Source of the DNA: Nannocystineae bacterium
GTDB lineage: Bacteria > Myxococcota_A > Polyangia > Haliangiales > Haliangiaceae
NCBI GenBank assembly: GCA_007133195.1
Contig: SLNH01000253.1
Location: forward strand, 1 to 43,659
Direction of reading: 5' to 3'
DNA: 43,659 bases
Part shown: one piece after another, positions 1 to 43,659 of the stretch
Layout: every line of letters starts with the position of its first letter
How positions within the stretch are numbered: position 1 is the stretch's first letter
Program-made: the position numbers and the translations under genes
Notes under the pieces: model-generated
What the model was told of the DNA's origin: nothing
Databases searched by the model: none
Seen by the model: only the letters and a program-made list of their open reading frames with translations

Positions 1-819
1 CAGGCGCCGGCGGGGCAGGCGCCGGGCGAGGCAGGCGCCGCGCAGGCGAAGGCGCCCAAGCCCGCCCAGTCGCCGGCCCCCGCGCCCGCCCCAGAAAAGC
101 CCGACCAGCGAGATGCGGGAAAGCCCGAGGACGTGGTCCGCATGTCGCCGCTCAGAAAGCGGATCGCCCAGCGCCTCGTGGAGGCGCAGCAGTCCACCGC
201 GTCGCTCACCACATTCAACGAAGTGGACATGAGCGCCGTCATGGCGCTGCGCAAGCGCTACCAGGATCTGTTCGTGGCCGAGCATGACATCAAGCTCGGG
301 TTCATGTCGTTTTTCGTCAAGGCGGCGGTCGAGGCGCTCAGGAAGTTCCCCGGCATCAACGCGGAGGTGCGCGATGAGAGCATCGTGTACAAGAGGTACT
401 ACGATCTCGGCATCGCCGTGGGCACCGAGCGAGGCCTCATCGTGCCGGTCTTGCGCGACGCCCACGCGCTGGGCTTCGCCGACATCGAAAAGGGCATCAT
501 CGATCTGGCGACCAAGGCGCGCGACAACAAGCTCGTCCTCGACGACCTGATGGGCGCGACCTTCACGATCACGAACGGCGGCATCTTCGGCTCGATGCTC
601 TCGACGCCGCTCTTGAACTTTCCGCAAACGGGTATCCTCGGCATGCACAACATCGTCGAGCGGCCGATGGCGGTAAACGGTAAGGTCGAGATCCGCCCGA
701 TGATGTACATCGCGCTCAGCTACGACCACCGGGTGGTGGACGGCAAAGAGGCCGTTCAGTTTCTGGTCGCGATCAAAGAGCGCATCGAGCAACCCGAGCG
801 CCTCATGTTCGGCGTGTGA
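1..819 (+). CDS. sucB: Dihydrolipoyllysine succinyltransferase (E2 of 2-oxoglutarate dehydrogenase), 3' part
   Basis: The reading frame is open from base 1, so the 5' part (lipoyl domain, probably the E1/E3-binding domain) lies outside the window. What remains is an Ala/Pro/Gln/Lys-rich swinging-arm linker (bases 1-130) followed by the complete catalytic acyltransferase domain, beginning [17 protein letters not shown]. The active-site motif DHRVVDG is present, with the catalytic His codon at 727 and Asp at 739. The family transfers succinyl from the lipoyl arm to CoA in the TCA cycle. The sequence around [18 protein letters not shown] and the TFNEVDMS segment resemble SucB more than pyruvate dehydrogenase E2, but a branched-chain E2 cannot be excluded from the C-terminal half alone. 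No E3 gene follows; the next genes are on the opposite strand. Confidence 0.9.
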
Positions 820-1038
820 TCGCGCGGTCGTCGTAGCCGCCCTGGCGCGCCGAGGAACGGCCGGCGCGGTGCGCGCGCGTCGTGACGGCCGCGGCGCGAG
901 CGAACCACGCACCCGGCGACGGGGATTCCCCAGCGCGGTGGCATTCGCGCGGCGCCCGGACGACTGTCCGCGCGCCGTCGACCGTTCAGCCCGCGCGTCC
1001 GCGGAAGCGGGCGGGCCTAACCAGTTGGGGCGCTTCGC

Positions 1039-1275
1039 TCACACGCGCTCGCCGCGCGCGCGGAGCTCTTTGACGACCTCGGTGAGGCCGCGCTTGTCGA
1101 TGATGCGCATGCCGCGGGCGGACACGCGAAGGCTGATCCAGCGCCCTTCGTCCTCGAGCCAAAACCGCTTGTCGTGCAGGTTCGGCTCGTAGCGGCGCTT
1201 TTTCTTCCGGTTGGAGTGGCTGACCTTGTGGCCGACGAGCGGCTGTTTGCCGGTGACTTGGCAGCGTCGGGACAT
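1039..1275 (-). CDS. rpmB: 50S ribosomal protein L28
   Basis: A 78-residue protein starting [12 protein letters not shown] and ending ELRARGERV, matching bacterial L28 over its full length. It has only one Cys (residue 5), so it is the zinc-independent form rather than the CxxC/CxxC zinc-ribbon form. The start is supported by GGAGAAG just upstream on the minus strand. It is the second gene of an rpmG-rpmB pair, the reverse of the E. coli order, with 52 bases between them, so co-transcription is likely. It is a structural protein of the large ribosomal subunit. Confidence 0.97.
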
Positions 1276-1327
1276 CTTCGCTTCTCCGTTGGCTCGCGAG
1301 CCCGGCGCGGACGGGCGCGCCGCGCGC

Positions 1328-1513
1328 TCAGATCTTGGCCTCTTTGAACTCGACGTGCTTTCGGACCTTCGGGTCGTACTTCTTCAGCACGAGCTTGTCC
1401 GGTGTCCGCTTTTTGTTCTTCGAGGTGGTGTAAAAGAACCCCGTTCCCGCCGTGGACACAAGGCGGATGAGCTCGCGGCCCGCTTTCGATTTACCCTTGG
1501 ACTTCGCAGCCAT
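1328..1513 (-). CDS. rpmG: 50S ribosomal protein L33
   Basis: A 61-residue protein, [20 protein letters not shown] then [17 protein letters not shown] and a C-terminal [10 protein letters not shown], typical of L33. It contains no Cys at all, so it is the zinc-free paralogue class. The N-terminus carries about six more residues (Lys/Ser-rich) than the usual 55-residue form. A GAGGAG ribosome-binding site precedes the ATG by about eight bases. It is first in the rpmG-rpmB pair and a plausible promoter lies at 1610-1638. Confidence 0.97.
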
Positions 1514-1609
1514 GATGAACGCTCCTCGCTATCGGGCGAGGCCCTGTCGATGTTGCGTCTCGCAGCGGGGCAAAGCGGCGGGCAGCCACTCGCCCCCTGC
1601 GAGCGCCGG

Positions 1610-1638
1610 ACTATGCCACACGGGGGGGTGCCCTACAA
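1610..1638 (-). promoter_or_regulatory. Candidate sigma-70 promoter for rpmG-rpmB
   Basis: Read on the minus strand, TTGTAG (1633-1638) is followed after 17 bases by CATAGT (1610-1615). The -35 box matches consensus at 3 of 6 and the -10 box at 4 of 6. It sits about 100 bases upstream of the rpmG start and just past the end of the phosphatase gene on the same strand. It was identified by eye only. Confidence 0.35.
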
Positions 1639-1655
1639 GCCCCGGAGGGCCACAC

Positions 1656-3326
1656 CTACTCCACCACCAGGGCCAGGAGCGTGATGTCGTCGCCCTGCCG
1701 TCCGCGCGCGATGTGCGCCTTCACATCTCCGAGCACGTAGCCGACCAGATCGCCCGGATCGCCTTCGGCGCTCGCGAACCGCTCCGCGAGGCGGTCGAAT
1801 CCGTATTCGGTCCCGTGGCGATCGCGCGCCTCGTGGATTCCGTCAGTCGTAAACAGGAGGCGATCGCCGCCCTTGAGCGACACCCGCGTCTCGGCCATCG
1901 CCGTGTTGTGCATCACCCCCACTGGCGGGGCATGGGCGCCCTCGTCGCCGAGCGGCACGACCTCGCCCTCCCGGCGCAAAAGCGGCGCCACATGGCCGGC
2001 GTTCGTGAGCACGAGCTCCCGCTCGTCCAGGTCGTAAATCGCGCAGACCAGGGTCGCGAACATGCCCCCCGAGCTGAGCATGCACATGGCGTCGTTTACC
2101 TGCGCGAGGAGCTGGCTCGGGCTTTCCGCGATCACCGCGCGTGAGCGGAGCTCGCTCGTGAGCCGGGCCATGTACAGGGCGGCGCTGATGGCCTTGCCGG
2201 CCACATCGCCGACCACGATGGCGACGTGCGAGGCGTCTTGCCAGATGAAATCGTAAAAATCGCCGCCGATTTCGTAGGCTGGAGCGTAGTGCACGGCGAC
2301 GCCCAGCCCCGCCCGCCTGGGCGCCTCCGGGTCCGGGAGGAGCGACCGCTGGATCTGGCGGGCCACGCGAAGGTCCCGCTCGAGGCGCTGCTGCCGCGAT
2401 AGCTCGTCTCGCATTCGCGCCACGTCGATCACGAGGCCGACCTGGGCCGCGATGCTCGCGAGGAGATCACGGTCGTCGCGCCGGAGCGCCGGGGACGCGC
2501 AGCCGACGTACAAGGCTCCGCACGCGGCCTCGCCCGCGCGCACGGGCGCACCCATGTGAGCGCCCACGGGGCTTCCTGAATCGGCCTCCCGGCCGGGCTC
2601 GCCCGCCCCGGCTCCGAGCAGGATGCCCCCCGGGTGAAGCTCCACGCGTTCGAGAAGGATTCGGGGAATCTCGACGCCGCTGGTCCCGTCCCGCCGGCAC
2701 AGGGAGCGGACTTGCAGCGCGCCTCCCTCGCCCTCCGGCGCGAGCACGCAGGCGGCCTGGGCCTGGGGAAACAGATCGAGGAGCTCGCGGGCCAGCGCCG
2801 CGAAGATCTCTTCGCTGCCCGCGCGCGACGCCGCGTGCTCGAGGATCGAGCGCAGGGCGCCGAGCTTGCTCTCGGCGAGTCGCATGGCCAGGTCCGGATC
2901 GGGCGCCGCCGCTGCGGGTCCGTCCGCGACCTCGCGGGGATAGATCCGCGCCTCGCCGAGGTCCACGACCGATAATCCGGCGCCGGGCGCGTCGGGTTCG
3001 CCCAGCGCGGGTTCTGAATCCGACTCGAATTCGCCGGCTCGAATTTCGACCCGGCAAGCGCTTTGGGCGAGCGCCAGCTCGTCGCCGTGCTCGAGGATGA
3101 GCGGCCGGCGCACGGCGGCGCCGTTTACGAACGTGCCGCAGCGCGAGCCCAAGTCCTCGACCACCCAGCGCGCACCCTCGCGTCGCAGACGCGCGTGGCG
3201 GCGAGACACGCGCAGGTCGGGGATGAACACCTGACAGCTGGCGTGACGTCCCATCACGAGCTCGCCACCGGCGAGGGGATACCGTCGCCCGGCGTTCGGG
3301 CCGGCCGTGAACACGATCGAAGCCAT
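1656..3326 (-). CDS. FHA-GAF-SpoIIE/PP2C serine phosphatase
   Basis: About 556 residues from the ATG at 3326, chosen because the FHA fold begins immediately (MASIVFTAGPNAGRRYPL); an in-frame extension to 3407 is Arg-rich and unlikely. Domains: FHA at 1-100 with GRH (27-29), SRRH (41-44) and GTFVNG near 65-70, which binds phosphothreonine; a GAF-like region at about 140-300; a short coiled segment; then a SpoIIE/RsbU-type PP2C domain at about 330-556. The metal-binding acidic residues are visible in GGDFYDF, VGDVAGK, TTDGIHEA and the terminal GDDITLLAL. The family dephosphorylates partner proteins such as anti-anti-sigma (STAS) factors in the cytosol. No such target is adjacent, but STAS proteins are encoded at 34.9-37.5 kb, so it could be an RsbU-like output phosphatase. 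That link is inference. It diverges from the operon starting at 3519. Confidence 0.88.
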   Translation of the reverse strand: MASIVFTAGPNAGRRYPLAGGELVMGRHASCQVFIPDLRVSRRHARLRREGARWVVEDLGSRCGTFVNGAAVRRPLILEHGDELALAQSACRVEIRAGEFESDSEPALGEPDAPGAGLSVVDLGEARIYPREVADGPAAAAPDPDLAMRLAESKLGALRSILEHAASRAGSEEIFAALARELLDLFPQAQAACVLAPEGEGGALQVRSLCRRDGTSGVEIPRILLERVELHPGGILLGAGAGEPGREADSGSPVGAHMGAPVRAGEAACGALYVGCASPALRRDDRDLLASIAAQVGLVIDVARMRDELSRQQRLERDLRVARQIQRSLLPDPEAPRRAGLGVAVHYAPAYEIGGDFYDFIWQDASHVAIVVGDVAGKAISAALYMARLTSELRSRAVIAESPSQLLAQVNDAMCMLSSGGMFATLVCAIYDLDERELVLTNAGHVAPLLRREGEVVPLGDEGAHAPPVGVMHNTAMAETRVSLKGGDRLLFTTDGIHEARDRHGTEYGFDRLAERFASAEGDPGDLVGYVLGDVKAHIARGRQGDDITLLALVVE

Positions 3327-3418
3327 GAAGTCCCGGAGCGCCGCGGCACCGCCGCCGAGCGCCCGTCTGATCCTTCGAGCGCGACTGAACACGCCCCGTT
3401 TCACCACCGGGTGTGGAC

Positions 3419-3447
3419 TTGACCCGCGGGGCGGGCGAAAGTACTCC
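3419..3447 (+). promoter_or_regulatory. Candidate promoter of the fusion-protein operon
   Basis: TTGACC (3419-3424, 5 of 6 matches to the -35 consensus) is followed after 17 bases by TACTCC (3442-3447), a weak -10 box. It lies in the 192-base divergent gap between the phosphatase gene and the operon that starts at 3519. The spacing is right but the -10 box is poor. Confidence 0.28.
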
Positions 3448-3518
3448 AGGCTCGCCGCGCCGCGGCCGCCGCCGAGTCCCGGCGGGGACCCATCGAGCGG
3501 CGAGGCAGGAGATTCGCG

Positions 3519-6500
3519 ATGGTGAAGCCGAACGGGGACTATATCGGCGGGGCGTTCGCACCCCCCGAGGGGGAGCCGCTGTCATCGGTGAACCCCGCAC
3601 GGGCGGGACAGCCTGTGCTCGAGACGGCCTGGGCGCCCGAGCGCGCCGAGCGCGCCGCCGACGCGGCGTCGGACGCGGCGGTCAGGTGGATGGAGCTCGG
3701 CACGGAGGCGCGCTGGGCGCAGCTTTTGCGCTTTCGCGACGCGCTCGCCGGCCGCGCCGAGGGCCTCGCCGACGCGATCGTGGCCGAGACCGGAAAGCTC
3801 CGCAGCGAGGCGGACGGCGAGGTGCGTTCGCTCTTGTCGCGCTTCGATCTCATTCGCGGCATCGCCGGTCGCGACCTGGCGGAGGGCCCGGTACAGGGCA
3901 ACTGGGCCGAGCAGCTGCGCTACCACCCGCTCGGCGTGGTGGGGGTCATCGGACCGCTGAACTTTCCGCTCCACCTGTGCCACGCCCACGCGATGCCCGC
4001 GCTCCTTCTCGGCAACGCGGTCGTGATCAAGGTGAGCGAGGTCGCGCCGCTGTCCGGCCAGCGCTACGCCGAGGCGGCGCACGAGGCCGGGTTTCCGGCC
4101 GGCGTGTTCAACCTCGTTCAGGGGCGCGGCGAGGCCGGCGCCCGGCTCGTGGATCACCCCGCCGTGCGCGGGCTGTGCTTTACGGGCTCCTATCCCGTCG
4201 GAAAGCGCATCCAAGAGCGAGCCGCCGCGCGCCCCGAGCTCCTCGTCGCGCTCGAGATGGGCGGCAAGAACACGGCCGTGGTGTTCGACGACGCAGACGT
4301 CCGCCAGGCGGCGCACGAGATCGTCACGGGCGGATACCTCACCGCGGGCCAGCGCTGCACCGCCACCGAGCGCGTGCTCGTCCACCGCCGGCGCCGGGAC
4401 GAGCTCGTGGACGCGCTGCGGCCGCTGGTGGCGTCGCTTCGCATCGGTGATCCCGAAGATCCGCGAAGCTTCGCCGGGCCGCTCGCCACCCGCGCCGGGC
4501 GCGAGCGGTTCGAGGAGCGGATTCGGGCCGCGCACCGCGGCGGCGCCGAGCCGGCGGTCGCGCCCGTTTTCGGCGAGGACGGTTTTTTCGCCGGCGCCTC
4601 GCTCCACCGCCTCCCCGACGGAGCCCACGACATCCCCGGATACACAGACACGGAGGTGTTCGGTCCCGATGTGGCCGTCGAGACGATCGAGAGCGACGAG
4701 GAGGCGATCGAGGTGCTCCGCAAAAGCTCGTTCGGGTTCGCCAACAGTGTGTTCACCGCCTCGGACGAGCGCTTCGAACGCATCTACCGCGAGACGAGCT
4801 CGGGCATCCTGAACAGAAACCGCAGCACCAACCAGGCGAGCCCGCGGCTACCGTTCGGGGGCCTGGGGCGGAGCGGCAACTACCGGCCGGCGGGCGCGCA
4901 CGCCCCGCGCAACGTGGTGGCCGCGGTGGCGGTCCAGGAAAATGTCCTCGGCGCCATCGACGTTCACCCGCTGCTCGCGGACCACCTCCGCGCGCCCGAC
5001 CTGGCGCGACTCGAAGAGCAGCACGCCGCCGAGGAGGAGGCGGAGTCGGCGCGCCGCCTGCTCACCGAGCCGCGGCCGATGTCCTTGCGCCGTCCGGGTC
5101 GCGGCGCGCTGCCTCGGTCGGATAACTGGCTCACGCGGCTTTACGCCGGCGAGCGCACCGTGCGCGAGAAGAAGCCCGCGGTGTTCGACCACCTGCGCTC
5201 GAGCGGCCCGTGGTTCGTGTCCATCGACGACGATCCGCTGTGCGTCCTCGACGGCATGAGCCAAACGGCCACCACGTGCGGGGGCTTCGCCGAGGATCCG
5301 GTGGTGCGCGCGTTCGTGGAGGGGGGCTTCGGCGACGCGCTCGTTTTCGCCGGCGACGGCGCGGATCCCGCGTGCGAGGAGGCGCAGGCGCTCGCCACCG
5401 AGATCCGCCAGCTCGTCCCCGGGCTCCCCCACGTGAGCTTCACGTCGAGCGGCGCGGAGGCCAACGAAAAGGCGCTGGCGCTGTGCCGGCAAAACGCGCC
5501 GCGGCCGGAGGCCCAAAAGATCCTCGCGTTCGAGGGCGGCTTTCACGGTCGCACGCTCCTGTCGCTCCACGCCACCTACAACCCGAAGAAGCGAAAGCCG
5601 TTCGAGATCCCGGGCTTCGAGGTCACGTTCGCGCCGTTTCCGGCGCGGCCGGATCCCGTCGCCGACGAGCCGCCGGCGCCGCCCGGGTTTTTCGCCGCGG
5701 CGGGGAGCGGCGACGCGGCCGCCATCGTTCGCGAGTTCGGGGACGAGGCCGAGGATCCGCTGCTCGCCATCGAGGCCAAATCGCTGGCCGCCGTGGACGA
5801 GGCGCTCCGCTCGGGCGAATACCTGGCCTGCCTCGTCGAGCCGATGCAGAGCGAGGGCGGCGACCGGTACGCCACGGCGCGGTTTTTCCGGGCGCTCCGG
5901 CTGCTCACGCGACACCACGGCGTGTATCTGGTCGTCGACGAGGTGCAAACGGGGTTTGCGCTGGGTGGTCCGTTCGCTTGGCACGGACAGTTTCAGCTCG
6001 TGGATGTCCGGGGCCGCCCCGACGCGCCCGACGCGGTCACCTTCGCCAAGCGCGCCCAGGTGGGCGTGTGCCTGAGCCGGTTCGAGGATCCCGAGCCGTC
6101 GCCGGCGCCGCCGGCCTCGCTCGTGCGCGGGCGCATCCACGCCGAGATGATGGCCATGGCGCACCACGCCGCGCGCCTCGAGCGGCTCGTTTGGCCCAAG
6201 CTGCGGGTCCTCGCCCAGGCGTTCCCGCACCTCGTGGATCGGCCGCGGGCGCGGGGCTTCGCCTTCGCCTTCGATCTGCCGTCGGCCGATCACCTCAAGG
6301 CCTATCTCGGCCAGCGGTTTTGGCGGGGCGCGATCGTGTTCGGAGCGGGCGAGCGGACCGTGCGCTACCGGCTCTCGGAGGCCTATCACGCCCGCGAGGT
6401 CGAGGAGCTGTTCGCGACCGTGCGGCGGTCGCTCGCGTGGCTGGACGCCCACCCAGGCGCCGAGCCGCCGAGGTGGGAGGATCCGGCAGAGCCCGACAAG

Positions 6501-8153
6501 CGGCCGGCGGAAGCGGGCGGCGCGCGGGTCAGGACGCTCTCGAGCGAGGAGGCGCTCGAAAAGCTGCAGGCCATGCTCGACATCGAGCACCGAGTCTACG
6601 AGCCGGCTCGCCGCACGACCCCGGCGCACATCCGCGAGGCGCTCGAGCACCCGGAGGCCATCGTTACGGTGGGGGAGCGGGACGGGGAGCTCGCCGGGTT
6701 CGCGATCGGGGTGCCGCTCGAGGACTGCACGGACGTGGAGGGGCCGGATCGGGATCCGATGCTAGGCCAGGAAAATAGCCTGTATTCGGTGTCGCTCACC
6801 ATCGTGCCCGAGGCGCAGGGGCTCGGGGTGGGGCGGGCGATCAAGGAGGCGCAGCTCGCCGAGGCCGCGGCGCGTTTTCGCCCGGACGGCACGCCGCGCT
6901 ATCGCTACGTCACCGGACGAAATAGGGTCGGTCACACCGCGCGTATGACGCATTTGAATCGCGCGTACGGCGCGCACATCGTGTGCGTGCTAACCGGCCA
7001 GTACGACGATCCGGAGGGCCAGGCGATCTACTACCGCATCCCGCTCGGCCCGCTCGCGCCCGACCCCGCGTTGCGCCGGGCAAGAGATGGCGCGAGCGCG
7101 CTCTTTTGCGATCGGGGCGTGAGCGAGCCTCTGTCCGCGCCTCCCGACAGCCTGCGGCGCGCGGAAAAGAGCGGGCTGCTCTACGGCCCGGCGGTCAACA
7201 AGATCACGCTCACGAACTACGTCACCCCGGCGGCGGTGCGCGCGATCGAGTGGGTGTCGGCGCTTTTGCCCGAATTGCCGCACCTGTATTTGGCCTCCGG
7301 GCGGGACGAGGCGCTCGACAAGGCGCTGCGCATCTGCCGCTATCACCGCGGTGAGGCCGCGGTCGCCATCGGACTCGAGGGCGGGTACGTGGGCCACACC
7401 ACCGCGGCGGCGCGCTCGATCTCGGATCCGGCGGTGCACAGGCAGGGGCCCGCGCACCTTTCGTGGCCGCGCATCCCGCACCCCGCGCGCGTGGGCGCGG
7501 AGGCGGCCATCGCTGCGCTGGAGGGGGCCATCGAGGAGGCGGGCGGAGGCGAGCGCGTCTTGGGGCTCGTATTCGAGCTCGTGCAGGAGCGGACCGGCGA
7601 GGCGCTCCCCGAGGCGTTTGTGCAGGAGCTCACCGCGGTGAGGCGCCGCCACGGCGTGCCGGTCATCGCCGTGGAGACCGCCTCGGCGTGCTACCGCTCG
7701 GGGCTGGGCCCGCTGGCGTCCCCGGGGCTCGGATTTCGGCCCGACGTGCTCTTGTGGTGGGGCGGCGCGCAAACCGCCTACCTCCACGTTTCATCGCCGC
7801 TTTGGGTGTCGTCGCCGCTCACGATGGTCTCGACGTGGGACGGCGACGAGCTGAGCCTCGTGCGCGAGCACCACCAGCTCCGGGCCGCCCGGCACCTGGA
7901 CGTCCGCCCCGCATCGGCGGCGCTCGAGCGCGCCGCACAGCGGGCGGGCGAGCGGGGTATGCCCATGCCCGGGCTCGGCTGCTACCGGGTCCTTCAGGCG
8001 GGCGAGCTGGGCGACCGCGTGGCCGGCGCGCTCGCCGCGCGGGGGCTCGTTTGTCGGCCCGTGCCCGGCGGCGGGATTCCGATCGCGCCGCCCCTGGATC
8101 GGGCCGAGGAGGCCGCCGGCATCCTCATAGACGTCCTCGAGGAGGTTCGCTGA
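3519..8153 (+). CDS. Four-domain fusion: aldehyde dehydrogenase / class III aminotransferase / GNAT / pseudo-aminotransferase
   Basis: 1544 residues; ATG at 3519 preceded by GCAGGAGA. Domain 1 (about 1-485) is an NAD(P)-dependent aldehyde dehydrogenase, closest in look to succinylglutamate-semialdehyde dehydrogenase (AstD): general base Glu246 in LEMGGKN and nucleophile Cys280 in TAGQRCT. Domain 2 (about 530-985) is a class III PLP aminotransferase resembling lysine 6-aminotransferase: [10 protein letters not shown] near 643, Asp807 in VVDEVQTG, Schiff-base Lys844 in [10 protein letters not shown]. Domain 3 (about 1005-1180) is a GNAT acyltransferase with the acyl-CoA motif [10 protein letters not shown] near 1100. 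Domain 4 (about 1220-1544) has the aminotransferase fold pattern but the Lys aligns with Gly1415 and the Asp with Glu1386, so it should not bind PLP covalently. Transamination of an omega-amino group followed by oxidation of the semialdehyde fits domains 2 and 1; the substrate (lysine, ornithine or an acylated form) is inferred. Stop overlaps the next start. Confidence 0.85.
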
Positions 8154-9271
8154 TGCGCGTTTTGGAGCTGCCGGCGGGCGCGGGGCCGCGCGAGCGGGGC
8201 CGCGTTCACGGCGAGGCGTTTCGCCACGAGATCGGCGCGCTCGCCGATATCCGCACCTACCTGTGCCGCCGCGTGGGCGGCTTTGCGAGCGACGAGGCGA
8301 TCCTCGAGCTGGCAAAGGCGCACCTGCCGGTCCTCGAGCGCTACGACCCAGCGCTTTACGACGAGCTTTTGGGAATCGCCGAGGGCGCCGCCACCACGCC
8401 GGCCCGGATCGTCGTTCTCAACCACTATACGGACCTGCGCGATATCGACGCGAGCGGGGGGCACGCGGGCGGAGCGCAAGCGCCCGGGGGGGGCGACGAG
8501 GACGCGGGCTGCAGCCTTTTGTATGCGCGCGCCCCCGCCGGCCCGGTGCTCGCGCAGACCTGGGATATGCACGCCACGGCGATACCGTATGTGATGATGC
8601 TGCGCGTGCCGGACACGGGCGATGGTCCCGAGTCGATCCTGCTTTCGCTCACCGGATGCTTGGGCATGTGCGGCATGAGCCGGCGGGGGGTCGGCATCGC
8701 CATCAACAACTTGCACAGCAAAGACGCGCGGATCGGCGTCGTGTGGTCCGCGCTCGTGCGGCGGGCGCTCCGCGAGCCGAGCGCCGAGGCGGCGCGCGAT
8801 CACATCCTGCAGAGCCCGCTCGGCTCAGGGCATCACTACTTCGTGGCCGACGACCGGGCGGCCTACGGCGTGGAGACGTCCGGCGCGCTCCGCGAAGTGG
8901 TGTTCGACGGTGCGGGTGAAAACTACGTGCACGCGAACCATTGCCGGAGTGACGCCGTCGCTAACGTGAGCCGCGTTCCCGCCACGAGCTCGACCCACGA
9001 GCGGATGGCCAGGCTTTCGGACAGCGTGAGCGCCCGCCCCGTCGAGGGGCCGCTGGATGCGTGGGCGCGGCTCGAGGATCAAGAGGGCTACCCCAAGAGC
9101 GTGTGCGGGAATCTGTCCACCCCGGAAAACCCGCACGGAACCGCGACGTGCGCGGGCATCTCGTTGGATTTGCGCAATCGGGTGGTGTGGGCCGAGGGCG
9201 GCTTCACGAACAACGTCGCGCCGGCCAGGTTTGCGTTTTCGGCCGACGAGCCGGGCGAGGAGGCAACATGA
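8153..9271 (+). CDS. C45-family Ntn amidohydrolase / acyl-CoA:6-APA acyltransferase-like
   Basis: 372 residues. The ATG at 8153 shares its A with the preceding TGA (TGATG), and GAGGAGG lies just upstream; a longer upstream frame only shadows the fusion gene. The family (peptidase C45, isopenicillin N acyltransferase-like) is made as a proenzyme that cleaves itself before a Cys which then becomes the N-terminal nucleophile. Here Gly119-Cys120 in DAGCSLLYA is the expected cleavage site, followed by AQTWDMHA, equivalent to the QNWD motif of the family, and [15 protein letters not shown] near the C-terminus. No signal peptide is visible, so it is cytosolic. Relatives hydrolyse or transfer acyl groups on amino-acid amides. 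In this operon it may remove an acyl group added by the GNAT domain of its neighbour; that is inference. Its last bases overlap the next gene by ATGA. Confidence 0.82.
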
Positions 9272-10017
9272 GTGAGGTCACCGCTTTAGGCCCACAGACC
9301 GGACGGGATACGAGCAAAGTCGTGGCGAGCTGCGCCGAGGCCATCTCCGATCTGCGCGACGGGGCGAGCATCATGGTGGGAGGCTTCGGGCTGTGCGGGA
9401 ACCCTGAGGGGCTCATCGCCGCCGTTTTGGATCACGGCGCCCGCGATCTCACCATCATCAGCAACAACGCCGGCAACCTCGGCAAGGGGCTCGCCACGTG
9501 GCTCAATGCCGGCATCGTCCGCAAGGTGGTGTGCACCTACCTCGGGAACAACGAGGATCTACACCGCATGCGCGAGGAGGGCAGCATCGAGACCGAGGTG
9601 ATGCCGCAGGGGACCTTCGCCGAGCGAATCCGCGCTGGCGGGGCCGGCATCCCCGCGTTTTACACCCCGACGGGCGTGGGCACCGTGGTCGCCGAGGGCA
9701 AGGAGGTGCGGCGCTTCGATGGGCGCGACTACCTGCTCGAGCGGGCGCTGTCGGCCGACTTTGCCTTCGTACGCGCGGCGGTGGGAGACGAATATGGGAA
9801 CCTCAGGTTTTATCGAACGGCGCGGAACTTCTCTCCGCTCATGGCCACGGCCGCCCGGATGCCCGTCGCCGAAGTAGACGAGCTTCGCCCGCTCGGGGGC
9901 CTTGACGCAGACGACGTGCACCTGCCCGGCATTTTCATTCGCCGAATCGCCCTGGTCCGCGAGCACGAAGATCCTTTCGAGTACCGAACCGTCCGGCCGC
10001 GCCGGGAAGGGAGCTGA
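9268..10017 (+). CDS. scoA: Succinyl-CoA:3-ketoacid CoA-transferase subunit A
   Basis: 249 residues from the ATG at 9268, which overlaps the preceding stop by four bases (ATGA). [20 protein letters not shown] followed by [14 protein letters not shown] is the typical start of the alpha subunit of class I CoA-transferases, and [26 protein letters not shown] and [15 protein letters not shown] match throughout. The A and B subunits together move CoA from succinyl-CoA to a 3-oxoacid such as acetoacetate. Position at the end of the amino-acid operon suggests it activates an acid product of that pathway, or recycles acetoacetate from lysine or leucine breakdown. The true acceptor cannot be read from sequence. 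Confidence 0.9.
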
Positions 10018-10020
10018 GCC

Positions 10021-10650
10021 ATGGGACGAACGCGCGACGAGATCGCCGCCCGCGCCGCCGCCGAGCTCGAGCCGGGGATGGTCGTAAACCTCGGAATCGG
10101 CTTGCCCACGCTGATTCCGGGCCATCTGCCCGAGGCACACGGCGTGTGGTTTCACAGCGAAAATGGCCTGCTCGGCATGGGCCCGTTTCCCGAGGAGGGC
10201 GACGAAGATCCCCAGATCATAAACGCCGGCAAGCAGACGGTGACGGTGGTGCCGGGCGGATCGTGCTTCGACTCGGCGCTGTCGTTTACGATGATCCGTG
10301 GCAGCCACGTGGATCTGGCCGTGCTCGGCGCGATGCAGGTGTCAGAGCGCGGCGATCTGGCCAACTGGAGCGTGCCGGGCGGCAAGACGATGGGAATCGG
10401 CGGCTCGATGGATCTCGCGACCGGGTGCCGGCGCCTTCTCGTCGTCACCACCCACACCACGAAGACCGGCGAGCCCAAGCTCGTGCGCGCGTGCGATTAT
10501 CCGCTCACCGCGCGCGGCGTGGTCCATCGCATCATCACCGATCTCGCGGTCGTCGATGTCGCCGAGTCGGGATTTCGGCTGGTGGAGTGCGCGCCGGGCG
10601 TGACCGAGGCCGAGGTCCGCGACGCCACCGGGGCCGAGCTTTTGGCCTAG
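10021..10650 (+). CDS. scoB: Succinyl-CoA:3-ketoacid CoA-transferase subunit B
   Basis: 209 residues starting MGRTRDEIAARAAAELEPGM, three bases after the subunit A stop with GGGAGCTGAGCC as ribosome-binding region. It carries the class I CoA-transferase beta-subunit signature VVNLGIGLPTLIP and the catalytic glutamate in HSENGLLGMGP (Glu47), which forms the glutamyl-CoA thioester intermediate. The protein has normal length for the family. It is the last gene of the plus-strand operon; the next gene converges from the other strand after 44 bases and no terminator with a T-tract is visible between them. Confidence 0.92.
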   Translation: MGRTRDEIAARAAAELEPGMVVNLGIGLPTLIPGHLPEAHGVWFHSENGLLGMGPFPEEGDEDPQIINAGKQTVTVVPGGSCFDSALSFTMIRGSHVDLAVLGAMQVSERGDLANWSVPGGKTMGIGGSMDLATGCRRLLVVTTHTTKTGEPKLVRACDYPLTARGVVHRIITDLAVVDVAESGFRLVECAPGVTEAEVRDATGAELLA

Positions 10651-10694
10651 GCGACTCGCGGCCGCCACACACCCGCTGCCGCGCGCGCCGGGGC

Positions 10695-11588
10695 TCAGCC
10701 GCCCTCGATGCCGTCGATCGCGACGACCCAGTCGCGGTCGCCGAGGTTGTTGTCGTCGGGATCCTCGATGTCGGAAAACCGCGTGGGCTCCTCGAGGTTG
10801 CAGCCGGGGGCGTCGGGGGCGCGGACGAAGCTTTCGCGGGATTCGCCCTCGAAGTTGACGCCGATGTTGAAGGCATCCGTGGCCACGCCGTCCTCGTTTA
10901 CGCCGGAATCGAGCGAAAACTCGAGGAGCAGCGCCCGGTCGGCCGGTGCCACGACGTCGTCTGGGATTTCGTCGGTGTGGATCTGCGGGTATTCGACGCT
11001 GCCGTCAGCCGGGATTTCGATGTCAAACGAGATGATTTCGTCGGCGCTTTGCGGCTCGGGCTCGAGCGGATCGTCTTGCGCGCTCAGCGTGACCGTCGCT
11101 TCGATGGCCACTGAGGTGCTCAGCGCCTCGAGCACGCCCACGTGGATCTGTTCGAGCACGACATCGTCGGCGATATCGAAATCGTCCGGATCGAAGACCT
11201 TGTAGTAGTCCATGGCGGTATGGACGAAAACGTCGCCCTCCGTCTCGAAGAAGCAGCCGACGAACGGCTCGCCGTCGTCATTGGCCGCATCGGTGGCGAT
11301 GGTCTCGGTGTCGTCGTTGTGGGTGAGCGTCACGGGCGAGGGCCCCTGATCATCTGTGCCGCCGTCGGATTCGTCGTTTCCGCCGCCGGTTCCGCCGCCG
11401 CCGCCCCCACCGCCGCCGCCGGTGTCTCCGTCGGGCTCTTGCGGCGCGCCCGCGTCGGGTTGCTCGCCGCCGCCGACATCGCCGGCGTCCACGCTGTCGC
11501 CGCCGGGGCTGTCACCGATGGTGGCGTCCACGCAGCCGGCGACCGCTAGGCACGCCACAAGGGTGGGAAAGCCGCGAGCTAAGCTCAT
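10695..11588 (-). CDS. Putative lipoprotein with polyglycine linker
   Basis: 297 residues from the ATG at 11588, chosen because it gives a clean lipoprotein signal peptide: MSLARGFPTLVACLAVAGC with the lipobox AVAG-Cys19. A long low-complexity linker rich in Gly, Asp and Pro (including about ten consecutive Gly) follows to about residue 80, then an acidic globular part of mostly beta character (for example PVTLTHNDDTETIATDAAN, FETEGDVFVHTAMDYYKVF). No family recognised. Expected to be anchored in the outer membrane or the periplasmic face of the inner membrane. The gene stands alone and faces scoB. A longer start at 11711 is possible but would bury the signal peptide. Confidence 0.7.
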   Translation of the reverse strand: MSLARGFPTLVACLAVAGCVDATIGDSPGGDSVDAGDVGGGEQPDAGAPQEPDGDTGGGGGGGGGGTGGGNDESDGGTDDQGPSPVTLTHNDDTETIATDAANDDGEPFVGCFFETEGDVFVHTAMDYYKVFDPDDFDIADDVVLEQIHVGVLEALSTSVAIEATVTLSAQDDPLEPEPQSADEIISFDIEIPADGSVEYPQIHTDEIPDDVVAPADRALLLEFSLDSGVNEDGVATDAFNIGVNFEGESRESFVRAPDAPGCNLEEPTRFSDIEDPDDNNLGDRDWVVAIDGIEGG

Positions 11589-11939
11589 GTTCTTGCTCGA
11601 AGCAAATTCCAAGCCCAGACGCACGCCTCGCAGTGCGACAGGTCGCAGGCGAGCCCACAGCTCCGTTCGTCGCGCGCACAATATCTGCGCAAGTCGGGAC
11701 ATCAGCCCCACTTTTCGACGACGCCGGGCGAGGGCGGGCTGCGCGGGAATAGGGTGGGTGAATGTGCGCCGCGGGGGCTGCAGGCACGAGCTTCACCATG
11801 GTCTGAAATCGAAATAGGGCTTACGGCCCCCACCGTGCAGGCGGTCCCCTGCGGCTGAACAGCCCCAGCGACTCGGAGGCCTGCGCGCCGAGCGGCGTGT
11901 CCCGCCCGTAGCCGCGGCGCCGTCAGCGCTAAGGCGCGG
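11589..11939. other. 351-base intergenic region
   Basis: This lies between the end of pncB and the start of the lipoprotein gene, both on the minus strand. I see a short GCAGG/CCTGC hairpin near 11840 without a T-tract, and no convincing promoter, RNA gene or conserved ORF. Open frames here have Arg/Pro/Ser-rich translations typical of non-coding GC-rich DNA. It should contain the promoter of the lipoprotein gene. Confidence 0.4.
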
Positions 11940-13277
11940 TCACCTCAGGGTCGCCGCGATTTGACCGGAGAGCTGCAACAGCGCGGGGCTTATCGAGATG
12001 GGGTAGGGCGGATCCGCCGGCGCGAGCGCTCGGATGTGTGCCGGCAGCGTCTCGATCTGTCGCCGGCAGCGCTCGCGAGCGGCCGCGATGTGCCCGTGCC
12101 GCTGACACACTCGCTCCCCCTCGCTCATGACCTGCTCGATTTGGGGCTCGCCGGGCAGGGGCTCGCCGGCCCGGGCCAAAACGTCCTCGGCGGCGATGCC
12201 GCGCTCTCGCCGGCGGATCACCTGTTTTCGGCCGGGCAGCGTCCGTTTGCCCGCGGACAGCTTCATGCGCCCGGCTCCCTTCATCTCGGTGAGCTTGTAG
12301 GCGGTGTCGAGCGTCGGCGCGTCGGTCACCGCGGACAGCGCCGAGCCCACACCGAAGCCGTCGATGGGCGCTCCGGCGGCGAGGAGCCTTTCCATCGCGG
12401 TCTCGTCGAGGCCCCCGCTCGCGACGATCGTCATGTGCGCGAGACCGGCGTCGTCGAGGATCTGCCGCGCCTGGCGTGACAGCGCGTCATGATCGCCCGA
12501 GTCGAGGCGGATGCCTCGAGCTCGAAAATCGTCTCCGAGCTGGCGCGCGAGCTCGGTGACGCGGCGAACGCCCGCGATGCTGTCGTAGGTGTCGACCAGC
12601 AAGATCGCCTCGGGGTAGCTCTTTAAAAACGCGCAAAAGGCGTCCCGCTCGCTGTCGTGAGCTTGAACGTAGCTGTGCGCCATCGTGCCCGAGACGGGCA
12701 CGCCGTACAGCTTGCCCGCGAGCACATTCGATGTGGCGTCGATGCCCGCGATGTATTGCGCCCGCGCCGCGCGGACGCCGCCCTCGCCGCCGTGGCCGCG
12801 CCGGAGGCCGAAATCGAACAGCGGGCGCCCCGCGGCGGCCGTGACCATGCGGGCCGCCTTGCTGGCCAGCGTGGTCTGCGCGGTCACGGTGTTCATCAGG
12901 TAGGTCTCGACGATCTGACCCTGGATGATGGGCGCTTCCACCTCCAGGATGGGCTCGCCCGGGAACACCGCCGTGCCCTCGGGTACGGCGTAGACGTCGC
13001 CCTCGAAGCGAAGCCTGCGCAGGCAGGCGAGCAGATCCTCGGAGAAGGCGTGGTGTGAGCGGAGATAGTCGATATCGCTCGCGGTGAAGTGAAGGTTCTC
13101 GAGGTGGGTGAGGGCATCTTCGATCCCGCAGGCGATGGCGTAGTTGCGGGTCGGGGGCAGCTCGCGGATATAGAGGCTGAAGGTGGCCCAGGCATCCGCG
13201 AGCCCCTCGGACAGATAGGCCTGCGCCATGGTGAGCTCATAGAAGTCGGTGAACAGCGCCGAGCCCGCCGGTATCAC
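11940..13277 (-). CDS. pncB: Nicotinate phosphoribosyltransferase
   Basis: 445 residues from the GTG at 13277, which has GGGAGG four bases upstream and begins just before the conserved ALFTDFYELTMAQAYL. The family converts nicotinate and PRPP (with ATP) to nicotinate mononucleotide for NAD salvage, in the cytosol. Supporting motifs are DFGLRRGHG, SGTMAHSYVQAH, LLVDTYDSIAGV, RLDSGDHDALSRQ and VASGGLDE, the phosphoribosyl-binding regions of the type II PRTase fold. The C-terminal stretch contains basic residues and a cluster CQRHGH/CRRQIETLP. An in-frame ORF extends upstream to 13511 but is Arg-rich and lacks the family pattern. A single gene; no other NAD genes adjoin. Confidence 0.94.
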   Translation of the reverse strand: MIPAGSALFTDFYELTMAQAYLSEGLADAWATFSLYIRELPPTRNYAIACGIEDALTHLENLHFTASDIDYLRSHHAFSEDLLACLRRLRFEGDVYAVPEGTAVFPGEPILEVEAPIIQGQIVETYLMNTVTAQTTLASKAARMVTAAAGRPLFDFGLRRGHGGEGGVRAARAQYIAGIDATSNVLAGKLYGVPVSGTMAHSYVQAHDSERDAFCAFLKSYPEAILLVDTYDSIAGVRRVTELARQLGDDFRARGIRLDSGDHDALSRQARQILDDAGLAHMTIVASGGLDETAMERLLAAGAPIDGFGVGSALSAVTDAPTLDTAYKLTEMKGAGRMKLSAGKRTLPGRKQVIRRRERGIAAEDVLARAGEPLPGEPQIEQVMSEGERVCQRHGHIAAARERCRRQIETLPAHIRALAPADPPYPISISPALLQLSGQIAATLR

Positions 13278-13664
13278 GCCGCCTCCCAAAATATGAATAG
13301 GGACGGCGAAGAGCCCGTCGCCCGGCGCTCGCCGCTGCGGGCGGGCCTGGCTGCGAAAGACGACATGTCGATGAAAACCGAGCCGGAAGGACGGAAATCT
13401 GGCTGAGCGACGATCGCGAGTAGCGCGCCTCCCTGTCGCCCTGTTCGCTCGGTCGCCAGCGCGACCATGGAACCCTCCCCCGGGCTGGTCGTCCGCACCG
13501 CGCGGCGCCACTCCCGGTTTAGTTGGTTCGATTCTTTCGGCGGCTTTGGCGTTTCGCGGCGGGCGGCCCCTTTTCTACCCGCCGTGGGCCAGCGGGCGCG
13601 CCTGCCGGTCTCGCGCAGCGCGCGGTGACTCGACCCCCACTTCGCCGCGGCCTATCCTCGTAAG
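13278..13664. other. 387-base divergent intergenic region
   Basis: This lies between the divergent pncB and DUF1244 genes and must hold both promoters. Apart from the pncB ribosome-binding site I see nothing firm. A 37-codon ATG frame (13293-13406, plus strand) lacks a ribosome-binding site and was not accepted. Confidence 0.4.
13282..13287 (-). promoter_or_regulatory. Ribosome-binding site fixing the pncB GTG start
   Basis: GGGAGG on the minus strand, four bases before the GTG at 13277. It supports this start over the longer upstream frame. Confidence 0.6.
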
Positions 13665-13919
13665 ATGGATAAGTCAGGCGACGCCACCCAAACCGAGATC
13701 GAAGCCGCCGTGTTTCGGCGCCTCGTACGCCACTTTCGCGAGCGCACCGACGTTCAAAACATCGACGTCATGAACCTCGCCGGCTTTTGCCGAAACTGCC
13801 TGTCCAAGTGGTACGTGGCGGAGGCCGCCGACCGCGGCGTCGAGGTGGACTACGAGGCGGCGCGGGAAATGGTCTACGGCATGCCCTACGCCGAGTGGAA
13901 GGCCAAGTACCAGAAGTAG
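13665..13919 (+). CDS. DUF1244 family protein
   Basis: 84 residues. The core NIDVMNLAGFCRNCLSKWY and the tail MVYGMPYAEWKAKYQK match the DUF1244 (COG3492) family over its whole length. Two cysteines in FCRNC form a CxxC that could bind metal or be redox-active, but the biochemical role of the family is unknown to me. It begins ATGGATAAGTCAGG at 13665 after a pyrimidine-rich leader and has no strong ribosome-binding site. It is monocistronic and converges on the NUDIX gene 56 bases away. Confidence 0.9.
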   Translation: MDKSGDATQTEIEAAVFRRLVRHFRERTDVQNIDVMNLAGFCRNCLSKWYVAEAADRGVEVDYEAAREMVYGMPYAEWKAKYQK

Positions 13920-13975
13920 CCGCCGCGTGCCGCGCGTCCGGCGCGGGCGCCTCGAGGTGGCGCCAGCCGACTAAC

Positions 13976-14410
13976 TCAGCCGCCCGACGATGCCGGGGGG
14001 CGGCCTGTTAGGTGCGCGACGAGGCGGTCTATGAACGGGCGCTGGTCGGGGTGGATTCGCGCCCGGGCCGTCTCGAGGGGGAAAAGCTCTGCGCGGTCGA
14101 TCTCCCACGACGCGCAGCGCGGCTCGGCGCCCTCCGGCAGGGGCCCGGCGAACGCGTGGATTCGCTTTCGGGTGCGCCGATAGTCGATGAAGCCGAGGTC
14201 GATGAGGCTGGACAGTGGCCGAACGCCGGTCTCCTCCTCGGTTTCGCGCCGCGCGGCGTCCTCGAGCGACTCGCCCGGCTCGGGCTCTCCCTTGGGGATG
14301 CCCCAGGGCGCTCGCCGGTTGTAATGGCCGGAGGGGTGGACGAGGAGGGCCTCGAGCGTCTCCCCGCGCCAGCGGTACAGGAGACAACCGGCGGATCGTT
14401 TTCGCGGCAT
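13976..14410 (-). CDS. NUDIX hydrolase
   Basis: 144 residues from the ATG at 14410 (MPRKRSAGCLLYRWRG), chosen because it starts right at the first beta strand; an upstream extension to 14491 overlaps the tRNA-Val promoter region. The Nudix box is complete: GEPEPGESLEDAARRETEEE then TGV, with the REx2EE metal-binding glutamates. The family hydrolyses a nucleoside diphosphate linked to another moiety. The context LLVHPSGHYNRRAPWGIPKGE resembles the COG4119 branch, whose substrate is not settled. It is a single-domain housekeeping-type hydrolase with no functional link to its neighbours. Confidence 0.88.
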   Translation of the reverse strand: MPRKRSAGCLLYRWRGETLEALLVHPSGHYNRRAPWGIPKGEPEPGESLEDAARRETEEETGVRPLSSLIDLGFIDYRRTRKRIHAFAGPLPEGAEPRCASWEIDRAELFPLETARARIHPDQRPFIDRLVAHLTGRPPASSGG

Positions 14411-14451
14411 CGGGCGATCGTCAGCGTAGCTCGGTTCCTCCCCGCGCGCCG

Positions 14452-14480
14452 TTGACGGAGCCGGTCCAAAGCGCCAGAAT
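14452..14480 (+). promoter_or_regulatory. Candidate sigma-70 promoter of tRNA-Val
   Basis: TTGACG (14452-14457) and CAGAAT (14475-14480) separated by exactly 17 bases, matching consensus at 5 and 4 of 6 positions. The tRNA begins 28 bases after the -10 box. It overlaps the upstream side of the divergent NUDIX gene. Confidence 0.55.
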
Positions 14481-14508
14481 GCAGACCTCAAGCAGCCGAG
14501 GCTGCGAT

Positions 14509-14583
14509 GCGAGCGTAGCTCAGCGGGAGAGCACTGCCTTCACACGGCAGGGGCCATAGGTTCGAACCCTATCGCTCGCACCA
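14509..14583 (+). tRNA. tRNA-Val (CAC)
   Basis: A full cloverleaf can be drawn by hand: acceptor GCGAGCG (14509-14515) pairs with CGCTCGC (14573-14579); D stem GCTC/GAGC; anticodon stem CTGCC/GGCAG around loop TTCACAC with anticodon CAC at 14541-14543; T arm with GGTTCGAACCC. The discriminator A at 14580 is followed by an encoded CCA (14581-14583). It reads GUG valine codons, frequent in this GC-rich genome. Confidence 0.97.
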
Positions 14584-14700
14584 TCGACGCACGGAGCTTG
14601 GCGAGCCCAACGCTCCACCCCCCAGCGCGGACCATGTCGACGACCGGCGGCGCGCGCCTGCTGGCCTCCTGGCGCGAGCGCTAGGCAATGCCGGTCGTGG

Positions 14701-15546
14701 TCAGCGGGGCGTTGGGGGCGAGGTCGCGGCGTTCGATGCACATGCGAACGCGGCGTAGCTGATCGCGCCGGGCTCTACGGTCGCGCGCGCCGGCCCCGCG
14801 CAGTCGCCCTCGTAGGACGCGGGCAAGGTGATCTCGATGTTTGCCTCGGGCGGTCCGGGCTCCACGTTGGCGAACAGGACGAAGTCGTCACCGCCTACCA
14901 CGTCGCCGGGCGCGAACCCCGCGCCGGGGCCCCCGGTGTAGGCGCCGGCGAACGCGGCGCCGTGGAGGCTCACCTGCGTGCCGGCGAGCGCGTCTGCGCC
15001 GGGGTACGCGCGGACATCCACGATGATGTGTGCGGCGTCCGGGTCGCGGGTTTGGCCGAGCTCTTGGGCAAACAGCTCGTCGGCGCTCGCGGGCGATAGG
15101 AGCGAGGCCGAAAACACGGCCCCATCCGTCGCGACGCGTTCGGCCGCGGTGGGATCGACATCCGCGATCCAGGGCAGGGCGCCTGCGTGTTCGTGGACCA
15201 CGCTGCCGCCGCCCTCCGGCAGGCAAAGCAGGCCTCGGCCGCTCGACGACGTCGACGACGCGTTGGCCGAATCGCCGGCCTCGGCGATCGCCACGTCGCC
15301 GACCGCGGCCCCGGTGTCCCAGTCGGTGGCCAGTAGCTCGTAGGCGAGTCCACCCGGACACAGCGCCCCCGCGTCTGCCGCGGCGCCGGCGTCGGCCGGG
15401 CGGGCGTCGGGCGGAGCGCCCGCACCGCCGCCGTCGTCATCGACCGGACACCCGAGCGACAGCAGGGCGAGCGCGGCGGCGCCACACGCCGTTCGCGCCC
15501 CCGACCACTTTCTCGCCGGGCGCATTGCTGCAACACAACTGGACAC
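14701..15546 (-). CDS. Putative lipoprotein, unknown function
   Basis: 281 residues from a GTG at 15546 with GGAGG three bases upstream; an ATG at 15525 (MRPARKWSG) would give 274 residues and cannot be excluded. Either start gives a lipoprotein signal: a hydrophobic stretch ACGAAALALLSLGC ending in a lipobox, then a Gly/Asp/Ala-rich spacer. The rest is acidic, mostly beta-type, with four or more Cys (for example GLLCLPEG and YEGDCAGP) that may form disulphides in the periplasm. The C-terminal half contains a DPDAAHIIVDVRAYPGADAL stretch. No known family recognised. It lies between the two tRNA genes, reading against them. Confidence 0.65.
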   Translation of the reverse strand: MSSCVAAMRPARKWSGARTACGAAALALLSLGCPVDDDGGGAGAPPDARPADAGAAADAGALCPGGLAYELLATDWDTGAAVGDVAIAEAGDSANASSTSSSGRGLLCLPEGGGSVVHEHAGALPWIADVDPTAAERVATDGAVFSASLLSPASADELFAQELGQTRDPDAAHIIVDVRAYPGADALAGTQVSLHGAAFAGAYTGGPGAGFAPGDVVGGDDFVLFANVEPGPPEANIEITLPASYEGDCAGPARATVEPGAISYAAFACASNAATSPPTPR

Positions 15547-15568
15547 GGGCCTCCGCCTTGTGTAGTCT
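15540..15568 (+). promoter_or_regulatory. Candidate sigma-70 promoter of tRNA-Phe
   Basis: TGGACA (15540-15545, 5 of 6) and TAGTCT (15563-15568, 3 of 6 with the key T-A-T positions) are 17 bases apart; the tRNA starts 25 bases after the -10 box. It overlaps the 5' end of the divergent lipoprotein gene. Confidence 0.45.
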
Positions 15569-15592
15569 CACTTCCCCTGGAAAGGCAAGCGC

Positions 15593-15665
<73 letters not shown>

Positions 15666-15673
15666 CCCGCTTC

Positions 15674-15711
15674 TCCCCGGAGTCTACGCGATTCCGGGGA
15701 TTTCCTGTTTT
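15674..15711 (+). terminator. Rho-independent terminator after tRNA-Phe
   Basis: TCCCCGGA (15674-15681) and TCCGGGGA (15693-15700) form a perfect eight-base-pair stem around an eleven-base loop, followed by TTTCCTGTTTT. It lies eight bases past the tRNA. Confidence 0.75.
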
Positions 15712-15770
15712 CGGCCCCGGTGAACCCGACAGGCCGCACCCGAACCGGAGAGCGGGCCCCGACCCGGTGA

Positions 15771-16202
15771 TCAGCGAAGCGAAGATTCGCTGTCGTCGCA
15801 GATGCCGAGCTCGGCCATTTCCTCGGGCGAGGGGATGGTGAGCCAGCTCGGCCGCTCCTCGGCGATCGCCGGGCAGTTCGGCAGCTCGCAGAGCATATCG
15901 TCGGGGGTGTTTACCGCGAAGATGCACGCCGCCTGCTCCTCGCTGAGACCCTCGCGCCGGCACGTGCGCTCGCTCTGCGCGGCGACCTGTTCCATGATCC
16001 GGCGTTCGCCCTCGCTCGGCTGCCCTGGCGCGCCGTCCGGCACGTGATTGAAGATCACGTGGTCCACGGCCCGGGCGCAGAGATCGTCATCGTCATCCTC
16101 TGCCGGCTCGTCCGCCTCGTCGGCTGGCGCCGCCTCCTCGCGGCCCCGCTCGCAGGCGGCGACGAAGCCGAAAACCAATACACCGATGACAAGCGCGCGC
16201 AT
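15771..16202 (-). CDS. Small acidic lipoprotein, unknown function
   Basis: 143 residues with a lipoprotein signal MRALVIGVLVFGFVAAC (lipobox VAA-Cys17), then a strongly acidic spacer with a DDDDD run. The mature part has several Cys (DDLCARAV, SERTCRREG, QAACIF, MLCELPNCP, ICDD), suggesting a small disulphide-rich periplasmic or outer-membrane protein. No family recognised. It starts 86 bases after the stop of the upstream lipoprotein on the same strand, so it may belong to the same transcript as the TonB-dependent receptor. Confidence 0.7.
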   Translation of the reverse strand: MRALVIGVLVFGFVAACERGREEAAPADEADEPAEDDDDDLCARAVDHVIFNHVPDGAPGQPSEGERRIMEQVAAQSERTCRREGLSEEQAACIFAVNTPDDMLCELPNCPAIAEERPSWLTIPSPEEMAELGICDDSESSLR

Positions 16203-16288
16203 GGGTCGACCTTAACCGCGCCGGGGCAGGCGCAAAAGCTCGGCGGCCACTCGCCGCAAAATGACGCGGAGCCGGGTTGCCGCGCGGT

Positions 16289-16984
16289 TTAGGGCCCGAT
16301 GTCGATGGGGTAGGCGGCCCAGTCCGCGCCACCGATCGCGCTGCGGACGACCACGTAAAGCCACGCCTCGCCGCCGGCGCCCTCGGGGATCGACCAGGTC
16401 ACGGGCGTTCGCAAAAACTGCTCGAGCTCACCGGCGGTGACCGCCCAGGTGACGTCGCCGGGGTCGCCCAGGGGAATGTCGGCTTCGACGTCCAGCGTGA
16501 CGTCCTCGCCGGCGGCGACGGCGCCCTGATCCTCGAGCGGCTCGCCGGCGACGGTCACGCGCTCGATCGTCGGGTTGTCGATTCGCGCGCCGATGGGCAC
16601 GGTCTTGACGGCCTCCACGTCGCGCTGCGGCAGCTCGATCGTGCCCTCGAGGATCGCGAGCGCCGCTTCTTCGTCGCTCTCGATACGATCGGGCGCGGCG
16701 TACACCGGGCCGCCTTCGCCGGCGTTGTCTACCGCGCCGATCGGCGGCCCCCCCGCGATCCCATCGCCCACCTCCCACGTCGAGGAAACGCCCGAGATGG
16801 GACCGCCTGTGTCCACGACGAACAGCTCGAGGGACGCCTCCCCGCCGAACTCCACCGCGGACGGCGCGACGCGTATGGCGAGAACTTCTGGCTCCGTGAT
16901 CTCCGCGGGCGATTTGAGCTCGGCGCACCCGGCGGCGATCAACGAGGCCGCCAGTGCGAAAACGGTGACGTGACGCGCGCGCAT
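16289..16984 (-). CDS. Lipoprotein coupled to the TonB-dependent receptor
   Basis: 231 residues. The signal MRARHVTVFALAASLIAAGC gives lipidation at Cys20. The mature protein looks like two or three Ig-like beta modules (IRVAPSAVEFGGEASLELFV; ERVTVAGEPLEDQGAVAAGE; WLYVVVRSAIGGADWAAYPI). The ATG at 16984 shares one base with the receptor stop codon (TGATG on the minus strand), which implies translational coupling and a joint role in the outer membrane. It may help the receptor capture or hand over its substrate; that is inference from coupling only. No named family recognised. Confidence 0.75.
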   Translation of the reverse strand: MRARHVTVFALAASLIAAGCAELKSPAEITEPEVLAIRVAPSAVEFGGEASLELFVVDTGGPISGVSSTWEVGDGIAGGPPIGAVDNAGEGGPVYAAPDRIESDEEAALAILEGTIELPQRDVEAVKTVPIGARIDNPTIERVTVAGEPLEDQGAVAAGEDVTLDVEADIPLGDPGDVTWAVTAGELEQFLRTPVTWSIPEGAGGEAWLYVVVRSAIGGADWAAYPIDIGP

Positions 16985-19287
16985 CAGTAGCTCCCCCGCA
17001 CGCCGATGGCGGGCAAGATCGGTAGATCGGTGATCGCCTCGCGCTCGGTGTAATCGTAGCTGTAGCTGTAGCCCATCACCTGCGGGCGGGCGTAGACATT
17101 GGTGATATCGAGGAACGCGGAGACCTCGAAGTTGCCCAGCGTCCAGATTCGATCGACGCGGAGGTCGACCTGGTGCGCGAGGCGGAAGCGCTCGCTGTTA
17201 TCCTCGCCGAAGATCGGCTGATAGGCGTGTCGATCGGCCACGTAGACCGAGCCGACGACCGGCGTGCTCAGCTGCCCGCTCGCCAGCCGGAACTGGCCGC
17301 CGAAGCGCCACGGGCCGCGCTGATAGCTGCCCACCGCGATGAGGTTGTGCGGGCGATCGAAGTCGAAGCGGCGCTCGTCCTCGCCGGGGCCGTCGCGCCG
17401 GTACGAGCGCGCGTAGGTGTAGCTGAGCCAGCCGTAAAAGTCGGCCGTCTGCGCGCTCACGAGCGTCTCGAAGCCGTAGGTGCGCCCGCGGCCTCGGCTG
17501 TCCCACGACCCCTCGGGATCTTGGACGGCAAGATCCGGGTCCTGAACGGCCAGATCGCGGAGCGCCGTGTAGTAACCCGAGCCAGAGACCGTGAAGGTGT
17601 CCGAGAGCTCATAATCGCCGCCGAGCACGAATTGGCGCGCCCGCTCCGGGGACAGATAATCGGCCAGGGAGTCGTCCCGGCGCAGATCGCGGCTGTACTC
17701 GCCCGCGGCGCCGCGCACCGTCCAGCGCGATCCGAGCCTCAGCGAGCTTTGCAGCCTCGGCTGAAGGATGGCCGTGCCCAGGTAGCCGAAGTAGTCGAGC
17801 CTGAGCCCGGGGGTCACGGACAGGTCCACGGTGGGACTGATTTCGGCGGCGGCGTAGGCCGAAGCCATGGGCTTGGTTATCCCGAACGAGCCCTCGAAGT
17901 CGTCTGCGTCGATCACGTCGATGCCCCCGGCCCGCTGCGTGGAGGGGAAGGTGAGATCGACGCTTTGCCGGTCGCGGACGAAGTCGCCGCCGAGGTCGAG
18001 TGAAAGCCAGGGTTCGAGCTGCCACGTCGTGTCGTGCCTAACGCCGCTCGCCCACCCGCCGATGCTGAAAAAGTAGTCGTCGCCGATGTCGAAGTCGATG
18101 TTCGTGTGGCCCGCCCACGCCGCGGTGGTGCTGTCGACGTCACCGCGGCGAAACCGCCACGACGCGACCGCGCGCGAAAAGTCGTTGGCGTTCCGAAACT
18201 GGCCGGTTACCCCCGGATTCTGCAGGTTGTCGGCGTCGCTCAGAAGCGAGATGCGATCCAGGCTCCCCAAGGAGAAGAAGCTGAGCCTGTGTTCGGGGTT
18301 CGGGCGCCAATCCACGCGGAGCTGGGCGTCGTAGTACTGGGGGGCGGTCGTAAACGAAGTCAGGCTATCGTCCTGCACGGCGAGCGGGGCGAGGGTGTCG
18401 ATGAGCGAGCGCCGAAACGCCGCGGCGAACGACAGATCCTGGTCCTCGAGGAGCGGGCCTCCCACGTAGCCGCCGGCGTCTAGAAACGACATCTCCGCGA
18501 ATCCCTCGAGCGCATCGATATCGCCGCTGTCGCGCGATCGCAAGCGAACCACGCCGCCCGTGGCCCTGCCCTCGGAGACGCCGAATCCGCCGGGGATGTA
18601 GTCGATGCCGTCCAGCATCGCGGTGGGGATGATCGATTGCAGGCCGAAGAAGTGGTACGCGAGCGGTACGGGCACGCCGTCCACGAGGATCATCGAGTCA
18701 TCCTCGGCGGCGCCGCGGATGACGGGCTGACCGCCTCCGAGCGAGGACGACGGCGGGGACACGCCGGGCAGGCTGTCGAGGGCGCCGAGCGCGTCGCCGC
18801 GCGCGCCGGGCATGGTCTCGAGCTCCTCGCGATCGAGCTCGATCTCGACGGGCGCTTCGCGTCGTCTCGGCGCCTCGGCGACGATGTCGATGATTTCGCC
18901 CGCCGCGTCGGCGGTGAGCCGGAGCTCGACGTCGTCGCCGGGGGCTGCCTCCGTGGCGCTCGGGCCGTAACCGGGCGCGTCGGCCACGACCCGGACCTCG
19001 TCATCGTCGCCGAGACCCTCGAGCGAAAACTCCCCGTCGCCATCGGCCTCGACCTCGGCGATGGACTCGCCGCCGGGCCCGCTCACCCGGATCTGGGCGG
19101 CCTCGATGGGCTCGCCGGAACCCGCGTCCACCACGCGTCCGCTCAGCGGTTCGGCCTCCGCGCGGCCCGCTGACAGGGCGACGAGGGTTCCGGCGATGGC
19201 CGCGGCCAGGGCTGTCGGGCCGGGCGCGCAAACCCGCCCGGCGACTGCCGAACGGCTCCGTGGCGATCGATGTTCTATGCTCATCAT
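16984..19287 (-). CDS. TonB-dependent outer-membrane receptor with N-terminal carboxypeptidase-regulatory-like domain
   Basis: 767 residues. A signal peptide ends near residue 45 (ALSAGRAEA-EP). Residues about 47-128 form a carboxypeptidase-regulatory-like beta domain (LSGRVVDAGSGEPIEAAQIR). A plug domain follows at about 150-260 (LGALDSLPGVSPP, QPVIRGAAEDDSMILVDGVP, GGFGVSEGRATGGVVRLRSR), then a 22-strand-type barrel rich in alternating aromatic strands, ending at ILPAIGVRGSY. Such receptors import large or scarce nutrients across the outer membrane using TonB energy. The substrate is not evident, and no siderophore or vitamin genes adjoin. Its start overlaps the stop of the rlmD-like gene by ATGA. 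Residues 578-591 are two tandem copies of DLAVQDP. Confidence 0.87.
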   Translation of the reverse strand: MMSIEHRSPRSRSAVAGRVCAPGPTALAAAIAGTLVALSAGRAEAEPLSGRVVDAGSGEPIEAAQIRVSGPGGESIAEVEADGDGEFSLEGLGDDDEVRVVADAPGYGPSATEAAPGDDVELRLTADAAGEIIDIVAEAPRRREAPVEIELDREELETMPGARGDALGALDSLPGVSPPSSSLGGGQPVIRGAAEDDSMILVDGVPVPLAYHFFGLQSIIPTAMLDGIDYIPGGFGVSEGRATGGVVRLRSRDSGDIDALEGFAEMSFLDAGGYVGGPLLEDQDLSFAAAFRRSLIDTLAPLAVQDDSLTSFTTAPQYYDAQLRVDWRPNPEHRLSFFSLGSLDRISLLSDADNLQNPGVTGQFRNANDFSRAVASWRFRRGDVDSTTAAWAGHTNIDFDIGDDYFFSIGGWASGVRHDTTWQLEPWLSLDLGGDFVRDRQSVDLTFPSTQRAGGIDVIDADDFEGSFGITKPMASAYAAAEISPTVDLSVTPGLRLDYFGYLGTAILQPRLQSSLRLGSRWTVRGAAGEYSRDLRRDDSLADYLSPERARQFVLGGDYELSDTFTVSGSGYYTALRDLAVQDPDLAVQDPEGSWDSRGRGRTYGFETLVSAQTADFYGWLSYTYARSYRRDGPGEDERRFDFDRPHNLIAVGSYQRGPWRFGGQFRLASGQLSTPVVGSVYVADRHAYQPIFGEDNSERFRLAHQVDLRVDRIWTLGNFEVSAFLDITNVYARPQVMGYSYSYDYTEREAITDLPILPAIGVRGSY

Positions 19288-20663
19288 GCCTCGCGGGATG
19301 GGCCCGCCGGCCCGCGCCGGGAAAATCTAGCCAGTATTTCGACCTGAGGGGTGCCGGGCATGAGGTCCCACGGCTCTACGAGTTCGAGCGCGTAGCTCGG
19401 CGCGAGCGCCGCCGCGTCGCGCGCGAAGCTCTGCGGGTTACAGCTCATGTAGAGCAGCGAACGGGCGGGGGCGCGGGCGATGGCGGCGCGGGCTTCCGCA
19501 GAGAGCCCCTTTCGCGGCGGATCGACGACGAGGACGTCTTCGGCTCCGGCGTCCGCATGAGCCAGATAGTCGGCCGCGTCGGCGGCTCGGAAGCGCGCTC
19601 GATCGCCCAGCCCGGCCGCGTCCGCGGCGCGCCGCGCGATCGCGACCGCGGGCTCGTGTCGCTCGACGCCGACCACCTGAGCGCCGGCCTCCGCGAGGTG
19701 AAGCGCGATCGCTCCCGCCCCGCAGTAAAGCTCGACGGCGCGGGCGCCGGCCCGCACCTCGGCGAGCTCGGCGGCGCGTAAGTAAAGCCGTCGGGCCTGC
19801 TCGCGGTTTACTTGGGTAAACGCGGTCACGTCGATGTCCGCGGTGGTCGGCCCCACCTCGTCGACGACGGTCGTGCGCCCGGCGAGGGGCGCGATGTCTT
19901 CGGTGAGGAGCCCGCCGCTTCGCAGGTCGTTACGAATCCACACGACGCCGCACACCTCCGGGTGCGCGACGAGCGCGTCGCCCGCGCGGGCGACCTCGCC
20001 CTGGCGGGCGTCGCTCGTGGTGACGATCCCGACCAGCGCCGTGTCGTCAGTCCCCGAGCGGACGATCGCGTAGCGCAGCTCGCCTGCGCGCGTCACCTCG
20101 TCGTAGATGGACAGCGAGGTTTCGGCGAGCGCGCCCGTGGTCGCCCTCGCCACGCGCCCTACGACGGGCTCGACGACGCGACAGCCGAGGGTTTCGACGA
20201 CCCGGTGGCTCCGGGGCGCGAACGCACCCAAGGTGAGCGTGTCGCCCTGCGGGGCGGCCACGTACTTGGCGCGGCTTCGGTATCCGAGCGTCTTGGGCGA
20301 AGGTCGGGTGTCGGCCACGGCGGGGGCGGCCGGGCCGAGCGCGCGCGAGAGCGCCCGCGACACCACGCGCCGCTTGTGGGCGAGCTGGGCGGGGTAGGCC
20401 AAATGCTGTAGGGCGCAGCCGCCGCACTCACCGAACGCGGGACACGCGGGCTCGGCCCGGTCCGGCGACGCTGGGCCGCTTCGCCGCACCACCCGGCCCC
20501 AGGCCCGCGCGGCGTGCGGGCTCATGTGCTCGATGGCCACCTCGGCGCGCTCGCCGGGCAAAAGGTCCGCCACGCTAACGTCGCGATCGCCGGCGAGGCC
20601 GACGCCGCGGCCCTCGTCATCCAGCGCGCTGGCCTCGATCCGTATGCGGCGCTCGGCTCCCAT
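19284..20663 (-). CDS. rlmD: 23S rRNA (uracil-C5)-methyltransferase, RlmD/RumA family
   Basis: 459 residues from the ATG at 20663; an upstream in-frame extension overlaps the divergent mnmA gene. An N-terminal TRAM-like beta domain (IRIEASALDDEGRGVG) is followed by a [4Fe-4S] site made of Cys74, Cys80, Cys83 and Cys161, almost the spacing of E. coli RlmD. The methyltransferase part has the SAM motif AVELYCGAGAIALHLAE, DPPRKGL, and the nucleophile Cys408 in YMSCNPQSFARD. The family methylates U1939 (RlmD) or related uridines in 23S rRNA; the exact target could be another RlmC/RlmD/TrmA-type position. It leads a minus-strand run into the TonB receptor. Confidence 0.85.
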   Translation of the reverse strand: MGAERRIRIEASALDDEGRGVGLAGDRDVSVADLLPGERAEVAIEHMSPHAARAWGRVVRRSGPASPDRAEPACPAFGECGGCALQHLAYPAQLAHKRRVVSRALSRALGPAAPAVADTRPSPKTLGYRSRAKYVAAPQGDTLTLGAFAPRSHRVVETLGCRVVEPVVGRVARATTGALAETSLSIYDEVTRAGELRYAIVRSGTDDTALVGIVTTSDARQGEVARAGDALVAHPEVCGVVWIRNDLRSGGLLTEDIAPLAGRTTVVDEVGPTTADIDVTAFTQVNREQARRLYLRAAELAEVRAGARAVELYCGAGAIALHLAEAGAQVVGVERHEPAVAIARRAADAAGLGDRARFRAADAADYLAHADAGAEDVLVVDPPRKGLSAEARAAIARAPARSLLYMSCNPQSFARDAAALAPSYALELVEPWDLMPGTPQVEILARFSRRGPAGPSREA

Positions 20664-20704
20664 GGTTTGACAAGCGGCAAAGCTGGGTGTTTGCTCGCCC
20701 TGAC

Positions 20705-21817
20705 ATGGTGTCGTCCCGAGACCGACAGTCAAGCGCGCCCGTGGTCGCCGCGCTCTCCGGTGGTGTCGATAGCGCCGTGGCCGCCGCGATGCTCGTGGAG
20801 GCAGGGCATCGGGTCGTCGGCATGACGATGCGACTTTACGACGCGAAGGGGACCCAGGCCTCCTCGGGCGGACGGTGCTGCGGCCCGCGGGACATCGAGG
20901 ACGCGCGGCGGGTGTGCCGGCACCTCGGAATCCCGTTTTACGTCGTCGACTTCGAGGAGACCTTTACCCACGGCGTCATCGATGACTTCGTAGACGCCTA
21001 CCTGGCCGGCGAGACGCCCAATCCCTGCGCGCGCTGCAACCAGCGGATCAAGTTCACGCCGCTCCTTCGCCGCGCCCGGGCGCTCGGCGCGGAGCGGATC
21101 GCCACCGGTCACTACGCGCGCCTCGAGCCCGGCGACGGCGGGGTCGAGCTGCGGCGCGGCGCGGATCCGCACAAGGATCAGTCGTATTTCCTGTTTTCGA
21201 TGCCCGCGGACGAGCTCGGCGCGATCAGCTTCCCCCTGGGCGCGCTGAAAAAGGACGAGGTGCGCGAGCGCGCCCGCCGCTACGGGCTCCCCAACGCCGA
21301 CAAGTCAGACTCCCAGGAGATCTGCTTCGTGCCCGATGGCGACTACGCGGGCTTCGTCGAACGAAGCGCGTTGTCGCGCGGCGCCAGGCCGCCGGGGCGG
21401 GGGCGCATCGTCGACGACGAGGGGCGCGAGCTGGGCGAGCACAGCGGCATCCACCGCTACACGATCGGCCAGCGCCGGGGCCTGGGCGCCACGGGCGCGG
21501 GCGGAGAGCCCGTGTACGTGTCGAAAATCGACCCCGAGAACAACCTGATCGTCGTGGGCCAAAAGAGCGCCGCGGCGAGGTCGGAGGTGGGCGTCCGCGA
21601 GGTCCAGTGGCTCTCGGCGCGCCCGGCGGAGCCCGTGCGCGCGAGCGTGCAGGTCCGGCACCGGGCTCCGTCCGTTCCTTGCACGATCACGGCGGAGGGG
21701 CAGGGGGCGCGCGTCGAGCTCGCCGAGCCGGTGATCGCCTCGCCCGGGCAAGCGGCCGTGTTTTACGATGGCGATCGAGTGCTCGGCGGCGGGTGGATCA
21801 CCGCTGGCGCCAACTGA
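20705..21817 (+). CDS. mnmA: tRNA-specific 2-thiouridylase MnmA
   Basis: 370 residues from the ATG at 20705 (MVSSRDRQSS), with GTG alternatives at 20687 and 20708. The PP-loop SGGVDSAVAA (about 18-27) binds ATP. The conserved cysteines are Cys111 in CARCNQRIKF and Cys207 in SQEICFVPDGDY, corresponding to the catalytic pair that carries the persulphide. KDQSYFLF and GEHSGIHRYTIGQRRGLG are also typical. The enzyme puts sulphur on U34 of Lys, Glu and Gln tRNAs. It carries an extra GGRCCGPRDIEDARRVC motif seen in many non-gamma-proteobacterial forms. It diverges from rlmD across a 41-base gap and ends in a terminator. Confidence 0.95.
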   Translation: MVSSRDRQSSAPVVAALSGGVDSAVAAAMLVEAGHRVVGMTMRLYDAKGTQASSGGRCCGPRDIEDARRVCRHLGIPFYVVDFEETFTHGVIDDFVDAYLAGETPNPCARCNQRIKFTPLLRRARALGAERIATGHYARLEPGDGGVELRRGADPHKDQSYFLFSMPADELGAISFPLGALKKDEVRERARRYGLPNADKSDSQEICFVPDGDYAGFVERSALSRGARPPGRGRIVDDEGRELGEHSGIHRYTIGQRRGLGATGAGGEPVYVSKIDPENNLIVVGQKSAAARSEVGVREVQWLSARPAEPVRASVQVRHRAPSVPCTITAEGQGARVELAEPVIASPGQAAVFYDGDRVLGGGWITAGAN

Positions 21818-21851
21818 GCCGAGAAGCGACGTCCGCGGGCGGGGCATCGCC

Positions 21852-21875
21852 GCGGCGCAAGGCCGCGCCGCTTTT
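21852..21875 (+). terminator. Rho-independent terminator after mnmA
   Basis: GCGGCGC (21852-21858) pairs perfectly with GCGCCGC (21865-21871) around a six-base loop, followed by TTTT. It lies between the convergent mnmA and beta-helix lipoprotein genes and points in the mnmA direction. Confidence 0.7.
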
Positions 21876-21877
21876 GC

Positions 21878-23293
21878 TCAACGGTTTGCATCGTCGGTTG
21901 CGTCCGCCGTGTCGGATTCTTTCGCCGATTCGTCCTGGCTCATCTGGTAGCAGCCGGGATCGGGTGGCCCGTCGCTCGGGCGCGCAACGCCAGCCAAATC
22001 GCTGGCCGACGCTTGAACCGCTCGCCGCCCGAGCGCCGCAGAAAGCGGCTTTCCTGCCCCTCGGGCCGGGCTGTCCTTCGCGAGCTTGAAGTCTCCGGCT
22101 CCGGGATCGGCGAACAGCTCGTCGGCGGAGGGGGAAGGGCTACTGTCGTCATCCTGACCGGTGAGCGAGCGCCAGGCTTCGAGACCGAGCACTGTCTCGC
22201 CGCCGTCGGGGCTCAGTCGGTCGGTGATCAGGTTGGCGTCGCTCCGCAATCCAGGCAGGCTGTCGGAGCTGGCGGCGATCGCGCCGCGCTGCGGATTTCC
22301 GGCGAGCAAGATGTTGTTGTAAACGGCGTTTTGCTGCGCCCCGTTGCTCAGGGACAGGGCCCAGCGTGAATTGCCCCGCGCCATGACCACGGTGTTGTGG
22401 ACGACCACGTTTTGCGTAGACGGCCCGCCGCCGTCGATGCGGTACAGGGCGATGCCGGCGGAGGTGTTTTCGTATAGGAGGTTATTGGCGACCAGGGAGT
22501 CCTGCACGCCGTCGAGGTTGATTCCGGAGGCGCCGCCCGCGCCGTTTTCACGAATGACGTTTCCCGTGATGCGCGCGCCGGAGATCACACCCTCCCCGCC
22601 CATGTGAACGTCGCCGTTCATGTGAATGCCGGCCAGGCGGTTGCCCCAGATCTCGTTGTCCGCGACGTGCGGGCGCTCGCTCGTGTTACCCACGTAGATG
22701 CCGTGCTCATCTCGAGATCTGGACGCCTCGTTGCCGGTGATGGTGAGGTCGTCGCAAAAGCCGGTCAGGATGCCCCACCTGTCGTTTCGGTCGAGGACGT
22801 TGTCGCGGATCTTGACGTGCTCGCACTTCACCGCGCGGATGCCCGCCCGCGAGGCGCCTTGGACGCGGAAGCCGCGGATATGGACGTGGGAGGCTCCCTC
22901 CAGGTTGATGCCGTCGCGGCTCGATGGCTCGTCGATCACCACCCCGTCTTGGGCTTTGAAACGGATCGGCTCGTTTGGGGTTCCGCTGGTCCCCAGCTCG
23001 AAGCCGTCATAGCGGCCGGCGCGCACGATGACTGTATCGCCCGGCCCGACCTCGGCGGCGGCGCCCTGCAGCGTCTTCCACGGCGCGGCCGCGCTTCCGC
23101 TCGCGCCGTCGTCGCCTTCGGGAGCAACCACGTAATGGTCGTCGTCGACCGGCGCGTGGTGCTCAGCCGGCGCCGGATCCCTGTCGGTCTCGGGCGCCTG
23201 CGGCGCGCTCGGTGGCGCGGGGTCTGATGAAGGACAGGCGCTCGAGGTAGCCGCGCAAACGGCCACGAGGACGACAACCCGACATGCGTGCAT
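21878..23293 (-). CDS. Right-handed parallel beta-helix lipoprotein
   Basis: 471 residues; ATG at 23293 preceded by GGAGGGAG. The signal MHACRVVVLVAVCAATSSAC gives a lipidated Cys20, followed by a Pro/Ala/Asp-rich spacer. From about residue 55 the sequence is a pectate-lyase-like beta-helix: YVVAPEGDDGASGSAAAPWK opening, then repeated coils such as HVHIRGFRVQGASRAGIRAV, DLTITGNEASRSRDEHGIYV, ARITGNVIRENGAGGASGIN and QNVVVHNTVVMARGNSRWAL. The opening resembles DUF1565/choice-of-anchor beta-helix proteins. Such proteins bind or cleave polysaccharide, but no catalytic set can be assigned by eye. It ends with an acidic Asp/Ser tail (DESAKESDTADATDDANR). It is probably at the cell surface. Confidence 0.83.
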   Translation of the reverse strand: MHACRVVVLVAVCAATSSACPSSDPAPPSAPQAPETDRDPAPAEHHAPVDDDHYVVAPEGDDGASGSAAAPWKTLQGAAAEVGPGDTVIVRAGRYDGFELGTSGTPNEPIRFKAQDGVVIDEPSSRDGINLEGASHVHIRGFRVQGASRAGIRAVKCEHVKIRDNVLDRNDRWGILTGFCDDLTITGNEASRSRDEHGIYVGNTSERPHVADNEIWGNRLAGIHMNGDVHMGGEGVISGARITGNVIRENGAGGASGINLDGVQDSLVANNLLYENTSAGIALYRIDGGGPSTQNVVVHNTVVMARGNSRWALSLSNGAQQNAVYNNILLAGNPQRGAIAASSDSLPGLRSDANLITDRLSPDGGETVLGLEAWRSLTGQDDDSSPSPSADELFADPGAGDFKLAKDSPARGAGKPLSAALGRRAVQASASDLAGVARPSDGPPDPGCYQMSQDESAKESDTADATDDANR

Positions 23294-23470
23294 CCGACTC
23301 CCTCCGATCGACTGGTCCGCCTTGGATGACCAAACTGCACGACTCGGCGCGCGTCGAAAAGTCGCGTGGTCGCGCTGCTTTGGGCCGCGAGCGCACTGCG
23401 GCGCCGTGGTCCGCCGTGTGCTACTGTAGACGCTAACAGGTTTTACTGGCCCCGACTCCCCGCGCCGCCG

Positions 23471-24196
23471 GTGACGCGTTCATCCACGTACCAAGAGCTC
23501 GAGGCTACCCTCGAGTACGACTTTACCGAGCCGGATCGGCTACGCGCGGCGCTCACGCACCGCTCCTTCGCGAACGAGCGCCCGGGCGAGGGTTTCGTGG
23601 ACAACGAGCGGCTCGAGTTTCTCGGCGACGCCGTCCTCGATCTCGTCGTGGGGCACCTCTTGATGGATCTGTGTCCCGATCTCTCGGAGGGCGAGCTGTC
23701 GATGACGCGGTCGCAAGTGGTGAGCGAAGCGGGCCTCGCGGCGGTGGCGCGCGACGTGGGCTTGGGCGCCTGGCTGTATTTGGGCAAGGGAGAGTCTCGG
23801 AGCGGCGGGCGCGACAAGCCCTCGATCCTGGCGGGTGCGTTCGAGGCGGTGGTCGCGGCCGTCTATCTCGACGGCGGGTTCGATGCCGCGAGGCAGCTGG
23901 TTTCGCGCTTCTTCGCGCGGCGGCTCGAGTCGATCGATCTCGCCACCTCGGGTGACTTCAAGACGCGCCTGCAAGAGGTCGTGCAATCCCGCGGGCAGGC
24001 GGCGCCGACCTACGCGGTAACCGGAGAGTACGGGCCGGATCACGACAAGAGCTTCGAGGTCGTGGTGAGGCTCGGCGACCGAGACCTGGCCCACGCGCGG
24101 GGCAAGTCCAAAAAATCGGCCGAGCAGCGGGCCGCCGCGGCGGCCTTGGCGCTGGTCGAGACCGGCACGCCGGCCGGGCCCCTGGGCGACGCCTAG
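23471..24196 (+). CDS. rnc: Ribonuclease III
   Basis: 241 residues from a GTG at 23471 (VTRSSTYQELEATLEYDF). An earlier in-frame start at 23366 would add a 35-residue tail absent from the family. The catalytic domain carries the RNase III signature NERLEFLGDAVLD, with a second acidic cluster in PSILAGAFEAVVAAVYLDGG. A double-stranded-RNA-binding domain follows (DFKTRLQEVVQSRG; KSKKSAEQRAAAAALAL). The enzyme cuts double-stranded RNA in rRNA and mRNA processing. era, the common neighbour, does not follow; the next gene converges from the opposite strand. No clear ribosome-binding site was found at the chosen start. Confidence 0.93.
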   Translation: MTRSSTYQELEATLEYDFTEPDRLRAALTHRSFANERPGEGFVDNERLEFLGDAVLDLVVGHLLMDLCPDLSEGELSMTRSQVVSEAGLAAVARDVGLGAWLYLGKGESRSGGRDKPSILAGAFEAVVAAVYLDGGFDAARQLVSRFFARRLESIDLATSGDFKTRLQEVVQSRGQAAPTYAVTGEYGPDHDKSFEVVVRLGDRDLAHARGKSKKSAEQRAAAAALALVETGTPAGPLGDA

Positions 24197-24244
24197 CGCC
24201 TCGACCCGCCACGTCGTGAATCGATTCGCAGGGCCACTGCCGGC

Positions 24245-25546
24245 CTACCCGCTCCCATTCGCGTATGGGGGCGCGCCTTGCGCCAAGATGTCGGCGATTT
24301 CGCGGTGGAGCCGATCGAGGAGCTCGTGTTCGCCGCGCTGCCCGACCTCGAACAGGAGAAAGAACAGTAGCTCGTGAAGGCAGCGGCGGAGCAGCGCGAT
24401 GCCCACGTCCCCGAGCGCCGTGGCCCGCTCGATGAGCGTGTCGGTATCGAGGGCGCCGTCTGCGGAGATGTCGATATCCCGGAGCAGATCGGCGTAGGCG
24501 TTCGTGGATGCTACGAACAGCCTCACGAGGTCGCGGCGGGCGCTCTCGTCGTCCGATGATACGGCGGCGAGCACCACTTGCATGGCCTTCTCGTATGGCG
24601 AGGCGACGGATCGAGCGCGGCGCTCGGCGGGATCTTCGGGGGGTGGCGCAGGCTCGGACCGCTCTGGGCTCGCCTCCGCGGCGAGGCCCTGCTCGATGAG
24701 CTCCGCGGCGGCCTTGACCCCGACTAACACATCCATGTCCAGGGTATCGAAGTGATCGCTGAGAGCTTTCCGGCCGTCGAGCTCGCCCAAAAGCTTCGAG
24801 GCGTCATCGGACAGCTCGCCGGCCCTTTCGGCGCCCGTGGGCTCCAGCGCGATGTCGTCGCTCGGCACGATCGAACGCAGGTGCTTGAGCTCGTCGCTGC
24901 GGCGCAGGCCCTCGAACAAAAGCTCCTGGATGTCGAGGTGGAGCATCGCGGGCACCTCGGTCATGTCGAGGGGCTTGACGAGGTAGTAAACCCCCCGCTC
25001 CACCGTCATCATGCTGGCGAAGATCTCCTGTGTCTGCCGGCGCAGGGCGTCGTAAATCTGATGGTTGTTGAGGTAGCCCTGGCGGAGCAGGGCCCGGCCG
25101 AGGAGGTCGGAACCTCCGCTTTCGCTGAAGCACTCTTCGATCTGCTCCGAGGTCACCAGCTTCTCGGCCAAGAGGATCTGTCCGAGGCGATCCTGGGGCC
25201 GGCTCGATCGGGCGGACAGGAGCTTGCCGCGGTGCAGATACAGGATGCGCTGCGCGCCGTGGCTTTCCACGTACAGGGCGCCGCTCTCCTGGCCCATCGC
25301 CAGAAAGTGAAGGCCGCCGAGGAGCGATTCGCTGCCGTCGATGGCGCCGAGAAAGTGGATGCCGCGCGGAGCGGCGCTCCCACCGCCTGCGCGCGTGAAC
25401 ACCAAAAGGTCCCCGCCCTCGGACAGCGGCCGCCACACGCCGCACGCCTCCGCCAGCCGCGCTCTCGCTGCCGTCGTCGCGGCGACGGAGCCATCATCGC
25501 GGATTTCGATCCTCTCGTCGCCGCGTCCGGTGGCATGGTCAGACAT
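24245..25546 (-). CDS. DUF4388 (PATAN) domain signalling protein
   Basis: 433 residues from the ATG at 25546, which has AGAGAGG nine bases upstream; TTG 25591 and ATG 25555 are alternatives. Region 80-240 is a DUF4388/PATAN domain: IHFLGAIDGSESLLGGLHFL, SGALYVESHGAQRILYLHRG, then LGQILLAEKLVTSEQIEECF, LGRALLRQGYLNNHQIYDAL and GVYYLVKPL. These domains occur with chemotaxis-like and gliding systems and are thought to mediate protein-protein contacts. The C-terminal 120 residues (SPYEKAMQVVLAAVSSDDES onward) form an all-helical unknown domain. The gene diverges from cheY across 414 bases, suggesting shared control with, and a role in, the chemosensory system. Confidence 0.72.
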   Translation of the reverse strand: MSDHATGRGDERIEIRDDGSVAATTAARARLAEACGVWRPLSEGGDLLVFTRAGGGSAAPRGIHFLGAIDGSESLLGGLHFLAMGQESGALYVESHGAQRILYLHRGKLLSARSSRPQDRLGQILLAEKLVTSEQIEECFSESGGSDLLGRALLRQGYLNNHQIYDALRRQTQEIFASMMTVERGVYYLVKPLDMTEVPAMLHLDIQELLFEGLRRSDELKHLRSIVPSDDIALEPTGAERAGELSDDASKLLGELDGRKALSDHFDTLDMDVLVGVKAAAELIEQGLAAEASPERSEPAPPPEDPAERRARSVASPYEKAMQVVLAAVSSDDESARRDLVRLFVASTNAYADLLRDIDISADGALDTDTLIERATALGDVGIALLRRCLHELLFFLLFEVGQRGEHELLDRLHREIADILAQGAPPYANGSG

Positions 25547-25960
25547 CTCGGCCATCCTCTCTTGCCGGGCTGGGCGGTCATTCTGCCCCAACCTGGGGCC
25601 CGGGCGGAAGGGCTGACGACGCCCGCCTCACGAGCCGTACCGCATCACAAAACGAAGCGGATGGCGGTGCGGCAGGCCCGGGCGACGAGCGGCGGGGTAG
25701 GACTTCTGCTTCCCCTGTGCGAGTCCGTGGGGCGCCAGAAATCTGCCCGCCGGCGGCGGCCGGAACTGCGCAAAATAATTCGATTGCGTTCGCGCGCCGG
25801 GCCGCGCCTCCTTCCCGTCGGACAGTGCGGACGAATTTCTGCTCTGGCGGGCGGGGCGTGCGACCGGACGCCGCGCAGAATTCTGACGACAAGGATTTCG
25901 ACGAGGGCGCCTGATTCGATATGCTCCCGGGTAGCTCTTTGCATAAGCTGTCGTGACTGT
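25547..25960. promoter_or_regulatory. 414-base divergent control region between the DUF4388 gene and cheY
   Basis: The stretch has visibly lower GC than its surroundings (for example CGCAAAATAATTCGATTGCG near 25768-25787). A weak promoter candidate for the che operon is TTCGAC (25897-25902), 17 bases, TATGCT (25920-25925), 36 bases ahead of the cheY ATG. An imperfect inverted repeat GAATTTCTGC (about 25831) / GCAGAATTC (about 25875) flanks a 35-base spacer and could be an operator. No gene is supported here. An open frame that runs through it from 24752 is antisense to the DUF4388 gene. Confidence 0.35.
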
Positions 25961-26335
25961 ATGTTGAGCTTCCTCGTCGTTGACGATTCGTCGTTCCTCC
26001 ACTCCATTCTCAAAGTCTCTCTGAGGCGCTACTGCGATTGCCAAATCACCTACGCGAACAATGGAGCGGAGGCGCTCGAGGCGCTGCGTGAACGCGAGCC
26101 GGACCTCATCCTCCTCGACGTCAACATGCCGGTGATGAGCGGGCTCGAGTTTCTCTCCCATGTGGGTGAGAGTGCGCTCGAGCGGGTGCCCGTGATCATC
26201 GTGAGCACAGAGGGAGAGGAGGAGGATGTGGTGCGAGGGCTCGAGGCCGGCGCGACCGCGTACCTCCGCAAGCCCTTCAAGGAGGCGGAGCTCCACGACC
26301 TCCTCGATCGCGTGGTCGGGCAGGCTGCGACATGA
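25961..26335 (+). CDS. cheY: CheY-type single-domain response regulator
   Basis: 124 residues, a lone receiver domain. Acidic pocket Asp8-Asp9 (LVVDDSS), phospho-acceptor Asp53 (LLLDVNMPVMSG context), switch Ser82/Thr83 (IVSTEG) and Lys104 (LRKPF) are all in place. It has no output domain, so it must act by binding a partner. It is the first gene of the chemosensory operon and overlaps cheA by ATGA. The ATG at 25961 was chosen because the receiver fold begins there; no strong ribosome-binding site precedes it, so translation may rely on a weak site. It could equally serve as a phosphate sink for CheA. Confidence 0.9.
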   Translation: MLSFLVVDDSSFLHSILKVSLRRYCDCQITYANNGAEALEALREREPDLILLDVNMPVMSGLEFLSHVGESALERVPVIIVSTEGEEEDVVRGLEAGATAYLRKPFKEAELHDLLDRVVGQAAT

Positions 26336-27996
26336 GCGAGCACGAGGAGCTCTGGGATGCGTTCATTCGCGACACTGCGCCTCTCGTCGCGCAGGTGGGA
26401 GAGCGCCTTCTCGCGCTCGAGCGCTCGCTCGAAAGCCTCGGCGAAGAGTGGCGGGAGGTGATGGGCCTGCTCCACACCATCAAGGGCAATTGCGGGATGA
26501 TGCAGGTGGAGCGGGGTGAGGAGCTCGCCCACTCCATGGAGCGGAGGGCGCGAGGCGCGCGCGACGCACCCATCTGGGAGCAAGCGCGGATGCTGGGGCC
26601 GCTGATCTCGTCCGCGGCCGGCCTGGAGGACGTGCTCGCCGACAAGGTCTCGGGCGACGCGGTCCAGGATCTCATCGCCGGGCTGGACGCGGCGGAGGAG
26701 GACCAAGATGGCGACTCCACGTCCGCGCGCCGAGCTGCTGCGCAAGCGGTCGAGCTCGCCGGCGTGCAGCCGGGCATGTCGCACGTTCGCATCGATGCCG
26801 AGGTGCTGGATCGGTTTCTCGAGCTCGTGGGCGAGCTCGTGATCTGTTATCGGCGGGTTTGCGCGGAGGCAGAACCGCGGCAGCCCGCGCGCGCGCGCGA
26901 CTCGCGTGAGGGGACGGCGCGCGCCGCAGACGGAGGCCGCGCCGAGCCGCTCGAGCTCCTCGGCAAACACGTCGGAGAGCTGCGCCAGCGCGTTCTCGAC
27001 GCCCGGCTCGTTCCGCTCCAGGTGCTCGTGACTCGGCTCAAGCGGCTCGTCCGGGATCTCGCGACGGCGACGGGAAAACCGTTGTCGTTTCGGGTGGAGG
27101 GCGAAGACACGGTCGTGGACAAGAGCATCGCCGACCAGCTCGGGGAGCCGCTCATCCACCTCATTCGCAACGCGGTCGATCACGGTATCGAAGCGCCGAG
27201 CGAGCGGCGGGCCGCTGGCAAGCCCGACACGGGTCAGGTCGAGCTCCACATCTCCACGGTGGGCGCCGACGTCATGGTGGACGTCCGCGATGACGGGCAA
27301 GGACTGTCCCGCAAGCGACTGGAGGCGGCGGCCACAAAGCGGGGCATCGACACGAGCGGCTGGACCGACCGGCGCGTAGAGGAGCTCATATTTCGGCCCG
27401 AGTTCACCACGGCCGAGAAGGTCACGCGGCTGTCCGGGCGCGGCGTGGGGATGCCGCAGATCAAGCGCACCATCGAGCGCATGGGCGGCGAGCTACAGTT
27501 TCAGACGAAAGCCGGGCTCGGGAGCCAGTTTTCGATCCGAGTGCCGCTCGCGGCCGCCATCCGGCGCACGCTCGTGGTGTCGTGTGGCAGCGAGGAGTAC
27601 GCCGTTCCCATCGAGTCGGTGCTCGAGACGTTTCGCGTCACGCCCGAGAGCCTCTATCCGGTCGACCGAGGTTGGGTGACGAGCTGGCGCGAGCGGGTGT
27701 TGCCCGCTCAATACTTGGCGACTCAGCTCGGCGGGCGCGACCAGGTCGAGGCTGCCGACGCCCAGCTTTGCGTGGTCGTCGAGGACGGGCGTCGGTACAG
27801 CGGCCTCATCGTCGACGACGTGAGCGGCCAGCAGGATGTGGTCGTAAGGGACCTCGATCCGGTGCTCGGGCGGCCGCGCGGCGTCGCCGGGATGGCCATC
27901 GTGGGGGAAGGTCGGATCGCCATGGTCCTCGACCCGCGCAGCTTGCCGTGGAGCGAAGGCCGCGCCGCCTACGGGCACATGGAGGCCCCGGCGTGA
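26332..27996 (+). CDS. cheA: CheA-type chemosensory histidine kinase
   Basis: 554 residues. P1 (Hpt) has phospho-His48 in LLHTIKGNCGMM. A short linker replaces the P2 CheY-binding domain, so it is about 100 residues shorter than E. coli CheA. Dimerisation P3 (about 140-235) includes LVGELVICYRR and LDARLVPLQVL. The HATPase P4 has the N box HLIRNAVDHGIEAP, G1 DVRDDGQGLS and G2 LSGRGVGMPQIK. The C-terminal CheW-like P5 starts near 405 (RTLVVSCGSEEYAVPIESVL). It phosphorylates the neighbouring receiver in response to the receptor. It overlaps cheY (ATGA) and cheW (GTGA). Its PP2C- and STAS-rich downstream context is unusual for a CheA. Confidence 0.95.
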   Translation: MSEHEELWDAFIRDTAPLVAQVGERLLALERSLESLGEEWREVMGLLHTIKGNCGMMQVERGEELAHSMERRARGARDAPIWEQARMLGPLISSAAGLEDVLADKVSGDAVQDLIAGLDAAEEDQDGDSTSARRAAAQAVELAGVQPGMSHVRIDAEVLDRFLELVGELVICYRRVCAEAEPRQPARARDSREGTARAADGGRAEPLELLGKHVGELRQRVLDARLVPLQVLVTRLKRLVRDLATATGKPLSFRVEGEDTVVDKSIADQLGEPLIHLIRNAVDHGIEAPSERRAAGKPDTGQVELHISTVGADVMVDVRDDGQGLSRKRLEAAATKRGIDTSGWTDRRVEELIFRPEFTTAEKVTRLSGRGVGMPQIKRTIERMGGELQFQTKAGLGSQFSIRVPLAAAIRRTLVVSCGSEEYAVPIESVLETFRVTPESLYPVDRGWVTSWRERVLPAQYLATQLGGRDQVEAADAQLCVVVEDGRRYSGLIVDDVSGQQDVVVRDLDPVLGRPRGVAGMAIVGEGRIAMVLDPRSLPWSEGRAAYGHMEAPA

Positions 27997-28634
27997 CGGC
28001 CCGCGCGACGTCGGGTAGTGCGGGCGGCGGCGGGACGCCGAGGTCGGGGCTCGCGAGCGAGATCCTCCCCGTGCTCCGCGAAAAAGTCGCGGCCGACTCG
28101 TCTCGAAAGGCGGAGGAGAAGCGAAAGGCCGCGGACTCGGCCCTCATCGAGTTCGCCGACGACGTGCAGGAGGCGGCGGAGCGCGAGCGAAGGCCTGCCC
28201 CGGTGCGCAAGTTGGTGAGCTTTTTCGTTTGTGGCGCCGAATACGCCCTCCCCATCGACTGCGTTCGAGAGATCCTGCGGATCGAAACGATCAGTCCGGT
28301 GCCGCAGGCGCCGGATCACATCCGCGGCGTGACCAACGTGCGCGGCCGCGTCGTCCCGGTCGTCGAGATCAGCACGCGGCTGGGCGGAGAGCCCGTGGAG
28401 ATCACGGCGCAGAGCTGCATCGTCGCGGTCGAATACGAGGGGCGGGTGCTTGGACTCCTCGTCGAGCGCGCGTCCAGCGTCGTGACGCTTTCCGAGGACG
28501 CGATCGAGTCGCCGCCGGAGGAGGTGCTGGGCGACAGCGCCGATTACGTCACCAGCGTCGGTAAGCACGACGGGCGCATCATCATCCTTTTGGAGCTCGA
28601 GCGGTTGCTCAAGCCATCGACCGCGTGGAGGTAG
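27993..28634 (+). CDS. cheW: CheW-type coupling protein with N-terminal extension
   Basis: 213 residues from the GTG at 27993, which overlaps the cheA stop (GTGA) with GGAGG upstream. About 70 charged, Ala/Glu/Lys-rich residues (DSSRKAEEKRKAADSALIEF) precede the CheW fold: LVSFFVCGAEYALPIDCVRE, ISPVPQAPDHIRGVTNVRGR, VVPVVEISTRLGG. The extension is probably helical or disordered and is not part of canonical CheW (about 160 residues). CheW ties receptors to CheA in the signalling array. It is the third gene of the operon. Confidence 0.92.
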   Translation: MTARATSGSAGGGGTPRSGLASEILPVLREKVAADSSRKAEEKRKAADSALIEFADDVQEAAERERRPAPVRKLVSFFVCGAEYALPIDCVREILRIETISPVPQAPDHIRGVTNVRGRVVPVVEISTRLGGEPVEITAQSCIVAVEYEGRVLGLLVERASSVVTLSEDAIESPPEEVLGDSADYVTSVGKHDGRIIILLELERLLKPSTAWR

Positions 28635-28636
28635 GC

Positions 28637-28783
28637 GTGACGAGACCGGAGACACCTTGCCACCTCGAGGCCGGCGCGGATCGCGAATCGGAGCATTGCC
28701 CCGATGCGCGCGCGGCGTCGGCGACGGGGCGATGGGCAGCCCCCGGCGCGTGCAGACCGCGCGCGCGGCGTGCCGACGCGTAG
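28637..28783 (+). CDS. Possible small ORF between cheW and the HEAT gene
   Basis: A 48-codon frame from GTG 28637 preceded by GGAGGTAGGC, ending just before the ribosome-binding site of the HEAT gene. The translation (starting MTRPETPCHLEAGADRE) has three Cys and is Arg/Ala-rich. It may be chance, since the GGAGG belongs to the last codons of cheW and the third-position GC is only moderately high. Listed because it fills the largest gap inside the che operon. Confidence 0.18.
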   Translation: MTRPETPCHLEAGADRESEHCPDARAASATGRWAAPGACRPRARRADA

Positions 28784-28796
28784 GAGCAGAGACGTT

Positions 28797-30740
28797 ATGG
28801 AGTTTGTCTCAGACGGTGATTCCATCGCGACGGCGGTCCTCGGTGCCTTGAGCGCCGAGGACCGCGGGGTGCGCGCGCGCGCGGTCGAGGACGCGGCGCG
28901 CTTCGTAGATCCCGACGAGCTGATCGACGCCGTCGCCGATCACGCCGACGCCAGGCGCCGCAACGCCGCGCTCGACGCGCTGGCGCTGGGCGCGATGCGC
29001 AGCGTCCCTTCCTTGATCCGCGCCCTGGATCACGACGATCCGGAGGTGGTGATGTTCGCCGCCAGCGCGCTCGGCAAGACGCGGGACAAGGCGGCGGTGC
29101 CACACCTTTTGAGGCTCCTAGAGCAAGACGACGTCAACATCGTGCAGGCGGCGTTGGACAGCCTGTCACTCCTCCGCGCGTCGGTGGCCGTGGATCCGAT
29201 CATCCAGATCCTGGATCGGGACCCCTGGATGCGGCTCGCTGGGGTGCACGCTCTCGGCGATATCGGCGACGCGAAGGCCGTGCCCGTCTTGGTTGCGCTC
29301 CTCGAGGAGGAGGAGACGCGCGAGCTGGCGGCGCTCGCGCTCGGCAAGATTCGTTCGCCCGACGCGCTCCCCAAGCTCGCGGAGTTATTGCGCCAAGCCG
29401 GCTCGATGGACACGTTCCTCACGTGCCTGCGCGCCATCGGCGCGGTCTTGGAGCGCTCCTCGGGATTCGCGGGTCCGGCGCACGACGAAATGTGGCGTCA
29501 TCTGGGCGCGCCGGACGCCGCGACCGTGCACATGCGCCTGCTCGCCGTGCTGTCGGGCGAAGAAAGCGGCGGGCTCGTCGGCGCCGACGTGCGCGAGACC
29601 AAAATCGCGGCGGCGACGCTGATCCGAGTCCTCGAAATCGACAGCCTCTACACGCCGATGGTCCTAGCCGGCCGCGATCCGAGCCTGCGAGAGCCGCTCA
29701 AGTTCTGCGCCGTCTCCGTCGGCGAGGGCATCGCCGAGTCGTTGCGCGTCGGCATCTCTTATCACGACAAACACGTTCGCATCCTCGCGTGCCAATGTGC
29801 GGCCGACCTCCGCCTGGGGGAGCTCGAGCCGCGGATCCTCGAGCTATTGCGCGACGACGATGGCGAGGTGCGGCAGGCCGCCGCGCGGGCGCTTGCGTAC
29901 GTAGGCGACGGCCAGTCCGCGCCTCGCCTGGTGCCGCGATTGCTCGATTCGGCACAAGCTGTTCGCGACGCGGCGCGTGCGACGCTGTGCCGACTGGATG
30001 AGCGCGCGGTGACGCGAGCCCTCCTCGAGCACGACGATGGCGGATCGACGTATCGGATCGCCGCGCTCGAGGTGATGGCGGCGTCTCCGCACGAAGAGCA
30101 GCGCGAGTTCATCGTCGAGTGCCTCAAGGCCGCCTGCGCGTTCACGAGGCGGCGCGCGATCGAGGCGCTCGCCGTGCAGCCCGGCTACGACGTGGTGACG
30201 GTGGCGCAGCCGTTTTTGACCGATCCCGAGCCGAGCGTGCGAGAGGCCGCGCTCGCCGCGCTGGCCAGGCAGCCGTCCGGTCGTGTCCGCGATCTGCTCC
30301 TCGGCCACATGGCGCGCGATCCGGAGACGCGCGAGACGGCGGTACGGGCCGCGGCCGCGCTCAGCGACCCGACGGTGGGAGCGCGCTTGGTCGAGCTGTT
30401 TCACGAAGCCCCCTACGAGACGCAGGCGGCGATCGTCGAGGCCCTCGCCGAACTGCGCGAGCCGGCGGCCGAGCCGCTGTTCGCTAGGCTGCTCGGTTAC
30501 GCCGACGACCACACGAAAGTGCAGGCCGTCCGCGCGCTGGCCGCCTATCAGGGCGAGATGCCTTTGCGCCATCTCATCGCCGCGGCGCGCGATCCCTCGC
30601 CTCGGGTGCGCGCGGCGGTCGCCGAGGTCCTTTGTTCGCGTCCGCTCGAGCAGGCCCGAGAGGAGCTCGAACGCCTGTCGCTCGACGACGACTCCTACAT
30701 CGCGACGATGGCCAGGCATCGGCTCGAGGTCGCGGAGTGA
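28797..30740 (+). CDS. HEAT-repeat (PBS lyase HEAT-like) protein of the chemosensory operon
   Basis: 647 residues from the ATG at 28797, with AGGAG ten bases upstream. Almost the whole protein is about 30-residue helical repeats: SVPSLIRALDHDDPEVVMFA, KAAVPHLLRLLEQDDVNIVQ, AKAVPVLVALLEEEETRELA, LEPRILELLRDDDGEVRQAA, QSAPRLVPRLLDSAQAVRDA, VVTVAQPFLTDPEPSVREAA and more. No catalytic domain or signal peptide is present, so it is a cytosolic scaffold. HEAT proteins are known partners of a chemosensory system in Myxococcus xanthus (Cpc7 in Che7). Here the gene sits where cheB or an output gene might stand. Its stop overlaps the cheR start (GTGA), so it is firmly part of the operon. Confidence 0.88.
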   Translation: MEFVSDGDSIATAVLGALSAEDRGVRARAVEDAARFVDPDELIDAVADHADARRRNAALDALALGAMRSVPSLIRALDHDDPEVVMFAASALGKTRDKAAVPHLLRLLEQDDVNIVQAALDSLSLLRASVAVDPIIQILDRDPWMRLAGVHALGDIGDAKAVPVLVALLEEEETRELAALALGKIRSPDALPKLAELLRQAGSMDTFLTCLRAIGAVLERSSGFAGPAHDEMWRHLGAPDAATVHMRLLAVLSGEESGGLVGADVRETKIAAATLIRVLEIDSLYTPMVLAGRDPSLREPLKFCAVSVGEGIAESLRVGISYHDKHVRILACQCAADLRLGELEPRILELLRDDDGEVRQAAARALAYVGDGQSAPRLVPRLLDSAQAVRDAARATLCRLDERAVTRALLEHDDGGSTYRIAALEVMAASPHEEQREFIVECLKAACAFTRRRAIEALAVQPGYDVVTVAQPFLTDPEPSVREAALAALARQPSGRVRDLLLGHMARDPETRETAVRAAAALSDPTVGARLVELFHEAPYETQAAIVEALAELREPAAEPLFARLLGYADDHTKVQAVRALAAYQGEMPLRHLIAAARDPSPRVRAAVAEVLCSRPLEQAREELERLSLDDDSYIATMARHRLEVAE

Positions 30741-31609
30741 GTTCGCAGGGCGTGCAGGGCGCCGAGGCCGCCGAGCTCGCGCTCACCGTCGCGGGGTACG
30801 AGGAGCTCCGGGCGCTGATCGCAGACAAGTTCGGCATCGACTATCCGCCGAGGCGCCAGTCCATGTTGGCGACGCGGGTGGGGATGCGCGTCGCGTGGCA
30901 CGGGTTCGGGTCGTTTTCGGACTACTGCGCGTACCTGCGCACGCTCGATTCGAGCGCCCCCGAGTGGGACGAGCTCGCCGAGGTGATCACGAACAGCGAG
31001 ACCTACTTCTTTCGCGAGCCGAAGCAGTTCGAACAATTGGCCCAGCTGCTTCGGGGGCGGCGGGGCGCGATGCCGAGCCCGCTGCGCGTCCTGTCGGCAG
31101 GGTGCTCGTCCGGTGAGGAGGCCTATAGTCTGGCCATGGTCGTCGCGAGCGTGGTGCTCGGAACCCGGAGCTTCGAAGTGCACGGGGTCGACGTGACGCC
31201 GTCCCGGCTCGCCAAAGCCCGCGAAGGCCGCTACCCGCTTCGTCGCCTCAATCGCGGGGGCGCGCCGCCCGCCCCGGTCCAGCTCGACAAGTTCGGGCGG
31301 CGAGAGGGTGACGAGTGGCGGTTTTCGGACTGGCTGCGCGATCGTGTGGCGTTTCACCAGCGAAACCTCGTCGACCCGCGGGGCCTCGAGCTCGGCTCCT
31401 TCGACATCGTGTTCTGTCGAAATGTCCTCATCTACGCCCAACCAGACCGCATCCGAAAGTTCGTCCGCACGCTCACGGAGGCGCTCGCGCCCGGCGGCTA
31501 CTTGTTTCTCGGCGCGAGCGAACCGCTGTTCGGGGGCGAGGGAACGCTCGAGCCTGTTCGGTTGGGAGACCAATTCGCGTATGTGCGAGCGAATCAAAAC
31601 GCCGAATGA
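30737..31609 (+). CDS. cheR: CheR-type glutamate O-methyltransferase
   Basis: 290 residues from the GTG at 30737, overlapping the HEAT gene stop by GTGA. The N-terminal CheR helical domain (ELRALIADKFGIDYPPRRQS) and NSETYFFREPKQFEQLAQLL lead into the SAM-binding fold VLSAGCSSGEEAYSLAM, HGVDVTPSRLAKAREGRYP, and the FDIVFCRNVLIYAQPD motif. It methylates glutamates of the receptor signalling domain using S-adenosylmethionine. The following gene encodes such a receptor. No CheB methylesterase is encoded in the window, so adaptation would need a distant gene or a different mechanism. Confidence 0.94.
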   Translation: MSSQGVQGAEAAELALTVAGYEELRALIADKFGIDYPPRRQSMLATRVGMRVAWHGFGSFSDYCAYLRTLDSSAPEWDELAEVITNSETYFFREPKQFEQLAQLLRGRRGAMPSPLRVLSAGCSSGEEAYSLAMVVASVVLGTRSFEVHGVDVTPSRLAKAREGRYPLRRLNRGGAPPAPVQLDKFGRREGDEWRFSDWLRDRVAFHQRNLVDPRGLELGSFDIVFCRNVLIYAQPDRIRKFVRTLTEALAPGGYLFLGASEPLFGGEGTLEPVRLGDQFAYVRANQNAE

Positions 31610-31699
31610 TAACGACGTGACGTCGGCGCGTCGCCGGCCCGCGCCGCCTCCGTGTCACCTTGCTGCCCGTGCCGGATATCCGGCCACCGCGTAAGCGTC

Positions 31700-33349
31700 A
31701 TGGATCCATGGACACTCGCGTTCGCATTGGCGTTTGTGGCTGCGTCCACCGTGGCGGCGGTCCTCGCCCGGATGCTCGTGGCGACGACGTCCGCCGCGAA
31801 GCGGATCGCCGCGTCGGCGGACTCGCTCGCAGGCGGGCGACTCGCCGACACCGAACCGGACGAAGCTCCCGATGGGGGCGACGCCCACCGGCGAGCAGAG
31901 GAGGCGCTCGGGCGGGTCCGCGCGCGGTGTCTCGCGCTGTGCGCGTTCGCCGACGCCCTCGCGGAGCGGCGCGCGCCGCCCGCGGTCGAAAGCCAGGGTG
32001 CACATGACCAGATCGGCGCCTCGTTCGGGGCCGCGGCGGAGGCGATGCGCGCGCTCCGCCGCGATTTGGCCGAGACGGCGATCTCGCTCGGCGACAGCGC
32101 CCGGAGCTGGGCCACGCACATCAAAGAGATTCACGACGCAGGCCAGGCGCAGACCGCCGCCACCGAGGAGACCGCGGCCACGATCGAGGAGATGGCGTCG
32201 CAGATCCAAAATGTCGCTCAGAACGCCGAGGTCATCGCCTCCCACGCCGACGAGACGTCTCGCGAGATCGGGAACATGGTCAGCTCGAACGAGGATGTGG
32301 CGCGCAGCGGCGAGAACGTGATGCAGGCAGTCGGGGACGCGGGGGCCACCATGGAGACGATGGCGACCTCGGTGGTCAGCGTCGCCGATACGGCGGAGCG
32401 CCTCGGCAACGCGGCGCAGCAGGTCGCTCAGGAGGCCGCCTCCGGCGACAAGCTTCTGGACGACTCGGCCGACAAGCTTCGCGCGGTCTCCGAGCGCACG
32501 CAGCAGTCGTCGGCGGTGATCGAGCGGCTCGGCGAGCGGTCGCAGCAGATCGGGTCCATCGTCAAGATGATCGAGTCGATCGCGGATCAGACGAATCTCT
32601 TGGCGCTAAACGCCGCCATCGAGGCGGCGCGGGCCGGCGACGCCGGACGCGGGTTCGCGGTCGTTGCTGACGAGGTCCGAAAGCTCGCGGAGCGGTCGAT
32701 GTCGGCGACCAAGGAGATCAGCGAGGTCATCGACGCGGTCCAAAGCGACAACGACGCGGCCGTGCAGGTCGCCCGGAGCAACATCGAGGACATCCGCGAG
32801 GGGGCGGCGCAGGTCGTGGACACGAACGCGGGCCTCAAGAAAATCATCGCATCGATCGAGGAGGTGACCTCGGAGATCGGCGATGTCCGGCAAGCGACCC
32901 AAGAGCAGTCACTGGCGGCCGACGAGGTGATGCGGCTCGTCAAAAACATGAACGACATGACGAGGAGGATGGTGGACTCTACGCGCGACCAGGCGAGCTC
33001 GTCGCATAATGTCCTGAACTCGGCGCAGGAGATCGCGCGGATGATCCAACAAGTCGCCGACGCCTCCGCGCAACAGAAGGTGGCGGGAGATCAGATCCTC
33101 GTCTCTATCGAACACGTCACCCAAGTGTCGGCGCAGCACGTCCAGCACGTCGCGCGGCTCGACGAGGCCGCGCGCTCGCTCACGTCGTGGACCGACGAGC
33201 TAAGGGCGCTCGCCGGCGACAGCGCAGACGTGGCTCGGCCCGAGCACCGCGAGGCGAACGGTGAAGCTCCGCCTGCGGCTCTGAGGCCGGCGAGCGAGCC
33301 CAACCCCAACACGGGCGCCGCGCTTTGGAAGGCCGATGCGGGCGCCTGA
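31700..33349 (+). CDS. Methyl-accepting chemotaxis-type receptor without external sensor domain
   Basis: 549 residues from the ATG at 31700 ([12 protein letters not shown]). One hydrophobic segment at about 5-28 is followed directly by cytoplasmic sequence, so there is no periplasmic ligand domain and no second membrane helix. Residues about 140-520 form the long coiled-coil methyl-accepting domain with Gln/Glu/Ala-rich heptads. The conserved hairpin tip is seen near 293-333 ([20 protein letters not shown], then [17 protein letters not shown]). The C-terminus is Pro/Ala-rich and lacks a CheR-binding pentapeptide. It should form arrays with CheW and CheA. With no own sensor it may read membrane state or a cytosolic partner; the HEAT and RsbR proteins nearby are candidates (inference). 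Confidence 0.92.
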
Positions 33350-33413
33350 GACGAACCGCTGCACATGTTGGTTGCGTAAGGATCCGACGCCGATGGTTTT
33401 GCAGGCTCCACGG

Positions 33414-33442
33414 TTGACCGCTTGTCTCAGCGAGCGTAACTT
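33414..33442 (+). promoter_or_regulatory. Candidate sigma-70 promoter of the stressosome genes
   Basis: TTGACC (33414-33419, 5 of 6) and TAACTT (33437-33442, 3 of 6 including T-A and final T) with a 17-base spacer, in the 165-base gap between the receptor gene and the first RsbT-like gene, 72 bases before its start. It would allow the rsb block to be expressed separately from the che block. Confidence 0.42.
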
Positions 33443-33514
33443 GCATTCGGGCGAAGCCCCGCGAAACGCCCGCGGAGGCGCCGGCCGGTTTCGCGGCCTG
33501 TCGCTGTATCGCTC

Positions 33515-34144
33515 ATGAGTTCCGCGTACGACCAGCTGCTGTCGCTTCTACGCCGCTACATCTCCCAGATAAACGCCCAAAACATCCTCGCGCGGGCGAT
33601 TCGGGAGGTAGGGATCGAGAAGCACCAGGTTTCCGAGGCTCACTTGGGTGAGCTCGCATCCAAGCTCGAGCCGAGCTTACGACTGTTTTTGCGGCCGGCG
33701 GCCCTCGCCAGCTTGCAAAGCGAGTTGGGATCGATCGGCAGGCCCAGCGCTCCCCTCGAATCGATTTCGCTGGCGATCAAGCAGGAGGCGGATATCGCGA
33801 CGGCCCGCGCACAGGCGCGGGATATGTGCGAGAAGCTCGGCGCCCGGCGGATGACGATTCAAAAGCTCGCGACGGTGGTGAGCGAGCTGGCTCGCAATAT
33901 TTACATGTATTCGCACGGTGGAACCCTGGAGATCCACCACGCAGCGTCGCCGACGTCGTCGCTTACGGTTCGGGCGGTCGATTCAGGGCCCGGCATCACA
34001 AACCTCGACGACATTATGAAGGGGAACTACAAGAGCCGCACCGGCCTCGGCGCCGGAATTCGCGGCACCAAGCGGCTGTGTGAGCGGTTCGACATCAAGA
34101 CGAGCCCTGCCGGGACGACCGTGGAAGCCGAGGTGGCGGTTTGA
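33515..34144 (+). CDS. RsbT-like serine kinase with extra N-terminal domain
   Basis: 209 residues. The C-terminal half (about 82-209) is a GHKL ATPase of the RsbT/anti-sigma type: N box VVSELARNIYMYSHGG (Glu124, Asn128), G1 VDSGPGI (Asp156) and the RsbT-specific SRTGLGAGIRGTKRL lid. The N-terminal 80 residues (SSAYDQLLSLLRRYISQINA then QNILARAIREVGIEKH) form an extra helical domain not present in the 133-residue B. subtilis RsbT. RsbT kinases phosphorylate RsbS and RsbR in the stressosome and then leave to switch on a phosphatase. The gene overlaps the RsbX-like gene by TTGA. Confidence 0.86.
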   Translation: MSSAYDQLLSLLRRYISQINAQNILARAIREVGIEKHQVSEAHLGELASKLEPSLRLFLRPAALASLQSELGSIGRPSAPLESISLAIKQEADIATARAQARDMCEKLGARRMTIQKLATVVSELARNIYMYSHGGTLEIHHAASPTSSLTVRAVDSGPGITNLDDIMKGNYKSRTGLGAGIRGTKRLCERFDIKTSPAGTTVEAEVAV

Positions 34145-34740
34145 ACCTCGAGATCGAATACCTCTGCGAGCCGGCGCGCGGCGAGTTGCGGAGCGGAGAC
34201 GTCATCGTGGTGAGGCGGGATGAGGAACGCACGATGCTCGCCGTGGTCGACTCGCTCGGTCACGGCGACCGCGCCGCCGACGTCGCCGACGTCGCCGCGG
34301 CGCACCTTCGCGAGGCGACCATGCCCACGGACGCCGGCGAAATGATGGGTTCGCTGCATGACGCGCTCAAGGGTACGCGCGGCGCGGCGGCCTCGATCTG
34401 CATCGTGGGAGAGGACGGGGTGAGCGGCTGCGGCGTGGGCAACGTGGAGATCCGCACCCAGGGGAGCAACGTCCCTGTGTTTCTCAACCCGGGGATCCTG
34501 GGGCAGCACGTCCGGCAGATGCGCGCATTCTGGGGCGAGGCGCGGGCGGGAAGCCGCCTGGTCTTGTTCTCGGACGGCGTCTCCGCTCGCGCGAGGTTCG
34601 ACGACGTTCGTCATCTTCCGGCGGCCGAGGCTTGCCGGGCGCTGTTCGAGCGGTCGCGCAAGGATCACGATGACGCTTCGCTGGCCATCCTCGACCTCGC
34701 GCCGCAAGACCGGATCGGAACCCGGGGCGGCCTCGTCTGA
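34141..34740 (+). CDS. RsbX-like PP2C/SpoIIE phosphatase
   Basis: 199 residues from a TTG at 34141 that overlaps the preceding stop (TTGA). It is a single small PP2C/SpoIIE-type phosphatase domain: SGDVIVVRRDE, the metal-site LAVVDSLGHGDRAADVADVA, FSDGVSARARFDD and DDASLAILDL. The length equals that of RsbX, which dephosphorylates RsbS and RsbR to reset the stressosome, and the position right after an RsbT-like kinase fits this role. There is no sensory or regulatory domain as in RsbU. Confidence 0.87.
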   Translation: MNLEIEYLCEPARGELRSGDVIVVRRDEERTMLAVVDSLGHGDRAADVADVAAAHLREATMPTDAGEMMGSLHDALKGTRGAAASICIVGEDGVSGCGVGNVEIRTQGSNVPVFLNPGILGQHVRQMRAFWGEARAGSRLVLFSDGVSARARFDDVRHLPAAEACRALFERSRKDHDDASLAILDLAPQDRIGTRGGLV

Positions 34741-34785
34741 GCCGCCGGTGGGGTAGTCGACGCTGGTGACAGCGAGGAGACAGCG

Positions 34786-34878
34786 ATGGCGAAATCCGCG
34801 AGACACCCCCCTGGAACGGCGCTGCGCCCAGCGAACGCCGTGCCACCCTGGATGGCCTACCATTCGGCCTCTTTATGA
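34786..34878 (+). CDS. Possible 30-residue ORF between rsbX-like and rsbR-like genes
   Basis: ATG 34786 follows GAGGAGACAGCG, a good ribosome-binding site, and the 30-codon frame (starting MAKSARHPPGTALRPANAV) ends 12 bases before the rsbR start. The translation shows no recognised motif. It fills most of the 150-base gap. It may be chance. Confidence 0.2.
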   Translation: MAKSARHPPGTALRPANAVPPWMAYHSASL

Positions 34879-34881
34879 CGT

Positions 34882-34890
34882 GAGGTGATC
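34882..34890 (+). promoter_or_regulatory. Extended ribosome-binding site of the first rsbR-like gene
   Basis: GAGGTGATC is complementary to nine bases of the usual 16S 3' end and abuts the ATG at 34891. It decides for this ATG over the in-frame GTG at 34885. Confidence 0.65.
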
Positions 34891-35511
34891 ATGGACGACA
34901 CGCGACATGACGACGAGACGGTAGGGGATATCGCCAACGCGCTGCTCGTACTCGCGAACGTCGGTTACGGCGACTTCGACAGCCGCGTCAACACCCAGCT
35001 GTCGACCGACACCCCGCTCGGCGCGCTCCTCGTGGGAATCGACGAGATGCTGGACGCGCTCCAGGCCGAACGAGAGCGGAGCCAAAAATACCAGCGGGAG
35101 CTCGAAGAGAAGCTCGACACCATCGCGAGGCAGCGTGAGGCCATCCGCGAGCTCTCCAGCCCGATCATCGAGGTCTGGGAGGGGGTCTTGTGTGTTCCCA
35201 TCGTCGGCGTGATGGACAGCGCGCGGAGCGCAGAAACCACGGAAACGGTCCTGCGCGCGGTGGCGGAGAAGGGCTCGGAGTGCTTGATTATCGACATTAC
35301 GGGGATCGACGTCATGGACACGCGCACGGTGGATCATTTCGTGAAGATGGCGCGCGCCGTGCGGCTTTTGGGGGCGCAGTGCGTGCTCACGGGCGTCACG
35401 CCCTCGATCGCGGACACGGTCGTGCAGATGGGCCTCGATTTCAGCGGCATCGACACCGAGCGAAGCCTTCGCGAGGGACTCAAGCGGTATGTGGCGCGGG
35501 CGAGCGCGTGA
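34891..35511 (+). CDS. RsbR-like stressosome scaffold with STAS domain (copy 1)
   Basis: 206 residues. Residues 1-60 form a short HAMP-like N-terminal segment (IANALLVLANVGYGDFDSRV) in place of the globin-type sensor of B. subtilis RsbRA. A coiled coil (60-88) leads into a STAS domain (about 90-203). Both RsbR phosphorylation threonines are conserved: Thr144 in VMDTRTVDHF and Thr176 in SIADTVVQMG (equivalent to T171 and T205). RsbR and RsbS build the stressosome shell that holds RsbT. The gene starts with an excellent ribosome-binding site and its stop lies in a GTGA with the next frame. It is about 60% similar to the copy at 36782. Confidence 0.87.
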   Translation: MDDTRHDDETVGDIANALLVLANVGYGDFDSRVNTQLSTDTPLGALLVGIDEMLDALQAERERSQKYQRELEEKLDTIARQREAIRELSSPIIEVWEGVLCVPIVGVMDSARSAETTETVLRAVAEKGSECLIIDITGIDVMDTRTVDHFVKMARAVRLLGAQCVLTGVTPSIADTVVQMGLDFSGIDTERSLREGLKRYVARASA

Positions 35512-36116
35512 GGGCTCCCTCGGGCGAGGACCCGCGCGCGACCATCTCGCATCGGCGCGTAGCCCGCGAACGGGACCGGGGATGCGCGGTCCTTCGGTCG
35601 CGATCCCATCGTTTCACCGGGCGGCGGGGCGCCTCGGGGCGCGCCCGACGCGGGTGGCGTGACAGCTTGAGCAAGGGGGTATCGATTCGCGAGAAGCTCG
35701 ACGTCTTTCACGCGCGCCAGCACGTCCGCGGTCTCGCAGGGCAGCTCGGGTTTGGGCACATCGCGCGTGAGGAGCTCGCGATCGTAGCGTCCGAGTTGGC
35801 GACGAACATACTGAAGTACGCGGGCGTCGGAGAGCTCGAATTTCGCACGGTCGAAGATCCGGTGCGCGGCGCCGGAATCGTCATCGAGGCGCGCGACGCA
35901 GGACCGGGGATCGAGAATTTCAGCTTCGCCGTGCGCGACGGTTACGGTGGCTCTGGTCCCCTCGATCCCGCGAAGCTGCTCACGCGCGGCGGCATCGGCG
36001 CCGGCCTCGGCGCCGTCGTGCGAATGACGGACGCGCTGGAGTACGAGTACGAAGCCGGCAACAAGTGCGTGCGCGCGACGCGGTACGTGCGCCCCGAGCG
36101 TCGCGATGTGACCTGA
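35508..36116 (+). CDS. RsbT-like ATPase/kinase (copy 2)
   Basis: The domain is clear but the start is not. GTG 35508 overlaps the RsbR stop (GTGA), as at other junctions here, and gives 202 residues with an Arg-rich 53-residue leader. TTG 35667 gives 149 residues, close to B. subtilis RsbT. The conserved part starts KGVSIREKLDVFHARQHVRG and includes the N box EELAIVASELATNILKYAG, G1 EARDAGPGIENF, and GGSGPLDPAKLLTRGGIGAG followed by LGAVVRMTDALEYE. It is a GHKL-fold serine kinase or anti-sigma factor. A second RsbT-type protein beside the one at 33515 suggests division between the two RsbR scaffolds, or that one acts downstream on an unseen sigma pathway. Confidence 0.8.
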   Translation: MRAPSGEDPRATISHRRVARERDRGCAVLRSRSHRFTGRRGASGRARRGWRDSLSKGVSIREKLDVFHARQHVRGLAGQLGFGHIAREELAIVASELATNILKYAGVGELEFRTVEDPVRGAGIVIEARDAGPGIENFSFAVRDGYGGSGPLDPAKLLTRGGIGAGLGAVVRMTDALEYEYEAGNKCVRATRYVRPERRDVT

Positions 36117-36347
36117 GCCCAAGGGGCGGCCCGCACCACCTGCATAACCCATGAAACCCCATACTGCGTCACTTCTCGGTCACGGGTTAAAGCCCGCTCC
36201 TTCGCCGCTTCTCGCCTGGAATTCATGCGCTTGTTCAGCAGGCGCGCGGATTTCAAAAACACCCCCTAGCTCACTTTCTGTTTAGGCGCTTAAAGAACGG
36301 CTTGTTTCGTTTGACGCTATGCGCGCCAGTTGATACCTGGAGGCCTT
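36117..36347. promoter_or_regulatory. 231-base low-GC gap inside the stressosome block
   Basis: The stretch is clearly less GC-rich than the flanking genes and has no coding pattern. A weak promoter-like pair TTGACG (about 36311-36316) and TACCTG 17 bases later lies just before rsbS, but the second box overlaps its ribosome-binding region. It probably holds an internal promoter or control site for rsbS-rsbR2. No hairpin with a T-tract was found. Confidence 0.35.
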
Positions 36348-36785
36348 ATGAAGGAGCCGAACCGCGTCCCGATCATTCGGGTCTGGAACCTCTTGCTCGT
36401 TCCGGTGCAGGGCGAGCTGGGGGACACGCAGGCCGAGGACCTCAAGCGGGACGTCCTGGGGGCGATCCACACGGGCAATGTGGAGGGGCTCGTCCTCGAT
36501 GTCACGGGACTGTGGCTCATCGATAGTCACCTATGCGCGGTCCTCACGCGGCTCGCCCAGGCCGCCTCGCTCATGGGGACGCGGACGATCGTCTGCGGTA
36601 TGAGCGCGGAGATCGCGCTCACGATCCAGACCATGGGGCTCGAGCTGGGAGCCGTGCAGACCGCGCTGTCGCTCGAACAAGCGTTCGAGCGATTCGGCGT
36701 CCGGGCCCCGGAGGGCGAGGAGGAAGACCGCCCGGTTCTCGAGTCGGACCTGGCCTCGAGCGTCGCGAAAGGAGAAAGCCAATGA
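36348..36785 (+). CDS. rsbS: RsbS-like STAS protein
   Basis: 145 residues from the ATG at 36348 (MKEPNRVPIIRVWNLLLVPV), preceded by GGAGGCCTT; an in-frame TTG at 36330 is less likely. It is a stand-alone STAS domain: QGELGDTQAEDLKRDVLGAI, LVLDVTGLWLIDSHLCAVL and the C-terminal VCGMSAEIALTIQTMGLELG. Ser60 in LIDSHL matches Ser59 of B. subtilis RsbS, the site phosphorylated by RsbT. A 30-residue acidic tail (PEGEEEDRPVLESD) extends beyond the family's usual end. It overlaps the second rsbR by ATGA, so the two are translated together. Confidence 0.88.
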   Translation: MKEPNRVPIIRVWNLLLVPVQGELGDTQAEDLKRDVLGAIHTGNVEGLVLDVTGLWLIDSHLCAVLTRLAQAASLMGTRTIVCGMSAEIALTIQTMGLELGAVQTALSLEQAFERFGVRAPEGEEEDRPVLESDLASSVAKGESQ

Positions 36786-37489
36786 GCGCCGGCACGATAA
36801 GTGAAAACGTCGTCCGCGAGCGGATCGCGGATGTCTTGATGATGTTGGCTTCGATCACCTCGGGGTCCACTTCCGATCGGCTCCCGGCAGAGCTCCCGGA
36901 GGACGATCCGTTCGCCGCGCTCTATGCCGGTATCAACGAAGTGGTGGACACCCTGATCTCCGGCCAAGAGCGCCTCGAGACGTATAAGGGCGAGTTGGAG
37001 GCCAAGCTCGATCTCATCGAGCGCCAGCGAAGCGCGATACGCGAGCTCTCGACGCCCGTTATCGAGGTGTGGGCGAACGTGCTCTGTCTGCCCGTCGTGG
37101 GCGTCATGGACACCGCGCGTAGCGCGGAGATGACCGAGGCGCTCTTGCGCGCGGTCACCGAGAAGAAGGCGCGTTACGCGATCATCGACGTGACCGGCAT
37201 CGAGGTCATGGATACCCGCACCGCAGATCACTTCTTGCGAATGGCCAAGGCCGTGAGGCTCCTTGGCGCCGAATGTGTGGTGGCGGGAATCAGCCCGAGC
37301 ATCGCCCAGACCATCGTGCACATGGGCGTGGATCTCAGCGGCGTGATCACCTACCGCACGATGCGAGAGGCGATGGAGGCGCACGCCAAGGCCGGATCGT
37401 TCAGCAAGCACGAGGCGCTCGCAAACGGCGCCGACACGCAGAACGGCGAGCGAGACCGCGAAAGCCGGCGCCAAGAAAACGGCGGCTAG
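36782..37489 (+). CDS. RsbR-like stressosome scaffold with STAS domain (copy 2)
   Basis: 235 residues. It has the same build as the copy at 34891: a short N-terminal segment (VRERIADVLMMLASITSGST), a coiled coil (about 60-88, QERLETYKGELEAKLDLIER) and a STAS domain with Thr145 (VMDTRTADHF) and Thr177 (SIAQTIVHMG). A hydrophilic tail of about 30 residues rich in Asn, Glu, Arg and Gln (DTQNGERDRESRRQENGG) follows. No globin or PAS sensor. The ATG overlaps the rsbS stop (ATGA). The two RsbR copies differ mainly in their first 60 residues, where specific signals would enter. It is the last gene of the block and converges on the DUF4340 gene 14 bases away. Confidence 0.87.
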   Translation: MSAGTISENVVRERIADVLMMLASITSGSTSDRLPAELPEDDPFAALYAGINEVVDTLISGQERLETYKGELEAKLDLIERQRSAIRELSTPVIEVWANVLCLPVVGVMDTARSAEMTEALLRAVTEKKARYAIIDVTGIEVMDTRTADHFLRMAKAVRLLGAECVVAGISPSIAQTIVHMGVDLSGVITYRTMREAMEAHAKAGSFSKHEALANGADTQNGERDRESRRQENGG

Positions 37490-37503
37490 GGGGGGGCCCT
37501 GGT

Positions 37504-38835
37504 CTAGGGCTCGGCGGAGGCGGCGATGGCGAAGGCGTCGGCAAACAGCGCCTTTGCGCGCTGGTGCTCGAGGACGAGCGTGTCGTCGCGCTCGCTCGAG
37601 GCGACCAAAAACGTTCCGTCATCTCGCTCGCCGATCCTGACGGTGACCTCGTCACCGTTGCGGAGCTCGATGTGTATCCTGCCGGCGTCGTCGGGCATGC
37701 GGGCGTTGTGGTCGGCGATGGCGTCTGCGGCGAGCGGCGATAGATCGCGGGCGAACGCTTCGGCGGCGCCCGCGCTCAAGCTCGCGGCATGGGGCTTTGA
37801 GAGGCGCCAGGAGTCGTCCCGTTCGACCCGGACCTGGCGATCGTGACGCTGCACCTCGAGCGCGGTGATGTCGGTCGGACGAACGTCCAGGATATCCTTG
37901 TTCCTCCACTGCACCGGTCCTTGGGCGAGCTCTTTCGCCTGCGCGTGCGAGAGCAGCCATATGCGGTCGGAGCCCGCGAGGGCGAGCGCCGTCATGCCGT
38001 CGTGGCGATCGCCCAGCGTGAGCTCACGAAGGCCGCTGTGACCGTATAGCCGAATTCTCAGCGTGGGATCGGCCAGCGCCTTGGCGGCGGACGTCGGTTC
38101 GGCGACATCCTGACCGCGGAGGTTGCCCACGTAGCGGACCAGCGAGGCGGGCACGGCGGGGTCGAACGGACTTGCGTGCTCCTCGCCGGCGGTGAGGACC
38201 CACGCCTGCCGCGGGATCTCGCGCACGTCGGCCGTCTCCGTGCCCGGACCGCGGTCGGCGCGGGCGCGCCGGCCTTCGGCGTCGATGGCCTCCACGGCGG
38301 TGATGGGTTCATCGCCCAAGTCGAGGATGGCCAGATCCCGCCAGTCGGTGAGGTCGCGATCGAGGAGCTCGCGGAGAAACCCAGGGACCTCATAGACGTC
38401 CTCGTCGTCCCCAACGCGAGCGAAGCCGCTGCGGCCGACATGAAGCGGGGGGAGGGCAGCGCCGTCTTCGGACACGACCGCGGTAATCACCTCGTCATCC
38501 GCCACCTCGTAGCGGGGCCAGGCGTCTTTGCCGCGCGCGACGGGCTCGCTGTCGAGCTCGAGGCGGGCGAGGGCACGAAGTGCCTCGGTGACACCTTGGG
38601 TGGCCGCGGCGTCCTCGACGGGATGGTGGAGCCTCCACGCGTCGCCCGCGCGGGCCAAGCGGACCTCGTCACCGCCGTCGCGAATGTAAAGGCCGCTCAC
38701 GTCCGCCACGCGAAATGCGGGATAGAGTGGCTCGCTGGCGTGCGGCGCGGTCGTCGGCCGGTCGGTCACGACGACCGTAACGATCGTTGCGGCGGTTCCG
38801 AGGCCCGCGAGCGCCGCCGCGATCTTCACAGCCAT
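37504..38835 (-). CDS. DUF4340 domain membrane-anchored protein
   Basis: 443 residues from the ATG at 38835 (MAVKIAAALAGLGTAATIVT), which opens with one hydrophobic helix (about 4-27); an upstream extension to 38967 is Pro/Arg-rich. The remainder is periplasmic and made of repeated beta modules typical of DUF4340: FRVADVSGLYIRDGGDEVRL, AWRLHHPVEDAAATQGVTEA, ITALEVQRHDRQVRVERDDS, WRLSKPHAASLSAGAAEAFA. DUF4340 proteins often accompany GldG-type ABC transporter subunits, but no transporter gene lies next to this one. Its function is unknown. It runs in the same direction as the DUF6178 gene upstream, 148 bases apart. Confidence 0.78.
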   Translation of the reverse strand: MAVKIAAALAGLGTAATIVTVVVTDRPTTAPHASEPLYPAFRVADVSGLYIRDGGDEVRLARAGDAWRLHHPVEDAAATQGVTEALRALARLELDSEPVARGKDAWPRYEVADDEVITAVVSEDGAALPPLHVGRSGFARVGDDEDVYEVPGFLRELLDRDLTDWRDLAILDLGDEPITAVEAIDAEGRRARADRGPGTETADVREIPRQAWVLTAGEEHASPFDPAVPASLVRYVGNLRGQDVAEPTSAAKALADPTLRIRLYGHSGLRELTLGDRHDGMTALALAGSDRIWLLSHAQAKELAQGPVQWRNKDILDVRPTDITALEVQRHDRQVRVERDDSWRLSKPHAASLSAGAAEAFARDLSPLAADAIADHNARMPDDAGRIHIELRNGDEVTVRIGERDDGTFLVASSERDDTLVLEHQRAKALFADAFAIAASAEP

Positions 38836-38983
38836 GACTCGAGGATACTCCGCTTCGAGGAGGGGAGGAAGCGATGGAAAGCCCGCGGGTGGCGAGCGCG
38901 CCGCCGGTGGCCGGCGCCCCGCGCCTCGTGGCGGAAGCGGCGAGCCCGCGCCCCACGCGAGCGACACACGCCCTCGGGAGCGG

Positions 38984-40663
38984 TCAGCCTTCGCGCGGCG
39001 CGCACACGACGCCTGCGAGCATCGCCGGGTCCACGTCCTCGGTGTCGGACAGGGGGGAGAACGTGGCCTCGAGCTCGGACAGCCACGCGGCCATCAGATC
39101 GGGGACGTACTCCATGCCCGCGGACACCTGGGCGGCTCGCAGGTGGTCCGTGAACGCGCCTTTGGCTCGATCCTTGGCCTCGTCCGGAAATTGGCCGCCG
39201 CGGGCGGAGCGCACCAGCGCCTCGATCTCAGCCGGCGCGAGCGGCGCCGCCGACAGCGCGCCACCGGCGACGACCCGGGCCAGGGCGGTGCGGATGTGAT
39301 CGTCGAGCTCGGGGTGATCTCCGCCCTCGCCGGCTTCGAGGAGCGAGGCGCCGAGCGCGTCGGCGGCGGCGACGCGGAGCGCGAGGCGCGTGACCGCTTC
39401 GGCCGCGCGGCGGACGTCGGCCCGGGACTCGAACGGCCGGATCCCATGCGCGCCGGGCTCGTCGAGGCACACCGGGTACCAGGGCCGCGCGCCGAGTAGC
39501 GCGCCCAGGAGCGCGGCGTCGGCGTCACCGGCGGCCTGCGCGCGCGGGGCGAGCGCGCGCGCCAGACGCGCGAGGGGCAGCGTGGCGGTGTGACCGACCC
39601 GGTGCAGCCGGGTGAGGGAGATGGTGCGGAGCGCTTCGGTGGCCAGGTCCGGATCACTCCCCGAGACGAGCTCGAGGCCCAGGGCGAGGGTGCTCGTTGC
39701 GTGCTGCGTGCCGGCCGCGCGCGCTTCCGGGTCCCCGGGTCGCACGCGCGACGCGGACAAGACCTTGTTGACGAGCAGCACGAGCGCCGCCTCGATCCGG
39801 CTCGCCTCGGCGGCGTCGGTGATGCGATCGAGCGTCCTGGCCAAAAATTCGCGACCCACCGCGACGTCGAGCAAAAGCGCCGGCAGCGCGCGCGGCGCCC
39901 GGGCTTCGTCGCCTTCGAGCGCCGGATCCGCGGGTTCGGCCGTGCCCTCGCCGATCTGCACGTGCTCGACCGGGAGGGGCCGAAACACCGCCAGCGCCTC
40001 GTAGTAGTCCACGTAGCCGAGATCGGCCATGCGGCCGGCCCGCCACCTGTAGCTCATCTCCGCGAGCTCGGTGGTCGGTTCGGAGCGCGCGCAAAGAAGC
40101 GTGTGCCTGGCGAGCTCGGGGTCGGCGCGGTAGAGACTTTCCAACAGCTCCAAAGCGAGCTGTGCGTCGTCCTCGTCCTCGGTCGTGAGCTCCACGCAGA
40201 AAAACGTGTCCGGGGTCTTGTAGACGGGCGCCTGGCTGTCCTCCGGCGGCGCCTCCTCCAGCGTGGTGTCGTAGACCCTCGCGAGCCGGGTGATGAGGAG
40301 CGCGGCGAGCTCGGTGTCGAGCGTGGCCCATATCTCGCCAAATCGCTCGTAGCCCGCCGCGAGGGCTGCTCGGAGCCAGGGCACGGCCCGCGAGACGTCG
40401 AGCTCGTCTCGCTCCCAGATCTCGATGTCGAGACACCCCCGGACCTGCTCGCCCGTGGCGAGCGCGAGGAGCTCGTAGCTGTCGGCGAGCCCGACCTCGC
40501 TGACCAGCTCGTGGAGCTCGAGCACGGACAGGCCGCCCACGGCTTCGGCCGGATTTTGGGCTGAAAGCAGCGCCTCGATGCGGCGTACGCCGCGGGGGCG
40601 GGCGAGCGCGGCTCGGAAGCGCGAAAGCGGCACCACCGTGTCTCGTGGGGCGTCCTGCGTCAT
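38984..40663 (-). CDS. DUF6178 family protein
   Basis: 559 residues. The N-terminus VPLSRFRAALARPRGVRRIE, LSVLELHELVSEVGLADSYE, LLALATGEQVRGCLDIEIWE and LITRLARVYDTTLEEAP are the recurring features of the DUF6178 family, known mainly from deltaproteobacterial genomes. It is predicted to be cytosolic and largely alpha-helical, with acidic stretches and no signal peptide or catalytic motif visible. The C-terminal half (QHATSTLALGLELVSGSDPD onward) is less conserved. Function unknown. The ATG at 40663 has no good ribosome-binding site but is the only plausible start. It diverges from tilS over a 169-base gap. Confidence 0.75.
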   Translation of the reverse strand: MTQDAPRDTVVPLSRFRAALARPRGVRRIEALLSAQNPAEAVGGLSVLELHELVSEVGLADSYELLALATGEQVRGCLDIEIWERDELDVSRAVPWLRAALAAGYERFGEIWATLDTELAALLITRLARVYDTTLEEAPPEDSQAPVYKTPDTFFCVELTTEDEDDAQLALELLESLYRADPELARHTLLCARSEPTTELAEMSYRWRAGRMADLGYVDYYEALAVFRPLPVEHVQIGEGTAEPADPALEGDEARAPRALPALLLDVAVGREFLARTLDRITDAAEASRIEAALVLLVNKVLSASRVRPGDPEARAAGTQHATSTLALGLELVSGSDPDLATEALRTISLTRLHRVGHTATLPLARLARALAPRAQAAGDADAALLGALLGARPWYPVCLDEPGAHGIRPFESRADVRRAAEAVTRLALRVAAADALGASLLEAGEGGDHPELDDHIRTALARVVAGGALSAAPLAPAEIEALVRSARGGQFPDEAKDRAKGAFTDHLRAAQVSAGMEYVPDLMAAWLSELEATFSPLSDTEDVDPAMLAGVVCAPREG

Positions 40664-40832
40664 GATGGCGACAACCTAATGTGGGATGCAGGGGGCGGGC
40701 AAGCCCGGCCCAGTGTCCGGAGCTCGCGCCAGGCGAGCCGGGCTCGCCCGGAGGCGGTCGCGGGCGCCTGGGTGAGGGCGCGCGCGGGGTGGCCTGGACG
40801 GCCGTCCGAGGCCGGGGCAGGATTCCCTCGTC

Positions 40833-42101
40833 GTGCGTCATTCCCTCGAGCAGCGCGTCGCCCGCGAGCTAGCCCGGGCCGGGATCCGCGCCGAGGATCA
40901 CGTGGCCGTGGCGTGCTCAGGGGGCACCGACTCCGCGGCGCTTTCGTGTGCGGTGGCCGCGCTGAGAGGCGCCCGCAGGCTCGGAGGGGCCACGCTCGTT
41001 TATGTAGACCACGGCCTGCGCGAAGGCTCGGCGGAAGACGGCCAGCGCGTGGCCGAGCTCGCTGGCTGGCTCGGGCTCGAATTTCGGCTGGCCCGCGCGA
41101 ACGTGTCCCCGCGCGGATCGCTCGAGGCGGCCGCGCGCGAGGCGCGTTACCGCGCGCTCGGCGGCGTCGCAAACGAGATCCCAATCGCCGCGGTCCTCCT
41201 CGCGCACACGGCGTCAGACCAGGCCGAGACAGTGCTCATGCGGGCGCTCCGCGGCACCGGGGTGCGCGGGCTCGCGGGCATTCCGCCGCGCCGCGGGCCC
41301 TACCTTCGCCCCCTGCTCGGGGTCGGGCGCGAGGAGATCGCCCGCTACCTGGAGGCGCGCGGTGTCGCGCCCGTCGAGGATCCGACCAACCTCGACTTGA
41401 GGCATGCTCGAAACCGCGTTCGTCATCGCTATTTGCCCGCGCTCAAGGCGGAAAACCCCCGGGCCGACCAGGCGCTGGCGCGGCTTGCCGACGATGCGCG
41501 ACGACAGCGCGAAGTGCTCGAGTACGCCGCCGACATGCTGCTCGCGCGAGCGCGGCGCGGGGGCGGGGACCGGGCCGGAGACCGGCTTTGCGCATCGGTC
41601 ATCGCTGGCGCCCCCGACGCGCTCGCGGCCCGGGCGCTTTGCAAGGCCGCCGAGGCGGTGACCGGCACGGCCCTCACCGGGGGCCACGCGGACGCCCTTT
41701 TGAACCTCGTGCGGGGCGGGGCGGCGGGAACGAAACAGGTCGCGATCCCCGGTGGCCGGGCGATCCGGGAGTACGCCGAAATCACGTTCGTCCCGGGCCG
41801 GGAGCAGGCCGCGGACGAGGGGTCGCCGCTCGCAGTGACCGGACCGGGCGGCCCCTACATCATTCGGACGTGGCAGCCGGGCGATCGAATGCGGCTTGCG
41901 CGGCTCGGCGGCCGGTCGCGCAAGCTGTCCGATCTCTATATCGATGCCAAAATCCCGAAGCGCCTTCGCGACCGCGCGCGGGTCGTGGTTCGCGCCCGGG
42001 ACGGCTCCGTCGAATGGGCAGAGCACCTGGGCGGTGCCGACGGCGCCGCGATCGAGGTTAGCTTGACGCCCGCTGGCCAGCTGACTAGTAATAGGGGCTG
42101 A
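40833..42101 (+). CDS. tilS: tRNA(Ile)-lysidine synthetase
   Basis: 422 residues from the GTG at 40833. The N-terminal PP-loop ATPase has SGGTDS at residues 29-34 and the family sequences [40 protein letters not shown] and [20 protein letters not shown]. The substrate-binding middle domain and the C-terminal TilS domain ([40 protein letters not shown]) are complete. The enzyme attaches lysine to C34 of tRNA-Ile(CAU) so that it reads AUA. ftsH follows on the same strand after 100 bases, a very common pairing. Confidence 0.95.
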
Positions 42102-42201
42102 ATCACCCCGTCCGTGGGTGGATGTGCGCTACTGTGCGCAGTGCAGCGCGTCCCCGCCGAGCGCTGGCCAGATTCTCGATTCCTTCCCAAGGCGGCCCAG
42201 C

Positions 42202-43659
42202 TTGAAGCAATCACACAGGACGGCCTTCGTCTGGATCCTCCTGATCCTCCTTTTCGTGTTCGGGGCCAGCCTCCTCACCGACGGTGGCCCGTCTCCCGAG
42301 GACAAAGACGCCCTGGCGTTCAAGGGGGAGCTCCGCGACCCGGAGCGGGCCAGCGAAATAGACAAGGTCCTCATCAAGCCGAAGTCGGGCGCCGACGTCG
42401 CCGACTATCACATCACGTACGCGCACTCCGGGGAAGAGGCCGTGGTCACGGCGGAGTACCCGGGCACGATCGTCGAGCTCCTCGACGACAACGGGATCGC
42501 GCACACCTTCGAGTGGACCGAGGACAGCCGCTTTTGGTGGTACATGCTGTCCTGGATCCCGATGATCCTCCTGTTCGTGCTGTTCTTCTTCTTCATGCGC
42601 CAGCTGCAGTCGGGCGGGGGCAAGGCGATGAGCTTTGGCAAGTCCAAGGCGAAGCTCCTCACCGACTATCAAAACAAGGTCACCTTCAAGGACGTGGCCG
42701 GCGTGGAGGAGGCCAAAGAAGAGGTCGAAGAGATCGTCGCCTTCCTCAAGGATCCCAAGAAGTTTACGCGGCTCGGCGGCCGCATCCCCAAAGGCGTGCT
42801 GATGATGGGCGCGCCAGGCTCGGGCAAGACGCTGTTGGCCCGGGCCATCGCTGGCGAGGCCGGGGTGCCGTTCTTTTCGATCTCGGGCTCGGACTTCGTG
42901 GAGATGTTCGTCGGCGTGGGCGCATCGCGGGTGCGCGATCTGTTCGAGCAGGGCAAAAAGAACGCGCCTTGTCTCATTTTCATGGACGAGATCGACGCCG
43001 TGGGGCGCCACCGCGGCGCCGGCCTCGGCGGGGGACACGACGAGCGCGAGCAGACGCTAAACCAGCTCCTCGTGGAGATGGACGGCTTCGAGTCGAGCGA
43101 AGGCGTGATCCTCATCGCCGCGACGAACCGGCCCGACGTGCTCGACCCGGCGCTTTTGCGCCCGGGGCGGTTCGATCGGCGCATCACCGTCCCGCGGCCC
43201 GATCTCGGCGGGCGGATCGGCATCCTGAAGGTGCACACGAAGAAGGTCCCTCTCGCCTCCGACGTCGATCTCGAGGTCCTCGCGCGCGGCACTCCCGGCT
43301 TCTCGGGCGCAGACATCGAGTCTTTGGTCAACGAGGCGTCGCTCGTCGCCGCGCGCCGGGACAAAGAGCGCGTGGAGATGGCCGACTTCGAGGACGCCAA
43401 GGACAAGGTCCTCATGGGGACCGAGCGGCGGTCGATGATCATTTCCGAGAGGGAAAAGGAGACCACCGCCTATCACGAGGCGGGCCATGCCCTGGTCGCC
43501 AGGCTCGTGGGGCCGGAGGCCGATCCGGTCCACAAAGTCACCATCATCCCGCGCGGCCGGGCGCTCGGCCTCACCCAGCAGCTGCCCACCGAAGAGCGGA
43601 TGAGCATGACCCGGGAATTCGCGGAAAATCGCATCTGCATCATGATGGGGGGCCGCGTC
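42202..43659 (+). CDS. ftsH: ATP-dependent zinc metalloprotease FtsH, 5' part
   Basis: 486 codons from a TTG at 42202 to the window edge; the 3' end is outside. Two membrane helices (about 8-25 and 110-132, [20 protein letters not shown]) flank a periplasmic FtsH extracellular domain. The AAA+ module has Walker A GAPGSGKT at 203-210, Walker [13 protein letters not shown], and second region of homology [19 protein letters not shown]. The protease part begins with the zinc site HEAGH at 425-429. Walker A reads GAPGSGKT rather than the usual GPPGTGKT; both keep the GxxxxGKT core, so activity is expected. It degrades membrane and short-lived cytosolic proteins as a membrane-bound hexamer. No ATG is available near the first helix, so the TTG is the likely start. 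Confidence 0.95.

Follow-up and report, generated by a model that had tools for sequence, protein, structure and literature searches.

What can one polypeptide do with an aldehyde dehydrogenase (ALDH), a class III aminotransferase (AT1), a GNAT N-acyltransferase, and a second aminotransferase-like fold (AT2)? The question is raised by a gene in the window analyzed here, a 43,659-nucleotide contig of a Nannocystineae bacterium (Table 1). The original prediction had described four enzymes in one frame and knew of no characterized protein with this order of parts; no account of such a protein was found in the literature searched, which covered the fusion, beta-lysine genes, and one-site transaminase pairs.

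Table 1. Features of the fused gene and its neighborhood in the window
Feature	Position	Strand	Basis
Whole fused gene, ALDH-AT1-GNAT-AT2	3519..8153	+	Single 1544-aa ORF
Aldehyde dehydrogenase domain, AstD-like, residues 1-475	3519..4943	+	PF00171; Asn148, Glu246, Cys280
AT1, class III aminotransferase half, LAT/GABA-AT type, residues ~531-980	5109..6458	+	Arg678, Glu779, Asp807, Lys844, Arg949
Lys844 codon, PLP lysine, LAT Lys300 equivalent	6048..6050	+	LAT alignment; conserved 50/50
GNAT N-acyltransferase domain, residues ~1000-1180, between the AT halves	6516..7058	+	PF00583; motif A 1100-1105; YE 1027-1028
AT2, aminotransferase half without PLP lysine, residues 1204-1544	7128..8150	+	S1438-T1439-W-D-G-D-E kept
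Thr1439 codon, aligned to LAT Thr330	7833..7835	+	Profile alignment; LAT role from PMC9780415
C45 autoproteolytic acyltransferase/hydrolase, candidate N-acyl hydrolase	8153..9271	+	NF040521, 171.7 bits (cut-off 85)
3-Oxoacid CoA-transferase subunit A	9268..10017	+	TIGR02429, 268.4 bits (cut-off 128.5)
3-Oxoacid CoA-transferase subunit B	10021..10650	+	TIGR02428, 297.2 bits (cut-off 243.55)
FHA-SpoIIE/PP2C phosphatase, divergent neighbor	1656..3407	-	Conserved next to the fusion in same-family relatives

Integrity and Distribution of the Fused Gene

The frame opens with ATG, runs through 1544 codons with zero internal stops, and shows a G+C content by codon position (0.76/0.52/0.90) typical of coding sequence. 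A match to the fused protein at E=0 is present in 28 of 29 same-family genomes—many of the matches full length and in one frame—and most of the 29 show the order ALDH-AT1-GNAT-AT2 again, with identities of about 60%. In L159, a one-contig genome, the four-part chain, 1577 residues long, lies intact within a single 10.3-Mb contig. Since the chain recurs in other genomes, this one-contig genome included, chance or mis-assembly is excluded; the frameshift or assembly error that the original prediction had allowed for is ruled out as the origin of the fusion, and the fused gene is confirmed as genuine. The predicted order of the four parts is likewise borne out by Pfam matches, profile comparisons, and AF2 folds, and Glu246, Cys280, Asp807, Lys844, and a GNAT motif near residue 1100 all lie where they had been placed. 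A model of the full chain is of moderate quality (pTM 0.69). Plasmid records contain no locus covering 80% of the fused protein.

Whether the order recurs beyond this genome had been put forward as a check: the four-part chain does so within the family, and AT1-GNAT-AT2 without ALDH is found across Myxococcota and Bdellovibrionota. ALDH is fused to these three parts in several families, is encoded by its own gene directly upstream at two loci (L168 and L173), and is missing from the operon in many carriers. The conserved core is thus AT1-GNAT-AT2 and the ALDH part is optional, a feature that the original prediction had overlooked.

Two Aminotransferase Halves with Complementary Losses

Pfam Aminotran_3 (PF00202) matches AT1 from residue 553 with 130.9 bits (cut-off 30.5), which places it in class III, and its top PDB relatives in profile and Foldseek searches alike are the lysine 6-aminotransferase LAT of M. 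tuberculosis (Rv3290c) and pig GABA-AT, to which it is nearer than to AstC. AT2 has zero Pfam matches; a profile search of the PDB with it recovers class III aminotransferases (best 8.6e-18), and its own AF2 model (pTM 0.78) adopts their fold (best Z 19.8, rmsd 3.8, 201 aligned).

Among 50 distinct sequences, Lys844, Asp807, and Arg949 are kept in AT1 without exception, and the Ser-Thr-Trp motif, whose Ser-Thr pair is donated by the partner in related dimers, is missing from AT1 in every one. In AT2, the column aligned to LAT K300 holds a lysine in none of the 50, so that the PLP lysine is lacking, and the equivalent of R170 (LAT numbering) is gone from 49; S1438, T1439, and the W, G, and D of the same motif are kept in all 50. 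The AT2 motif, STWDGDE, aligns with STWGGN of LAT, and the column of LAT Asn328 is occupied by Val or Ile. In LAT, Ser329 and Thr330 are supplied by the other subunit, Thr330 being the partner-subunit ligand of the PLP phosphate (PMC9780415). The LAT catalytic set is complete when AT1 and AT2 are taken together. Because their losses are complementary, the two halves point to one covalently joined transaminase dimer with a single composite site; as judged from sequence, they very probably form a pseudo-dimer with one working site, descended from class III aminotransferases of the LAT/GABA-transaminase type. AT1 would contribute the PLP lysine, the aspartate, the glutamate switch, and both substrate arginines, whereas AT2 would contribute the Ser-Thr pair gripping the PLP phosphate across the interface, and pairing could occur inside one chain or between chains. 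The count of four enzymes does not hold up in this respect, AT2 looking like the complementary half of AT1 and not like a fourth enzyme.

LAT and mitochondrial GABA transaminase share the lysine, the aspartate, the glutamate switch, and both arginines with AT1, have the partner Ser-Thr motif in common with AT2, and are the top profile and fold matches. However, LAT pairs two copies of a single chain that suffices by itself, whereas the roles are here split over two degenerate halves joined via GNAT, and the scores lie far below the family cut-offs (for AT1, 122 bits against the 520.8 of the L-lysine 6-transaminase equivalog TIGR03251). In the eukaryotic serine palmitoyltransferase LCB1/LCB2, one subunit is devoid of the lysine, and a single site is assumed for the pair (PMC3794620). 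LCB1/LCB2 resembles AT1/AT2 as a pair of PLP enzymes in which one partner has lost the lysine, but belongs to another fold-type I family and consists of two separate chains with neither an inserted GNAT nor an ALDH.

The Aldehyde Dehydrogenase and GNAT Parts

Residues 17-463 match Pfam Aldedh (PF00171) with 341 bits (cut-off 23), as expected of a superfamily member, and the catalytic residues are retained in the aligned rows covering each position (N148 and E246 in 21/21, C280 in 21/22). The best NCBIfam matches are AstD models, at 309 and 288 bits against cut-offs of 514 and 579, the latter being the AstD equivalog TIGR03240 (288.4 against 579.3). Solved AstD structures are among the best matches, and the part is closer to AstD than to succinate-semialdehyde dehydrogenases. 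AstD of the AST pathway is the nearest characterized kind, with the catalytic Asn, Cys, and Glu in common, although the ALDH part attains only about half the cut-off score and is fused to an aminotransferase; none of the operon's genes passes as another AST enzyme. A hand-over of a semialdehyde from AT1 to ALDH is plausible, and it is likely that the N-terminal ALDH oxidizes the AT1-made semialdehyde to the corresponding acid. That the two enzymes act in sequence, as originally proposed, is probably correct: they are fused in several families, and the ALDH gene adjoins upstream at the two loci named above.

The isolated GNAT piece matches PF00583 with 24.6 bits (cut-off 20.7), the whole protein with 20.5. 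Its motif A reads QGLGVG at 1100-1105, the second glycine being present in 50/50 sequences, and the YE pair at 1027-1028 is conserved. Since no NCBIfam family matches at E<=0.1, the GNAT fits no known model of a beta-lysine acetyltransferase (AblB), and a single-sequence search of solved structures gave no significant match.

The Operon and a Lysine 2,3-Aminomutase Relative

The fused gene is the first of an operon, continuing with a C45 hydrolase gene, whose ATG overlaps the fused-gene stop (TGATG), and the genes for 3-oxoacid CoA-transferase A, which shares 4 bases with the C45 gene, and B. In Myxococcota and Bdellovibrionota, the conserved order is fusion, C45, a class III aminotransferase, and CoA-transferase A and B; the window's operon is without this standalone aminotransferase, the best match in its own genome reaching 40%. 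The original prediction had passed over the operon, including the C45 hydrolase, the CoA-transferase pair, and the second aminotransferase of the relatives. Both here and in L025, the region a few kb upstream contains an E2 gene of 2-oxoglutarate dehydrogenase. The adjacency of the FHA-SpoIIE/PP2C phosphatase gene is conserved, and pathway membership is not claimed for it. The D-Ala-D-Ala ligase gene that adjoins the operon in Bacteriovoracaceae was left out as a pathway member; being the sole strong ligase match in those genomes, it is taken as a cell-wall enzyme.

Carriers of AT2 tend to encode a relative of lysine 2,3-aminomutase (KamA). In Bdellovibrionota, a KamA-type gene (at least 66% identity) is found in 28 of 33 AT2 carriers, five being without this type, versus 0 of 159 non-carriers; in Myxococcota, the figures are 28 of 30 carriers versus 55 of 207 genomes without AT2 (Fisher, 7e-29 and 1e-12, kinship ignored). 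In Bdellovibrionota, both genes may simply be markers of one clade. KamA was never next to the operon, either in the regions around KamA at five places or by contig position in 53 genomes, so the adjacent KamA gene that defines beta-lysine operons of the kam/yod type is missing; the closest pair noticed on one contig is about 27 kb apart (G476). The unlinked KamA2 of the window's own genome scores 262.1 bits against the lysine 2,3-aminomutase equivalog cut-off of 525.4, and both lysine-binding aspartates of that enzyme—D293 and D330 in C. subterminale numbering—are kept in the own-genome copies (L028, L029, L115, L117, L119).

The operon resembles bacterial kamA/ablA-ablB genes, of which kamA-yodPQRST of B. 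subtilis is an example, in bringing together a GNAT, a class III aminotransferase, a CoA-transferase pair, and a hydrolase. It differs in that its GNAT is without a curated acetyltransferase model, its hydrolase is of the C45 family, and KamA is unlinked. Genes for lysine 2,3-aminomutase (LAM) are found clustered with that for beta-lysine acetyltransferase (PMC2821294), and the physiological roles of Bacillus KamA and YodT are themselves open (PMC6522883).

Candidate Pathways

Each reaction proposed here is one that we infer from the parts, the operon, the complementary residue losses, and the co-occurrence, which are read from the sequences themselves. It is fairly likely that GNAT acts upstream by placing an acyl group on an amine of the substrate, and that the C45 hydrolase strips it off later. 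That the whole system serves lysine breakdown via acyl-protected beta-lysine is possible, if somewhat short of probable. The KamA relative encoded elsewhere would convert lysine to beta-lysine, GNAT would yield N6-acetyl-beta-lysine, and an aminotransferase would form the 3-oxo acid, which CoA-transferase and thiolase would turn into acetyl-CoA and a 4-acetamidobutyryl unit; C45 would then release free 4-aminobutyrate, to be converted to succinate by AT1-AT2 and ALDH. This route is favored because of the conserved operon, the 3-oxoacid family of the CoA-transferase, the co-occurrence of KamA, and the KamA2 aspartates; against it stand the unlinked KamA, its presence in 55 Myxococcota without AT2 and absence from five AT2 carriers of Bdellovibrionota, the low KamA2 score, the GNAT without a model, the AstD-like ALDH, the operons without ALDH, and the standalone aminotransferase missing from the window's operon.

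The same enzyme set could be employed in an acylated-lysine route as in some yeasts, in which GNAT would form N6-acetyl-lysine, transamination and oxidative decarboxylation would give 5-acetamidovalerate, C45 would deacetylate it, AT1-AT2 would produce glutarate semialdehyde, ALDH glutarate, and the CoA-transferase would activate the latter. The upstream E2 gene and the nearness of AT1 to lysine 6-aminotransferase speak for this route, which is nonetheless unlikely, as it leaves the co-occurring KamA relative without a role and the CoA-transferase belongs to the 3-oxoacid families. Quite unlikely, too, is an AST-like ornithine/arginine route with acylation of the alpha-amine, transamination by AT1-AT2 to acyl-glutamate semialdehyde, oxidation to acyl-glutamate, and release of glutamate by C45: this succession fits the parts, and AstD models and structures are the best ALDH matches, but the model scores are far below their cut-offs, AT1 is nearer to LAT/GABA-AT than to AstC, and the CoA-transferase and second aminotransferase are unaccounted for.

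AT1 has LAT as its top match by profile and by Foldseek, and the full LAT catalytic set is spread across AT1 and AT2, which would suit direct 6-transamination of lysine by AT1-AT2 followed by oxidation of aminoadipate semialdehyde, with GNAT and C45 kept for another, perhaps detoxifying, task; given the LAT model score cited above, the Val/Ile aligned to LAT Asn328, and the lack of a role for GNAT, C45, and the CoA-transferase, this is improbable. Four independent activities, with a catalytic or binding task of its own for AT2 and a tunnel from Lys844 to Cys280, would account for the presence of all folds in one chain, but AT2 is without the PLP lysine throughout while keeping exactly the partner-site residues, and AT1-GNAT-AT2 is retained in carriers without ALDH, which renders this reading highly improbable.

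Implications

Taken whole, pathway included, the best explanation of the fused protein as a catabolic multi-enzyme polypeptide is, on balance, somewhat more likely right than wrong. The fullest version is more tentative than the beta-lysine route by itself: a covalent pseudo-heterodimer, arisen from a duplicated transaminase by complementary decay, with GNAT between the halves and ALDH in front, might serve an undescribed acyl-protected beta-lysine catabolism in Myxococcota and Bdellovibrionota. If true, a duplication followed by complementary losses that became fixed in two phyla would show cleanly, in nature, how one enzyme can be divided into catalytic and supporting halves within a single chain, and would be a parallel to LCB1/LCB2 among class III aminotransferases. 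The operon also provides a compact set of enzymes with which reactive amino-aldehydes could be handled. Many myxobacteria and Bdellovibrio relatives feed on the protein of other cells, and the operon is a testable candidate for their use of lysine.

The fused gene and its conserved core

The fused gene is an uninterrupted reading frame of 1544 codons, with a third-position G+C content of 0.90, in which a domain scan detects an aldehyde dehydrogenase (ALDH) and a class III aminotransferase (AT1), and a scan of the isolated piece a GNAT domain; for the C-terminal part (AT2), the protein scan returned no Pfam match. The catalytic residues named in the original prediction all lie at the positions assigned to them. 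The four-part order is not an artefact: 28 of 29 genomes of the same family match at E=0, many of them full-length, in one frame and at ~60% identity. It recurs at other homologous loci (L034, L160, L161, L167, L169 and L159, the last within a single contig of 10.3 Mb).

The conserved core comprises three parts, AT1–GNAT–AT2. ALDH-free chains of this kind, ~27–46% identical to the fused protein, are found in Enhygromyxa salina (L033), a second family of the same class (L021), and records from Bacteriovoracaceae and further Bdellovibrionota (L036, L037, L038, L040), showing that the core is retained without covalent ALDH. AT2 matches were found in 33 of the 192 genomes of the Bdellovibrionota sample (uncut open frames of ~925–1099 aa) and, above 100 bits, in 30 of the 237 Myxococcota genomes sampled. 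Open frames of ~800–950 aa with weak AT2-profile matches (80–95 bits) in family f38 (G314, G351, G355, G359, G379, G416, G435, G440) possibly represent another aminotransferase fusion. At L168 and L173, a separate ALDH gene directly precedes the AT1 frame, so that ALDH is tied to the core by both fusion and adjacency, which makes a hand-over from AT1 to ALDH plausible.

Every part of the fused protein is a member of a known fold family. Neither aminotransferase nor dehydrogenase scores high enough to pass the equivalog model of any characterised enzyme, and searches of open-licence literature found no account of the fused protein.

Features of the window and of homologous loci (L numbers)
Feature	Position	Strand	Remark
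sucB, 2-oxoglutarate dehydrogenase E2	133-819	+	few kb upstream of operon
FHA + SpoIIE/PP2C phosphatase gene	1656-3407	-	divergent from fusion; kept beside it in L023-L027; FHA part resembles OdhI, 2-oxoglutarate dehydrogenase inhibitor
Fused gene	3519-8153	+	
ALDH	residues 17-463		
AT1	from residue 553		
GNAT	residues ~1000-1180		
AT2 codon 1386	7674-7676		aligned with PLP-ring aspartate
DUF6178 gene	38984-40663	-	family of unknown function; full-length match
sucB E2 gene	L025:14397-15665		few kb upstream of operon
AraC-like gene	L033:7823-8980		divergent from AT1-GNAT-AT2 gene
~100 additional residues ahead of AT1	L168:7619-7980; L173:10200-10578		ALDH a separate gene

AT1 and AT2 as probable complementary halves

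The AT2 profile matches class III aminotransferases, the match to L-lysine 6-aminotransferase (LAT) of M. tuberculosis spanning most of its length, and an AT2 model (pTM 0.78) adopts the class III fold (Z 19.8, rmsd 3.8, 201 aligned residues). The AT1 fold was confirmed in an AT1–GNAT–AT2 model (pLDDT 71, pTM 0.69). In LAT, one subunit supplies each site with Lys300, Asp271, Glu243, Arg170 and Arg422, while its partner contributes Ser329/Thr330, of which Thr330 is a PLP phosphate ligand (PMC9780415). Across 50 distinct family sequences, AT1 keeps K844, D807 and R949 in all 50, and E779 and R678 in every row covering those positions, and has no Ser-Thr-Trp motif in any. In all 50, AT2 carries S1438-T1439-W-x-G-D and lacks a lysine at the Lys300 column; in 49, its equivalent of Arg170 is lost. 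Position 1386 is Glu throughout (50/50) and is therefore under selection despite the missing PLP lysine.

The reciprocal residue loss makes AT2 look like a complementary half rather than a fourth enzyme. Such a pattern would be left by a duplicated homodimeric enzyme in which one half stayed catalytic and the other retained only the partner-donated residues. AT1 and AT2 thus very probably form a composite transaminase, paired within or between chains. Serine palmitoyltransferase offers a likeness: its LCB1 subunit lacks the lysine, and each pair is thought to hold one site (PMC3794620).

Operon and probable function

The fused gene and the C45 hydrolase gene that follows it overlap, stop on start; the C45 gene in turn overlaps that of CoA-transferase A, and the B gene starts 3 bases after A. 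Relatives carry a standalone class III aminotransferase gene between C45 and CoA-transferase, which is absent from the window operon (best match in the same genome, 40% identical). Bacteriovoracaceae share this arrangement (fusion–C45–aminotransferase–CoA-transferase A–B), and the gene set has therefore remained together across two phyla; individual genomes lack one or more flanking genes. By eye, an AraC-like gene, a candidate regulator, diverges from the core gene in two lineages (L033; L021, upstream of the fusion). The proximity of sucB may be chance.

A GNAT domain and a candidate N-acyl-bond hydrolase (C45) in one operon suggest temporary amino-group protection; the pairing of a LAT/GABA-AT-type aminotransferase with a semialdehyde dehydrogenase points to omega-transamination and then oxidation, and the 3-oxoacid CoA-transferase to a 3-oxo acid of the sort that a beta-amino acid yields. 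All these activities are employed in lysine catabolism via N6-acetyl-beta-lysine, which begins with lysine 2,3-aminomutase (KamA). A KamA relative unlinked to the operon (KamA2) occurs at >=66% identity in 28/33 AT2 carriers versus 0/159 other genomes of the Bdellovibrionota sample, where nine non-carriers have copies at 34–39% identity, and in 28/30 carriers versus 55/207 non-carriers of Myxococcota, by Fisher tests that ignore the tree. In Bdellovibrionota, the two genes may be markers of a single clade. The association is also seen inside one Myxococcota family (f16), with KamA2 in 4/4 carriers and missing from 4/6 non-carriers among those listed. The KamA2 of the genome itself keeps both substrate aspartates and scores far below the curated lysine 2,3-aminomutase cut-off. 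Because of this score and the tree-blind tests, the beta-lysine route is put forward tentatively, at somewhat less than an even chance, as the pathway that the operon serves. With the pathway left between its readings, the chain and its operon would, by a slight balance of probability, combine a one-site AT1/AT2 pair, delivery of its product to ALDH, and acylation by GNAT reversed by C45.
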